Positions 1-64,000 of a stretch of 64,000 bases of DNA are shown here, one piece after another; position 1 is the stretch's first letter; the number at the start of each line of letters is the position of its first letter. The position numbers and the translations under genes are program-made. The notes below the pieces were generated by a model. That model saw nothing but the letters and a program-made list of their open reading frames with translations. It was not told where the DNA came from and did not search any database. This stretch comes from Blastocystis sp. Blastoise (Eukaryota > Sar > Bigyra > Opalinata > Blastocystidae): assembly GCA_039096225.1 (NCBI GenBank), contig JBBPEB010000004.1, positions 1,150,001-1,214,000 on the forward strand. Direction: 5' to 3'.

Positions 1-5702
<5,702 letters not shown>

Positions 5703-6530
5703 CGTAATCGAAAGGATATTCAATCAAAAACTATTGTTGAAAAAAGCAAACCGAAATTTTTTCTGCAATTTTTTTTGTCAATCTCTGGAAGAAATGAAAT
5801 CTTTAGTATATAAATAAGAATATTTATGAATATTTAGTTGATCTCTTATTTGAATTTTCAAAGTATTTTTAATTTAGATTTCTTATGAATATTTACATTA
5901 AAAGTATATGATAAGAATGTTCATTGGAATACATAGATAATATATGAATTTGTTGATGAAAAGTCAGCAATATGTTCTATTATTGCTGTAATTTACAGTT
6001 TATTCTATTCACAATGATCATCAGAGACCATTTAAAATCTAGTTAATAAATATACTAAGATACAACGACAATGAAACAGTATTTCTTTTTATTACTTCCC
6101 AAGAACAAACGAACTCAATAAATATTTGATCATTTTTCTTTGTATTTATAAATTATTTGACTTGAGTCACTTAAGAATATTCAGAGAAGAAGAAAGCTGT
6201 AAAAAAAATTGTTAATACTGTTTGTATAGAGAAAAATATGTTTTTAGCTTATTTCAGAAACATAGTTTCCTTGAGATAGAATTGAAATAACATGAAATTT
6301 ATATAATTATATATATATATATATATATAAAACTAGTTCGTTTGAACTTCTGATTTAAAAACAGAAGAAAATAATTATTCAGAAGGTTTCAGTCACGAGA
6401 AAGCCTATTGAGGCGAGTTGGATTTCATATTTTTTTAGTATAATAAAGTTGAATAACTTTTAAGACCTATTTCAGGAAAATATTGTGTAAATAAAAAAAA
6501 ATATTAATTTTGTATATATTATCATAATCA
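5703..6530. other. Intergenic region between two divergent genes
   Basis: No coding exon or RNA gene was recognised. It separates the minus-strand left-edge gene from plus-strand YIF1 and should hold both promoters. A short TA run lies at about 6308-6330. Confidence 0.6.
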
Positions 6531-8514
6531 ATGTGGGAATCTACAGATGACTTTACTCCTGTTTCTATGAATCGTATGTAGTATTTAAATATGTATTTTT
6601 ATTTGTATAGAAGGAAATAATATGAATCGACCAGCTTCAATTCCTGTTCAAAAGCAAGGATATTACTCTCAATACAATGCAGCATTTAGTAACCCTCAAC
6701 AAAGAATGCCCCAACCAATGGGACAACCGATGGGACAACCGATGGGTCAACCAATGGGTCAACCTATGGGTCAGCCAATGGGTCAACCTATGGGTCAACC
6801 TATGGGACAACCTATGAGACCTTCTATGGGTCAGCCTATGAATATGGGAAATTCTCCATTTATGCCACAACCGACAAACCCTTATTCTAATGTTCCATTT
6901 AATTTATCATCAAAGTATTTTATTTTTACAATATTATGCATATACTATTTAAATAATGAAATTAAAAATAAAAAAATTTAATTTTTATTATTATTATATA
7001 TATTTATATAAATAAATATAGTCCAGCATTAAATATGGGTATTGATATGGGAAAACAGTATGTAGAGAAACAACTTCAGACCTATATGCCAGGTGTTCAT
7101 ACATGGTGGAATGATTTAAAATTTTATTTTCATGTAAATAATCAATATGTTGTCAATAAATTAAAAGTATATATATATATATATATATATTTTTTATTGT
7201 TATCTTTTTTATTCAACATTATTTTGTTTTTCATGAATGTATATATATATATTGTATATCTATTATATATTATATAGCTTCTTTTCTTCCCTTTTCAGAG
7301 TCGTAGTTGGAGACGTGCCACAAGAACAGAACAAGACGCACAAGGACATGTTACACAAGTATATATATATTATATATATTAAATATATTATATATATTAA
7401 ATATAATTATTATATGCATAACACTACTATTTTTTATGACTGTTCTATTCATTTTGATATAAATAATAATGATAATAAAATACTTTTTTATTATTATTAT
7501 TCTATATAGGTTAATTTGCCTCCCCTTGAAGATATAAATTGTCCTGATTTATATATACCTATGATGGCTTTAGTAACATTTTCTCTTATTCTTTCTTTCC
7601 TTGCAGGAACTAGAGGGAAATTTTCTCCTGAATATTTGAAAACATCTTTAACTACATCTTTCATTATCATTAATATTGAAGTATTTATATATATTCTATT
7701 TATATAGTTATAAATTTTATTATCCATTACATTTTGATTATTTATCATATATTTAATGTATTCTTATTTCTTATTACGTAGTCAATATTATATATAAATA
7801 TATATATATATAGGTTTGGTTCATTCGTATATTTATTTATTTCTTATCTTCAACATGTAGTATCATGGACTTATATGCTCTTTGCTTATATAAATTTGTC
7901 TAGTATATAGTATTATATATTATTTTATATTTATAATTCGATATGTTTATTATATTATATATATATATATTATTATTATTATATTTCTATAGTCTTAGTA
8001 TAAATGCTCTTATTCACAGTTTATTACCCTCTTATGCTTATTATATATCATTCTTATATACTGGTGTTTGTATGGCTCTTTTTATGGTATATATTCATAT
8101 TCTAGTCATATTATCAAGTTATTATTTAAATAGTGATTAAGTTATTTTTTCAATTGTTATTCATTTATTCATATTTTTAAAAATATATGTATCTATATTT
8201 TTTTCAATAATTATCATTTATTCATATTTTTTAAAATATATTTATATTTTTTCAATAGTTATTCATTTATTCATATTTTTTAAAATATATATATATATTT
8301 TTTTTCAATATTCTAACAATATTTAATATTTTTTTAAATATCTTCTCTGTTTCACTTTCTATTCTTTCTTCTATAGTTAAGAAATATCTCTACTTTATTC
8401 TATATAAATGGAGAAAATAATAAAGAAGGAAGAAAACGAAAGAATTATGTTATTTTCTTTATTAGTTTATTACAACCTCTTCTTATGTGGTTTATGGGAC
8501 AATCTATGAACTAA
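6531..8514 (+). CDS. YIF1: YIF1-family ER-Golgi membrane protein
   Basis: YIF1 is a multi-spanning membrane protein that partners YIP1 and Rab GTPases in ER-to-Golgi traffic. The first exon (6531-6573) encodes MWESTDDFTPVSMN and splices to 6611. A proline/glutamine-rich N-terminus with GQPM repeats follows. The conserved core is next: YVEKQLQTYMPG, then WNDLKFYFHVNNQYVVNKL. Further exons carry PPLEDINCPDLYIPMMALVTF, DLYALCLYKFVY and a hydrophobic exon from about 7995. The final exon (8377-8514) ends RKNYVIFFISLLQPLLMWFM, the characteristic YIF1 C-terminus. Exons join in frame at GTATAT/TATAG boundaries. Length and order match a complete YIF1 with several transmembrane helices. The only oddity is the long N-terminal tetrapeptide repeat. 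The family call is firm; exact splice sites are by eye. Confidence 0.88.
6715..6848 (+). repeat. 12-bp coding repeat (Met-Gly-Gln-Pro)n
   Basis: About ten tandem copies of a 12-bp unit encode MGQP in the N-terminal cytosolic region of YIF1. Third-position differences between copies show that it is not a very recent expansion. Confidence 0.9.
8146..8315 (+). repeat. Tandem repeat of about 60 bp in the last YIF1 intron
   Basis: Three imperfect copies of a unit containing TTCAAT, TTATTCATTTATTCATATTT and a TTTAAAATATAT tail lie inside the intron spanning 8087-8376. Confidence 0.7.
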
Positions 8515-9357
8515 AGAAATTTATTTTCATTTTTTTGTCTTCTTAAAATAAAATGTATATAATGATTTTTCTATGTTTCCAAGAGATTTTATGAATATTA
8601 TTGAAGCATTTCTTTATTATATTTTTTGACTCACTATTGTGTAAACTATACAATAAGTCTAACTTAAAAACAATCATTCTAGTGACAATCCCAATTATTT
8701 TTGCTTTGATTCACCAAATCATTTCAAGAGATTTCAATAACATACTATTTACGACATTTTGTAAAGAGTAGATTTCCTAAATTCTACACGAAAACACACA
8801 AATTTGTTTTTTATGCATTTTCTCAATATAAATAGATAAATTTCGTTTTTTCAATTTAACATAGTTTTGAACTATGTTTTATGATAATAAAAAACACATT
8901 TTTTATTCACTTTAAAAAATAATGATAAAAAGTATTTGTTAAATTTACAACAATTTTTATTCATACGAATGATGCTTTTTTAGCAAAAGTTACCATAATT
9001 AAAAACTAAAAGAAATGACATCTATATGCTTCTAAAAACAAAAAAATAAATTCAATATCCATAAAGTTCGACAAAGAACTTCTATAAAACAATTAGAAAT
9101 TCTTCAGATTCAATCTAATTCAGCGTATAACTGAATTTGATTTCAGAATGATGACTATAAAAATGTTTTAAAATATTCATGAATAAATTGTCTATTCTGC
9201 TTAATTGACGAGAATAACCATGAATATGTTTTTTGATATAAATGAGACACAACTCGTTGTTCCCATAGAAGCATTCAAATATAAAAAAAGAATGAATTTT
9301 TCTAAGCTTTTTTCATTTAATTGTATTTAATAATAAATACACTACTACATACTTTCA
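8515..9357. other. Intergenic region between YIF1 and Miro
   Basis: An A+T-rich spacer between two plus-strand genes. I see no coding exon, RNA gene or strong repeat in it. Confidence 0.6.
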
Positions 9358-11448
9358 ATGGCAGACGATATACAAGTAAAGCATGAAATAAGAATTGTTG
9401 TCTTAGGAGATTCTCAAGTAGGAAAGTCTTCAATTATCAACAGATTATTTTCAGATCATTTTTCAGATAAAGTAGAACATGTTCTTAGAGAAGTTCATAT
9501 TTCTCCAGAAGTCAACATTGAAAACATTCCACTTACTATCATGGATACTTCAGGTATTTTGGTTTCTATAGTTTTTAGTTTTTATTTGAATGATATATGT
9601 AGTGGATCCCGTTGATCTTCAAGAAACAAAAGATAAAATTGTTTCTGTATATAATTTTTTTTTTGTATTTTATTCAATAAAATTTATGTTATTTATTTAT
9701 TTTTGTTTTTTTTTTTATTTTATTAAATAAAATTTATGTTATTTATTTATTTTTGTATTTTTTTTGTATTTTATTCAATAAAATTTATGTTATTTATATT
9801 ATTTATATATATTTTTTTAATATTTATATAATATGAATTTTTTTTTTTATTAATTCTCTTATAACATTCTTGATTATAATTAATATTATAGGCTGATGCT
9901 GCTATCTTAGTATTTACAGAACAGGAATATGATTCTCTTCAAAATATTAAAATGAAATGGTTGCCTCTCGTTCTCGAAAATCATGATAGTATTCCCATGA
10001 TTATTGTTCGAAATAAGATTGATTTAAATACGAATCATACTGCTGTATTAGAATCTAAACGAGAAGAATGTAATGAACTACAATCTCTATCTAAAGTATA
10101 CATTTACAAATAATATTCTCATTTTAGATTTGAAATGTGTTTCTATTTCTATTATATATATATATATATATATATTTTTCATGTAGAATGTACAACTTTT
10201 CTTTGATGTTTCTGCTAAGACTAACAAGGATATCACAAATCTTTTCTTCTCCGTACAAAAGATTATCTCCTATCCAATTGCTCCTCTTTATGATTCCGTT
10301 GATAAGGTATATATATATATGAGTATAATGTATATATATGAGTATAATGTATATATATATATATAGGAATTAACTGCACCCTATAGACGTATATTGGTTC
10401 GTTTATTCAGAGTATTCGATAAGGATCGTGATGACGCACTCTCCGACAAGGAACTCAACGATTTTCAAGTATATAGTATTATGGTTATGTTGTTGTTATT
10501 ATTATTATTATCGTTATATTATTATCGTTATGTTGTTATTATTATGGTTATGTTGTTGTTGTTATTATTATAGTTATGTTATTATGAATATTGTTCTTAT
10601 TCTATATTACTATACTTATTATTATTAATATAATTATATATATAGTATACTTGCTATGGATCTCGACTTGACCCTATTATGCTAAAAGCCGTTAAATCTT
10701 CTCTTCGAACACGTGACACAGACTGTCTCACAGGGGATCAAAATGACTATATCACCTGTCGTGGATTCATGGAACTTCATAAACTTCTTATTTCTAAAAA
10801 TAAACCCGAAACTGCTTGGATTAATCTAAAAACATTTGAGTATATATATTATAGTATCATTATAAATTATATTATCATTATAAATTATATTATCATTATA
10901 AATTATATTATCATTATAAATTATATTATCATTATAAATTATATTATCATTATAAATTATAGTATCATTATAAATTATATTATCATTATAAATTATATTA
11001 TCATTATAAATTATATTATCATTATAAATTACTATAGTTATAATAATGAATTGGTCTATGAACCTATTCTCTCTCCTAATTCTTCATTTACTCGTGAAAA
11101 TCTTCAAGAAATTACCAGAAAATCAGAAAGAACCATAGAACTTTCTGCAGCTTCCACTAAATTTTTAATTGCTGTATTCATTTATTCATTTATTTATTAT
11201 TTTTTTATTTATTATATTTATATTTATTTATTATTATAATTCTATATGAGATGCTTTGTATAGTTATTTAAACAGTATAATAAGAATCCTGATAAATGTC
11301 TTTCTCCCACGGAAATCGCTTCTCTCTTTGAGCCCCTTCCTGACCGTCTTCCTCCCTGGACTCATGTAAATGAAGATGTACAACTATTGTATATATATAT
11401 TTATATAATAATACTATTATAACTATTGTGATAACTCTGTTTTTATGA

Positions 11449-11483
<35 letters not shown>

Positions 11484-12595
11484 TTTCTCCATCCTTCCCT
11501 CAGAATACATTATCGAATGACATAGGATGCGTCACTCTCCCTGGTTACCTCTCTATGTGGTCTCTTTATATGCATATATGTCCATATGAATGTATATATT
11601 CTATTATGCAATTAGGATTTGGAGAAACATTCGAAGATGTAGCTATTCTAACAAAGTATATATATAATATTCTTTAAAACTATTATTCTGTTTATTATTA
11701 TTATTAACTAAATTATTATTAAGTTTATATTATTCTGTTTATTATTAACTAAATTATTATTATTAACTAAAATATTATTATATGCCATAGTACACATGCT
11801 GAAGATAGTTACCGTTACAATCTGTACAAACGAAGTGTAACACACTCCTTTATTATTGGACAATCAAAAGATGATATGGTATATTTCTTTAACATAATTA
11901 TAATGTAAGAGTATTATTATATTCTAATTCTTCTTTTAATAGCTCTGCTTTTTAAATGATTTTATTAGTAAACCTTCAAATAACCGCGGAGATAACTCCA
12001 ATTCTTCTGTATCTACATTTATTAATAGTGTTGAAGCAGATGAAGATTTATCCACAAATAAATATATTCACTCTCTTATGATGACCTGCTTCTCTCCTGA
12101 ATCCATGTCTTTATTTACAAACCAATTATATCAATGTGATATCTGCTGTTTAATGTTTGACCTCACAGATCCTACTTCGTTCCAATATATTAAAGATATC
12201 ATTGTAAATATATATAATATAAATTAACATTAATAGAATAAACATCAAATATATATATATATAATATTATTTCTATTACTATTATTTATAGCCTACACTT
12301 CCTCCTACTTTAAAAATTATGCTTATTGCAAATAATAAAACACTCTCTATGGAGAATTCTAAACGAAGTGCATTATATAAAGAAGCTGAAGAATATTGTC
12401 GTTCACTAGAAATAAAACCTCCCGTGATTAATCATGTTAAATCACCTAGAAAAGAAAAAATATTCTCAATTATATATGCAATGGCTCATTATCCTGATGT
12501 ATGTATACCTTATAATGAACACAAGAGAACTGTCTCCAAATATATAAAATTCGGATTCTTCACTTCTATCACTCTTATTATAACTGGTATATATA

Positions 12596-12664
<69 letters not shown>

Positions 12665-12743
12665 ATATATAGGTGTCGTCACATACTTTTTGAAACCTGA
12701 TTTATTTAAAGACTTATTTAAAGGGAAGAAAGGAAAACAATAA
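9358..12743 (+). CDS. miro: Miro-type mitochondrial Rho GTPase (RHOT/Gem1)
   Basis: Miro is a tail-anchored outer mitochondrial membrane GTPase that links mitochondria to motors and ER contact sites. The N-terminal GTPase shows P-loop GDSQVGKSS (exon 9358-9553), RNKIDL (G4) and DVSAKTN (G5). A canonical EF-hand loop follows in FDKDRDDALSDKELNDFQ, then the EF/ELM region (SRLDPIMLKAVKSSLR, ITCRGFMELHKLL). The second GTPase-like domain spans roughly 11.8-12.5 kb. It has GQSKDDM where a P-loop is expected and ANNKTLS at the G4 position, so it probably does not bind nucleotide normally. The last exon encodes a hydrophobic helix (ITLIITGVVTYFL) and a Lys-rich tail ending at 12743, as expected for a tail anchor. 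There are about a dozen exons with short TA-rich introns. Confidence 0.9.
9651..9800 (+). repeat. Imperfect tandem repeat in a Miro intron
   Basis: Three copies of a unit containing TTTTATTCAATAAAATTTATGTTATTTAT lie within the intron between 9647 and 9891. Confidence 0.8.
10856..11036 (+). repeat. 18-bp minisatellite in a Miro intron
   Basis: About ten copies of ATTATAAATTATATTATC lie between a GTATATAT donor near 10840 and a TATAG acceptor at about 11037. The unit length is a multiple of three and has no stop in one frame, so the intron reads through as repeated IIINYI. Confidence 0.9.
12597..12662 (+). repeat. (TTA)n microsatellite in the last Miro intron
   Basis: An uninterrupted TTA run fills most of the intron that interrupts the transmembrane-anchor codons of Miro. 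Confidence 0.9.
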
Positions 12744-13035
12744 ATAATTATAATTATATATATATATTGTTTTTCATATTATATTTGTAGTCATTCATTT
12801 CGTTCATTATTATCACATTCATACATGTTTATATAACTATTATTTGTTTTTATTTATTAAACTTGCTTTAGATCGTATTATTAGTCTCCTTATGTATTAT
12901 ATATGATAGAATATACATATTTTGTAATCTTCATGCTGTATAAAATCATAAATGACAATTTATTTGGAAAAATTATTTTTTTTTTATAAAAAAACAAAAA
13001 TTATTTTTTATACAAGATTTATTCTTATTAAATAT

Positions 13036-13107
13036 TATAGTCAGCGACTTCCAAAAGGCCCTTTTTTTTTGCGGCGTCGCAATTGTCAGCAAAATTTGTG
13101 ACACAAA
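13036..13107 (+). repeat. Dispersed repeat, copy 1
   Basis: This stretch shares an ordered set of blocks with the reverse complement of 21258-21320: TATAGTCAG, CTTCC, TTGCGGCG and TTTGTGACAC. The shared order and unusual GC content suggest two copies of one dispersed element rather than chance. Confidence 0.45.
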
Positions 13108-13960
13108 AATGAAAAATGATAAATAACTTTTTTGTTTTTAATTTTAAAAATATAAAAAAAATATTTTCAAACTCAGCTCATCAAGACACGTCGATTTACA
13201 CACTTTTCATGAAAAAAGGACCGGGTGACATAAAAAAGATAATTCATTCATTGACTATTATATTATGACGTGACAGTTTTTGACTAAAAACGTATTATTT
13301 TGATATATAATGTATGACTATTTGAAAATAAGTCAAATAAAATATTTTTTGTGACACATGTTGTGACAGATACATGACTGAAAAGTATATAAGTCATCAA
13401 ATAACAACAAGTATGATTCCTATGTTTGACTATTCGTGTTAAGTTGGGTGACAAATAAAAATATTTTGTGACAATAGTCAATTGTTTATATACTTTTTTT
13501 AAGCTATTTCAAATAGTATTATTTATGTGTTATAATGAATAATATTGTCAATAAACTCTAAAATAATATTATAAAAAATAATAATGTAATTAAAAAGTTT
13601 TTGTTTTTGTTAAATATCACGAAGTAGTCTTGTAGGGACTCTACAGATACACCCTGACTAGTAATAAAAAAAAATAAACGAAAAGCATATTAAAATAATT
13701 ATTTTCAAAAACCAAACAAAAAACAACAGTATGAACAAAAGTCAGATTTTAAAAAACAATACTTCAGACAAAATGTTTTTTAATAGCCTTTAAAAATGGT
13801 TTTAAAATGTATTTTACATGTAGAATAAGTCACACAACACATTTATAATATTTATATTGTAAAATATATTATTTTTATGTTTAAAAAGGGAAAAATAAAA
13901 AAAGGTTAGTAGTCACTGGTTTTATAATTATTATATGACTTGATGATAAATATTATATAA

Positions 13961-14031
13961 GGGGTATTTGGTCGAATGGTTTATGCGCATAAAATTTTTA
14001 CATGGTCGACGGATCGATCCTTATAGGGGAC
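13961..14031 (+). other. tRNA-like sequence with A box and B box
   Basis: TGGTCGAATGG (13969-13979) fits the Pol III A-box pattern and GGATCGATCC (14011-14020) resembles a B box. A T-run follows after GGGGACATTTT. The arms do not fold into a standard cloverleaf by eye, so this is either an aberrant tRNA or a tRNA-derived repeat. Confidence 0.3.
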
Positions 14032-14320
14032 ATTTTCTTTTAAATTTTTTTGACAACTATTTATAATGATTCAATCAACTCTGCGTCATTTTTAGTATTT
14101 AAAAAACGTTTACATCACTGAGGTGTTCTTTTTGAGTTCATTATCACCACATCAATAGACAATTTATTTTCAAAAATTAATAATTTCTATTTAATAGTTA
14201 TTCTAAGCATGTCTATACTGACATAAATGTTATGAAAGATAATGAATATAAAAATTTGAAGATTTAGCTATATTTAAATTTATTATATATATTATATAAA
14301 AACAAAAAATTGAGAGAATT

Positions 14321-14388
14321 GTTGGTATAGTTGGTCAGCGCTATAGTTATAATGGTTATTGTCGCTGGTTCAAATCTTATCTGGGGCA
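14321..14388 (+). other. tRNA-like sequence with A box and B box
   Basis: TAGTTGGTCAGCG resembles an A box and GGTTCAAATC (14367-14376) is a good B box. The 3' part TTATCTGGGGCATTTTT parallels the sequence at 14021-14035. Acceptor-stem pairing is poor, so a tRNA-derived repeat is as likely as a tRNA gene. Confidence 0.35.
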
Positions 14389-15149
14389 TTTTTATTTTTT
14401 TACATGTATTGTTTTATTTTTGAATTATAATAGTCAATATATTATTACTATTATAAGAATCTATATAAAATTCTTTGTTTTCAGAGGTTAATAAAATTAT
14501 AAAATTACTCTTTTTCTTTACAAAAAGTCTATTTGATTATCAATTAATTTATAAATATATTATATAGTTTTTAGCATGAATTATTTAATTACAACATATA
14601 TATTTAGATGTTACAGAGATAAAACCGTGCTATTTTAACACACTATGATTTCAATTAAATATATTTGTCAGTTATATTAATAAAATAGCATTCTGCTTAA
14701 GATATAAATCTTATACAGAATAAAAATATATAATCAGTATAGTTATTTATTAAGATGAGATTCACAATTTATAAACATTTCTTGTGTAACATGTCTTATT
14801 TAAATCAATTATAGATTATTATACATATATAAATAAAATAGATAATATCTGAAACGTTTTACAACCTATCATTAACATAATAAAGATTATATTTTTATAA
14901 AAAACTAATGTTGAATTATTTATATTTTATTATTCTCTACTAGAAAAGATATCTGTAAATCAACTAATTCTAAATATCTACCAAACAAGAAGAATATTAT
15001 AATTAAATATGACATAGTACAATTTTAATAATATAATAGATAATATGTAAAAAATTAATCATTATAATATATATATGGAAACTCTTTCCTATCCTATATA
15101 AACTAATTATAAAACTATGAATAATTTAAATAAATATATATATAGATAA

Positions 15150-18100
15150 ATACATACCTTTATATAAAAATGTTGTTGTCCTATAATATATATAAAATCA
15201 TTTGTATATACTGTTAATAATAAAACTGATCTATTTATTATCTATATATAATATAATATGATATAAAGAAAATACATATACATTTCCATAAATTAATATT
15301 GCATAACTATATAATAATTATAATAATAATATAAATATATATACCTATCAGTTTCTATACGAGTTTCATTCTTATATATTTCTATATATAATTCTTTTGA
15401 TATATCTTCTTCTATTGTATTATTAAAGGAGTGATTATTAAGAAAAAAATATTTATATTATAAAATATATATAAATAATAATATAAAAGATATATCAAAG
15501 AGATGAACATGAATGAAAATTTGATTACCAGCTATATAAGCTATATATATAAATAATAACTATAATAATATAAATATATACTTTTATTAATTCCTTCATC
15601 ATCTAATAATTCTATATATATAATAATAATAAAAATAAATAATAAATACCATTTTTTCCATAATCTTCATAATTAGGAACAGGAATAGGATTATTATTCG
15701 AAGGGAAATGAATAAATGATTGTTGAGGGTCCATAATTGATGGAGAAATAATCAATTGAAATTGTTGTTCATAATGAACTTGTTCAAGAGAAAATGTTAT
15801 AGTATATGTATCAGCATCAATATAATACATTCTATATAATAATAATAATAATAATATCTATAATATATATACTTTGTATAAATAGTATTATGATCAAAAA
15901 TAAAGATAGCTGGCTTATTCCCTGTACAATAAGGTAAATCACATACATTGAGATTATTACCCTTAGAATCAATCAATGTTGATTTTAAGAATGGTTGAAT
16001 ATAAGTAGGGTTAATATCATTACCATAAATATCTCGTGGATGAAATGTACAATTGAATTCTATTCCTGTAGTTAATTCATCAGGACAAAGTAAATAAGAA
16101 GGAGATCCAAGAAGATTCAAATTAGGATAAGCATAAGCAGTAGTAGTAAGTATTTCTATATAGGGTTGATCTTCAAAGGATGTAGAAATAGTAATAGTAT
16201 ATAGATCTCGATAAGAAGAAAGATGAAGAGGAGAATCTATTAGAAACTATATAAATATTATAAATTATATATGATTATATATATACATGGATATGATTAT
16301 TATTGAGAGTATAAGAATAGAGAAGAGGAGGAGAAGAAGTTAAATTGAATTGTTGATTTATAGGAATAGGACTATATAATAATAAATAATAATATATAAA
16401 AATAAATATACATTTCATTATTATGAATATCTTTAACAATAACATCTAATTCTCTTCTTATTTCAGGTACAAATCCCATACTGAATGTTCCTGAATAGGT
16501 TGATAATAAAGAATACTTTAAACATGTGAATGTAGTAATTGTCACTGATATATCCAATATAGGCATATTATTATATAATAATATAAACGTATAATTACGA
16601 GCAGTAGGAAGATGAGGTATAGTTTTATAAGTACCAGGTGATGTAGTTTCAACTATATACATGATTCCATCATAATAATCTTCATCTATATTTATCCATT
16701 TAAGATTAGATTGTTGACCCGTAATAATATGTTGATTTTCATCAAATATTTGAAATAAAAAGAATGGATCAGTTTCTAAATTGACATTTAATATCGATGA
16801 TACATGAAATTTAAGAGGAGATGTTAATCTATACAGATATTGAAAATAATAATAAAAAATATATATACATGAATAGAGAATAAGGAAGAGAAGATAGAGT
16901 AACAGGAATATCTTTAGAGAATAGATTATCTTGTTTATTTTGAAAGAATAGACGTATATATAAATAAGGATATTCTGATTCAGTAAGACCAATAATAGAA
17001 GACATTTCAACAATATAATGAATATGAATACTATAAATAAATAATAAATATAAATAATAATATTAAATATACGTATTATTGAGTATATGTTTATCTACAG
17101 TGAAAGGAGTATCTTCTAAAGTATCAGCTCGTCGAATATCTATATCAATATATTCTCCTTCATGATTATATATAGAAAAAGAAGGATCTTCTTTTGAATA
17201 TCCACCTTCTTCAATATAATATGTAGCATTCAATGAATTAAAATATTCATCCTATTATAAATATATAATAATAATAATAATAAATAAATACTTTTAAATT
17301 CATATAGATATCTCCACAAATAGAAATATTAGTAGAATCACAATAAGAAACAAATTCAATTCCAGTACCATGAATATCAGTATGAGCAATATAAAGAGTA
17401 CCAGGAACAACAGCTATTATAGATAATATATATTATAAATATAAATATATTTACTTAGATAAGAATCATAGATATTTCCAGAAACTAATGTAATCAATGA
17501 AATCTTATGGAATCCTGATACTTTAGCAGGTATAGAACATGTACTAAGAAGACTTATTGAATCTGGATTCATAACATCATAATAAGTATTTCGATCTATA
17601 TAAAATTATATTCAAATTATATATATTTAAATATACCTTCTACATAACTATAATCACATATTTTATACACACTTTGTAAATTAATTACTGAATTATTATA
17701 TCTATAAATAATATATAAATAAAGAATAATAAATAATTACATATCAAAGAATTTGATGTTTATAGGAATAATATCACCAGCAGTATAAAGAGAATCATGA
17801 GTTACTTTTATTGTAGATGTACTATATATATATAAGAGAATAATAATAATTAATATACATTTCAGTAGAAGGTATAGTAGTGATATTCCATTCTAAAGAG
17901 GACCAAATATTATCTTCAGATAAACAATCTATTTTCACAGTTATATTTCTAACTTTTGAAGGTAATTGAATAAATGTATAAAGAGGACAAATAGAAGTAT
18001 ATTGATATTCTTGTGTATATATATCAAGAGAAGGAGATGTTGAAAATGAATAAAAGGATTTCTGAGTATACTATATATAATAATAATATATTAAATAAAT

Positions 18101-19649
18101 ATATATATACTTCTCCATCACCTTTAATATACACTTTATATTTATCTCTTCGATTATCTAAACAATATCCATCATCATATATATCTCTTGTATATATATA
18201 CATATACGTTAATGTGCCTGCAAAACTAATAGGACTGTAAAAAGTAGAATTAAGAAATATATATAATATTATTATTGAGAGAATATAATATAAAATAACT
18301 AATAAAAGGATATATAGATTTCAGTTTTCGAGCAATCATTAGGACTAATTCTACTTTGAATAGTACAATATATATAAGAATTAATTGTATCAATATCTTC
18401 TTCTTCTTCTTGATTTAGAAGACGTACATATAAATGACCATTAGAAATCTCACGAAAGAAACGAATGGATAATGTATATTGTGAAGTAGAATCCATAGTG
18501 ATTCTATAACTAAAGAATTGATCGGATTCCCCTGGAAATAAAGGAATATCAAATCCTTCTGAAGATGTTACATATAATTTTATTATAAAATTATTCTGAT
18601 TCACTAAATTATAATAACGATCTCTTACTATTAATGTAAACTATATATATTATTTTTATTTTTATTATTATTATATATATACATCAACACTTCTATATAA
18701 AGGAATAATTGAATAGATAGTAGAGATAGAAGAGTAGAGATAAGAAGGAACATCACTATATACTGATAATTGGAATGGAGTATTAATCACAGATAAACCA
18801 TTCACACTATAAAAATATTATTATTATTTATATAAATATTTATATATATATACATCCATCTAAAATAAACAGATTCTGAAGTATACGAAACAAATTGATA
18901 TATTAATTTTTCATGTAATGGATCTATATATATATAATAATAATAATAATAAATAAATAAATAAATAAATACCTTCTTTTGAAGTAAAGAAATAAGATTG
19001 ATCTGTATTTAATAGAATTGTTCCTGTAAATAATGTTGTAGGAACTGTATTATTATATTCATCACGAAAATATATTTCAAAATCATCTATATATATATAT
19101 ATATTATTAAATAAATATTAATTAAATAAATATATACGAATAATGCCAACACTAGTAGTTCTATTTGGTGGTATAAAAATAGTATTTGAAGGAAGAAGAG
19201 AACCATGAGTTACTGTCCATGCAGATAAAAATGGAGAATAATGAATAGGAATACCATCTACTGTTATATAAATATCATATATAGCTACATAGATAGCTTT
19301 TAAATATAAATAAAGAGAAGAAGAAGAAAGATAGGAGAAGGTATATGTAGGAAGAGATGGAACTATATATATATAGAATAATAATAAATATATATAATAA
19401 TAAATATACCCTTTCGATCACTAATAAAAGTGATTTTAATTCGTTTTTCGAGATCAATATCTATAGGTATTTGTCCACATCGACTATTAAGGAATAATTG
19501 AAGTGGATATATAGATCCTGCAGTACTCGTGAAGAAGAGAGGATATTCAGAAGGAGTAATAGTAGTAGAAGTCAAAGGAATCGTTGATACTGTAGGAGAT
19601 ATCAATTGGATGCCCTAATAGATAGATAGATAGATAGATAGATAGATGA

Positions 19650-19710
<61 letters not shown>

Positions 19711-20259
19711 ACAAAATTTGTTATTTTCGTTTTTAACTAGCAAACAAAAGCACAGAATTCAAGAATGGCAATAAGAAATAAATTTTCTATATAATATATA
19801 AATTGATGATAAATATAAAACATAAATAAAATAAATAAAAATTAAATAAATAATTTTAATAGGAAAAAAAGAAAAAAGAGAAAATGTGTCAATGTAATAA
19901 AGAAACAAATAGATATATTTATATACCTTCAATATTGCTTTGATTTGTTATTTGGAAGAGGTATAGACAATAATAACCAAGAAACCTAAATGAATTAAAA
20001 AAGGAATTAGATAAAATACCTTATAAGAATCAAATCAACGATTCCATGTTATAAATGTATTTGAAATAGACCAAGGAGACTGTTTGAAAGGAAGAGGAAA
20101 TCCAAAATGGGGAATCTAAAAGAATAATGTAAAATAATATGATATATTAGATAAATAAATACTTACACAGCATTAGGATTGCTTAAAAGCATCTATAGTC
20201 CTCGTAATAAGTTCTATTTCTACATAGAGACAACAAATTAAATATAAAAATGTATTCAT
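15150..20259 (-). CDS. Large secreted or membrane protein with Ig/filamin-like repeats
   Basis: A gene of some 25 or more small exons separated by GTATAT...TATAG introns. A possible first exon at 20259 encodes MNTFLYLICCLY, like the start of a signal peptide. Exons recurrently encode beta-rich units with a filamin/E-set-like signature, for example FHPRDIYGNDINP, FEIYFRDEYNNTVP and LDVIVKDIHNNE. They also show paired cysteines and many Asn-X-Ser/Thr sites. This suggests an extracellular or lumenal protein of tandem Ig-like domains, possibly an adhesion or surface protein. The exact family is not recognised. The 5' exons between 19.9 and 20.3 kb could not be joined with confidence. The 3' end may extend to about 14920, where another exon-like frame stops. 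Confidence 0.55.
19619..19708. repeat. (GATA)n and (TA)n microsatellites
   Basis: Seven GATA units at 19619-19646 are followed by a TA run of about 55 bp, within an intron of the Ig-like repeat gene. Confidence 0.9.
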
Positions 20260-21935
20260 ATTTAAATTCAAATCTTTCAGTCAAATACTAAAAATATTCT
20301 TAAAAATACATTTTTTATTCTTCAGTTTTTTTTTGAGATATTCTATTAAGATTATTAGTTTTAACGCGTCAGACAATACATTATTTACACAATTCTATTG
20401 TATCCCACTACTTTTAGCTTCTCAAAAATAACTCATTTTCTTTGACTTTCTGATCTGTTTATATACTCGTCTAAAAACTACTGTTTTCAACTTCAAATGC
20501 TTTTCTATTACATAAAATTACTCTAATAGCAACTTTTAAAACGACTTTTATTTGATACTAAAAAATAACTGCTTAGTTTAAACTTCTGACAAAAGTTTTT
20601 GATGCGGAACCTTTAATTATACTAAAATATAATGTAAAAACTATTCTAAAATCTTTTTGTGCTTTGATATATAACAAAATATAAACAGACTCAGTTTTGG
20701 ACAAGAAAATTATTCCCGTAAATACAAAAGAATCAAAACTCTGGTCTTTTATTCAGCCAAACAAATAGGCTCGGTTCATTCTTTCAGTGTAAAAAAATAA
20801 TTTTTTGACTTTTTGACTTGGTTGTCGTTTTGACTCATAGATGTCATTTTATTCACTTTTACACATGTTTATGAATTTAAGAGGTCTTTCACTTTGAACA
20901 GAGCTATAAAAAATTCTAAAATATTGACCCCATTATTGTCAAAATGGCGACTTAGAATGAAACAGAAACGTTTTTGATATTGTATAACACTTTAGAATAA
21001 TATAAAGATGTCAATTCATTGATAAAATATGCTTAATAGTTTTTTTGAGTCTAAATCATTAATCTACATAAAACTTTCCTGAAATATTCTTCTTTTGTAT
21101 TCAAGTCTTTTATTTATTGAATTATTATTGATTAAAAATGTTCTTATGCAAAAATAAGCCATGAAAAAGCTTTAAATAGTCAAAAGTACCTATCAGTGAG
21201 AGAAATCACAATCTGGCTTCAGTTTATCGAATTCAGCCGAATTAAGCATGGCTGAAAAAAGTGTCACAAAAGTGTCGCCGCAAGTGTCACAGACACTCGG
21301 GAAGGCACTGATTATAGTCCATCAATTCAAAAATAATTTCAAAAATAATTTTTGAGTGCTTTCTAGTATTTCTTATCATTTCCTACACTTTTCTTGTCTA
21401 TATTCAATTTATTTCACCAATAATCATTTTTTAAGTATGCTATTATTCCTTATTCTGATTGAATATTAAGAGTAAATCACTCTATCAATCCAGTGCAACA
21501 ATATAAAAGTAAGAACTAGTCATTATTGTTAACTTGATCACGACATTATCATTTTTTAAATTGGTTTTTACAAAGTTATAGTGAATATTATAGTTGACGA
21601 TCTTGAAACATCAACTGTTTCTTGATAACAGCACAAGTTCAAGTGAACCCCAAAATCAACTAATTCTTTATCTATATAGTCATTTATGTACAGCCATAGG
21701 ATTCTAACAATAGTCAATAATTTTTTGAATAATAAACCTTGCTATTCAAACAAATAAGAAGGTTTTCAATTCACTGAAAATAAAATCAGCATAAACTGAT
21801 TTTTTCATATTATTTAATCGAGAAAAAAGTTTCTCCCTCATTTCATTGTTTCTCATGTTTATCCATTTTCGAGAATCATTTTTTTCATAATACCTATTTT
21901 GTCATTACTGTTTAATATACTGAATATTTGATACG
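20260..21935. other. Intergenic region between divergent genes
   Basis: No coding exon was recognised. It contains a second copy of the dispersed repeat (21258-21320) and a TGAC-rich stretch around 20800-20850. It must also hold the promoters of the minus-strand repeat gene and of PAM16. Confidence 0.5.
21258..21320 (-). repeat. Dispersed repeat, copy 2
   Basis: On the minus strand this reads TATAATCAG, CCTTCC, TGTGACAC, TTGCGGCG and TTTGTGACAC, in the same order as 13036-13107. It is unusually rich in GTGTC/GACAC for this genome. Confidence 0.45.
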
Positions 21936-22894
21936 ATGTTTGTTCCTATAATTAGAGGTGTGTCAAGAATAGCTATTCAAACAAAGCCAGTTTACTCAAG
22001 ATCCTTTTACACTGCTTTAAGAGCTTCTCAACAGTCTTCGTTATTACGTGCAAATGAGTCAAACAACAAAATGCTTGTTCAAAAGCGATTTTTCATGGGT
22101 AGAATACTAAGACTTGGTATGCAATTATTTGGATCTACTTTTTCGGCAACTATTCGTGCTTTTGTTTCTGCTTTTCAACAACAAGCAGGTATATAAAATA
22201 GTTTTATTTATATTTAAGATGATGATTATTGATTATAATGATTTTTTTTGTATAAATTATCATTTTATAATAATATTTTTATAAATAGCTAAGGGTGAAG
22301 ATGCTGTTGATGCTCCTACTCCCTCTATGAGTCTCAAAAGAACTGTACCTATTCCTGAAGCTTTACAAATCGTTAATTTAAAACGAGAAGAATGTACTAG
22401 AGATAAATTAACACAAGTATATATTTTTTATTTGGTACTATTATTGTATTATAATCTATTCATATTTTATATATTGTTAAATAATATTTTTATTCTTTAT
22501 TATTTAGAATATATATTAAATAGTTTTTTTTATTTATTATTTAGAATATATATTAAATTTTTTTATTATTTAGAATATATATTAAATAGTTTTTTTATAT
22601 AGAATATATTTTAAATTATGTTTTTTAAAATATTTTTTTTTATTATTTAAAATATACATAAAATATTTTTTTTCAGCTTATTATAACTCTCTCTATATAT
22701 AGGTATATGAGAAGATGTTTTCATCGAATGATCCTAAGGATGGAGGTTCTTTTTATCTTCAATCTAAAATATATAGAGCTAATGAAGTCTTATTAAAGGA
22801 ATTAGATGAATATGGATATATACGAGACCCTAATGCTGCTCCTTCTAAAGTTCAAACTACTACTACTAATAAAAATGAAGAAGAAAAGGAATAA
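21936..22894 (+). CDS. PAM16: PAM16/TIM16 (Magmas), mitochondrial import motor subunit
   Basis: PAM16 is the J-like partner of PAM18 in the presequence translocase motor on the matrix side of the inner membrane. There are three exons: 21936-22188, 22289-22416 and 22703-22894. The N-terminus is basic and Ser-rich with no acids near the start, fitting a targeting sequence. A hydrophobic segment (about residues 52-80) precedes the core. The J-like domain begins PIPEALQIVNL and continues VYEKMFSSNDPKDGGSFYLQSKIYRANEVLLKEL. The GGSFYLQSK motif is diagnostic, and the HPD of true J proteins is absent, as in all PAM16. The N-terminal extension is longer than usual. Joins are in frame at GTATAT/TAG borders. 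With Miro, it implies a protein-importing mitochondrion or related organelle. Confidence 0.88.
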
Positions 22895-23577
22895 ATATAT
22901 TTATATAGATTTTACATTTTATGTTTTTTGAACACCATCCTTTTAGATTATAAATACATTTTTTTTTACAAATTTTGTTTTTTTTCGCTTTTAATTACTC
23001 TTCATTATTTCATTGAATCTTTTTTTTATAGATCTCATGTTTTCTTATATCTTTTCCCATTACATTTAATGTTATTTGAGTTTTTTTATTAATAAAGCCA
23101 TATTATCTTGCTAAGCATTATTCATAAGTATTAAATATATGTTACATATATTACAGATATATGATTTATGAATAATCAACTATTATAAACACTATAATTA
23201 TAGATAATACGTGATTGACATCTTCTTTTAACATAATTGTTAGCAGATTCTATCTATAACTTTCTGTAGCATAATCTAATGATCAGATCCATTTCATACT
23301 CTTCTGAAAACGTAAAATAATGATAAATTATTGATGACAAAAAGATGTAGAAAACTGAATTCATTGCTGATTTGAGGATAGAAATCTATTCATGGAAAAT
23401 CAAACAATTCACCGTGAAAAATAATACTTACCCATGACTACTAATTGTGTTTCATGATTATTTTTTCTCTTTCTTTTTTAAAGTGACAACTTGTTTTTTT
23501 TTGCTTTTATTGATATTCTATTCACCTTGAAATCAAAAAAATATACGTTCACATCGTAACCATCAAGTAGTATTTGG
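22895..23577. other. Intergenic region
   Basis: An A+T-rich spacer between PAM16 and the phosphoesterase gene. No gene or repeat was recognised. Confidence 0.6.
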
Positions 23578-25544
23578 ATGAACTCTTTCTATTTAAATTT
23601 GAATAATTTCTTTTTAGGAATAATGTTATCGTTATATCGTAGAATTACTTATAATTCTATATTGAGAAGACAATTCTCTGCAATTCAGAATGGTAACAAA
23701 ATTATAAGTTTTGTGACTGATGCTGAAGGTAATTTTGACTATTTCAAAAAATGTATTGAGCTTGATGATGTTATTGATTATGATGAAGAGAATGGAACCT
23801 TAAATTGGAATCAAGAAACATTAGCTAAAGATTATGGCTACTTTGTATATGGAGGAGACATTGGAGATAAATGGCGACAGTCGATTCGATTATGTCGAAC
23901 ATTATTGGATTTTAAAAAGAGATATCCACATAGGTAGGTTTATAAAATATTATATATAGATTATATATGTTGTTTTTAATATCAATAAATAATAATAATA
24001 AAATATATATTTTTATTTATCTTTATATTAATAAGAATAGTATGTTATTCTTCTATATAGAGTTACATTTTTGTTGGGAAATCGTGATTTAAAGAAATTA
24101 TATTTAGGATGGGAGTATTTTAATTATATAGATCCTAAATTAGATCAACCCTTTTTATTTGATTGGATGAACAAAGATGTGGATGAAACTTATAAAGATT
24201 TTATTACTAATTTAGCCAAACAAACTACATGTGAATCAGAAGTATATATATATATATATTTATGTTCATTTTATTATTGTTTTTTTATATCAAGAATTCT
24301 AATTAATATTTTTTTAAATGTATAGTTATGTATTAATTATATATATAATAATATTTATTATTTTATAATTTATTATTTATTATTGTCTTATATATTATTT
24401 AATATATATTATTATTATATATATATATATAGTTGCCTCCAGAAATAGTAAATGCATATAATTCTTCTAAGAATCGTATTAAATGGGTTTATAAAGATGT
24501 TTTAGGATCTCCACGGGAATTTGAGTTTCGTAGGCAAGAATTAGGTTTAATTCTTGGGAAAGTCATTACAGATACAGATGTCATGAATAGTTTAAAACGA
24601 AGTTATTTCCCCGGTGGCATTTTTTATGAGTATTTAGCTAATGCTCAAATGGGTGTATATATTTATTTTTATGTTTATTATTATATATATATATAATAAT
24701 CATAATAATCATAATAATATATCTATATTTGATTAGATTATTATTGATAATAATATGTTTGTTCATGGAGGTATATTGATGAATAATGGACATAATACAT
24801 GCTTAGGTCAAGTCCCTTGTATATATTATATAGTATTATATCTATTATTTTTATTCAATTACTTTGTATTGAATTCTTGTTATATAAATATAGTATTAAA
24901 TTTATAATGACCATAATTTTATTTTTTAATAATGATAATCATATATATATATATAGCGTTACCACTAAGTGTGAATGGTCCTCATGATTGGTTGAATGCT
25001 CTAAATAAATGGACGCGTCAGGAGATGACGCAATGGTTGTCATCGTTGGCCAATGATCATCGTCCAACCGGTGGTAGTCAGCTGCTTCTTTATGGTACAA
25101 ACCAATATAAAGGATCTGTCGTTAAGTGTCGTCATACAGATAGTCAAGGAAGAGTATATATATATATTATTTTTCCTAGTTTTTGTTATCAATAAATATA
25201 TTTGTTATCAATAAATATACTTGCTATCATTTAATTTATTTGTTTTCTTTATTCTTTGTATTTAATCTTTATATATATAAATATATGCATAGCCAATATG
25301 TATTCCGTCAGAAGCAGTTCGTTGCCTGCGAAAAGGTGGGATTAATCGAATCATATTGGGCCATACACCACAAGGAATCTGTCCCACGGTTATTAAACAA
25401 GAAGGAGTTGAAGTATATATTTGTATTCTTTATAGACTACATATATATATATATATATATATATTCTTCTTATAATGCTTATACTATGTTTTAAAGATGC
25501 AATTCATGTTCCTAATTATAATAATTATGTTTTTCATAATATCC

Positions 25545-25582
<38 letters not shown>

Positions 25583-26488
25583 TAATTATTGGAGATACAA
25601 GTTATAGTGATCGATCCAGTCCAGATTTAAGAGGAGATATCTATAGCTCTATTAGTATATGTGGTAATGCTGCTCATATAAAAGGAAAAGTAAAAGAGAA
25701 ATATAATTATGATTTCTATACATTTGCTCCCTCATTGTATATTTATATTATTTTTAATATACATAAATCTATATAATATTATTATATAGAGATAATAATA
25801 ATTCAACAGAACATATAAAAGGTATAATATATATATTACTAAATATATATATATTATATATATATATAGGTCGTTCTTCTGTTTACGTATCTTCAGTTCA
25901 GCAAGTTAAGAATAAGAATACAAATAATACAAATAATAATATAAATAATATAAATAATACAAATAATAATACAAATAATAATACAAATAATAATACAAAT
26001 AATAATACAAATAATAATACAAATAATAATACAAATAATAATACAAATAATAATACGAATTCAACTTCTACTAATATTTATAAAGATACAGAGACTATTA
26101 AAATATATGATAATAAATATATTAAAGTCAAAGAATTGAAAGATCCTCAAACAGAAATACTTGTAAAGAAGTATATTTATACATATTTAAATATATAATA
26201 TATTTTCTTTTTTTTTACTTATATATATATATATGCAAGTGTTTTATATCTATTTTATATATAATTTATGTCTATAGACCTGAAGTCGAGAATTGGAATT
26301 TAGATGCTGATTCCGTGGATCCTTTCGTGGGATGGGGACTACGTGATGGAGGATGGATCAAATTCCCGTTGAAAAATGATAAATATATGGTTGCCTATCA
26401 TACCAAGAAGGATGATATGTTAATCGTGGAAGATGATGTCTTGACTAGAAGAGAAATCGTAAAGATTGGACTTGAACTACTCAAATAA
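23578..26488 (+). CDS. Calcineurin-like metallophosphoesterase
   Basis: A multi-exon gene for a PPP/calcineurin-like metallophosphatase. Metal-binding motifs appear in order: FVTDAEGNFDYF (in place of the usual GDxHG), VYGGDIGDKW (GDxxD), LLGNRDLKK (GNRD, near 24076), VHGGIL (near 24765) and ILGHTPQG (GHTP, near 25353). The C-terminal part carries a Thr/Asn low-complexity insert (25920-26055) and ends in VGWGLRDGGWIKFPL and a short conserved-looking tail. Two starts are possible: 23578, or 23623, which gives MLSLYRRITYNSILRRQFSA. The latter looks like a mitochondrial presequence and is preceded by TTTTTAG. The substrate cannot be told from sequence. Introns are short and TA-rich, and several carry in-frame stop codons. 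Confidence 0.75.
25920..26057 (+). repeat. Coding (Thr-Asn-Asn-Asn)n repeat
   Basis: ACAAATAATAAT units encode Thr and Asn within an exon of the phosphoesterase, between the catalytic domain and the C-terminal tail. Confidence 0.85.
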
Positions 26489-27575
26489 TCAGAAATACTA
26501 TGAATTTTTTTTTTTCCTCTTTATTTATGTTCATTTCTTTTTTTCTTTTTCCTTTATGTTTTCAAATATATATTTAAGAATTATTCATATTGAAATCATT
26601 ATCTATTTCTCTATATAGTATCTGTAGTATGTGCATATATTTTATTTTATTTTCACTTTTTTGTAATACTTTGTTACTTTCGTAACTTGACTGCTATTTC
26701 TTTTTTTGTGTCTTTTCTTTTCATTTTTTCTATAGAAATAGTATGTAATTGTTATCAATGCACAAATTATTAGCTCGCTATTTTGATTTATTTATTTAAT
26801 AAACTATGTGCTAAATCAAAAGTATATATTATCGATAAACAAGTTTTTGAATAGGTATTGTTGGAAATATTATAAGTATATCGCCATTCTTTGTATATTT
26901 TATAATATATATATACTTAATATTATCCCAACAGAGTAATATATTAAAAATGTCGTGTATAAAAATAATGAATAACGTGTAAATAACAGCATTTTGAAGA
27001 TAATTAAAACAATGCATGATAATATCTCATAATTCTATTCTACTTTACATAATAGATCTAGCCTATAATGAAAATTAATGAAAGACACTAATAAATTATA
27101 TAATATTATAAATAAAATGTTTCTCAGACATTGAAGAAGGATTTTGTTTTTTATATTTCGTATTTATCATAATCCATTAACATATTAACATTTTCTAAAA
27201 TATACTATGTATATTGACATATATATTTAAAAATATCAAGTATCCATGTCAACAAATTAATGATTAAAAATCTTCTTTTACAAATTATTCAACTTTCTCA
27301 TAAAATTCATAATATCTACAGACTACTTCACAAACAAACAAACAGAGTGATCAATAATTGGTCGATTATAACTCTATAAAGAAAAAAACGAAAAATTGTG
27401 TAAGAAATGGTTTTTTTTCGTGGGAAAAAAATGAAAGTGGCTGATAAATGCTGAATAGAAGTGGGCTTTGAGAAGTCTTCACAAAAACACCAACAACTTT
27501 TTTTTATTGATTAGATCGTTTTTATTGCTACAAACTACTTAATTAATAAAAAGACACCAACTCTGAAGAACTAGG
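26489..27575. other. Intergenic region
   Basis: An A+T-rich spacer between two plus-strand genes. Nothing coding or structured was recognised. Confidence 0.6.
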
Positions 27576-30500
27576 ATGTGTGCTGAAAAGTATTTACTAG
27601 CAAGTAGTATCATAACTAAGGTAATTATTAGGTTTTACAAGAAACTCAACCTTGTCTACGATCTGAGCGGTTTTTCAACTATAGAAGACACCTCAAAGTA
27701 TGTAGCTACATGCTTATGTATATTATTATTCGTTTAGACTTCAATCTCTGTATGAGACTTTTACTCTGGAGATTCTTTCCAAGGCTTTGCTTCAAAATAA
27801 GATTCACTATTGGAAGTATATACGTTTTTGATATTATTTATTATTTATTTCCTATTATTTAGCTTTTATTTTTACGATTCTCGTTGTGGTATTGGATGTT
27901 CTCCTAGTGAAATGAAACGAACTTTCAGGAGACTCAATATCTTAGAGAAGGAAGTTGAAGGCAACGACAATTCATTTGCAGAAGTAATTATTTTTTTAAG
28001 ATTTTTTTAATTATTATATTTATTATATTTATTATATTTATTATATTTATTATATTTATTATATTTATTTATTAAAGGTTATAAATCAAAAGTCTTATAA
28101 GAAATTCTTACAATATTTATATTCTATGATTCGATCTATAAAGAAAGAAGAAGAAATAAAACGAAGGTATTTATTTATTATTTATTTATTTTTTTTTTGT
28201 AAAATATAATATATTATTATTATAATAGTGAAAAACATCAAAGTGCTATTTTAGAAATGGAAAAAGAAATTCAAAATCTTGTTACGGAACAAAAAGTATT
28301 TATTATTATTCTTATTTATTCTTATTCTTATTTATTCTTATTCTTATTTATTCTTATTCTTATTTATTATTTACTATTATTGTATTTATAATACATATGT
28401 TTATTATCTTTATTACCCTTTATATTATGACCTATAGTGTGCTCGATATCGATCTGAACGTATTCGATTAAATATAAAAATCGAAGAAGAACGAGCTATT
28501 CTACGTACAAGAAAAGAACTTGTATATATATATATATATATATATAGTTAATATAGTTATATAACTATATATATAGATCAATCCCAATCCTGATTTGAGT
28601 AAAACTAGACTGAATATACTCCAACAGTATATATATATATTATTCTTATATATATATATAGGACATTATTGGAAGTTGATTTCCACGGGGATATTCATGT
28701 TTGTGATTTAGATAAAGAAAAAGAACCTATCTTAAGCTCGAAAAATGATAGTATATATATATATATAATATAGAGTAAATAATATATATATATATATATA
28801 TAGAAGATGCTTATTCACTAGTTTATATATTTACACCGTTACCCCAAACTGTAGAAGATGCCTATGTATATATATATATATATATACATATTTATTTATT
28901 TATTTCTATAGTGTTTCTGTAATACTTATAAATATATACCTTCTTTGAAAGTATCCAATAAATGCCATTTGTGTTCCCAAGAAAGTCACGTGCTTTTACC
29001 TCATCGATTAGAGATTATTAAACAGGATATTTCTGTATTTAATATTCTATATATGTATATAACTTTACTATATCTATAGACTATGCTTGCAAAGACATTC
29101 AGTCCATTTCAGTCGAATCATATATCGCTGAATCTTATTCCTATGTCTTTATTTTCATCTTCATCTATTAATGATACTTATCCTTTATCTACTTCTTATT
29201 CTCTTTTTTATTCTTTATTTGTTAATTCTACTGATATACATATTATTCATAATTATGATTTATTTATATCTTCGCATTTCTATCCATTCCAAGTAGTTAA
29301 ACAAGACGAACAAAATAATCATCAACAGAAAGAAATTCCCACGGGAAATAACGAAGAAAATCCGAATGCTTTTCGTTGTCAATTTCATTTCTCTGATACT
29401 CGTATTCTATATATTATTTTTGATTTTTATATATATTATATATATTATATAAAGCCATCATATATAATAAATATTTTTTATTATGATTCATTTTTTCTTA
29501 TTCTTCTAGTTAGTATTATATATATATATCTATTATATCTCTATTATATGTATATCTATTATATCTCTACTCTATATATTCTCTAGTATCTTCTGCTTGT
29601 TATATGATCCCTTCTGTATCGTATATGAAGGCATTATATCTCAAGAATAAAGATACTCTTCCTTTTACTTGTCTCTCTCATGATGTCTCTTCTTCTCTAT
29701 ATACTAAAACTACTTCTTCTTCTCTAGCTAATCCTCCACCACTTTCACCGTTATTCACAGACTCTAAAGATCCTAAAGATCCTAAAGATCCTAAAGATTT
29801 TAAAGATTTTAAACATTTTAAAGATCCTAAAGATCTTGAAGATCTTGAAGATCTTGAAGATTCTGAAGATCCGTTATATACAGATACAAAACTATCTTCG
29901 AAAGTGACGAAAATAAAGAAGACGAATAGTAAGAAGAAAGAATCAAAGACTATTCGTATGAATAAAGTAAAGAAAATAAATAAAATACTAAAAGAACAAT
30001 CAGATAAGAATTCATTGAAGTCTACTATTCCTAAGAAAATCCATTCTGTTGAAACTACAGCTAATACTATCTCCTCTAGTCTTATATATACAGAGAGTAT
30101 GAATAAGAATAATAAAGATGACATGAATATATTTTCAGAGAAAAAGGCAACATTATCATTATTTAAAGATATTTCTTCTACTTCTTCTATTCATAAACCA
30201 TATGTTTCTAGATTTGAATTATATAAACGTCAACATGAAACTCATAAAATGAATTATAAATCTCCTTTATCTTCTCCTTCTTCATCCTTTGGTTTTATTC
30301 CTGCTTCTCCTCCTCTCTCTCCTCCTGCTTCTCCTCTTCTCTCTCCATCTGTCTCTCCATCTGTCTCTCCTTTAGGATATATCCCAGAAACTCCTCCTCG
30401 ACCTACTAGATTATCTATATCATCCCCTCTTTCTCATAATAATACTATGAATACTCTTAATAGTAATAATGGAACTAATATATCTATGAATACTGTAGTA

Positions 30501-31691
30501 TCATCATTTTTTATCGATGAACCTCTTTCTCCTTCTCAATATATTCCTGCTTCTCCCCTTAGTACGATATATACTGACGATACTATTAATAATACTATTA
30601 ATAATACTATTAATAATAATACTAATAATACTATTAATAATACGATTAATAATAATACTACTACTATGAATAATACTATTAATAATAATACTACTACTCT
30701 TCCATCAGCGAATAATCATAATTCATCAATCTCTTCCTTTGCTTCTCTTTTTCCTCCACGTAAACGGTTATATATACCAGAGAAAAACGAATTATCTTCA
30801 ACTGCTACTTCAACTAGTAGTATAAAAGAAATAACATTAGATTCTCCTCCTACTAATATATATATATCCAAGTCTATTCCTATAAAGGAAAAAGAGTCAT
30901 GTTCAACGCTTTTATCCAATGAAAAGAAAGATATAATGAATTCAATAAATAAATCACAGGATACTTCATCAGAATCCCTGCATCGATCTATGTTGCGTCA
31001 TTATGATATTCCTACTCTATCTTCTATATCGGTTTTTAATCCTTCAAAGTATTCTATTCAACAGAATAATACAAGGAATTCAAATATAAAGAAAGATAAT
31101 AATATATCGAATAAATCTGAATTGAATACAAATCTTTCTTCTGCTACTATTAATAATATTGATACTATTAATAATAGTATAAAGAAGAAGAGAATGAGTA
31201 TATCAGCTTCTGTTTCTAAGAATAGATCAGTGAAATCTTCTTCTACAACATCTGTTGATTCTAACTCGAAAAAGTCGGAAAAACGAATTCTAGATGAAGA
31301 GATTAGTGAAGAGAAAAAGAAAAAAGTGAAAAAAGATGATGAATATATAGCTCCTGCGTCACAACCTCCTCGAATCAAACGAATGAAAGCACCTACTTCT
31401 CAAAGTAAGAGTACTACTCCACTTGCTTCTAAGAATAGTATTCCACTAAAGAATGAAACGTCTTGTTCTAAGAATATTCCATCAGTTCTATATATGGTAG
31501 ACCCTTCTACAGAGTACATTCAGTATGATATTAATATTAACGGATATATACCTATACATGAAATCTATGGCTCTCTTGTCTCTGTTCCTTTTGTATATAT
31601 ATATATATATTATATTTATTATATATATATATCATATTATATAGAAATCAAATATGTGTATTCAACCATCAAAATATTCTCAAAAGGTATT

Positions 31692-31737
<46 letters not shown>

Positions 31738-32013
31738 ATGACTTATTTATTTGACAATTCATTATCACTTATTGTTACATTCACTACTCCATGTGATCGA
31801 AATACTATTCCAAATGTCACTGCCACCACCAATGATATAAAGAATAATATTCCCTGTACATCTTCTGAATGTAATAATAATAATAATAATAATATCCAAT
31901 GTATATTGGTTCCTTATACATATACATCCTTTTATGTATATATGTCTACTCCTCTATTTATGGATCTTCATTATTCATACTCTTTTAAGTATATATATAT
32001 ATATATAGTTTTA

Positions 32014-32076
<63 letters not shown>

Positions 32077-32113
32077 AGGATGATCACTGAAAGATTAAGA
32101 CAATCACTTATTA

Positions 32114-32189
<76 letters not shown>

Positions 32190-32241
32190 TATTCCTATAA
32201 CTCCTTTGGCACCTGCTCCTGTTAGGTCAATAAATAATTAT

Positions 32242-32272
<31 letters not shown>

Positions 32273-34491
32273 ATTCTATGAATATATAGAAATCACTTCT
32301 ATTTACGTATTTCCCGCTTTTATCTTTTAAACAGCCCGCTAAATCTCTCTCTCCTGCTGTGATGTCATTTAAACGGAATAAACAGTATCAACAAATGATT
32401 TCTAAATGGAAACGACGTATATATATATATATAATGCTTTTAGTATATATATATATAGATATATATACAATGCATTCAGATAAACCAGTAATTGTTCCAA
32501 AATATAAACCGAAATCTGAATTAACTCCAGAATTACATAAATTGATGAAAGATCAGTATATATGTATATATATTATTATATATATTATTATATATAGATA
32601 TATATATGTTTTGGGTTCTTTGGATAGTAATACAGATAAATATACTAATGAAATCCTTAAAGGAATTAAACAAACTTATCTTCTACAGACACCTGGTATA
32701 TAAATATATAATTATAATTATATGTATATATAATATATTTATATAGAACCTGATTATTATTCTTCTTTATTTATTGATTTCCTTCCTTCATTATATATAT
32801 CTCCATCAGAATTATTAACTAAATATGCTCATTGTGATGTTAAACTTAATCCGTATATATTATATTATATTATATTATATTATATATATATTTAGGAATA
32901 TTTATTTAATTCGAACTCGTGAATATCAGCTTCAAATTTTAATTCGTTTCTATATCCTTATTATATATATATATATATTATTATTATTATTAGTTATTTA
33001 TATATTTATGTTTCTTAATATAATTACTTGTTTGGCAACTTGAATTAGAAAAAGTTGAATCTGATATAAAGTATATATATATAATATATAATATTTATAT
33101 CTATAATATATATATAGTGATCCTCTTTCTTCTGTATATCTCTCTCCTCTCCTTCAACTTCTCTCTTCACTATCGCTATTTATGAATATCGCAGGAAATC
33201 ATTTTGAAGACTTTCTTAATGTATATATATATATATATAATATAATACTAATAATAATAATTATTATTATTATATATAGGAGAAATTATTATATCCTTAT
33301 GCTTCTTTTTTCCCCAAAACATTGGCCTATATATATGAATCGTTTGAAATGCCAAAACCATCTTTATTAGATTCACATCTTCCTAAAACACATAAGCGTC
33401 ATCATGACGCAGTTCAAGATCTTCCAATCATTTCCTCTTCTTCCTCCTCTTCTTCTTCTTCTTCTTCATATTATCTTCCTCCTTCTATTCATTTGGGTCC
33501 TCCAACTTCTCTTTTGGATTCTCTTAATGCTCCTCCTCCTCCTCCTGCTTATCTTACTCTTCATACTACTACTTCTTCTATTGGTAAATCGATTCAACAA
33601 TTAAATAAAACTATGAATAAATCACCTACTGTTGTATATAATTCAAAAAGAAAACAACTATCTATCGATTCGAATCCTCCTTCTGAACCTTCTTCTTCTT
33701 CTTCTACTCATAAGAATACTAATACTATTCATATGAATACTAGTAATACTAATAATAATAAGAATAATAATATTTCATCTTTGCATACGTTACGAAATAA
33801 GCCAATACATTCATACCCATCGACACGTGCACCTGTTATAACACAACTTCCTAGTCGAGGCAGAATTGGAAATACTATTCCATCACCACTTTCTGCATCG
33901 AATTCGAAGAATATGAAATCCTCATTAGATACATCACTTCCTCATGCTTTAACTACCACCAAAAAGCATGTGCGACCTCCGATAGTATCCAATCGTTTAC
34001 CTCAATCGAACACATTTACGTTACCTGCACCAGTTCCTATTGTATATATTTTTTCTAATATTATTCTTATTTTATTTTTAGTTTTTATTTATTATTTTAT
34101 TTATATTTATGATTTTATTTATATTTATTATTTTATTTATATTTATTATTTTATTTATATTTATTTATTATTCTATTTATATTTATTATTATTCTATTTT
34201 ATATTTATTTATTATTCTATTTTATATATTTTTATTATTCTATTTTATATATTTTTATTATTCTCTTTATTATCATTAAAACGATATAAATTCTAATAAT
34301 AATAATAATAATGATTCTATTTCATATAGACATCTTTAACTCATTTTAATGAGGCTCTTGCGAATCCTGCCCTCCATTATACTACTGTTATTACAAAGCG
34401 CGGGAACGCTGCGTATGCTAAGAAACATCGACCGAAACTAGATACAAGAACAACGATGCAGAAGTTATTAGATAGTCTTCCTGATGAGTAA
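27576..34491 (+). CDS. TICRR: Treslin/TICRR (Sld3-like) DNA replication initiation factor
   Basis: Treslin/Sld3 loads CDC45 onto licensed origins in a CDK-dependent way. The first exon begins at 27576 ([15 protein letters not shown]). An early exon reads [19 protein letters not shown], resembling the FDSR segment of the Treslin N-terminal domain. The middle is a huge low-complexity exon region (29604-31590) with many SP/TP sites, KDPK/LED repeats and poly-Ser/Asn. The Sld3-Treslin domain lies at about 32.5-33.4 kb: [23 protein letters not shown], then [29 protein letters not shown] further Ser/Pro-rich region follows and the last exon ends KLLDSLPDE at 34491. SP/TP clusters are what CDK regulation requires, though they lie upstream of the core as well as downstream. 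Splits or exon errors are possible in the low-complexity part. Confidence 0.65.
28009..28076 (+). repeat. Short tandem repeat (TTATATTTA)n in an intron
   Basis: About six copies of a 10-bp TTTATTATAT unit lie inside an early intron of the Treslin-like gene. Confidence 0.7.
29766..29870 (+). repeat. Coding charged repeat (KDPK/KDFK/LED units)
   Basis: 9-bp units of the form AAAGATCCT, drifting to AAAGATTTT and GAAGATCTT, encode KDP, KDF and EDL triplets in the low-complexity region of the Treslin-like protein. Confidence 0.85.
32017..32187 (+). repeat. Two long (TA)n intron microsatellites
   Basis: TA runs at about 32017-32071 and 32119-32187 flank a very short exon (beginning near 32078) of the Treslin-like gene. 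The splice signals are embedded in the repeats. Confidence 0.85.
34056..34330 (+). repeat. Degenerate TTATTTTATTTATA repeats in the last Treslin-like intron
   Basis: A long stretch of variants of ATTATTTTATTTATATTT lies between the GTATAT donor near 34040 and the TATAG acceptor before 34331. Confidence 0.75.
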
Positions 34492-35425
34492 AAGAATTAT
34501 GTATTTTTTTTTACAATTTTGAGAATCATTATACCACCACTGATGATCTTTCTAATTGTTAAAACCACCCTAAGTACATTATTTTGTTATTCTTACTTTT
34601 TCTCTTCTCTTTTTTCTATTTATTCAAATAATTTTAATCATTTTTTATTTGTTACTTTTTACCCTCATTTTCTCTATTTAATCAAATAATTTTAATCATA
34701 TTCTATTTGTTTCGATTCCAGAAAATAAATAATTCAAAAAAACATAGGTTATCTATAACAATTCAGTGATTAATTTTACAATTATAATAGGATAACTTCA
34801 TACAAAGTAAAGAAAAATGAATAATGCAGCGTATATAACCAACTCAACGTATTTAGATATATGAAAAACGTAAATATATTTATTGTTCAGTCAATTACAC
34901 GTTGAAGTGTTTTCAAAAATTTAGATTTGTTCTTTTTATAAAAAATATCTATTTGAAAAAAGACAAACAACGTATATATAATGAGTTATTGTATAATGAA
35001 ACACAAAGAAAAAATTCAAAATATCGACAAAACCATGATTTGCTGGAATACAAATAATTTGGCTCAAAATCAAAAAATATTTATGGTTATAATAGAACGA
35101 TCACTCTGAATTTTATTAAGGTTTATTTCAGTCAATAAGATATTAAGGTATGATTCATATTTTTAAGATATTCCATAGAATTTTCTCGATAGAATATTAT
35201 TGTAAAATAAATTAAAAGGAGTAATATGGTATAAAAAGTACTAAAACATTCTATCGTGAAAAAATGAATAATTATTGTAATAATAAAAAATAGAGACTGC
35301 TATGAAGAATACAAAAGTAAAGAAATGAAAAGATAATAAAAACCTATTCTTTTGTAATAAGCGAGTATATTTTATAATTTATGAGTTATATATATATATA
35401 TTTTGAATGTATAGAATAACTGAAC
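34492..35425. other. Intergenic region
   Basis: An A+T-rich spacer between two plus-strand genes. No gene, RNA or clear repeat is visible. Confidence 0.6.
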
Positions 35426-36726
35426 ATGGATGAGATTTTTGATTTTGGTGCTTTAAGTTCGAATGAAACTGATACTTTAAGAGAAAGAGTAGAACAAGTA
35501 TGTTTTATATGTAGAAATTATATAAAAGTAATTATTAACATTATTTAGTTAGAAGCCGAACTTCAGACTGAGAAAGAAGAGAATGTGAATTTGAATGAGC
35601 GTATGTTTTTATTAGATATTATTGATTTATATATAATATGATGTCTTCTATAGAATTAGAGGAGCTTCAAGGTAATTATGATGATTGTGATAAAGAATTA
35701 CAGAAAGCATTGAAGACTATTGCAAAATCAAAGTCTAAGAAAGAGACTCAAGCTTTGATTAATGAATTAGATGAAGAAAGAGCTCAAAGTGAAGTTTATT
35801 TAGAGCAAATTCGTGCTTTACAAGAAATGGTTCGTAGTGCTCCTCAAGCAGGTAATACTAGTACTGTTGATGAAGGTCAAGTTAAAGTATTAAAGAAGAA
35901 TTTAGAATCTGTTCAAGCTGAATTAGATCAATGTCAGTCAGATAAAGATGCTTTCTTAAGTAAAATAAATAAATTAGAACAAGATTTATTTAATTTACAA
36001 CAACATTGTGAACAAGTTGAACAGAATGCTGCTACTCAAGTTGCTAATGCTTCTCATATGAATGATGATGAAATTGAACATTTAAAACAACAAAATGATA
36101 GTTTATCTCAACAATTAGAAGATATATCTATTAAATATAATCAAACCTTACAAAGACTTGAAAATACTAAATCTACTAGTGGAATCAATGTATATATTTT
36201 TATTATTTTTTTATTATGATTTTTATTATGATTTTTATTATTTTATTATTATTATTATTATTATGAGTATTATTATTATGTTTATTATGTTTATTATTAA
36301 TATATATTATATCTTATATAGGAAATGAAGAGTAAAATGTCAATATTAGAAGAAGAGAGTTTAAAGGTGAATGAGAAATATGATAAGATGGAAAAAGATT
36401 ATCAAAGAAAAATTGATGAATTGAATGAACAAATTAAGTTAAATAAAGAAAAGATGAATCAATCTGCTTTGAGTATTGAACGATTAAATGGTGATATTAA
36501 ACAAAAATCACAAGAAATTGAACAATTACAACAACAAATTACTAGTATATATTTATATATTATAAATTTAATTATTTAATTATTAATTATTTATTATTTA
36601 TTATATATTATTTATTATATATTATTTGAATAGAATTTGATCAGGAGAAGTTGGAGATTGAAAATAGAATTGAGAGTATTAAAGAGAGTAATACTATTAT
36701 TAGTCAACGAGAACAAACTGCTACTA

Positions 36727-36794
<68 letters not shown>

Positions 36795-38436
36795 CTATAT
36801 AATACTATAGGCTATGTCTGGATTAACTGCTCGTGCTGAAAAAGCTGAAAATAGATGTATAGAATTATTAAAGGCTAAGAAAGAATATGAGAAGAAGAAA
36901 GATAATTCTCAAGAAGTCATTGCTAATTTAGAAAATGAGATTAAAGATTTAAAGATGCAATTAGAAGATAAAGATTTATTAGTTAAATCTACAATTCGTC
37001 AGAATACTGTTTCCTTGAATGAAGTGAAATCTGATTGTGCTACTTTTAAGAAAGACCATGAGACTAAATATAGTGTATTACAACAAAAATATGATAAAGA
37101 TATGAAGCGTAATGAATTAGATATGGCTAATTTGAATAATCAGATTGTTAAGATTAAGACTGAATTTGAAGATTATAAAGTAGAAAAAGAAGATGAAATA
37201 GAAGAATTAAAGAAGAAGATGGAAAAGAAAGCTAAGAAAGAAAGAGAACAGATGGAAGAAGATCATAAAGAAGAAATTAATGAATTAAAAGATACTCAAG
37301 ATAAAGCTATTAAAGAAAAAGAAAAGATTATAAGTGATTTAGAGAAAGAAATGAAAGAAAAAGAAAAAGAATTTAAAGACAAAGAAAAAGAATTGAAAGA
37401 TAAATATAAGAAGAGTTCTAATGAAAATGATTCCCTTATGGCTCAAGTTGCTGAATTAAAAGTTAATATTAAAGGATTAAATAAGGTATATTTAGATTAT
37501 AATATATTATATATTATATATTAAATATTATTAATAAAATTATTATTATATATTATAATTATTAATAAAATTAATATTATATATTAAATATTATTAATAA
37601 AATTAATATTATATATTAAATATTATTAATAAAATTAATATTATATATACTATATAAAGGATAAAGATTCTCTTTCAAGTGATATAAAGTCTTTAAAATC
37701 TGATTTATCTTCTACAAAGATGGAATTATCGAATATAGAAGATGTTTTAAGTTCAAAGAATGATACATTAACAACTACTCAACAAGCTTTAGGTGATTTA
37801 GAAAATCAATTAAAAGAACAAAAAGAAACTTTTGAAAAAGAAAGAAAAGAAAGAGATAAGAAAGAACATGAAGAAGCTAAAGTGAATGTAGAAAAAATGA
37901 ATGATTTAAAGATTAAAATAAAACAATTGAAAGTTAATAATTTGAAATTAAAAGAAAAAATTGAAAAGATGAAAGGTTCTACAAGTAAATCCGATGAAGT
38001 AGTTACACCAACAGAAGAAGGAGATATGACTCCTTTAGAACCAACTGCTGATACTCCTAATAACGCTGAAAGTCCTATGAATCAAACATCTTCAACTGTA
38101 GAAGAAGAAAAGAAAGTTGAAGAAGAAAAACCCGTTGTAGAAGAAGAAAAACCTATTGTAGAAGAAAAGAAAGAAGTTGAAAAAGAAAAACCCGTTGTAG
38201 AAGAAAAGAAAGAAGTTGAAGAAGAAAAACCTATTGTAGAAGAAAAGAAAGAAGAAGAACATGAAAAGAAAGAAGAAGAACATGAAAAGAAAGAGAAAAA
38301 AGAAAAGAAAGAAAAGAAACATCGTCATGGTAGTAAAGTAGAGGATGATGATGAATCTGAAAAGAAAGAAAAGAAACATAAGCATGCTAGTAAATCTAAA
38401 GATAGTGATGATGATAGCGATGAAATTGATCTTTAA
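35426..38436 (+). CDS. Long coiled-coil protein, function unknown
   Basis: I do not recognise a specific family. The start at 35426 encodes MDEIFDFGALSSNETDTLRE and splices near 35500. Exons from about 35654 to 38000 encode almost continuous heptad-repeat coiled coil rich in Glu, Lys, Gln and Leu (for example LQGNYDDCDKELQKALKTI and KDKEKELKDKYKKSSNEND). The C-terminal exon ends in an acidic and basic tail of EEKKEVEEEKP-type repeats and His/Lys/Ser/Asp stretches. Architecture resembles golgins, tethering factors or cytoskeletal coiled coils, but no GRIP, FYVE or other terminal domain was seen. Introns are TA-rich; one is a long pure (TA)n (36731-36790). Confidence 0.65.
36729..36792 (+). repeat. 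(TA)n microsatellite forming an intron
   Basis: A nearly pure TA run from the GTATAT donor fills an intron of the coiled-coil gene. Confidence 0.9.
37500..37655 (+). repeat. Tandem repeat of about 34 bp in an intron
   Basis: Copies of ATTAATATTATATATTAAAT followed by ATTATTAATAAA recur four or more times in the intron before the last coiled-coil exon. Confidence 0.75.
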
Positions 38437-38439
38437 ATA

Positions 38440-38478
<39 letters not shown>

Positions 38479-38883
38479 TCAACTATATACATATATGCTT
38501 TCTTTTTCTTGATATTTACTTGTATAACATATATTAATATTTTATTTTTTTTTATTATAGATTTGTTTTCATTATATAAAATGTTTAGCCATATATATAT
38601 AATATAATATAATATAATAATTTTTCTATTCAAGTAATATCAATTAAATATATATTGATTTTTTGTTTGTTTGTTTAGTGTTCTATATACTATTATTTTT
38701 TATACTTTATAAATAATAATTGTATTTAGATAAAAAAAAATATTAACAAAACTAAATGAGTTTCGCAGTTTATATTAAGACAAATGTATAAATATATATT
38801 TATACATATAATAAGATAGTCTTTATTTAATAGAAATAAAAAATAATATAAAATGAATCAAATAATAATAATACTATATAATA
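38437..38883. other. Intergenic region between convergent genes
   Basis: Contains a TA run just after the coiled-coil stop codon. No gene was recognised. Confidence 0.6.
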
Positions 38884-41185
38884 CTAAAAAAGATAGGATT
38901 TTGGAGGTAAATAAGTATCGAAATTAATTCCATTTAAATGATCTAAAGCTTCTTGAAAAGCTGCTTTTAAGTATTCTTTTGTAATATATATATCTCTAGG
39001 TTTGACAAATTCTTTGCAATTACCGCCATATGTTATTAATAATGAATCTTTTAAACATACATCAAAAGATTCATGAGGGTATATTGTAGAATATTGAGTA
39101 TTTGGATTAATAATATATAATCTATAAAATATACTTAATATATGTCCATATCGTTCATAGAAATAAGGTAGATTTGCTTCAATAACCACAGATTCAGGTT
39201 TAACAAAGAATAAAGCTACTTCTGCTTGACCATGAGAAATAAGAATAATATCATTATAATACATTGTTTTCATTTGTTCTTCAAATGTTTTTCCCTCAAA
39301 AGAAACAGTAGAATAATGTATAGACTATAGAGAATAAATGTTTAATATTTATTATGTTTACAATATTTGTTTTATTTGTTTTATTTATTATATTAATTAT
39401 ATTAATTATATTAACTATATTAGTTATATTAGTTTTTATATATACATTTTGATAATATGTGTCTAAGATAAATAGAATTTCTTGTTCATTAAAAAATCTT
39501 CTAGTTGATAATCGTTTTAATATAAGTAAATTATATATATTTGTATTATGACGTTCATAGAATAATTGATAATTATGATAAATAGCCGCTCTAATTAAAT
39601 CAGTCATTTGTAGTGAAGAAAAGAAACCACCACCAAATGGATACTCATTTCGATCTACTAAGATCTATATATATTATTTTTATATTTATATAGTATTAAA
39701 TAATAAATAATAAAAATAATAATAAAAATAAATAATAAAAATAAATAATAAAAATAAATAATAAAAATAATAATAAATAATAATAATAAAAATAAATAAT
39801 AAAAATAAATAATAAAAATAAATAATAAAAATAAATAATAAAAATAAATAATAAAAATAATACTATAATAAACATACAAGTTGATCAAAACACACAATAG
39901 GATCAAAATCTATATTAATATTAAAATTTTGAAATGAGTTTTGTCCATATAAAAATTGAATGTGATTTATTTCTGCATATTGTCGAATAACACTCATTAT
40001 TGCCAAATTATATTCTATTTCATTATCAATATTTGGATATATAAAATAATCAACCTATTTTATATATAATTATTAGCCATTATATTGATTTATATAATAA
40101 TATTCATAAATAACAAGAATAACATATACAGGTCCTTTAAGATAATTTGGATTCGTTACTACATTTAATACAGTAGATACAGTTTCTAATGTATGTAATA
40201 AATGTCTTCCCCAAGCAGCTATAGTAATAGCTATATGCTTATTACGAAGAACAGGATGATATGAACTTGGAAAAACACTGGGAATCTCAGTAAAAGAAGC
40301 ACCCCAACGAAAATGTTCAGCTATAAAAAAACAATGCATTATTTATATATTAAACAAATAAATAAGTATATATATATATATATATACTTTCACGATTAAT
40401 AATTTCTGTAATTCTTCGATAATTAGGATTATCAGAAGGATAAAAATATAATATTTTAAAAGAATACATATTTATGCAAACATTAGACATATATGCATAT
40501 CTTAATCCACGTCGATATTTAGGCATATATATTTGATAATAAGAATATTGGGAATCACCTCTATATAATAATAAATATTATTATTATTATATAAAATATA
40601 TATGATTAATTAAATAATAATAAATATATAAAAAAGCATACTTTGACATATCACGAATTACTTTTCGACTTATATTTCTATTATTATTTATACATATATG
40701 TAATTACATAGAAATCATATTTGAATATTAATTATAAATAAAGAAATATATACTTTGGCATTTCATGACTATGTTGCTTCACAATCTCTACTGATTTTGT
40801 GTAACTATTATAGAGAAGAATTAAATAGAATAGCTATAAACGTAGATCTTACTTACTAATCATAGTTTTTCCAAAAATCTGAATTTTCTGATATATTTAC
40901 ATGATTGTTAATTTTTAGTTGATCACGACATTTTGCATTTGATGACTTTTCAGGATGCATATTTGAATTGGATAACAATAAATTATCTTCTGAAATTACC
41001 ATCTCTATAATTTTTTGAGACTTTGTCTGATAATTATAACGAAAATAATGAATCAAATGCAATTTCATGATCTGCTGATTGTTAAACACGCTAAGTATTC
41101 TTTTGTATTATATTTATATATTTAAATACGTCATCAGAGCAGTAATTCCTAGAATTATGACAATAAATTTTGAAAGTAAATGCAT
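38884..41185 (-). CDS. Type II membrane GT61/DUF563-like glycosyltransferase
   Basis: A multi-exon minus-strand gene. The first exon at 41185 encodes MHLLSKFIVIILGITALMT, a short cytosolic end plus signal anchor. It splices through a GTATTTAA...CTTAG intron into VFNNQQIMKLHLIHYF. Middle exons include MPKYRRGLRYAYMSN, FYPSDNPNYRRITEIINRES and FRWGASFTEIPSVFP. The last exon has SHGQAEVALFFVKPESVVIE, matching the nucleotide-sugar-binding motif of GT61-type enzymes (HGA-G-N-F-P-VVE), where HGQAE replaces the usual HGAG. It ends DTYLPPKSYLF at 38884. The likely location is the Golgi lumen; donor and acceptor are unknown. It is the last host gene before the viral element and shows host-type introns. 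Confidence 0.6.
39694..39860. repeat. (AATAATAAAAATA)n repeats in an intron
   Basis: A run of AAATAATAAAAATAAATAAT variants lies inside an intron of the glycosyltransferase-like gene. Confidence 0.85.
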
Positions 41186-41400
41186 CTGAAATCAATAATA
41201 GACAATAAATGCAAGAAAAAATCTTTTCTATGGATAATTTTTATTATATTTATTGTTAAACAATAAAAATTATTAAAAAAAACACATCTGAAATTGATAT
41301 TCATGGAGAATCTGTTTACTGACTACAAAATACAATATAATCGTTATTATGTGTCAATAAAAATTTTTAAAGAATTATTTATTTTTGATCTTAATTAAAT

Positions 41401-41528
41401 TTAATAATACTTCCGCTCTTCGATCTCCAGTATTTCACTCGATATTACCCCTGTATCGGAAAATCATACTGATTTTCCGATCAGGGGTAATAGACGAGTG
41501 CTGGAGATCTCGGCTGAAGTATTATTAA
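41401..41528. repeat. Long imperfect palindrome at the left border of the element
   Basis: The left arm (41401-41466) and right arm (41470-41528) are reverse complements apart from a few mismatches and indels. Shared blocks include TTAATAATACTTC, GATCTCCAG, ATTACCCCTG and CGGAAAATCA. The centre is 3 nt. It is distinctly richer in G+C than its surroundings and could fold into a hairpin of more than 50 bp. It might be a recombination site, terminus remnant, replication structure or foldback element. Confidence 0.8.
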
Positions 41529-41806
41529 AACTTCCGAAACATGGGGAAGTGATAAAAGTAAGGGTAGTTTTAAAAATAATCAAAAAAGTAATTTTAAAGT
41601 GATTTGATTGGTCCATTTGGGGGTGTGCGTCATCGATTTCTAATTCCCTAATATTATAAAATATTTTTTTGCATTATGGATTATGGATTTCATAAATCAA
41701 TAAACCCATAATCCCCTTATATCTACAGAGTTTGGGGAAAAAAATTTCAAAACTGGCTCTATTTTTCTTTGTTATTTTTATTATGGTTTATTTTAAATAA
41801 ATAAAA

Positions 41807-41886
41807 AGACCCGACATAACCGGGGATAGAACCCTTATATGTATATTTTTCAACATATCGTCGTATCCACCTGATATGCCAGGTCT
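41807..41886 (-). other. tRNA-like sequence at the host-element junction
   Basis: On the minus strand, a 7-bp acceptor-like pairing (AGACCTG with CGGGTCT) encloses an A-box-like TGGCATATCAGG and a B-box-like GGTTCTATCCC, followed by a TTTTT terminator. The T-arm region is longer than standard, so it is an unusual or degenerate tRNA. Its position beside an element carrying a tyrosine recombinase makes it a candidate integration target. Confidence 0.4.
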
Positions 41887-41949
41887 CACTTTATATTTTT
41901 ATTATTATTTTTTTTAAACCAAACAAATTAAATATAATCAAAAAAAAAA

Positions 41950-44900
41950 TTAATAACCAAAATAAGGAGCATAATACTCTTTATTTTCATAAAATATTTT
42001 TAATTTTTTGACATTTTTCGAAAATAAATTAGCGTCAAAGCCGACAATATTCACTACAGAGGTACTAATACGGTATTCTTCCGTGAATTTTTTCATATTA
42101 ACACTATAATTATAAGATTTATCAATAAGAATACCTTTAATACCTATAGCAGTGTGATCCTTATAGTATTCGCTTTGATGAGTTCTACGGTAATCCAACA
42201 TATCAATTTCGTAGAATTCGGAGTTTGCCAGAAATGCAGTACACAACTGCTTGAAAAATTTATCTAGATTTGTCTGGATAGTAAATTTAGCATCTTTATT
42301 AAAATCTTTATAAGCGATAAAGATATCTTCTAAAGATACGACATTAATAAAGAAAGGATCTATTTGTAATTTAGCCTTGACAAAATCTTTCATATTATAT
42401 CCAGAAGAACATTTTTCTAAGAAATCTTCTTTACACGTGGCAATGGCTTGTATTCCTTGTAAAATATCCATATTAAGACGTAAGCTACGTTCAAGATAGT
42501 GGAAGATTAACCAAGAGAATATAGCATTTGTATGTTTTTTAAACAGAAAAGATACGTTAGGATCCATTGGATAGTGATTTTTCTTTTTAGCTAGAAGACC
42601 TTGATTCACGGCTATTTGGATTTCTTCCTCTGTATTATATCGTTTTCTCTTGGTTAAATAATCTCCTTTAGGTTCATAGAGTGTTACTGATGAAGGTGGT
42701 AAATAGCGGCAAAGTGACGGTAAGAAGACTACTCTACGTTCTAAAGGTCCGGCATTCACGGCAGTAGGTTGAATATTAGAGGTAACAAAAAGAATTCCCG
42801 TGTAATTATAGGTTTGAATAACATTAGAGTGAAGAAGACGAGCAGTAGCGTCTGATTTCTTTTCACATAATTCCTTGAATATACGAGATTCTAGGGGATT
42901 TACAGATTTCTTAAACCCTCCTGAATGTTCACTAAGTTCATTCATATAATACATAGTTTTATTATGTAAATTAAGTAGAAATGGAGAAGCTGAAGTTTCT
43001 TCAAAGTTATCAGGATTTACGGGAATACATTGATTATTACCTAGAATATTTTTCATAATATCAGTAGTTATAGTTTTTCCATTGGCACCAGAAGTACCAT
43101 ATAGGATATAACACCAAGTGTGATCGGAACAACAATAGAGTGATTGACAAATGATTTGCATCATAGCATCTGCGTAATCACCGTCGCCTCCACAATAACG
43201 TAATACATGTCTTTGAAATTGTTTTATAGCATCAAAGTCTTCAGGTACATGTTTTGTTTTAGGGACAATTTGTGCATTAATAATCATTTCTTCAAAGATA
43301 ATATCTTCTTTTTCATAGGGAATTACATCATAAGAAGGAGAATGTAAAAGGTGATATTGTGCTCCAGGGAATTCAGCTGTCCAATCATCTACAATGGTTG
43401 GTTCAGGGGCATTTGTTAGCGGAACAACAAAACCGACATTTGTATAAATAACATTTTCTCTATGTTTGAGATGAATATCTCTGAAAGTTTCATAAGATAT
43501 AGCGTAAGTTTTCTGATATCTAGCTAACCATTCCTTATAGTTTTTTTCATTTGTTTTAGAGGCATTTTGAAGTTTATTAAGAGAGAATATATGACTCTTA
43601 AGTTCTTTTTTAAATTGTTTTGCTTGTTGAAAGTTCTCGGCAATTGAATTAGCAAAAGAAGTAATTTCTGATTCAAAGAAGTTAACATCATAAGAATGGT
43701 GAATATTTCTTAAAACGTTGAATTCATCATAAGCATATATCTTTACGAATTTTTTAGATATATCTTCAACCATAACACGATCATTAAAGCAGAAAGTTTT
43801 GAATAATTCCACGAATGCTTGAGAAGTAACTTCATTATGTCTAGATATAGATTTCATCACATGGCAAAAGATATAATCATTCTTACAATCTATTGGTAGT
43901 TTATTGTGTTTTTGTAAGATAAAGAAAAGATACGAAGAATCTTTAAAATAATTATAAGATTCATAGCTAGACGTATTATTCCAAGTAGATTTGAATTTCT
44001 GTAAGCTACGAGTATGAGAACATGAGTTACTTATATTCATAAAAAGATTCAAAGTATCTTCAGAGTTATTATAATTATTTGTAGCACGTATAAGCTTATA
44101 CCATTCATTATGAGATTCAAAATAATATCCATTATCTATTTCAGAAATAAGTGTTAGTATTTGTTCTAATAAATTAAATTCATAATTATCTACTTCTTCA
44201 GAGTTATTATCCATAGTAGCAGGGTTAATATCTTTATAAGCTTTATTAATAGAGTATGCTGTAGTAAAACTATTAATAGTATCTTTATCAAAGGATAATA
44301 TTTTATGAAGGTATCTTTTTACATTATTTTTATTTAATAGTTCTGAAAATAAAACATAATTACTGAAACATACAAAAACATCATTAGGAGAATTATAATT
44401 AAGTAGAGTAGAATAATAAGCATTTTTGATTATATCAGAGTTTTCAAAATTAATTTTTTGCCAAGAATTTGATTCATACATATCGTAGAAATCATATGTA
44501 GACGGAGAATTAGTTTTAGAACATCCAAGCATCATTACACCATTATTTCGATTCTTATTTGCAATTACGGCTCCATCAATAAAGCGACTAGGAATTACAT
44601 TCATAGAGTTACATATAGATTTAACCATATCATCTTCAACAATTTCATTATATATATGAGTTAAAATATCAATTTTTATAAACCAATTGGTGAAGACGTG
44701 CATACCCCAACTATAGAAGAGACCATTTGCTTTTTCTTTTCTATTGACAAGCTTCTTAGTAGTAATAATATTCATATTATTTGGATTATATATCTTTAAG
44801 AACAATTGACTAATACGTTCAATCAGCATATGTATATTATTATCAGATAGATCGGAGAATTCATTTTCTTCACGGCAACAATCAAGATCAAACCATAATC

Positions 44901-45141
44901 GACGATAAGCTTTCTCAACAGTAGTAGGGACAACATCAATATAATGCTTAAGTTCAGGGACTCCACCAGGTTGTTTACTATCTAAATAATATTTATACAT
45001 ATAATCATAGAATTTCGAAGGGTTTTGAACAACTGTAGCAGCCCTGTTATCCATAGTATTTTCTTGATTGAAGGTAGAATACTTACAAATTGTTTGATTT
45101 TGAATTTCAGCCATTTTCAAATAAATATTTAAAAAATTCAA
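41950..45141 (-). CDS. Viral primase-superfamily 3 helicase (AEP-D5-like)
   Basis: The replication protein of the element, 1063 aa or 1054 aa if the second Met (45114, MAEIQ) is the start. The N-terminal third looks like an archaeo-eukaryotic primase: FDLD (residues 84-87) would be the first metal-binding motif, then SWGMHV, then IDGAV...NRNNGVMMLG near 185-205. The C-terminal half has SF3 helicase motifs: Walker A GTSGANGKT (about 683-691), motif B MYYMNELSE (about 729-737) and motif C FVTSNIQP (about 780-788). The middle (about 590-640) fits a D5-N-type linker. D5-like proteins form hexameric helicases that start DNA replication in many eukaryotic DNA viruses and Polinton-like viruses. It is transcribed leftward, away from the repeat array at 45.2-45.5 kb. 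Confidence 0.88.
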   Translation of the reverse strand: MNFLNIYLKMAEIQNQTICKYSTFNQENTMDNRAATVVQNPSKFYDYMYKYYLDSKQPGGVPELKHYIDVVPTTVEKAYRRLWFDLDCCREENEFSDLSDNNIHMLIERISQLFLKIYNPNNMNIITTKKLVNRKEKANGLFYSWGMHVFTNWFIKIDILTHIYNEIVEDDMVKSICNSMNVIPSRFIDGAVIANKNRNNGVMMLGCSKTNSPSTYDFYDMYESNSWQKINFENSDIIKNAYYSTLLNYNSPNDVFVCFSNYVLFSELLNKNNVKRYLHKILSFDKDTINSFTTAYSINKAYKDINPATMDNNSEEVDNYEFNLLEQILTLISEIDNGYYFESHNEWYKLIRATNNYNNSEDTLNLFMNISNSCSHTRSLQKFKSTWNNTSSYESYNYFKDSSYLFFILQKHNKLPIDCKNDYIFCHVMKSISRHNEVTSQAFVELFKTFCFNDRVMVEDISKKFVKIYAYDEFNVLRNIHHSYDVNFFESEITSFANSIAENFQQAKQFKKELKSHIFSLNKLQNASKTNEKNYKEWLARYQKTYAISYETFRDIHLKHRENVIYTNVGFVVPLTNAPEPTIVDDWTAEFPGAQYHLLHSPSYDVIPYEKEDIIFEEMIINAQIVPKTKHVPEDFDAIKQFQRHVLRYCGGDGDYADAMMQIICQSLYCCSDHTWCYILYGTSGANGKTITTDIMKNILGNNQCIPVNPDNFEETSASPFLLNLHNKTMYYMNELSEHSGGFKKSVNPLESRIFKELCEKKSDATARLLHSNVIQTYNYTGILFVTSNIQPTAVNAGPLERRVVFLPSLCRYLPPSSVTLYEPKGDYLTKRKRYNTEEEIQIAVNQGLLAKKKNHYPMDPNVSFLFKKHTNAIFSWLIFHYLERSLRLNMDILQGIQAIATCKEDFLEKCSSGYNMKDFVKAKLQIDPFFINVVSLEDIFIAYKDFNKDAKFTIQTNLDKFFKQLCTAFLANSEFYEIDMLDYRRTHQSEYYKDHTAIGIKGILIDKSYNYSVNMKKFTEEYRISTSVVNIVGFDANLFSKNVKKLKIFYENKEYYAPYFGY

Positions 45142-45194
45142 ATAAATTAAATATTATTTTTAAAAGATTCAAATTAAATATTGTTTAAAAGTCT

Positions 45195-45465
45195 GTCATA
45201 TCAGGAAAAAAAATTAGAATGAATGGTTTTGAATATTTCTTCAACGTTGTCATTCCGGAAAGATTCGAAATGAATGGTTTTAAATATTGCTCCAAACGAC
45301 GTCATATCAGGAAAAACAAAATATGTGTTTTTTAGTATTGTTTCAAACGTTATCATTCCGGAAAGATTCGAAATGAGTGGTTTTGAATATTGCTCCAAAC
45401 ACCGTCATTCCGGAAAGATCCAAAATTGGTGGTTTTGAATATTGCTCCAAACTCCGTCACTATGA
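45195..45465. repeat. Direct-repeat array, about 52-bp unit, five to six copies
   Basis: Units start near 45195, 45249, 45301, 45351, 45404 and 45456 (spacings 54, 52, 50, 53, 52). Each has GTCATTCCGGAAAGATTCGA or a variant GTCATATCAGGAAA, then AATGGTTTTGAATATTGCTCCAAAC. TTCCGGAA is itself palindromic. The array lies between the divergently transcribed primase-helicase and ssDNA-binding-protein genes, so it is a candidate replication origin or shared regulatory region. It produces a spurious minus-strand reading frame. Confidence 0.88.
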
Positions 45466-45624
45466 CTTAGCTATTTGTCAAAAGATATTGAAATATGATT
45501 GGCTAAATTCAAATTTTAGTGGAAACTATTATTTTTTTAGTATTCAGTCCAAATATTTTTGCAATTGCAATATTTATATAAATTTTATTTATTTATTTAT
45601 TTGAATTTTACAATTTTTTTGAAG

Positions 45625-46365
45625 ATGTCTAGTGTTATTGTCCGCCCTGAAGATTCTTTTGATGCTACGAAGTTATCCCTTGTTAAGTTAGACCCAATTG
45701 ATAATATTTCTGAAAGGTATGATGTTTATTATAAAGAAAAAAGATTATTTATTCAAACTCCCGCCTTAATTGCCCCTTTTGCTTTGAAATATTTCTCTGA
45801 TGGATTTTCTTCGAAGTTAACTTTATTTATGGATAACGAAGACTTCAATTGTCTTGTTAAGTCAATTGATGATTTTGTATATATGTCTTTATTCCCTACC
45901 GCTGAGAGTCGTGCTGTCTATATGGATTTTGTAATGAAGAAGTATCCTTATTCTCTTGATAACTCCAATTGTATTACTTGTTCTTCTGATAATTGTTCTT
46001 GTTTATCTGTTAATAGGCCTTCAAACTTACTTTATTATATAGATTCTCCTTTAAAGAGTACTCCTACTAAGGTTATGACTATCAATGTTCCTTTAAAAGA
46101 TAGTTTTGTCCGTTTGAATACTTATGATTGTGAACTGAATTTATTAACTTGTTTTCGAAATGAAAAATACTCTGTTATGAAATTTAATGAAACATTCTTA
46201 ACTCCTGGTAGTACTATTAAAGTGCTTTTTTCTGTAAGTGTTAATTATAAGATAGTCAATGGTAATCCTCGCTATTTCTTTAACTTATATGCAACTCAAA
46301 TGATGATTATTGAAAGAGGTGATCAACATTATAGTACTATGCCTGTATGTTCTATAAAACCTTAA
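45625..46365 (+). CDS. Putative viral single-stranded DNA-binding protein
   Basis: A 246-aa protein starting MSSVIVRPEDSF; an in-frame upstream Met at 45559 adds a poorly conserved-looking hydrophobic leader and is less likely. The segment KRLFIQTPALIAPFALKYF resembles the IQTP-x-x-PFG region of ssDNA-binding or DNA-replication accessory proteins of nucleocytoplasmic and Polinton-like viruses. A beta-rich C-terminal part ends YFFNLYATQMMIIE, as in that family. A Cys-rich insert (CITCSSDNCSC, about residues 117-128) might bind metal. It stands across the repeat array from the primase-helicase, which supports a replication role. The family assignment is from memory of motif style and is tentative. 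Confidence 0.45.
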   Translation: MSSVIVRPEDSFDATKLSLVKLDPIDNISERYDVYYKEKRLFIQTPALIAPFALKYFSDGFSSKLTLFMDNEDFNCLVKSIDDFVYMSLFPTAESRAVYMDFVMKKYPYSLDNSNCITCSSDNCSCLSVNRPSNLLYYIDSPLKSTPTKVMTINVPLKDSFVRLNTYDCELNLLTCFRNEKYSVMKFNETFLTPGSTIKVLFSVSVNYKIVNGNPRYFFNLYATQMMIIERGDQHYSTMPVCSIKP

Positions 46366-46430
46366 AAATTATTTTATTTTATTATTATATATATTTCTTA
46401 TTTATTCTATTAATGTAATTTTTTTAAATA

Positions 46431-46443
46431 TTTGTTTTGTTTT
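46431..46443 (+). promoter_or_regulatory. Candidate viral promoter motif TTTGTTTTGTTTT
   Basis: Located about 20-30 nt upstream of the methyltransferase ATG. Near-identical motifs precede three other viral genes. Confidence 0.4.
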
Positions 46444-46462
46444 AAAATATTATTATTTCTAT

Positions 46463-47305
46463 ATGTCAAAACAGTATTCATCCTTTGTTATTTGGCCTGG
46501 TAGTAAACGTCGGGTAGCTGGTCAAATAGCAGATATTTTAAAGTCAGTGCCTAGAAATAATAATAATGAAAATCCAATGTATATTGAACCTTTTATTGGT
46601 AGTGGTCATGTATTTTTAAATTTAATGATGCAAGATTATCAAGATAGAACTGATCGTAAATATGTAATTAGTGATACTAATACTGATTTAATAAATTGTT
46701 GGAAATATATTCGTGATTATCCAATAAAATTAATAGTTGAATTAGAAAAATTAAATGATGTAGAAGATACTTCTGATAATTATTATGAATTACGTAAAAT
46801 ATTTAATACTTGTACAAATACTTTGATGCGTTGTGCTTACTTTATTGCTTTAAATAAACGATGTTTTTGTGGTATATATTCTGTAAATCAAAAAGATGAA
46901 TTTAATACTCCATGGGGATATAAAAGAAATAAAAATATATTTAATAAAGAAAATATTTTACAAATATCATCTTTATTAAATTATAATAATGTAACTATAT
47001 TAAATGATGATTATCGTGATATAATAAAGAAATATCCTAAGGGTATATATTATATGGATCCACCCTATATGAATACATTTGATCGTTATAGTAAAGATAA
47101 ATTTTCAAATAATGAATTCTTAGAAACTGTGAAAGAAATGAAAGATGCTATATGTGTATATATATCATGCAGTAATGAAATGAAAAAATCTTTTGATGAT
47201 AAAGATATACAATATACTTCAGTATTATCATTTTATCGTCAAAATACATATGTAAGAAGTAAAGGTGTATTATATGATGAATATATTTTACATATAAATT
47301 ATTAA
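46463..47305 (+). CDS. Dam-like (D12 class) N6-adenine DNA methyltransferase
   Basis: 280 aa, the normal length for the D12 class. Motifs in order: FVIWPGSKRR (residues 8-17, equivalent to the F-x-W-x-G-x-K start of the Dam family), EPFIGSG (42-48, SAM binding), SDTNTDLINCWKYI, ALNKRCFCGIYSVNQ, and catalytic DPPY (about 199-202) followed by MNTFDRYSKDKFS. It would transfer methyl groups to adenine N6 in element DNA. A GATC-like target is usual for the family but cannot be read from the protein. It lies in the plus-strand run after the putative ssDNA-binding gene. Possible roles are protection, marking of element DNA or timing of replication. No restriction endonuclease is seen nearby. Confidence 0.85.
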   Translation: MSKQYSSFVIWPGSKRRVAGQIADILKSVPRNNNNENPMYIEPFIGSGHVFLNLMMQDYQDRTDRKYVISDTNTDLINCWKYIRDYPIKLIVELEKLNDVEDTSDNYYELRKIFNTCTNTLMRCAYFIALNKRCFCGIYSVNQKDEFNTPWGYKRNKNIFNKENILQISSLLNYNNVTILNDDYRDIIKKYPKGIYYMDPPYMNTFDRYSKDKFSNNEFLETVKEMKDAICVYISCSNEMKKSFDDKDIQYTSVLSFYRQNTYVRSKGVLYDEYILHINY

Positions 47306-47341
47306 CATTATTTATTTATATTTTATTTATTATTAAAAGAA

Positions 47342-47352
47342 TAGTTTTGTTA
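47342..47352 (+). promoter_or_regulatory. Candidate viral promoter motif AGTTTTGTTAT
   Basis: Lies about 23 nt upstream of the ATG at 47375 and matches the core of TTTGTTTTGTTAT. Confidence 0.4.
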
Positions 47353-47374
47353 TAAAAAATATATTTTATTAATA

Positions 47375-48781
47375 ATGGAAACTTGTATATTAGGTATGCC
47401 AAGCCCTGGTGCGTTTGGTATAAATAAAATAGCAGTTGGTAAAGAAAATAGACCTTATAAACCTCAACCATTAAAAACATTAGATGAATATAATCCATTA
47501 ATATTTGAAGTAGGTCCAAATTCATCTTTTTTAGTATCAAATTTAAAAAAGAAAAATCAAATAGAAAATAAAATAAATTCTTATGTTAATCGTGATAAAG
47601 AATTTGGTATTAATACAGGTGCAGGAGGAGCTTTAATACAAGCAAAACCTGTAGGAAAAGGTGTAATAAATAAAAGGCGATATGATGATACTGTAGATAA
47701 TCAAGAAGAAGCTCATACTAGTGATGATCCACAGATTAATCCTACTAATTTTAAAGCACGTAATCGTATAGGTATAAAAGGTAAAGGACTAGCTTATAAT
47801 AGTCGTGAATTAAATAAATTACAAAATAATAAAGGTGGTGGTATAATTACAAAAACTTTAGGTCATACAATGAAAGCTATAGGTAAAGCTACAAAACGTA
47901 AATCAGTAGAACATATAGGTAATATGTTAACTGGTGATAATAATGATTCACAAGGTGGTATAGTAAATGGTTCATTAAATATAATAAAGAAGATAGCCAA
48001 TAGTAATCAAGGTAATGGAATTCATAGAAAATTAAATAAAACCTTTGGTGGTACATTATTAGAAAATAATTTATCAGGAGTTATTACTGCGATGGAGTCT
48101 TCTAGAGGTGGTTCTTTAGATGATAAATCTGTAAGGAAATTCTTTAAAACAAAAAATAAAAAAGGGAAATTAATTCCACCACAAATAGCTAATGCTTTAC
48201 AATTTATGGTAGATAACCGTAAAGGAATGCGTGCAGCAGGCTTAAAGCCACTGAATATGTCTAAATTACGTAAATATATAGATTTTAATGAATCTCCCGA
48301 TGGTGAACATTTAAGATTAAAGCGTGGTGGTGCTGTAGCAGATGAGGTAATGGGTGTAATAAATAATTTACCAAATATATGGAATATGGTAAAAGAAATA
48401 CCTTCTAAAGTAATGTATTATGCACAACCAGGTAAATTAAAAGAAGCATGGGATACAATGAAAGAAGAAAATGAAATCAAGAAACAAGAAATGGAAGTAG
48501 AAGGTGATTATCATAAAGAAGAATTAAAAGAAAGAAGGAAAAATTTAGAAAATTATCAAAAACAGAAAGCAGCAAATTCTCAACAAATAAATCAAAATGA
48601 TAATTTAATAAGTGATAATTCTCAAAAAACAAAAGATATTAAACAAATAGATGATAAACCCTATAAAGCAAGTGGTGTATTACGTGCTGCTGGTAGTAAA
48701 CAAAAATTAAAAGGTAAAGCATTTTATGAATATATGCAACAATGTAAACGAAATAAACATGGCAATAAGTCAAAAAACTAA
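47375..48781 (+). CDS. Virion precursor protein with repeated Gly-Gly sites (frame 0 product)
   Basis: A 468-aa basic protein. Six or more sites of form x-Gly-Gly-hydrophobic/small occur: GAGGALI, NKGGGIIT, SQGGIVNG, FGGTLLE, SRGGSLDD and KRGGAVAD. These resemble cleavage sites of adenain-type proteases. After KRGGA comes an amphipathic segment (VADEVMGVINNLPNIWNMVKE), like membrane-active pVI-type minor capsid proteins. The C-terminal third is charged and coiled. The gene ends in tcA AAA AAC TAA, a canonical -1 slippery heptamer directly before the stop, with the protease frame open in the -1 phase. The likely role is a minor capsid or core precursor processed during maturation. The specific family is not recognised. 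Confidence 0.65.
   Translation: METCILGMPSPGAFGINKIAVGKENRPYKPQPLKTLDEYNPLIFEVGPNSSFLVSNLKKKNQIENKINSYVNRDKEFGINTGAGGALIQAKPVGKGVINKRRYDDTVDNQEEAHTSDDPQINPTNFKARNRIGIKGKGLAYNSRELNKLQNNKGGGIITKTLGHTMKAIGKATKRKSVEHIGNMLTGDNNDSQGGIVNGSLNIIKKIANSNQGNGIHRKLNKTFGGTLLENNLSGVITAMESSRGGSLDDKSVRKFFKTKNKKGKLIPPQIANALQFMVDNRKGMRAAGLKPLNMSKLRKYIDFNESPDGEHLRLKRGGAVADEVMGVINNLPNIWNMVKEIPSKVMYYAQPGKLKEAWDTMKEENEIKKQEMEVEGDYHKEELKERRKNLENYQKQKAANSQQINQNDNLISDNSQKTKDIKQIDDKPYKASGVLRAAGSKQKLKGKAFYEYMQQCKRNKHGNKSKN
48772..48781 (+). promoter_or_regulatory. Candidate programmed -1 ribosomal frameshift site (A AAA AAC, then TAA)
   Basis: The heptamer A AAA AAC is in the correct X XXY YYZ phase relative to the upstream gene and is immediately followed by its stop codon. 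After a -1 slip, reading continues Leu-Arg-Gly-Gly-Gly into the protease frame. A purine-rich GAGGAGGAGG follows; CTCCT blocks near 48882-48896 could pair with it, but no strong stem is obvious. Confidence 0.7.
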
Positions 48782-49362
48782 GAGGAGGAGGTTTAGAAGA
48801 AAGTAAAAATGAGAAAATAATACAAGAACACTTAGATTGTGATAATCCTATTATAAGTGATTCTGATAGAAAAGTAACTCCTAGATCTCCTGAAAATTTT
48901 TCTCAAAAAATAAGTCAATATACATTAATTCCTAAAAATTTAATAAAACAAATTTATAATTATGGTTATTTAAATAAACCAACAAGTGCTGTAGCTTGTA
49001 GTCGTGCAAAATCAACAATGAATATGTTAAATCATTCAAATCCAAATGGATATAATTATTATAATAGTTATGAAGAATTTGAAAATAATATAGATAATGA
49101 TAGAACAAAATATAATATGATATTTCATCAAAGTAATTCAGATCCTAACTTTGGACATTTTGAAGCTATTATCTATACTCCAAAGAAAATAGAACATTAT
49201 AGTAGTCTTGGGAATAAACCTAATTTTAGTAGAAATTTTGTAAATAGTCATAACATAGTATTCAGTCCTATTCAACATCAAAGCACATCTGAAAATGCTA
49301 ATGGTTGCTTTTATTATTCTTTATTATATTTATTAAGTAATAGTAATATAATGCCTTGTTAA
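48778..49362 (+). CDS. Adenain/Ulp1-like maturation cysteine protease (frame -1 product)
   Basis: The frame is open from 48769 to 49362, but its first ATG is at 49018, downstream of plausible domain sequence. I therefore infer expression by -1 frameshifting from the preceding gene, adding 194 residues for a total of 662. The catalytic order fits clan CE: His in FGHFEAIIY, a following IEHYSSLG block, Gln in FSPIQHQ, and Cys in NANGCFYYSLLYLL near the C-terminus. The residue expected to be the catalytic acid (Asp/Glu before SLG) appears as Ser, and Gly-Cys replaces the usual Cys-Gly. The domain begins LRGGG, itself a likely self-cleavage site. Function: processing of capsid precursors at Gly-Gly sites. 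An internal start at 49018 would give a shorter 114-aa product. Confidence 0.62.
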   Translation, partial: LRGGGLEESKNEKIIQEHLDCDNPIISDSDRKVTPRSPENFSQKISQYTLIPKNLIKQIYNYGYLNKPTSAVACSRAKSTMNMLNHSNPNGYNYYNSYEEFENNIDNDRTKYNMIFHQSNSDPNFGHFEAIIYTPKKIEHYSSLGNKPNFSRNFVNSHNIVFSPIQHQSTSENANGCFYYSLLYLLSNSNIMPC

Positions 49363-49448
49363 AAATTCTGATGTGAACTGAATATATTAAACAAAAATAA
49401 GTTTTCTTTATTGGCATAATTATTTTATTTTTCTATATAGTAATAAAA

Positions 49449-49868
49449 ATGTCACAACCTATTAATATGCATAATATGACTTATGCAAATTTTGCTGAAG
49501 AATTACGTGGTATAAAGAAAGATGCTATAAGGTCCTATGGAAATCGTATATTTAGTTTATGTTGTAGATTTATAGATTTTCATAAGAATGCAAATTTTAC
49601 AAAAAATGAATTAAATGGCTTACGTCGTGCCAGTGAATTTATAGATGATAATCAATGTCGTAAAGAAATTCAAAATATTATAGATAAGGAAATACAAAAA
49701 ATATATTCTAAAAATATTTATAATAATAATAATTCTATTCTATCTTCACAACCACATATATCTTCTATAGATAATGATTTAACACAGCCACCCTTTATAA
49801 ATAATAATCGTATGAATCAAAATGATTGTATGTCAGTAAATTCTTTTTTTAATAATAATAATAATTAA
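49449..49868 (+). CDS. Small viral protein, function unknown
   Basis: 139 aa, not recognised. The N-terminal two thirds look alpha-helical (TYANFAEELRGIKKDAIRS, then FTKNELNGLRRASEFIDDN) and carry several Cys and Arg. The C-terminus is a low-complexity Asn/Ser tail ending in poly-Asn. It is the last gene of the first plus-strand run and is convergent with the minus-strand pair that follows. Confidence 0.6.
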   Translation: MSQPINMHNMTYANFAEELRGIKKDAIRSYGNRIFSLCCRFIDFHKNANFTKNELNGLRRASEFIDDNQCRKEIQNIIDKEIQKIYSKNIYNNNNSILSSQPHISSIDNDLTQPPFINNNRMNQNDCMSVNSFFNNNNN

Positions 49869-50027
49869 TTATTTTTTTTATATATAATATATATGTGTTT
49901 TGTTTTAATTTAAAAAATAATAATAATAATAACTAAACAACAAATAAAAGAATTAATAATAATTTTTAATACAATAAGAAATATAAAAATAAAAAAATAA
50001 AAATAAAATTAAATAATAAATATAAAT

Positions 50028-50660
50028 TCATTCTTTATCAGAATTAGTTGTAGTATCTTCAGATTCAGATATACAGTCAAGATTAAGAGATGAGAAAGTA
50101 ACTAAAGGAGTTAAATTACGTTCAGGTTGACTAGGTTCAATCTTAGTTCTTTTAGCTTCATGAGTAGGAGTTCTTGGTGGAGTATCAATACCATTCTTAG
50201 ATATATTATATTTTACAAATTTTTCACATTCATCATATTTTTCTTTACGGATTCTTTTCATTTGTTTAAATAATGCTTCAGGATCATACATACCATGAAT
50301 TGAAAATTCAATAAATTGAAGATTACTTTCTATATCAGAAAATTCTTCATGAATTTGTTTTACTATGAATTTATGAAGTTTTCTATTATCAGCAGAATAA
50401 TCAATAAGAGCTAAATGTTCAGGGGCAGCTTTCTTAGCATTTTCATCATTCAAGATATTATCATACATATAAAGAGTATCAAATAAATAAGTATTCAATT
50501 CCTTTATATAGTCCACTGTTTGACGGATATTAAATATATAATCATCAATATTATTATTATAAGGCTCTTTCATATTCCATTTCAATAATTCCAGTTTTTT
50601 ACTTAAATTATTTTCTTTAAGGAGTTTAGAGTAAACTAAATTATTCAAATCTTCAGACAT
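50028..50660 (-). CDS. Viral helical protein with Pro/Thr-rich tail, function unknown
   Basis: 210 aa. Residues 1-150 appear largely helical (for example LSKKLELLKWNMKEP and EALFKQMKRIRKEKYDECEKF). The tail has TPPRTPTHEAKRTKIEPSQP, which contains a possible short basic nuclear signal (AKRTK), and an acidic end. It is transcribed with the 773-aa gene as a minus-strand pair (gap 124 nt). It might be a scaffold or assembly factor, but that is only position-based inference. Confidence 0.6.
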   Translation of the reverse strand: MSEDLNNLVYSKLLKENNLSKKLELLKWNMKEPYNNNIDDYIFNIRQTVDYIKELNTYLFDTLYMYDNILNDENAKKAAPEHLALIDYSADNRKLHKFIVKQIHEEFSDIESNLQFIEFSIHGMYDPEALFKQMKRIRKEKYDECEKFVKYNISKNGIDTPPRTPTHEAKRTKIEPSQPERNLTPLVTFSSLNLDCISESEDTTTNSDKE

Positions 50661-50784
50661 TTTCAGTATAATTCAGGATTATTTAAAAAATAATAAATAA
50701 TAAAATAAAAATGATTTATAAAATAAAATTAAAAAAATAGAGAAATAGAAAAACGAATATCTTTAAAAAGAGAAACTATTATTT

Positions 50785-53106
50785 TTAATTATATTGGATC
50801 TTTAATAGTATGACACACTTCACGTCACAACGAATTTCAAATGACGTAATGCTTGGTAATAATGACAACATACTACGATTACATACATATGTATTTGGTT
50901 TCATATATTGTTTTATACAATCATATTTTTGATCAGAATTATAAAAATAAGGTAATTCCCCTGGGAATATCATATGAATAATATTTTGATATTTATTAGG
51001 GAAACAATTTAAAGTAACAACACTAGAATCAGTTTCTTTAATATCTGTAGATAATACTAATATATTTGTTAAATATGCATGACTATATCTTAATATTTTA
51101 TGAATATTAAAACTTAATTTATTTGTATTTGTAAAATCACAATAGATTTCATCCCAATCTAAAAATAATCTTGGAATAGATATAGGTTCACATATATTAC
51201 AAATAATATTTCCTTTAAATGGATACTTAAATAATAATTTTATAAAATGATTTACTGATATTGGAGAATTTACATTATTATAATATAGAAAACTTTGATC
51301 TGTATTAAATATACAAACAGGATTTTGAAAATTATTTATATATAATGAATTTATTTGACCAGTAGTTGTAGGACTATAATTTTGTATAATAATATCTTTT
51401 ATAGTTTTATTTATTAAATTCAAATCTTTAAAATCAGTTTCAAAATCGATATCTTGAGTTAAACATGATAAATTTAAATTTTTTAATGTTTGTGGCTGTT
51501 CTAAACAATCAACAGTATCTTTTAATTCTAAAAAACCAAGTAATTTTGTATTATCTGCTATTGCTATTCCATTTCCTAAATTATCAGTAAAACGAAATCT
51601 TAAAAAATCTGTATGTGTTGTTCCTACATTAACATGACTATTTAAAACATCATGAAATTGATTATTTCCAAGAGGATCTCTTATTGGTATACAACATAAA
51701 GAATTATTAGTAGTATCAGATATACTACAATGACATTGTAAAACTGATTTTTTCCCAGTAATATTAGCTATATTCTCACTTATTTTTATATCATCATTTA
51801 AATAATATTCTTGTGTAAATCCTAATATTTCACGTAACTGTGGGCAAGTAGCAAAATTAATAAATCTTGCATCTATATATGTATGATATGTAGGAATAAT
51901 AGTAGTATTTATTGGAGGTGTATATCCTGGTACCCATTGTTTTAATTCTTCTGGATAATCTGTATATTTAGGCATTGGACCATCTTGTACATCCCACATA
52001 TTCATAGGTGTAAATGAATTAAAATATTTAAATGTTTGTAAATTATGTAATATACCATAATAATCCATTAAACTATGTTCTAAGTCATAATTACTTAAAT
52101 AAGCATCATTCAATTCTTCATTTTGTAAATACCAGAATGGATGTTCTTCTGTCCAGTCATCAAGTGTATCAATACCACCGGGTTGTATTGTTGCTGGCCA
52201 TGCTATAACTGATTGTCTGCAGAATTCTTCATAAAATGATTTTTGTGTATATGTTCCAGGAGGTATAGTAATAAGAAACATTTTTGGATAATCAGCACCC
52301 ATACTCATATATATTGTATTTTTTCCTTCTTCAATATCAGCAAAATTAACTACTCTATCAAATTTCCATTCTTGTTTACATATTGTTTTATCATTCGTAT
52401 CAATAAAATTAATATAATTATATTTATCATAATCAGTTGATATACCGTTAGTTATTGTATTAAAATGAAATGAGTGTGCAGTACTAAAGACACCTACTGT
52501 GTCATCATGATTAATCCAATGTATAGTTTCATTATTATTTGCTAATCGTATACTATAAGCAAATTCACTCCAATCTACACAATATCGAGAGGATGCCGTT
52601 GAACCCCAATAACTATTCATTCCCCATGCAATTTCTTCTATATATTCTTGTTCTGTATATTTACCATTAGGTATAGTTGATTGTTGATTTCTTCCTGCAC
52701 TAATATATATTTTTACTTTATTATTATTTGAATCTACAACAAAGATTTTAGGTTGTTCATAAGTATAAGATAATAAAGCAATATTTTCATTATTTTCATT
52801 ATTTTCTTCTTGTTTTAATTTAAATCCAGTTATATTTAATAAAGTAGATAAATCATAATAACCTTTAGGAATATCAATAAGAATACCATTTATAGCTAAT
52901 GTTTCATCTTGTTCAATAGTATTAAATATAGGTATTTGTTCATTATTAGAATTAATATTACTACATAAATTAAGATCAACAAAACCTATAGTATCACCTT
53001 GTATATCAATATTTGTATCAAGATGTACATCAAATTCATTATTAACACTTAAAGTGTTAATAGGTATAATTTGTGTTTTAATAATATTATCATTAGTTTC
53101 AAACAT
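50785..53106 (-). CDS. Large viral structural protein with repeated beta modules (penton/fibre-like candidate)
   Basis: 773 aa, poor in Lys/Arg clusters and rich in Asn, Ile, Thr and Tyr, as in virion proteins. A module of the form I-x-I-P-x-G-x-Y-x(4)-hydrophobic appears at least three times: ILIDIPKGYYDLSTLL (about residues 75-90), TIPNGKYTEQEYIEEI (about 143-158) and LITIPPGTYTQKSFYEEF (about 275-292). The same module occurs in the 217-aa protein at 56232, suggesting related folds. Such IPxGxY modules are seen in vertex or minor capsid proteins of adintovirus/Polinton-like elements, which I recall only in general terms. It is divergent from the capsid gene at 53179 across a 72-nt shared promoter region. 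Confidence 0.55.
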   Translation of the reverse strand: MFETNDNIIKTQIIPINTLSVNNEFDVHLDTNIDIQGDTIGFVDLNLCSNINSNNEQIPIFNTIEQDETLAINGILIDIPKGYYDLSTLLNITGFKLKQEENNENNENIALLSYTYEQPKIFVVDSNNNKVKIYISAGRNQQSTIPNGKYTEQEYIEEIAWGMNSYWGSTASSRYCVDWSEFAYSIRLANNNETIHWINHDDTVGVFSTAHSFHFNTITNGISTDYDKYNYINFIDTNDKTICKQEWKFDRVVNFADIEEGKNTIYMSMGADYPKMFLITIPPGTYTQKSFYEEFCRQSVIAWPATIQPGGIDTLDDWTEEHPFWYLQNEELNDAYLSNYDLEHSLMDYYGILHNLQTFKYFNSFTPMNMWDVQDGPMPKYTDYPEELKQWVPGYTPPINTTIIPTYHTYIDARFINFATCPQLREILGFTQEYYLNDDIKISENIANITGKKSVLQCHCSISDTTNNSLCCIPIRDPLGNNQFHDVLNSHVNVGTTHTDFLRFRFTDNLGNGIAIADNTKLLGFLELKDTVDCLEQPQTLKNLNLSCLTQDIDFETDFKDLNLINKTIKDIIIQNYSPTTTGQINSLYINNFQNPVCIFNTDQSFLYYNNVNSPISVNHFIKLLFKYPFKGNIICNICEPISIPRLFLDWDEIYCDFTNTNKLSFNIHKILRYSHAYLTNILVLSTDIKETDSSVVTLNCFPNKYQNIIHMIFPGELPYFYNSDQKYDCIKQYMKPNTYVCNRSMLSLLPSITSFEIRCDVKCVILLKIQYN

Positions 53107-53178
53107 ATTTATATATATAAATTATTATTTTAAAATATAAAAAATAATTATTTATTTTTTTATTATATTTAAAAAAAA

Positions 53179-54768
53179 ATGAAATTATTAAGAATAAATA
53201 ATACTATTCCTATTCAATCAGATGTTGATTTACTTAATGAATCATTTGCATTTGAATATGATTGGACTAATGTTGATAGTCGTTTTACTAATTTTAATCA
53301 AAGTTATTTAGAATTATCTATTATAGTAAATGATCAAGAGGATACGATACCAGAACATTTAACAAGTACTGAAGAAGATGAAAATTATTGGGGAAATTTT
53401 ATTACTCCTATATATAAAAATGGTGCATCTTCTCAGTTAAAATTATGGGAAGTAACTCCTGGTAATGGTGTATGGAATGATAGTCTAGGTGTTACATATA
53501 CATTTAATAATTTATTATTTTTTACAAAACAAGAATTATTAAAATATTTATTAGATCAGTTAAAACAGTTAGTTAATATATATTCACTTATTGATAGTGC
53601 TGATATAGAAATGGTTTATGGTTTACCTGATGGTAGTGAACGTGCTATAAAATATCATGAATCTTCATTATTTTCATCTAGAGCTAGAAAAATGATTTTA
53701 TTAAAAGATATTCCAAAATATGAATTAGAAAAATCTATGTATGGTGAATCTTTATATTGTCCACAAAATGAATTAACATCATTTCGTTATTTAGTAAGAC
53801 ATAATAATGAATCATTAAAAATAGCTATACCATTATATCTTATAACTGGTTTAGGTGTTGATGGTGATTGTTTAAGTTTAGTAAAACATATGAAAATATT
53901 ATTTCGTACAGCTCCTATTAAATCAATGCTTAAAAATGATGATATTATATATACAAAAAAATTTATACCTTCAAAAACATCAGGTCAAATATATGATAAA
54001 GTAAATGAACAAACTATATGGAATACTTTAAATATAAGTTGGATAGATAAATTTATTTTAAAAGGTGCAAATTTATATTTAATGACATATGAAGATGTAA
54101 CATTTAATCATGATGAATTATATAAAACAATACCTACCTATATACAACTAGATTATAGATATGATCCTATTAAAAGAAATACATTTAATATTAATAGAGC
54201 ATTACCATTTATACCAGAATATGTATTATTTTATTTTACTGAAGGATGGGATATTAATAGAGTTAGTAATATTCCTACACCATATATATGGCCAACATAT
54301 TTAAGTTGTTTAGTAGGTAATGTACAAATGTTTCCACAAACTGAATTTCCTACTCAAAAATATTATAGTAATTTATTATTAAATGGTTGTGTTGGTGATA
54401 CTCATGAATTATATCATGATCAATGCCCAAATAAATCATTATATTCATTATGGGCAGATAATTCAAATCCTGAAACAAGTTTAGATTATGATCATTGGAT
54501 GAAACATCCTATATATATTATACCTTGTAAAAGTTTAATGAATGTTATTCCTAAACAAGGTGTAGAATTAAATTTTGATTGTGTTCTTGATGCTCATAAT
54601 GTAAAATATATTTTTAAAGATGATTCTACATATTTTGATGAATTAGGAAAATCATCTGATATGATTGTTAAACATGCTGGATATGAAAGACAAGTTAATG
54701 AAGAAATAAATGAAACTCATATGTATACAATACATATGGTTGCAGTTAGAAGTTCAAGAGATATTTAA
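53179..54768 (+). CDS. Capsid-type protein 1 (candidate major capsid protein, long paralogue)
   Basis: 529 aa. It is clearly paralogous to the next gene. Shared blocks, in order, are FxYxxxNxDxxxxxFxxSYLEL, a MVYGLPDGSERAIKYHESSL block, SSRARKMILLKDIPKYELEKSMY, IPLYLITGLG, FIPEYVLFYFTEG, QMFPQTEFPTQKYY and WMKHPIYIIPCKSL. It is about 95 residues longer, with an insertion near residues 55-135 containing WGNFITPIYKNG. Length, beta-rich composition, tandem duplication and position beside the packaging ATPase fit a double jelly-roll major capsid protein, but the fold itself is inferred. The ATG follows an A-rich leader. Confidence 0.6.
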   Translation: MKLLRINNTIPIQSDVDLLNESFAFEYDWTNVDSRFTNFNQSYLELSIIVNDQEDTIPEHLTSTEEDENYWGNFITPIYKNGASSQLKLWEVTPGNGVWNDSLGVTYTFNNLLFFTKQELLKYLLDQLKQLVNIYSLIDSADIEMVYGLPDGSERAIKYHESSLFSSRARKMILLKDIPKYELEKSMYGESLYCPQNELTSFRYLVRHNNESLKIAIPLYLITGLGVDGDCLSLVKHMKILFRTAPIKSMLKNDDIIYTKKFIPSKTSGQIYDKVNEQTIWNTLNISWIDKFILKGANLYLMTYEDVTFNHDELYKTIPTYIQLDYRYDPIKRNTFNINRALPFIPEYVLFYFTEGWDINRVSNIPTPYIWPTYLSCLVGNVQMFPQTEFPTQKYYSNLLLNGCVGDTHELYHDQCPNKSLYSLWADNSNPETSLDYDHWMKHPIYIIPCKSLMNVIPKQGVELNFDCVLDAHNVKYIFKDDSTYFDELGKSSDMIVKHAGYERQVNEEINETHMYTIHMVAVRSSRDI

Positions 54769-54878
54769 TAATATATTTTATAATATATTTATTTTATTAT
54801 TATTTATTTATTTTATTTTTATTTAATAAATATATATTTAATTATATATATATTTTTTAATAAAATATTTAAATAAAA

Positions 54879-56180
54879 ATGAATGGATTTCCACAAGATT
54901 TTTTACCTGCAGTAAATCATCAAACTATTACAGAAAATTTTATAACTGTATCTGTAACAACTGATCAAAGTTTATTAGAAGCTCCATGTAATGTAGATTT
55001 TCGTTATAATACTGTTGATAATCCTTATATTGATTTTAGTAATTCTTATTTAGAATTATGGTTTGGTGTTAGAAAAAGTGCTACTAATAATACTGCTGTT
55101 ACACAAAGTTCTAATATATATTCTATAGTTGATAAAGTTAATATTAATATGACTTATATTAGTCCAGTTGGAAAAGATGTAGCTATAAACTTTGCTGAAC
55201 CATCATTAAATAGTAGTAAAGCTAGAAAATTTGTAGCACTTAAAGAATTAAGTAAATTTGAATTAGATAAATCTATGTATACTCCATGTGAAAAATTATA
55301 TGCAAAAAAAGATGAATTACATCTTATAGAAGCTATGAGACAAAATGCTACAACTTCAAAAGATGCATTTACAACTTATAAAATATATATTCCTTTAATG
55401 CTTATTACTGGTTTAGCTACATTTGATTGTGCTATTAAAATAAAATCAATGTCATTTCAATTTGTTTTAAATCATATTAAGAAAATAGCTACAAACTTAG
55501 ATGGTATTTCAGCATTTGTTATTCAAAAAGCATTTATTAATTTTAGACATATGTATGATATTAACTGGGGTAATGATCCAAAAAATTTAATAAAATGTAT
55601 ACCTAATAATTGTGAAATTTGTTTTTTTACTGAACAAATTGGTACTCAAACAATAACAAATTCAACTGGTAATACTGCATCATTATCTTTTACAGGAGAT
55701 TTAGTAACCAGTAAAAATCGAAGTATTACATTTGTTCCTGATTATTGTTTAATGTATATTACAGATTCAGAAGATAGTATGATTCCTGTTAATACTCATT
55801 GTCCAACAACTATTAATTTTCAAATTGGTGGAAAGAATATGTTTACACAAACACAATTTCCTACAGCTACTAGATTTATACCTGATACATATACTTTAGA
55901 AATTATTCCTAATAGTATGTTATATAATGTATGGAGATCACAATCAAATCCTATGTGTGTATTAGATGGTAATGAATGGTATAATCAACCTATATATTTA
56001 TTTCCTATTGCTTCTGTTGTTGATGTTAATACAGAATCTGGTTGTGAAATTAATTATTATATACAAACATCTCCTTCTGGTATTAATAAATATCAGTTAA
56101 CTAATGGTGCTTCTAAAACACAAAATATATTTATTAATTTTATTTTTGTGAAATTTGTTAGAGATGGTTCTATGAATTAA
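54879..56180 (+). CDS. Capsid-type protein 2 (candidate major capsid protein, short paralogue)
   Basis: 433 aa. Aligns by eye with the 529-aa protein along its full length: FSNSYLELWFGVRK, KDVAINFAEPSLNSSKARKF, KFELDKSMYTPCEKLY, IPLMLITGLATFDC, FVPDYCLMYITDSED, MFTQTQFPTATRF and WYNQPIYLFPIASVV. It lacks the N-terminal insertion of paralogue 1. One copy may form hexons while the other has a special position, or the two may co-assemble. There is a 110-nt A+T-rich gap to the upstream gene and a 51-nt gap to the next. Major capsid identity is inferred from context. Confidence 0.62.
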   Translation: MNGFPQDFLPAVNHQTITENFITVSVTTDQSLLEAPCNVDFRYNTVDNPYIDFSNSYLELWFGVRKSATNNTAVTQSSNIYSIVDKVNINMTYISPVGKDVAINFAEPSLNSSKARKFVALKELSKFELDKSMYTPCEKLYAKKDELHLIEAMRQNATTSKDAFTTYKIYIPLMLITGLATFDCAIKIKSMSFQFVLNHIKKIATNLDGISAFVIQKAFINFRHMYDINWGNDPKNLIKCIPNNCEICFFTEQIGTQTITNSTGNTASLSFTGDLVTSKNRSITFVPDYCLMYITDSEDSMIPVNTHCPTTINFQIGGKNMFTQTQFPTATRFIPDTYTLEIIPNSMLYNVWRSQSNPMCVLDGNEWYNQPIYLFPIASVVDVNTESGCEINYYIQTSPSGINKYQLTNGASKTQNIFINFIFVKFVRDGSMN

Positions 56181-56231
56181 AATAATATTATTAAATTAAT
56201 ATTTTATTATATTTTTATTTTTTAAAAAATT

Positions 56232-56885
56232 ATGAATTCAATATCTCATTGTAGTTTTATTGAAGGACCATTCTATACAGAACATATAGAACCTTCATTA
56301 AATTTAGTTGGAAAAAATATATCTCATATAACTACTGTAGTTAATGGTATAGCTTTAGAAAATGTAAAAGATTTTATTTTAACTGATATACAAAATAAAA
56401 CATATCAATTTCCTGGTGGTAATTATGATTTAATGGATTTCATAAATAAATTATGTACTATTATACCTGAATTTGAATATAGTTCTTCTTTAAATTGTTT
56501 AAGTTTAATAGGTCATACATTCTTAAGGTCAACAGCTACAAATGAATATTTTTTTAAAATATTAAATTTACCTCATGATGCAACTGGTAGTTCTACTAAT
56601 ATGAATAATTTTGTTTTTTTAACTGATAATTATGTACTTAGTTCTACTATACGTAAAATATATTTATTAAGAATATATAGTAGTATTATTAATAAAGATA
56701 ATGATTTAATAAGTATTCCAATATATACTCAAGATGGATATGATAATCATTGGTCATTAAGTAATATATCTATACCCTTAATAGATGGATTTTATAATGA
56801 TATACAATGGGAAGTACGTGATCAAAATGATAATCCTGTTAATATATCACATAATAATATACAAATATTCTTTACATGTTCTTAA
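56232..56885 (+). CDS. Small capsid-associated protein (penton/minor capsid candidate)
   Basis: 217 aa and beta-rich. The segment YQFPGGNYDLMDFINKL (about residues 57-73) is the same kind of module as in the 773-aa virion protein. It is placed directly after the two capsid paralogues and before the packaging ATPase, where Polinton-like elements usually keep the penton or minor capsid gene. No transmembrane segment or enzyme motif is visible. Confidence 0.5.
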   Translation: MNSISHCSFIEGPFYTEHIEPSLNLVGKNISHITTVVNGIALENVKDFILTDIQNKTYQFPGGNYDLMDFINKLCTIIPEFEYSSSLNCLSLIGHTFLRSTATNEYFFKILNLPHDATGSSTNMNNFVFLTDNYVLSSTIRKIYLLRIYSSIINKDNDLISIPIYTQDGYDNHWSLSNISIPLIDGFYNDIQWEVRDQNDNPVNISHNNIQIFFTCS

Positions 56886-56950
56886 AATAATAATATTTAT
56901 ATCTTTATATTATCAATAATTTATCATTAATATATAATACTAATATAATT

Positions 56951-56962
56951 TTTGTTTTGTTA
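56951..56962 (+). promoter_or_regulatory. Candidate viral promoter motif TTTGTTTTGTTAT
   Basis: Lies about 48 nt upstream of the packaging ATPase ATG. Matches motifs at 46431, 47342 and 59896. Confidence 0.4.
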
Positions 56963-57009
56963 TTTCTTTTATAAATATATATATATTTTATTATTTAAAA
57001 AAAAACATA

Positions 57010-58056
57010 ATGGTTAATAAAAAGAATTTATTAGAAAATGATAAAAGTGGTTGTGGTGTATTAGCATTTAAATATGGTAAAACACATCATAAAACTTATG
57101 AATCAAAATTTATATTAATTATTGCTAGAACATTTAGTGGTAAATCATGGTTAACAGTTAATTTACTTGCTTCTATGGATTTAAATAATAAATTTCGTCA
57201 AGTAAGTTTATTTTGTCCTAAAGCTAGTTCTATGAATGAATGTTATACATCATTACAAGATTTATTAGAACATGCTGAAATAAAATATCAATGGTATGAT
57301 AGTATTGATGATAAATTTAAAAAAATAAAAAGTATTGATGATCTTGTAACTACATATAAATTACCAGAACATAATTTTATTATTTTTGATGATATATATC
57401 CATTATCAAAAGAAACAAAACTATTATTGATATCATTATTATCTAAAGGTAGACATTATAAACAAAATGCTATTATATGTTTACAAAGCCATAAAGATAT
57501 TACAAATCAAAGTGTATTAAGTCAAGTAAGTCATTTTTTTATTAATAGTCAAGTTTTAAAACGTGATCCTGGTTTATTATTAAAAAAATTACAGTTAGAT
57601 CCACCTAATTTAGAAGAAATATTATCTGATATGGAATTAATAGAAGATAAACATCAATTTTTTATGTTAAAACAAGGTTGTGATGATTTAATACCTTGGA
57701 CTAATCCTGATGTTGGTACAAAACAAAATGCTTATAAAATGATGAAAAAACGTAAATGGACTGATATGGATGAAGCAAATGAAAAACGTGAAGAAGGAAA
57801 TGGTGGTAATATTAATTCTGATAATAAGAAAAGTAATAATGTAAATAATGATTATCTTTCAAAAAGAATAAAAAAAATATTACCAAATGAAGAAGATATA
57901 CAACTACGTGGTACAGAAATACCTGATAAAGATAAACCTAAAGATGATATTCTGCAAATATTACATGAACAAATACTACAAGATCAAAGATTAAAATATT
58001 TTAATCCATATCCTATGAAACGTAGATATCATGGTGCTCCATATCAATATAATTAA
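57010..58056 (+). CDS. A32/FtsK-HerA-like DNA packaging ATPase
   Basis: 348 aa. Walker A is ARTFSGKSWLT (FSGKS at residues 42-46) after a beta strand (KFILII). Walker B is FIIFDDIY (about 123-130), followed by a helix and a sensor-like strand AIICLQSHKDITNQS. This is the architecture of the genome-packaging ATPase of Polinton-like viruses, virophages and NCLDVs, which drives DNA into the procapsid at a vertex. The C-terminal third (about 230-348) is low complexity, Asn/Lys-rich and unlike the family. Residues 11-18 read DKSGCGVL, a motif shared almost base for base with the 574-aa virion protein and possibly a maturation-protease site. Immediate neighbours are capsid genes. Confidence 0.8.
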   Translation: MVNKKNLLENDKSGCGVLAFKYGKTHHKTYESKFILIIARTFSGKSWLTVNLLASMDLNNKFRQVSLFCPKASSMNECYTSLQDLLEHAEIKYQWYDSIDDKFKKIKSIDDLVTTYKLPEHNFIIFDDIYPLSKETKLLLISLLSKGRHYKQNAIICLQSHKDITNQSVLSQVSHFFINSQVLKRDPGLLLKKLQLDPPNLEEILSDMELIEDKHQFFMLKQGCDDLIPWTNPDVGTKQNAYKMMKKRKWTDMDEANEKREEGNGGNINSDNKKSNNVNNDYLSKRIKKILPNEEDIQLRGTEIPDKDKPKDDILQILHEQILQDQRLKYFNPYPMKRRYHGAPYQYN

Positions 58057-58058
58057 TT

Positions 58059-58093
<35 letters not shown>

Positions 58094-58109
58094 TTATTAA
58101 ATTTAAAAA

Positions 58110-58805
58110 ATGGCTAGTATTGCTTATAACTATTTAAGTCAAAATTGTGATCCATCTAAATATGGTGGAAATATAAGAATTAAACCATCTGATGGATATA
58201 TGTTTGATAATGAAGGTGGAGCTATTAAAAATTTTGAATCACTTAATAAAGATATTAATATTAAAGAATTAGCTAGTAAACAAGAAAAAAAAAGAAATTG
58301 GATTCAAAAGAAATATGATACTGTTAAAGATTATTATGAAAATGCTAAAGAAAATCCAGACTATTATATTGCAACAGCATTTGGTGCTGCAGCTGTTCCT
58401 GTTATATTTCATTTTGGTCGTCAAGCTTTAAATTTTAGAAATAATTTTGTTGCTAATCAAAGAAGAAATCTACTTAATAATGATGAAGATGGATTTTTTG
58501 GAAGAAATGAAAACCGTCATAATGTTCGTAGAGGTAATCCATTAGCTATTATGGATATGAGTCCAAGAGATGATGCAGATGAAAATAATCATCATAGACT
58601 ACAACTACCTATATTATTTGATGATTTTAATTTGTTAGAAGTAAATCACAATGACCTGCCTGATAATGTCGATTTTACTAATATGCCACCATTAGAACCT
58701 ATAGATGAATTACCAGATAATAATAGACGACATGGTCATGGTATACATAATAAAAAAATAATAAAAAATAGAAAGAATAAAGTTATTAAACATAAATATA
58801 ATTAA
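58110..58805 (+). CDS. Single-pass membrane virion protein candidate
   Basis: 231 aa. A hydrophobic helix, YYIATAFGAAAVPVIFHFG (about residues 89-107), is flanked by charged sequence, consistent with one membrane span or a membrane-active helix. The N-terminus has KYGGNIRI and NEGGAIKNF, both Gly-Gly sites like those in the 468-aa precursor. The C-terminus has RHGHGIHNKK and a very basic end, similar to NGIHRK in the 468-aa protein. It is therefore a likely substrate of the element's protease and a virion component, perhaps of an internal membrane. No family is recognised. Confidence 0.5.
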   Translation: MASIAYNYLSQNCDPSKYGGNIRIKPSDGYMFDNEGGAIKNFESLNKDINIKELASKQEKKRNWIQKKYDTVKDYYENAKENPDYYIATAFGAAAVPVIFHFGRQALNFRNNFVANQRRNLLNNDEDGFFGRNENRHNVRRGNPLAIMDMSPRDDADENNHHRLQLPILFDDFNLLEVNHNDLPDNVDFTNMPPLEPIDELPDNNRRHGHGIHNKKIIKNRKNKVIKHKYN

Positions 58806-58862
58806 ATATTATTTTATTTTAATTTTATTTTTATTTTTATTATTATTCGTTATTTTTATATA

Positions 58863-59851
58863 ATGGATCAAAATAGTAGATATAGACATATTACTTTACA
58901 AGATATTTTAAATCGTAATTTTAAGCAACAATCTTGGGATCCATGGTTACCAAATAGTTATATATGTGAAGATGAACAACCAGTAATGCGTATTGCTCAT
59001 GATCCTAATGCACAAAATTCTATGAGTCAAATTATGAATATGGAAAAATATTTAAAAGAAAAAATGACTGATAAAGATATATTTATTAGTCAAATGAATG
59101 CAGCTAGAAAAGAAGGTGATGAAGAACGAGTTACAGCTATGGCTAAAATATATGCTAATAATAGTGGACTTTATACATCTAAACAAAACTGGTCTTTAAA
59201 CAAAGAGTATTTATATATTTTAGTTTAATATAGATATATAGTCTAGAAAAAATCCCTCCAAATCTAAAATTCCAAAATCGAGTTGATGATAAAAATACAT
59301 CCCCTAATCGTGGTTATGTTAATTCTTTACTAAATTATTTTACTGTTAAAAAAGAAGAAAATAATGATTTTTTTAATAATAATGAATTACCAAGTTTAAG
59401 ATATGAAAATGAATATGGTCATACTGATAATAAAGATAACAAACAAGATGATAAACAAGATAATAATCAAAATAATAATGATCAACAATCAGATATACAA
59501 ACAGTATTAGATACAAGAGTAAATAATTTTGTTAATATGGTAACTTCATGTTTATTTACGGATGGTAAAATTAATGGAAAACAGTTACGTAATTATTTTG
59601 AAAAAAGTGAATTATTATATACTCAACCAAATCGTATACGATATGATCCAGAACAAAATAAAGCTTTATATGAAAAAAGAGAATATATATCTAATTTTAA
59701 ATATATACTAAATTCTATCAATCTAAAACAAAGCCCTGAAAATGTTAAATATATTATATATGAAAAATTAAGTAAATATTTTGAAGACTATAAATTTGGT
59801 AAAGAAGAAGAAAACATGTTATGGAATAATCCATATTCATTTCGTAAATAA
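58863..59851 (+). CDS. Viral protein of unknown function, apparently split by a 35-nt intron
   Basis: The first frame (58863-59228) and a second frame open from 59234 to 59851 are in different phases. Removing 59207-59241 (GTATTTA...ATATAG) joins them in frame and gives 317 aa. The joined codon is GAT and the second part continues LEKIPPNLKFQN. The N-terminal part has SRYRHITLQDILNRNFKQQSWDPWLPNSY and a short helical region. The middle is a Gln/Asn/Asp low-complexity linker. The C-terminal part (LFTDGKINGKQLRNYFEKS to NMLWNNPYSFRK) looks globular. If unspliced, it would stop as a 121-aa protein. No family recognised. Context suggests a virion protein. Confidence 0.55.
59207..59241 (+). other. 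Candidate 35-nt spliceosomal mini-intron in a viral gene
   Basis: Begins GTATTTATAT and ends ATATATAG, the same signals as host introns. Of the nearby AG sites, only the one at 59240-59241 restores the frame. A host intron of about 31 nt is proposed at the start of the Ig-repeat gene, so this size is plausible here. Confidence 0.55.
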
Positions 59852-59895
59852 AAATTTATTTTATATAAGTTTATATATATATATTTTTTTAATTA

Positions 59896-59908
59896 TTTGT
59901 TTTGTTAT
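59896..59908 (+). promoter_or_regulatory. Candidate viral promoter motif TTTGTTTTGTTAT
   Basis: Lies 17 nt upstream of the 574-aa protein ATG; an exact match to the motif at 56951. Confidence 0.45.
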
Positions 59909-59925
59909 ATAACATTTTTTATTAA

Positions 59926-61650
59926 ATGCAAAGTGCACCTATTGGTAATCAGTGTCCAGGTTCATTTCATTGTAATAAACTTGGAACAAAAGAATTATGG
60001 TTAGGATATACTAGGCCACATAAAGTTCCTACTATTCTTGTTACACAACCTATTAACTATAATATAATTCCTAATAGTATTGAAAAAGTATGGGAAGATG
60101 AAAATGAAATGCATACACGTAGTTATCTTATGGGTAATACCCCTGAAAATAATAAAGCTTCTATTTCTAATATTCCTATTGAAACATCACCAAATAATGA
60201 TTCTGAAGAATATGAATCTAATGATTCTGAAGAAGGTGATTCTGAAGATAATGAATCTGATGATGATGAATCTGATGAGTCTCTAAAAGGATCTGGAGGA
60301 GGACTACTGCCAGATGGCAGAATCCCAAGGCATATCGTAAAACGTCTACAAAGATATATTAACGTTGATTACCCTAGATTCAGACGAAATAATCCTGATT
60401 CAGACAATAAATATGATTCTCTATTAACATCTGAAAATTTTAATAAATATATTAAAGTTGATAAAAGTGGTTGTGGTATACTAGATCCCGAAGGAAGTGG
60501 TTGGTGGGATACCGCCAAAAATTTATTATCAAAAACATATAATACTGGAAAATCCGTTTATAACCTTGGTACTAAAGCAGTTAAAGGTGCTAGTAAATTA
60601 TTAAATGGTATTGATTATGCTACAAATATTCCTGGAAAAATTAAGGAGAAATTAGATACTGTTTCTAAAAATATTAATGGGAAAATCATACATACAAAAA
60701 ATGGAATTAAAAGGGAATATTATTCTCGTTTTGGAGATTCTACTGAAGCACCAAAAACTATGTTAAATAATTTAAAAGCTTTAAAAAATACTCAATATGA
60801 GGGTATGACTGATAAAATGAGTAAGTTAACAAAAAAACGTATTCATAAGTCTTATATTAAAAGTGATGAATTAAAAACAAATGAAGGTAAACAAAATGTT
60901 ACTAAACGTATGAACAATGTTGATAATTTAAAAGATGGTTTTAACGCATTGGCTAAAGCTGAAAATAAAAAAATTGATAAATATAATAAAAGTCAAATTA
61001 AAGCTCAAAAACAAAAACAAAAAGATATTGAATATGAAAAAGCTAAACAAGGTACTTTACAGAAAATTAAAGGTAGTCTATCAGATATGGTTACTAATGC
61101 TGGTAAAAAAATATATAATAAAACTGTTGGAGAAGTTACAGGTAATAAGTATACTGAAGAAAAACCAGATCAAAAGAATAAATTAGATCTTGTGGAAACT
61201 GGAGGAGATAGACGTAAAGTAACTAAACCTAAAAAACAATTTAATAAAGATACTTTAAGCCAATTGAGTGATGATAAAAAATCTGCAATTGAACAAAAAC
61301 GTGCTGAACGTGCTGAAAGAATTAAACATACTGAAGAAATTAATCAAAAACGTAGAGATGGTTTTAAAGCAAGAAGAGCTGAAGCCCATAAAAAAGTAGA
61401 TGAAGAAGAAACAAAACGAAAAAAAGAGAATGATGAGTGGAATAATAAGAGCTACTTAGGTCAATTCTACTCTTATATGACGACGCCAAGTAAATCAAAA
61501 GGAGAAACTGAGAAACAAAAAGACGACGGTGATTGGGTAAATAAAGAAAATGACATAAGCAACATCGATGTTGCGTCAGGTATGCGTCGACGTCGACGAA
61601 CCCTACGTAAGAAAAAGAGAAACCAGATTCTCAAAGAAATAAATTGGTAA
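59926..61650 (+). CDS. Large basic virion protein with pVI-like amphipathic region
   Basis: 574 aa. The N-terminal region is followed by an acidic Ser/Glu/Asp stretch (about residues 85-120), then GSGGGLLPDGR. Next come a helical region and DKSGCGILDPEGSGWWDTAK (about 179-198). GWWDTAKNLLSKTYNTGKSV continues into a long amphipathic stretch that resembles adenoviral pVI and related membrane-lytic proteins, released by protease cleavage. The C-terminal half is Lys/Glu/Gln-rich coiled coil and ends in a cluster of arginines and lysines (MRRRRRTLRKKKRN), probably DNA binding. GSGGG and KSGCG are candidate cleavage sites. A role in virion core and membrane penetration is inferred. It is preceded by the TTTGTTTTGTTAT motif. 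Confidence 0.55.
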   Translation: MQSAPIGNQCPGSFHCNKLGTKELWLGYTRPHKVPTILVTQPINYNIIPNSIEKVWEDENEMHTRSYLMGNTPENNKASISNIPIETSPNNDSEEYESNDSEEGDSEDNESDDDESDESLKGSGGGLLPDGRIPRHIVKRLQRYINVDYPRFRRNNPDSDNKYDSLLTSENFNKYIKVDKSGCGILDPEGSGWWDTAKNLLSKTYNTGKSVYNLGTKAVKGASKLLNGIDYATNIPGKIKEKLDTVSKNINGKIIHTKNGIKREYYSRFGDSTEAPKTMLNNLKALKNTQYEGMTDKMSKLTKKRIHKSYIKSDELKTNEGKQNVTKRMNNVDNLKDGFNALAKAENKKIDKYNKSQIKAQKQKQKDIEYEKAKQGTLQKIKGSLSDMVTNAGKKIYNKTVGEVTGNKYTEEKPDQKNKLDLVETGGDRRKVTKPKKQFNKDTLSQLSDDKKSAIEQKRAERAERIKHTEEINQKRRDGFKARRAEAHKKVDEEETKRKKENDEWNNKSYLGQFYSYMTTPSKSKGETEKQKDDGDWVNKENDISNIDVASGMRRRRRTLRKKKRNQILKEINW

Positions 61651-61684
61651 ATTCAAATATTTTATTAAATTCTGCCGCCTTAAT

Positions 61685-62800
61685 TTGAATTTTTTGAAAA
61701 TGAACTGTACTATTCCTATGAAGAAAATGAAGAATATACATTATAATTCTATTTACTTTACGATTATCCATGTAGCTAAGTGGACTGATGAATGGAAAAA
61801 TAAGCAATTGAGTAACTTTGAACAATATATTAATCCTATGCCTGAGAAAGTATTCATGCGAATGATTGGTACACCTACTATCTTCATTGATTATATTCGT
61901 AATAAGTATAAACCTTCTATTAATACAATTAAAGCAATTGCCGAACTTATTATGTTTATCTATAAAGAAGATAAAACCTTAAAGAAGCGTATTATTGTTA
62001 TTAAAAGCTGGGAAGCCATGTATTCTATTATTAATAGTATTTATACTGATGTTCTTAAATCGAAGACTGATGCTGCTTTAAAGATGTTAAAAGATAACAA
62101 TTGCTCTTTAGAAAATTTTAAAAAGATAAGAGATACTTGTTCTGTTGCTGATCCTCTACGTTTATTAATTGATCTATATGTCTTAATGCCTCCTGCTCGT
62201 GCTGATTATGGTAACTTGATGATATATAAAGAAAAACCTGAAAAACCTGAATCTACTTCTTATGTCATTCCTACTCTAGATAGTACTATTGAAAATCCTT
62301 CTTATGAAATTCATGTTACTGAATATAAAACTGTCAAAACTTATGGTGAACGTATACTTAAGTGTTGTTCTGAATTTAATTCAGATTTAAATGAAATACT
62401 TACTTTGAATTCTAATAGTCGTTATTTATTCCATAAACCTGGTAAGAATGAATGTTATTCTCCTAAACGCTTTTCTGAATTTGTTAAAAATATTATGAGA
62501 CGTGTTGTTCCTGGAGGTATTACTATTAATAGTCTACGTAAACTCTATTGCTCTACTCATGGTAATAACTTTGAAGAAATGAATCAATTGGCTTTAGATC
62601 TCGGGCACTCTCTTAAAACTCATATTAATAACTATATGTCTATTACTACTACTGATTTCTTAACTAATTTAACTAAAGAAAATCAACTTACTATTACTCC
62701 TGTTCCTGCTGATGATGAAGATATACCTATTAACGTTAATAATGATTCTTCTAATCTTGAAAACTGGTGTAAAAACTTAAGTCAATGTTGGACTGAATAA
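61685..62800 (+). CDS. Tyrosine recombinase (integrase)
   Basis: 371 aa. The catalytic domain shows the first Arg in PPARADYG (about residue 171), box II in INSLRKLYCSTHG (Arg about 286), the second His in LGHSLKTH (about 307) and the nucleophile Tyr in INNYM (about 316). The residue three before the box II Arg is Asn where many family members have His. The N-terminal half (about 1-130) has helices typical of the core-binding domain. The enzyme would integrate and possibly excise the element by site-specific recombination through a 3'-phosphotyrosine intermediate. It sits near the right of the visible element. The candidate site at the left border is the palindrome or tRNA-like sequence. Confidence 0.8.
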   Translation: MNFLKMNCTIPMKKMKNIHYNSIYFTIIHVAKWTDEWKNKQLSNFEQYINPMPEKVFMRMIGTPTIFIDYIRNKYKPSINTIKAIAELIMFIYKEDKTLKKRIIVIKSWEAMYSIINSIYTDVLKSKTDAALKMLKDNNCSLENFKKIRDTCSVADPLRLLIDLYVLMPPARADYGNLMIYKEKPEKPESTSYVIPTLDSTIENPSYEIHVTEYKTVKTYGERILKCCSEFNSDLNEILTLNSNSRYLFHKPGKNECYSPKRFSEFVKNIMRRVVPGGITINSLRKLYCSTHGNNFEEMNQLALDLGHSLKTHINNYMSITTTDFLTNLTKENQLTITPVPADDEDIPINVNNDSSNLENWCKNLSQCWTE

Positions 62801-62869
62801 ATCTTAATTTATTTATATATACTTGTTTAGTTAACAAAACTATTTTTTATTTTATTTATTTATAACAAC

Positions 62870-64000
62870 TTAATATTTTAATTTTAAAAATAGACCTGCA
62901 CCATGATTATGTTTCTTAGGAATCTTTATACGTATTATATTTGGTTTTCGTATAATATTAGACTGACTACGTGTAGCATAAGGGTGTTCTTTACCATCTT
63001 CTACATAAGCATCATACTCACTACTTCTCTTACTCATATTATGTAATGCCTGACTTTCTCTAGGTATCATCACACCAGTACGAGTATCTTTATCGATTTG
63101 ACGAACTAATGATTTACTCTTTATATATTTTATATATTTCTCACGATCTTTATCTTTCCAAATTACAGTCTTATCTGGACAACCCTCAGGTAATTGATTT
63201 TCTAAATCTGTTCTATTTGGATATTCACCATTTTTAAATTTTGAATATATTTCTAATAAACCTTTTTTAAACTCTGGAAAATCATTTAATTTATTAAACG
63301 ATATATTCTGACCCTCACTTAGATACTCTCCAAAATTCTCTTCACCAAATACATCTGTATAATCTTCATGATATTCTAAAATACGTTCTAAAAATCTTCT
63401 ATAGAGAAACATATCCTTCTCTTTATCTTCTAATAACCATTCTTTAAATAGAGATCTACCATTTATCTGAATAGGTCTAAATTGTTTATCTATTTGTTTT
63501 TTCTTTTTATTTACACGTTCTAAGAAGGGTGTTATATATTGTTCTAAATGAGTTGATGTAGCATGTAGCATCTTCTCTACACTTTTCTCAAATATTTCTT
63601 GACCACGTACTTCTAACTGAGGATCTCCACTCTCTGTTAATCTTAAATATATTTTATAATAACATTGAGCGAACAAATGACGTATTACATCACAACCTGT
63701 TATTAACTGTCTTTCTACTACTTGACCATTTATCTCATCTTTATATGTAAATATTCTACCTAAATGCATCTTTATATATTCTCCAAATTTATTTTCTCCA
63801 ATAAATCCATGAGTTATTTCATTTATAAATAACTCATCTCTTGGATATAATCTTAATGATCTTGCTAATACATTTAAAAATTCTTCTGAGACTTCTTGTT
63901 TTGTTTTAACACGATTTATACCTAACTGGTATACATTCTTAGTATCATTTACATTTATTGTTAAATCATTTAAATCTAAATAATTTGTAGACTTTTTAAG
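62870..64000 (-). CDS. Large viral protein of unknown function, cut by the window edge
   Basis: The frame is open from the stop at 62870 through 64000 (at least 376 residues); the Met at 63769 is internal, not the start. The visible part is rich in Glu, Lys, Arg and Tyr and looks mostly helical (for example EYLKMLHATSTHLEQYITPF region, then YRRFLERILEYHEDY). A basic C-terminus, NIIRKPNIIRIKIPKKHNH, follows RTGVMIPRES. No catalytic motif or known family is recognised. It is convergent with the recombinase (gap 69 nt). A replication or virion role cannot be chosen without the N-terminus. Confidence 0.6.
   Translation of the reverse strand, partial: LKKSTNYLDLNDLTINVNDTKNVYQLGINRVKTKQEVSEEFLNVLARSLRLYPRDELFINEITHGFIGENKFGEYIKMHLGRIFTYKDEINGQVVERQLITGCDVIRHLFAQCYYKIYLRLTESGDPQLEVRGQEIFEKSVEKMLHATSTHLEQYITPFLERVNKKKKQIDKQFRPIQINGRSLFKEWLLEDKEKDMFLYRRFLERILEYHEDYTDVFGEENFGEYLSEGQNISFNKLNDFPEFKKGLLEIYSKFKNGEYPNRTDLENQLPEGCPDKTVIWKDKDREKYIKYIKSKSLVRQIDKDTRTGVMIPRESQALHNMSKRSSEYDAYVEDGKEHPYATRSQSNIIRKPNIIRIKIPKKHNHGAGLFLKLKY

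Follow-up and report, generated by a model that had tools for sequence, protein, structure and literature searches.

A conserved A_AAA_AAC heptamer and a downstream stem point to programmed -1 frameshifting between a virion-precursor-like gene and a protease-like frame in polinton-like elements of Blastocystis

Introduction

How can a protease-like reading frame be expressed when it has no conserved ATG start and lies in the -1 frame relative to the gene that precedes it? This question is raised by an element integrated in the genome of Blastocystis sp. Blastoise, within a 64,000-nucleotide stretch of contig JBBPEB010000004.1 that is called the window throughout this work. The protease-like frame overlaps the end of a gene for a virion-precursor-like protein, at the point where an A_AAA_AAC heptamer is followed by the stop codon of that gene.

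Retroviruses use -1 frameshifting to meter a protease that enters the particle as a fusion with the structural precursor. The AAAAAAC heptamer, with spacers of 6-8 nt, has been tabulated for the gag-pro junctions of MMTV, BLV and HTLV-I (PMC3835772), and, with mammalian ribosomes, A_AAA_AAC is reported to be one of the heptamers most prone to shifting (PMC5009743). For DNA viruses, it has been suggested from KnotInFrame predictions, as a hypothetical case, that some adintoviruses might make hexon-adenain ('Hexain') fusions by a -1 shift (PMC11071296).

Results

The genome searched was the 33.3-Mb, 34-contig assembly of Blastocystis sp. Blastoise (a stramenopile) that contains the window. A capsid-like protein of the element is also recorded in the databases, with 100% identity, under this organism name. 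The features identified around the junction are shown in Table 1. Genes for a primase/helicase-like protein, a packaging-type ATPase and a tyrosine-recombinase-like protein, the last one assigned by a weak match, are spread over approximately 22 kb, a span that refers to the genes and not to mapped element ends, and we call the element polinton-like by this gene content. Two paralogous ORFs may encode capsid proteins; an alignment of 18 members of this group, searched for the double-jelly-roll major capsid protein expected of a polinton-like virus, was without a Pfam or PDB match. One of these ORFs had 27 near full-length matches throughout the genome, the remaining 29 of the 56 match rows of this query corresponding to the second paralog, some of them in pieces.

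Table 1. Features of the polinton-like element around the precursor-protease junction (positions in the window)
Feature	Position	Strand	Basis or remark
DNA primase/helicase-like protein	41950..45141	-	phrog_1156, E 6.5e-14
D12-class adenine methyltransferase	46463..47305	+	PF02086, E 4.4e-37
Virion-precursor-like ORF, 468 aa, 0 frame	47375..48781	+	basic, six Gly-Gly
Precursor tail peptide LKGKAFYEYMQQCK, shortly 5' of the slip site	48707..48748	+	alignment; activator-like role speculative
Slippery heptamer A_AAA_AAC, in phase	48772..48778	+	kept in 28/28 copies
-1-frame ORF, protease-like, 194 codons from CTA	48778..49362	+	without conserved ATG start
Spacer, 7 nt (family C: 6 nt), holding the 0-frame TAA (48779-48781)	48779..48785	+	sequence
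Stem 5' arm, 11-bp candidate stimulatory stem, AGGAGGTTTAG	48786..48796	+	folding, pair comparison
Stem 3' arm, CTAGATCTCCT	48881..48891	+	folding, pair comparison
Candidate catalytic His127 (GHFE)	49156..49158	+	invariant in 8/8 aligned relatives
Candidate catalytic Cys177 (NGC)	49306..49308	+	invariant in 8/8 aligned relatives
139-aa ORF with its own ATG, immediately 3' of the protease-like ORF	49449..49868	+	joined to the protease in two NCBI gene models
Pair of paralogous capsid-like ORFs, of 529 and 433 aa	53179..56180	+	putative capsid assignment
Packaging-type ATPase	57010..58056	+	phrog_2666, E 1.5e-9
Tyrosine-recombinase-like integrase	61685..62800	+	phrog_216, E 0.0013, weak match

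The 3'-end of the precursor ORF reads TCA AAA AAC TAA. As the original prediction had described, the heptamer is in phase at the end of this gene with the TAA directly after it, and the -1 frame is open from just upstream of the heptamer up to the stop at 49362, the three codons 5' of CTA also being open. This frame begins with LRGGGLEESK, and the size that had been given for the predicted -1 fusion, 662 residues, agrees with the sum of the 468 and 194 codons. An in-phase AAAAAAC was found at 2 of the 6411 tri-codon positions of 17 ORFs of the element, the junction being one of the two, and looser slippery heptamers, defined as XXXYYYZ with Y being A or T and Z not G, were found at 74 of the same positions.

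Matches to the -1-frame ORF were found 28 times in the genome and belonged to three families, whose identity to the window copy was 92-100% in family A (n = 4), 65-68% in family B (n = 21) and 49% in family C (n = 3). All the junctions were inspected, and A_AAA_AAC was present and in phase in every one of the 28 copies, in which 18 distinct 180-nt junction sequences could be recognised. The distance from the AAC to the 0-frame stop was 0 codons in family A, 6 in family B (SGEGIW) and 5 in family C (YQPEV), the codon 5' of the heptamer was TCA in families A and B and CAA in family C, and the A run at the slip site was of 6 nt in A and B and of 7 nt in C. The N-terminus of the precursor was conserved between families and its C-terminus, near the heptamer, varied; one family B and one family C precursor were 34 and 36% identical to that of the window. 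Because the precursors are strongly diverged and the codon preceding the heptamer varies, conservation of the encoded protein is not by itself what has kept the heptamer in place. Copies of the same family are closely related, so that the independent comparison is effectively one of three families. Within this genome, the expectation that related elements would conserve the heptamer with the protease out of frame was thus borne out by all the copies. A sequencing error or a broken gene was also considered as the origin of the junction and was ruled out, because the same phase was found in the 28 copies and in 18 distinct sequences.

A stem could be folded downstream of the heptamer in all 18 distinct sequences, starting 7 nt (families A and B) or 6 nt (family C) after it and closing a loop of 84-86 nt. 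The arms were AGGAGGTTTAG/CTAGATCTCCT in family A, AGGGGATCTGG/CTAGATCCCCT in family B and CCAGAGGTTTA/TAAACCTCTGG in family C, in an identical register across families, and the run was of 11 bp in 27 of the 28 copies and of 10 bp, with a mismatch, in the copy L041. Paired changes were analysed in 13 of the 28 copies, corresponding to 11 distinct rows, with 12 pairs counted. Standard pairs were formed in 90.9% of the cells of the 11 rows, compared with 22.7-62.9% when the arms were slid by 1-3 columns, and changes on both sides were found at 5 of the 12 pairs, one of them inside family A. The covariation score was above that of 500 out of 500 shuffles; related sequences that lack any structure can also exceed this control. 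Further pair types, one of the five pair measures, were not unusual (82 of 500 shuffles were as high). Of the 12 pairs, the outermost one was formed in family C only (1 of the 11 distinct rows).

Background helices of 11 bp at the same spacing were found at 16 of 1556 positions sampled in 15 ORFs of the element, and the native helix length was reached by 6-63 of 1000 synonymous shuffles in eight copies. The folding energy, expressed as z relative to synonymous shuffles, was -4.67 and -4.66 in two family B copies, -3.62 in family C and -3.3 in the copy L040, and it was modest in the window copy (-1.66, with 58 of 1000 shuffles as low) and in L041 (-1.06, 143 of 1000). No conserved pseudoknot was found among six copies: the helices between the loop and the downstream sequence had no common register in families A and C, and family B candidates consisted of at most one A/T-rich 6-bp helix. 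An Rfam search of positions 48600-49100 gave zero matches at E 1. The stem did not form part of the original prediction, and its spacing lies within the 5-9 nt that are canonical for a stimulatory structure. A pseudoknot is not obligatory at -1 sites, where simple stems also occur (PMC3835772).

The alignment of the -1-frame protein with its relatives indicated that the motifs GHFE, YSSLGN, IQxQ and NxNGC are kept in eight of eight members, with H127, N146, Q166/Q168 and C177 being invariant and found in that order. Clan CE proteases have the order His-(Asn)-Gln-Cys. The catalytic roles of these residues are putative, with no evident counterpart of the usual acidic residue, and we consider that the product of the -1 frame is probably a protease, which would be of the cysteine type. 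The question of what this frame encodes is a separate one from that of how it is reached: the protein might instead be a non-protease domain joined by the frameshift, such as a capsid or cement extension, a reading with which the searches agree, because the window protein had zero Pfam matches at E 10, the eight aligned members gave no informative Pfam match and the PDB search gave no match better than E 0.9. However, the invariance of the four motifs in the clan CE order in all eight relatives speaks against a non-protease domain, as does the fact that comparable elements, as far as their published descriptions go, usually carry a maturation protease in such a gene neighbourhood, and we regard this alternative as doubtful, albeit a serious one.

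The narrower 'adenain-like' label proposed for this protease is less secure, being in agreement with the conserved GHFE and NGC motifs but not with the lack of a Pfam or PDB match. The same applies to autocleavage at LRGGG, which had been put forward as a likely site: LRGG is retained in families A and B and is replaced by LPTRGL in family C, and sites of the adenain type ([MIL]xGG-x or [MIL]xGx-G) were not enriched over shuffles in 17 proteins of the element and three further precursors. The RGG at residues 317-319 of the precursor, invariant in four aligned precursors, is a candidate cleavage site. Shortly upstream of the slip site, the tail peptide of the precursor is alike in family A (LKGKAFYEYMQQCK) and family C (LRGRAFYEYMQKCK) even though most of the other sequence has diverged, and no clear equivalent was found in family B.

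Five database proteins matched the protease. In one of them, P0004, the first 42 residues match the tail of the family B precursor (40%, E 2e-6 in a single comparison) and the protease (53% over 187 residues) follows without a change of frame. Tail and protease are thus joined in one frame in P0004, implying that the shift is not universal, and this in-frame fusion represents independent support for the fusion of precursor and protease. For two others, P0001 and P0002, the listed protein begins with Met close to the corresponding position, and these relatives may have a start codon of their own. At least six relatives of the precursor, all of them named Blastocystis sp. Blastoise, were found among the 8000 candidates scored. 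Searches of IMG/VR with the protease and capsid-like queries gave no confirmed relative, and no further relative was found in the genome_contigs collection.

The precursor and the protease could also be joined in the mature mRNA by removal of a short intron across the junction, as in the NCBI models P0093 and P0098 of two family A copies, which join both ORFs, apparently from a GTAAAC donor, and extend beyond the protease into the next gene (the 139-aa ORF). If any GT is accepted, a frame-restoring GT..TAG of up to 300 nt can be found in the 28 copies. However, the more specific donors are divided among the families: GTAA..TAG was found in 4 of 4 copies of A, 2 of 3 of C and 0 of 21 of B, GTAT..TAG in 13 of 21 copies of B and in none of the 4 of A and the 3 of C, and GTAAG..TAG in 0 of 28. 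Host introns were sampled as 16 gaps between chaperonin exons, in which GTAT occupied 15 of the 16 donor regions and GTAA the other one; these gaps were 38-72% T and 28-53% purine, versus 16% T and 75% purine in the P0093 intron. A host-like intron candidate is present near 59207-59243 in another gene of the element. On the other hand, the acceptors of P0093 and P0098 differ from each other (EYMQQ/YCDNP versus EYMQQ/WGGLEES), both models excise the conserved heptamer, and the four family B models listed (P0094-P0097) end at SGEGIW without the protease. Since there is no specific donor type that could be used by all three families, we read the joining models as artefacts of the gene caller, and splicing, which would leave the heptamer and the stem unexplained, seems very unlikely.

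Comparison of the codons indicated that purifying selection acts on codons 1-80 of the -1 frame, with dN 0.040 and dS 0.346 between the window copy and L042, and dN and dS, respectively, between families of 0.35 and 0.80 (A-B), 0.61 and 0.83 (A-C) and 0.56 and 1.07 (B-C), where dS is near saturation. The first ATG of this frame in the window copy is codon 81 (49018). It was located at codons 81, 81, 53 and 53 in family A, 19 in family B and 82 in family C, and these differing positions imply that there is no conserved start codon. The original statement that the frame has no early ATG consequently holds for families A and C but not for B. A non-AUG start at the first codon of the frame was also discarded, this codon being CTA, CTG or CTC and not conserved. 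ATGs within the frame, the stop codon adjoining the junction and the Met starts listed for P0001 and P0002 would be in line with the protease being a separate gene, whose translation begins at an internal ATG or by re-initiation once the stop of the precursor has been reached. Nevertheless, the variable position of the ATG would cause the conserved codons 1-80 to be wholly or largely lost from the protein in families A and C, and the heptamer and the stem would again have no explanation, which makes a separate gene very unlikely. Transcriptional slippage yielding frame-shifted mRNAs is hardly credible, because despite the presence of an A run followed by C, A6 is short for such slippage, and both the fixed gap of 6-7 nt to the conserved stem and the phase of A_AAA_AAC are characteristic of slippage by the ribosome.

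The heptamer, its phase and conservation, the stem with paired changes and the selection on the -1 frame make programmed -1 frameshifting at the junction very likely. Most ribosomes translating the precursor gene would stop at the TAA, and a minority, which is what we infer for the efficiency of the event, would slip back one base on A_AAA_AAC, aided by the 11-bp stem 7 nt downstream. The shifted ribosomes would then read the -1 frame to its end, producing the 662-residue precursor-protease fusion. The precursor part may carry this fusion into assembling particles, where the protease would cut itself and the precursors. The whole explanation, from slippage to a packaged precursor-protease fusion, is in our opinion highly probable. 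The frameshift might also fix the protease:precursor ratio, as originally proposed, although this is less secure, P0004 being fused without a shift.

Discussion

Retroviral proteases are of the aspartic type, whereas the one proposed here would be of the cysteine type and is encoded by an integrated DNA element, next to a precursor unrelated to that of retroviruses. The stem described here also differs in closing a loop of 84-86 nt and in having no conserved pseudoknot. In other respects the layout is Gag-Pro-like, as had been predicted, with the precursor in the 0 frame, the protease-like ORF in the -1 frame, and the same heptamer and spacing. The gag-pro junctions of MMTV, BLV and HTLV-I likewise have the structural precursor and the protease in the 0 and -1 frames, respectively, together with an identical heptamer, a spacer of 6-8 nt and a downstream structure (PMC3835772).

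Among DNA viruses, the hypothetical adintovirus Hexain is the only precedent that we found, in the portions of the literature covered, for a maturation protease made by a -1 shift. It shares with the element an adenovirus-like DNA virus setting, a suggested -1 shift and the pairing of a virion protein with a maturation protease (PMC11071296). The 0-frame partner in that case is the major capsid protein and here it is another precursor, and the evidence here is comparative, from 28 copies in three families. No tested -1 frameshift was found for a polinton-like, virophage, adintovirus or adenovirus protease in the accessible portions of the open-licence literature.

The comparison with adenoviruses concerns the tail of the precursor. 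The adenovirus protease is encoded by a separate gene and is not fused, and homology of the adenovirus protease or precursor to the proteins of the element is hypothetical. The activator of the adenovirus protease is its cofactor pVIc, a peptide with a Cys that is released from a virion precursor by cleavage (PMC4246237). In the element, a tail that bears a Cys and is similar in families A and C lies shortly upstream of the junction, and by analogy it is conceivable that this tail, tethered to the protease, activates it in cis, as a switch of the pVIc type within a Gag-Pro-like fusion, which would give the shift a role beyond dosage. We consider this idea speculative and unlikely; if it were true, DNA and RNA viruses would have independently reached the same packaging-coupled protease logic.

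The element resembles the polinton-like viruses and virophages in its packaging ATPase, primase-helicase and tyrosine recombinase and in its many integrated copies, according to the descriptions of these groups (PMC10120064, PMC8547959). It differs from them in that its capsid-like and protease-like proteins are without a Pfam or PDB match, and in that no terminal inverted repeats of at least 40 bp were found except for A/T-rich arms. The word Blastocystis is absent from the main text of PMC10120064, and the titles and abstract openings of the few open-licence papers found for Blastocystis in combination with polintons or virophages contained nothing on such elements in Blastocystis.

Gene callers can drop or mis-splice a protease encoded in this way, as in the models P0093-P0098, and this may bear on polinton-like genomes without a recognised protease, of which one case has been described (PMC12721341). 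That the precursor-protease junction of an integrated DNA element shares its heptamer, spacing and stem with retroviral sites suggests convergence on one expression logic, and it predicts that Blastocystis ribosomes would frameshift at this junction.

Damaged copies of the element and an apparently mosaic one

The heptamer and the downstream stem were still kept in three copies despite damage to their coding regions: two family-B copies with broken proteases (L062 and L063), whose -1 ORFs were 117 and 176 aa long, and the family-A copy C28 (L042/L069), which had a stop within its precursor. Another family-A copy (L041/L070) encoded a precursor with 71-72% identity to that of the window; the C-terminal part of this protein followed the C28 copy, the junction of L041/L070 followed the window copy, and L041/L070 looks like a mosaic.

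Other genes of the element

The N-termini of the 574-aa protein and the 468-aa precursor were alike by eye (Pro-Gly ... Lys-Glu ... Gln-Pro), suggesting that they are two paralogous virion precursors. Because a host-like intron candidate of about 35 nt (GTATTT...ATATAG), also recognised by eye, occupies the end of the 121-aa ORF and precedes the next open stretch, both may be exons of one element gene.

Features of the element and of the apparently mosaic copy
Feature	Position	Remark
468-aa precursor	47375-48781 (+)	
Capsid-like ORF	54879-56180 (+)	
121-aa ORF	58863-59228	intron candidate at its end
Intron candidate	59207-59243	
Open stretch	to 59851	after intron candidate
574-aa protein	59926-61650	N-terminus similar to 468-aa precursor
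L041/L070	G000:C23:1500-6000	family A

Distribution of the elements

The capsid-like ORF had 87 database matches. Most of these came from ENA or Logan contigs, the longest measuring 23.7 kb, and such elements, or their viruses, thus seem to be common outside the Blastocystis sp. Blastoise assembly.
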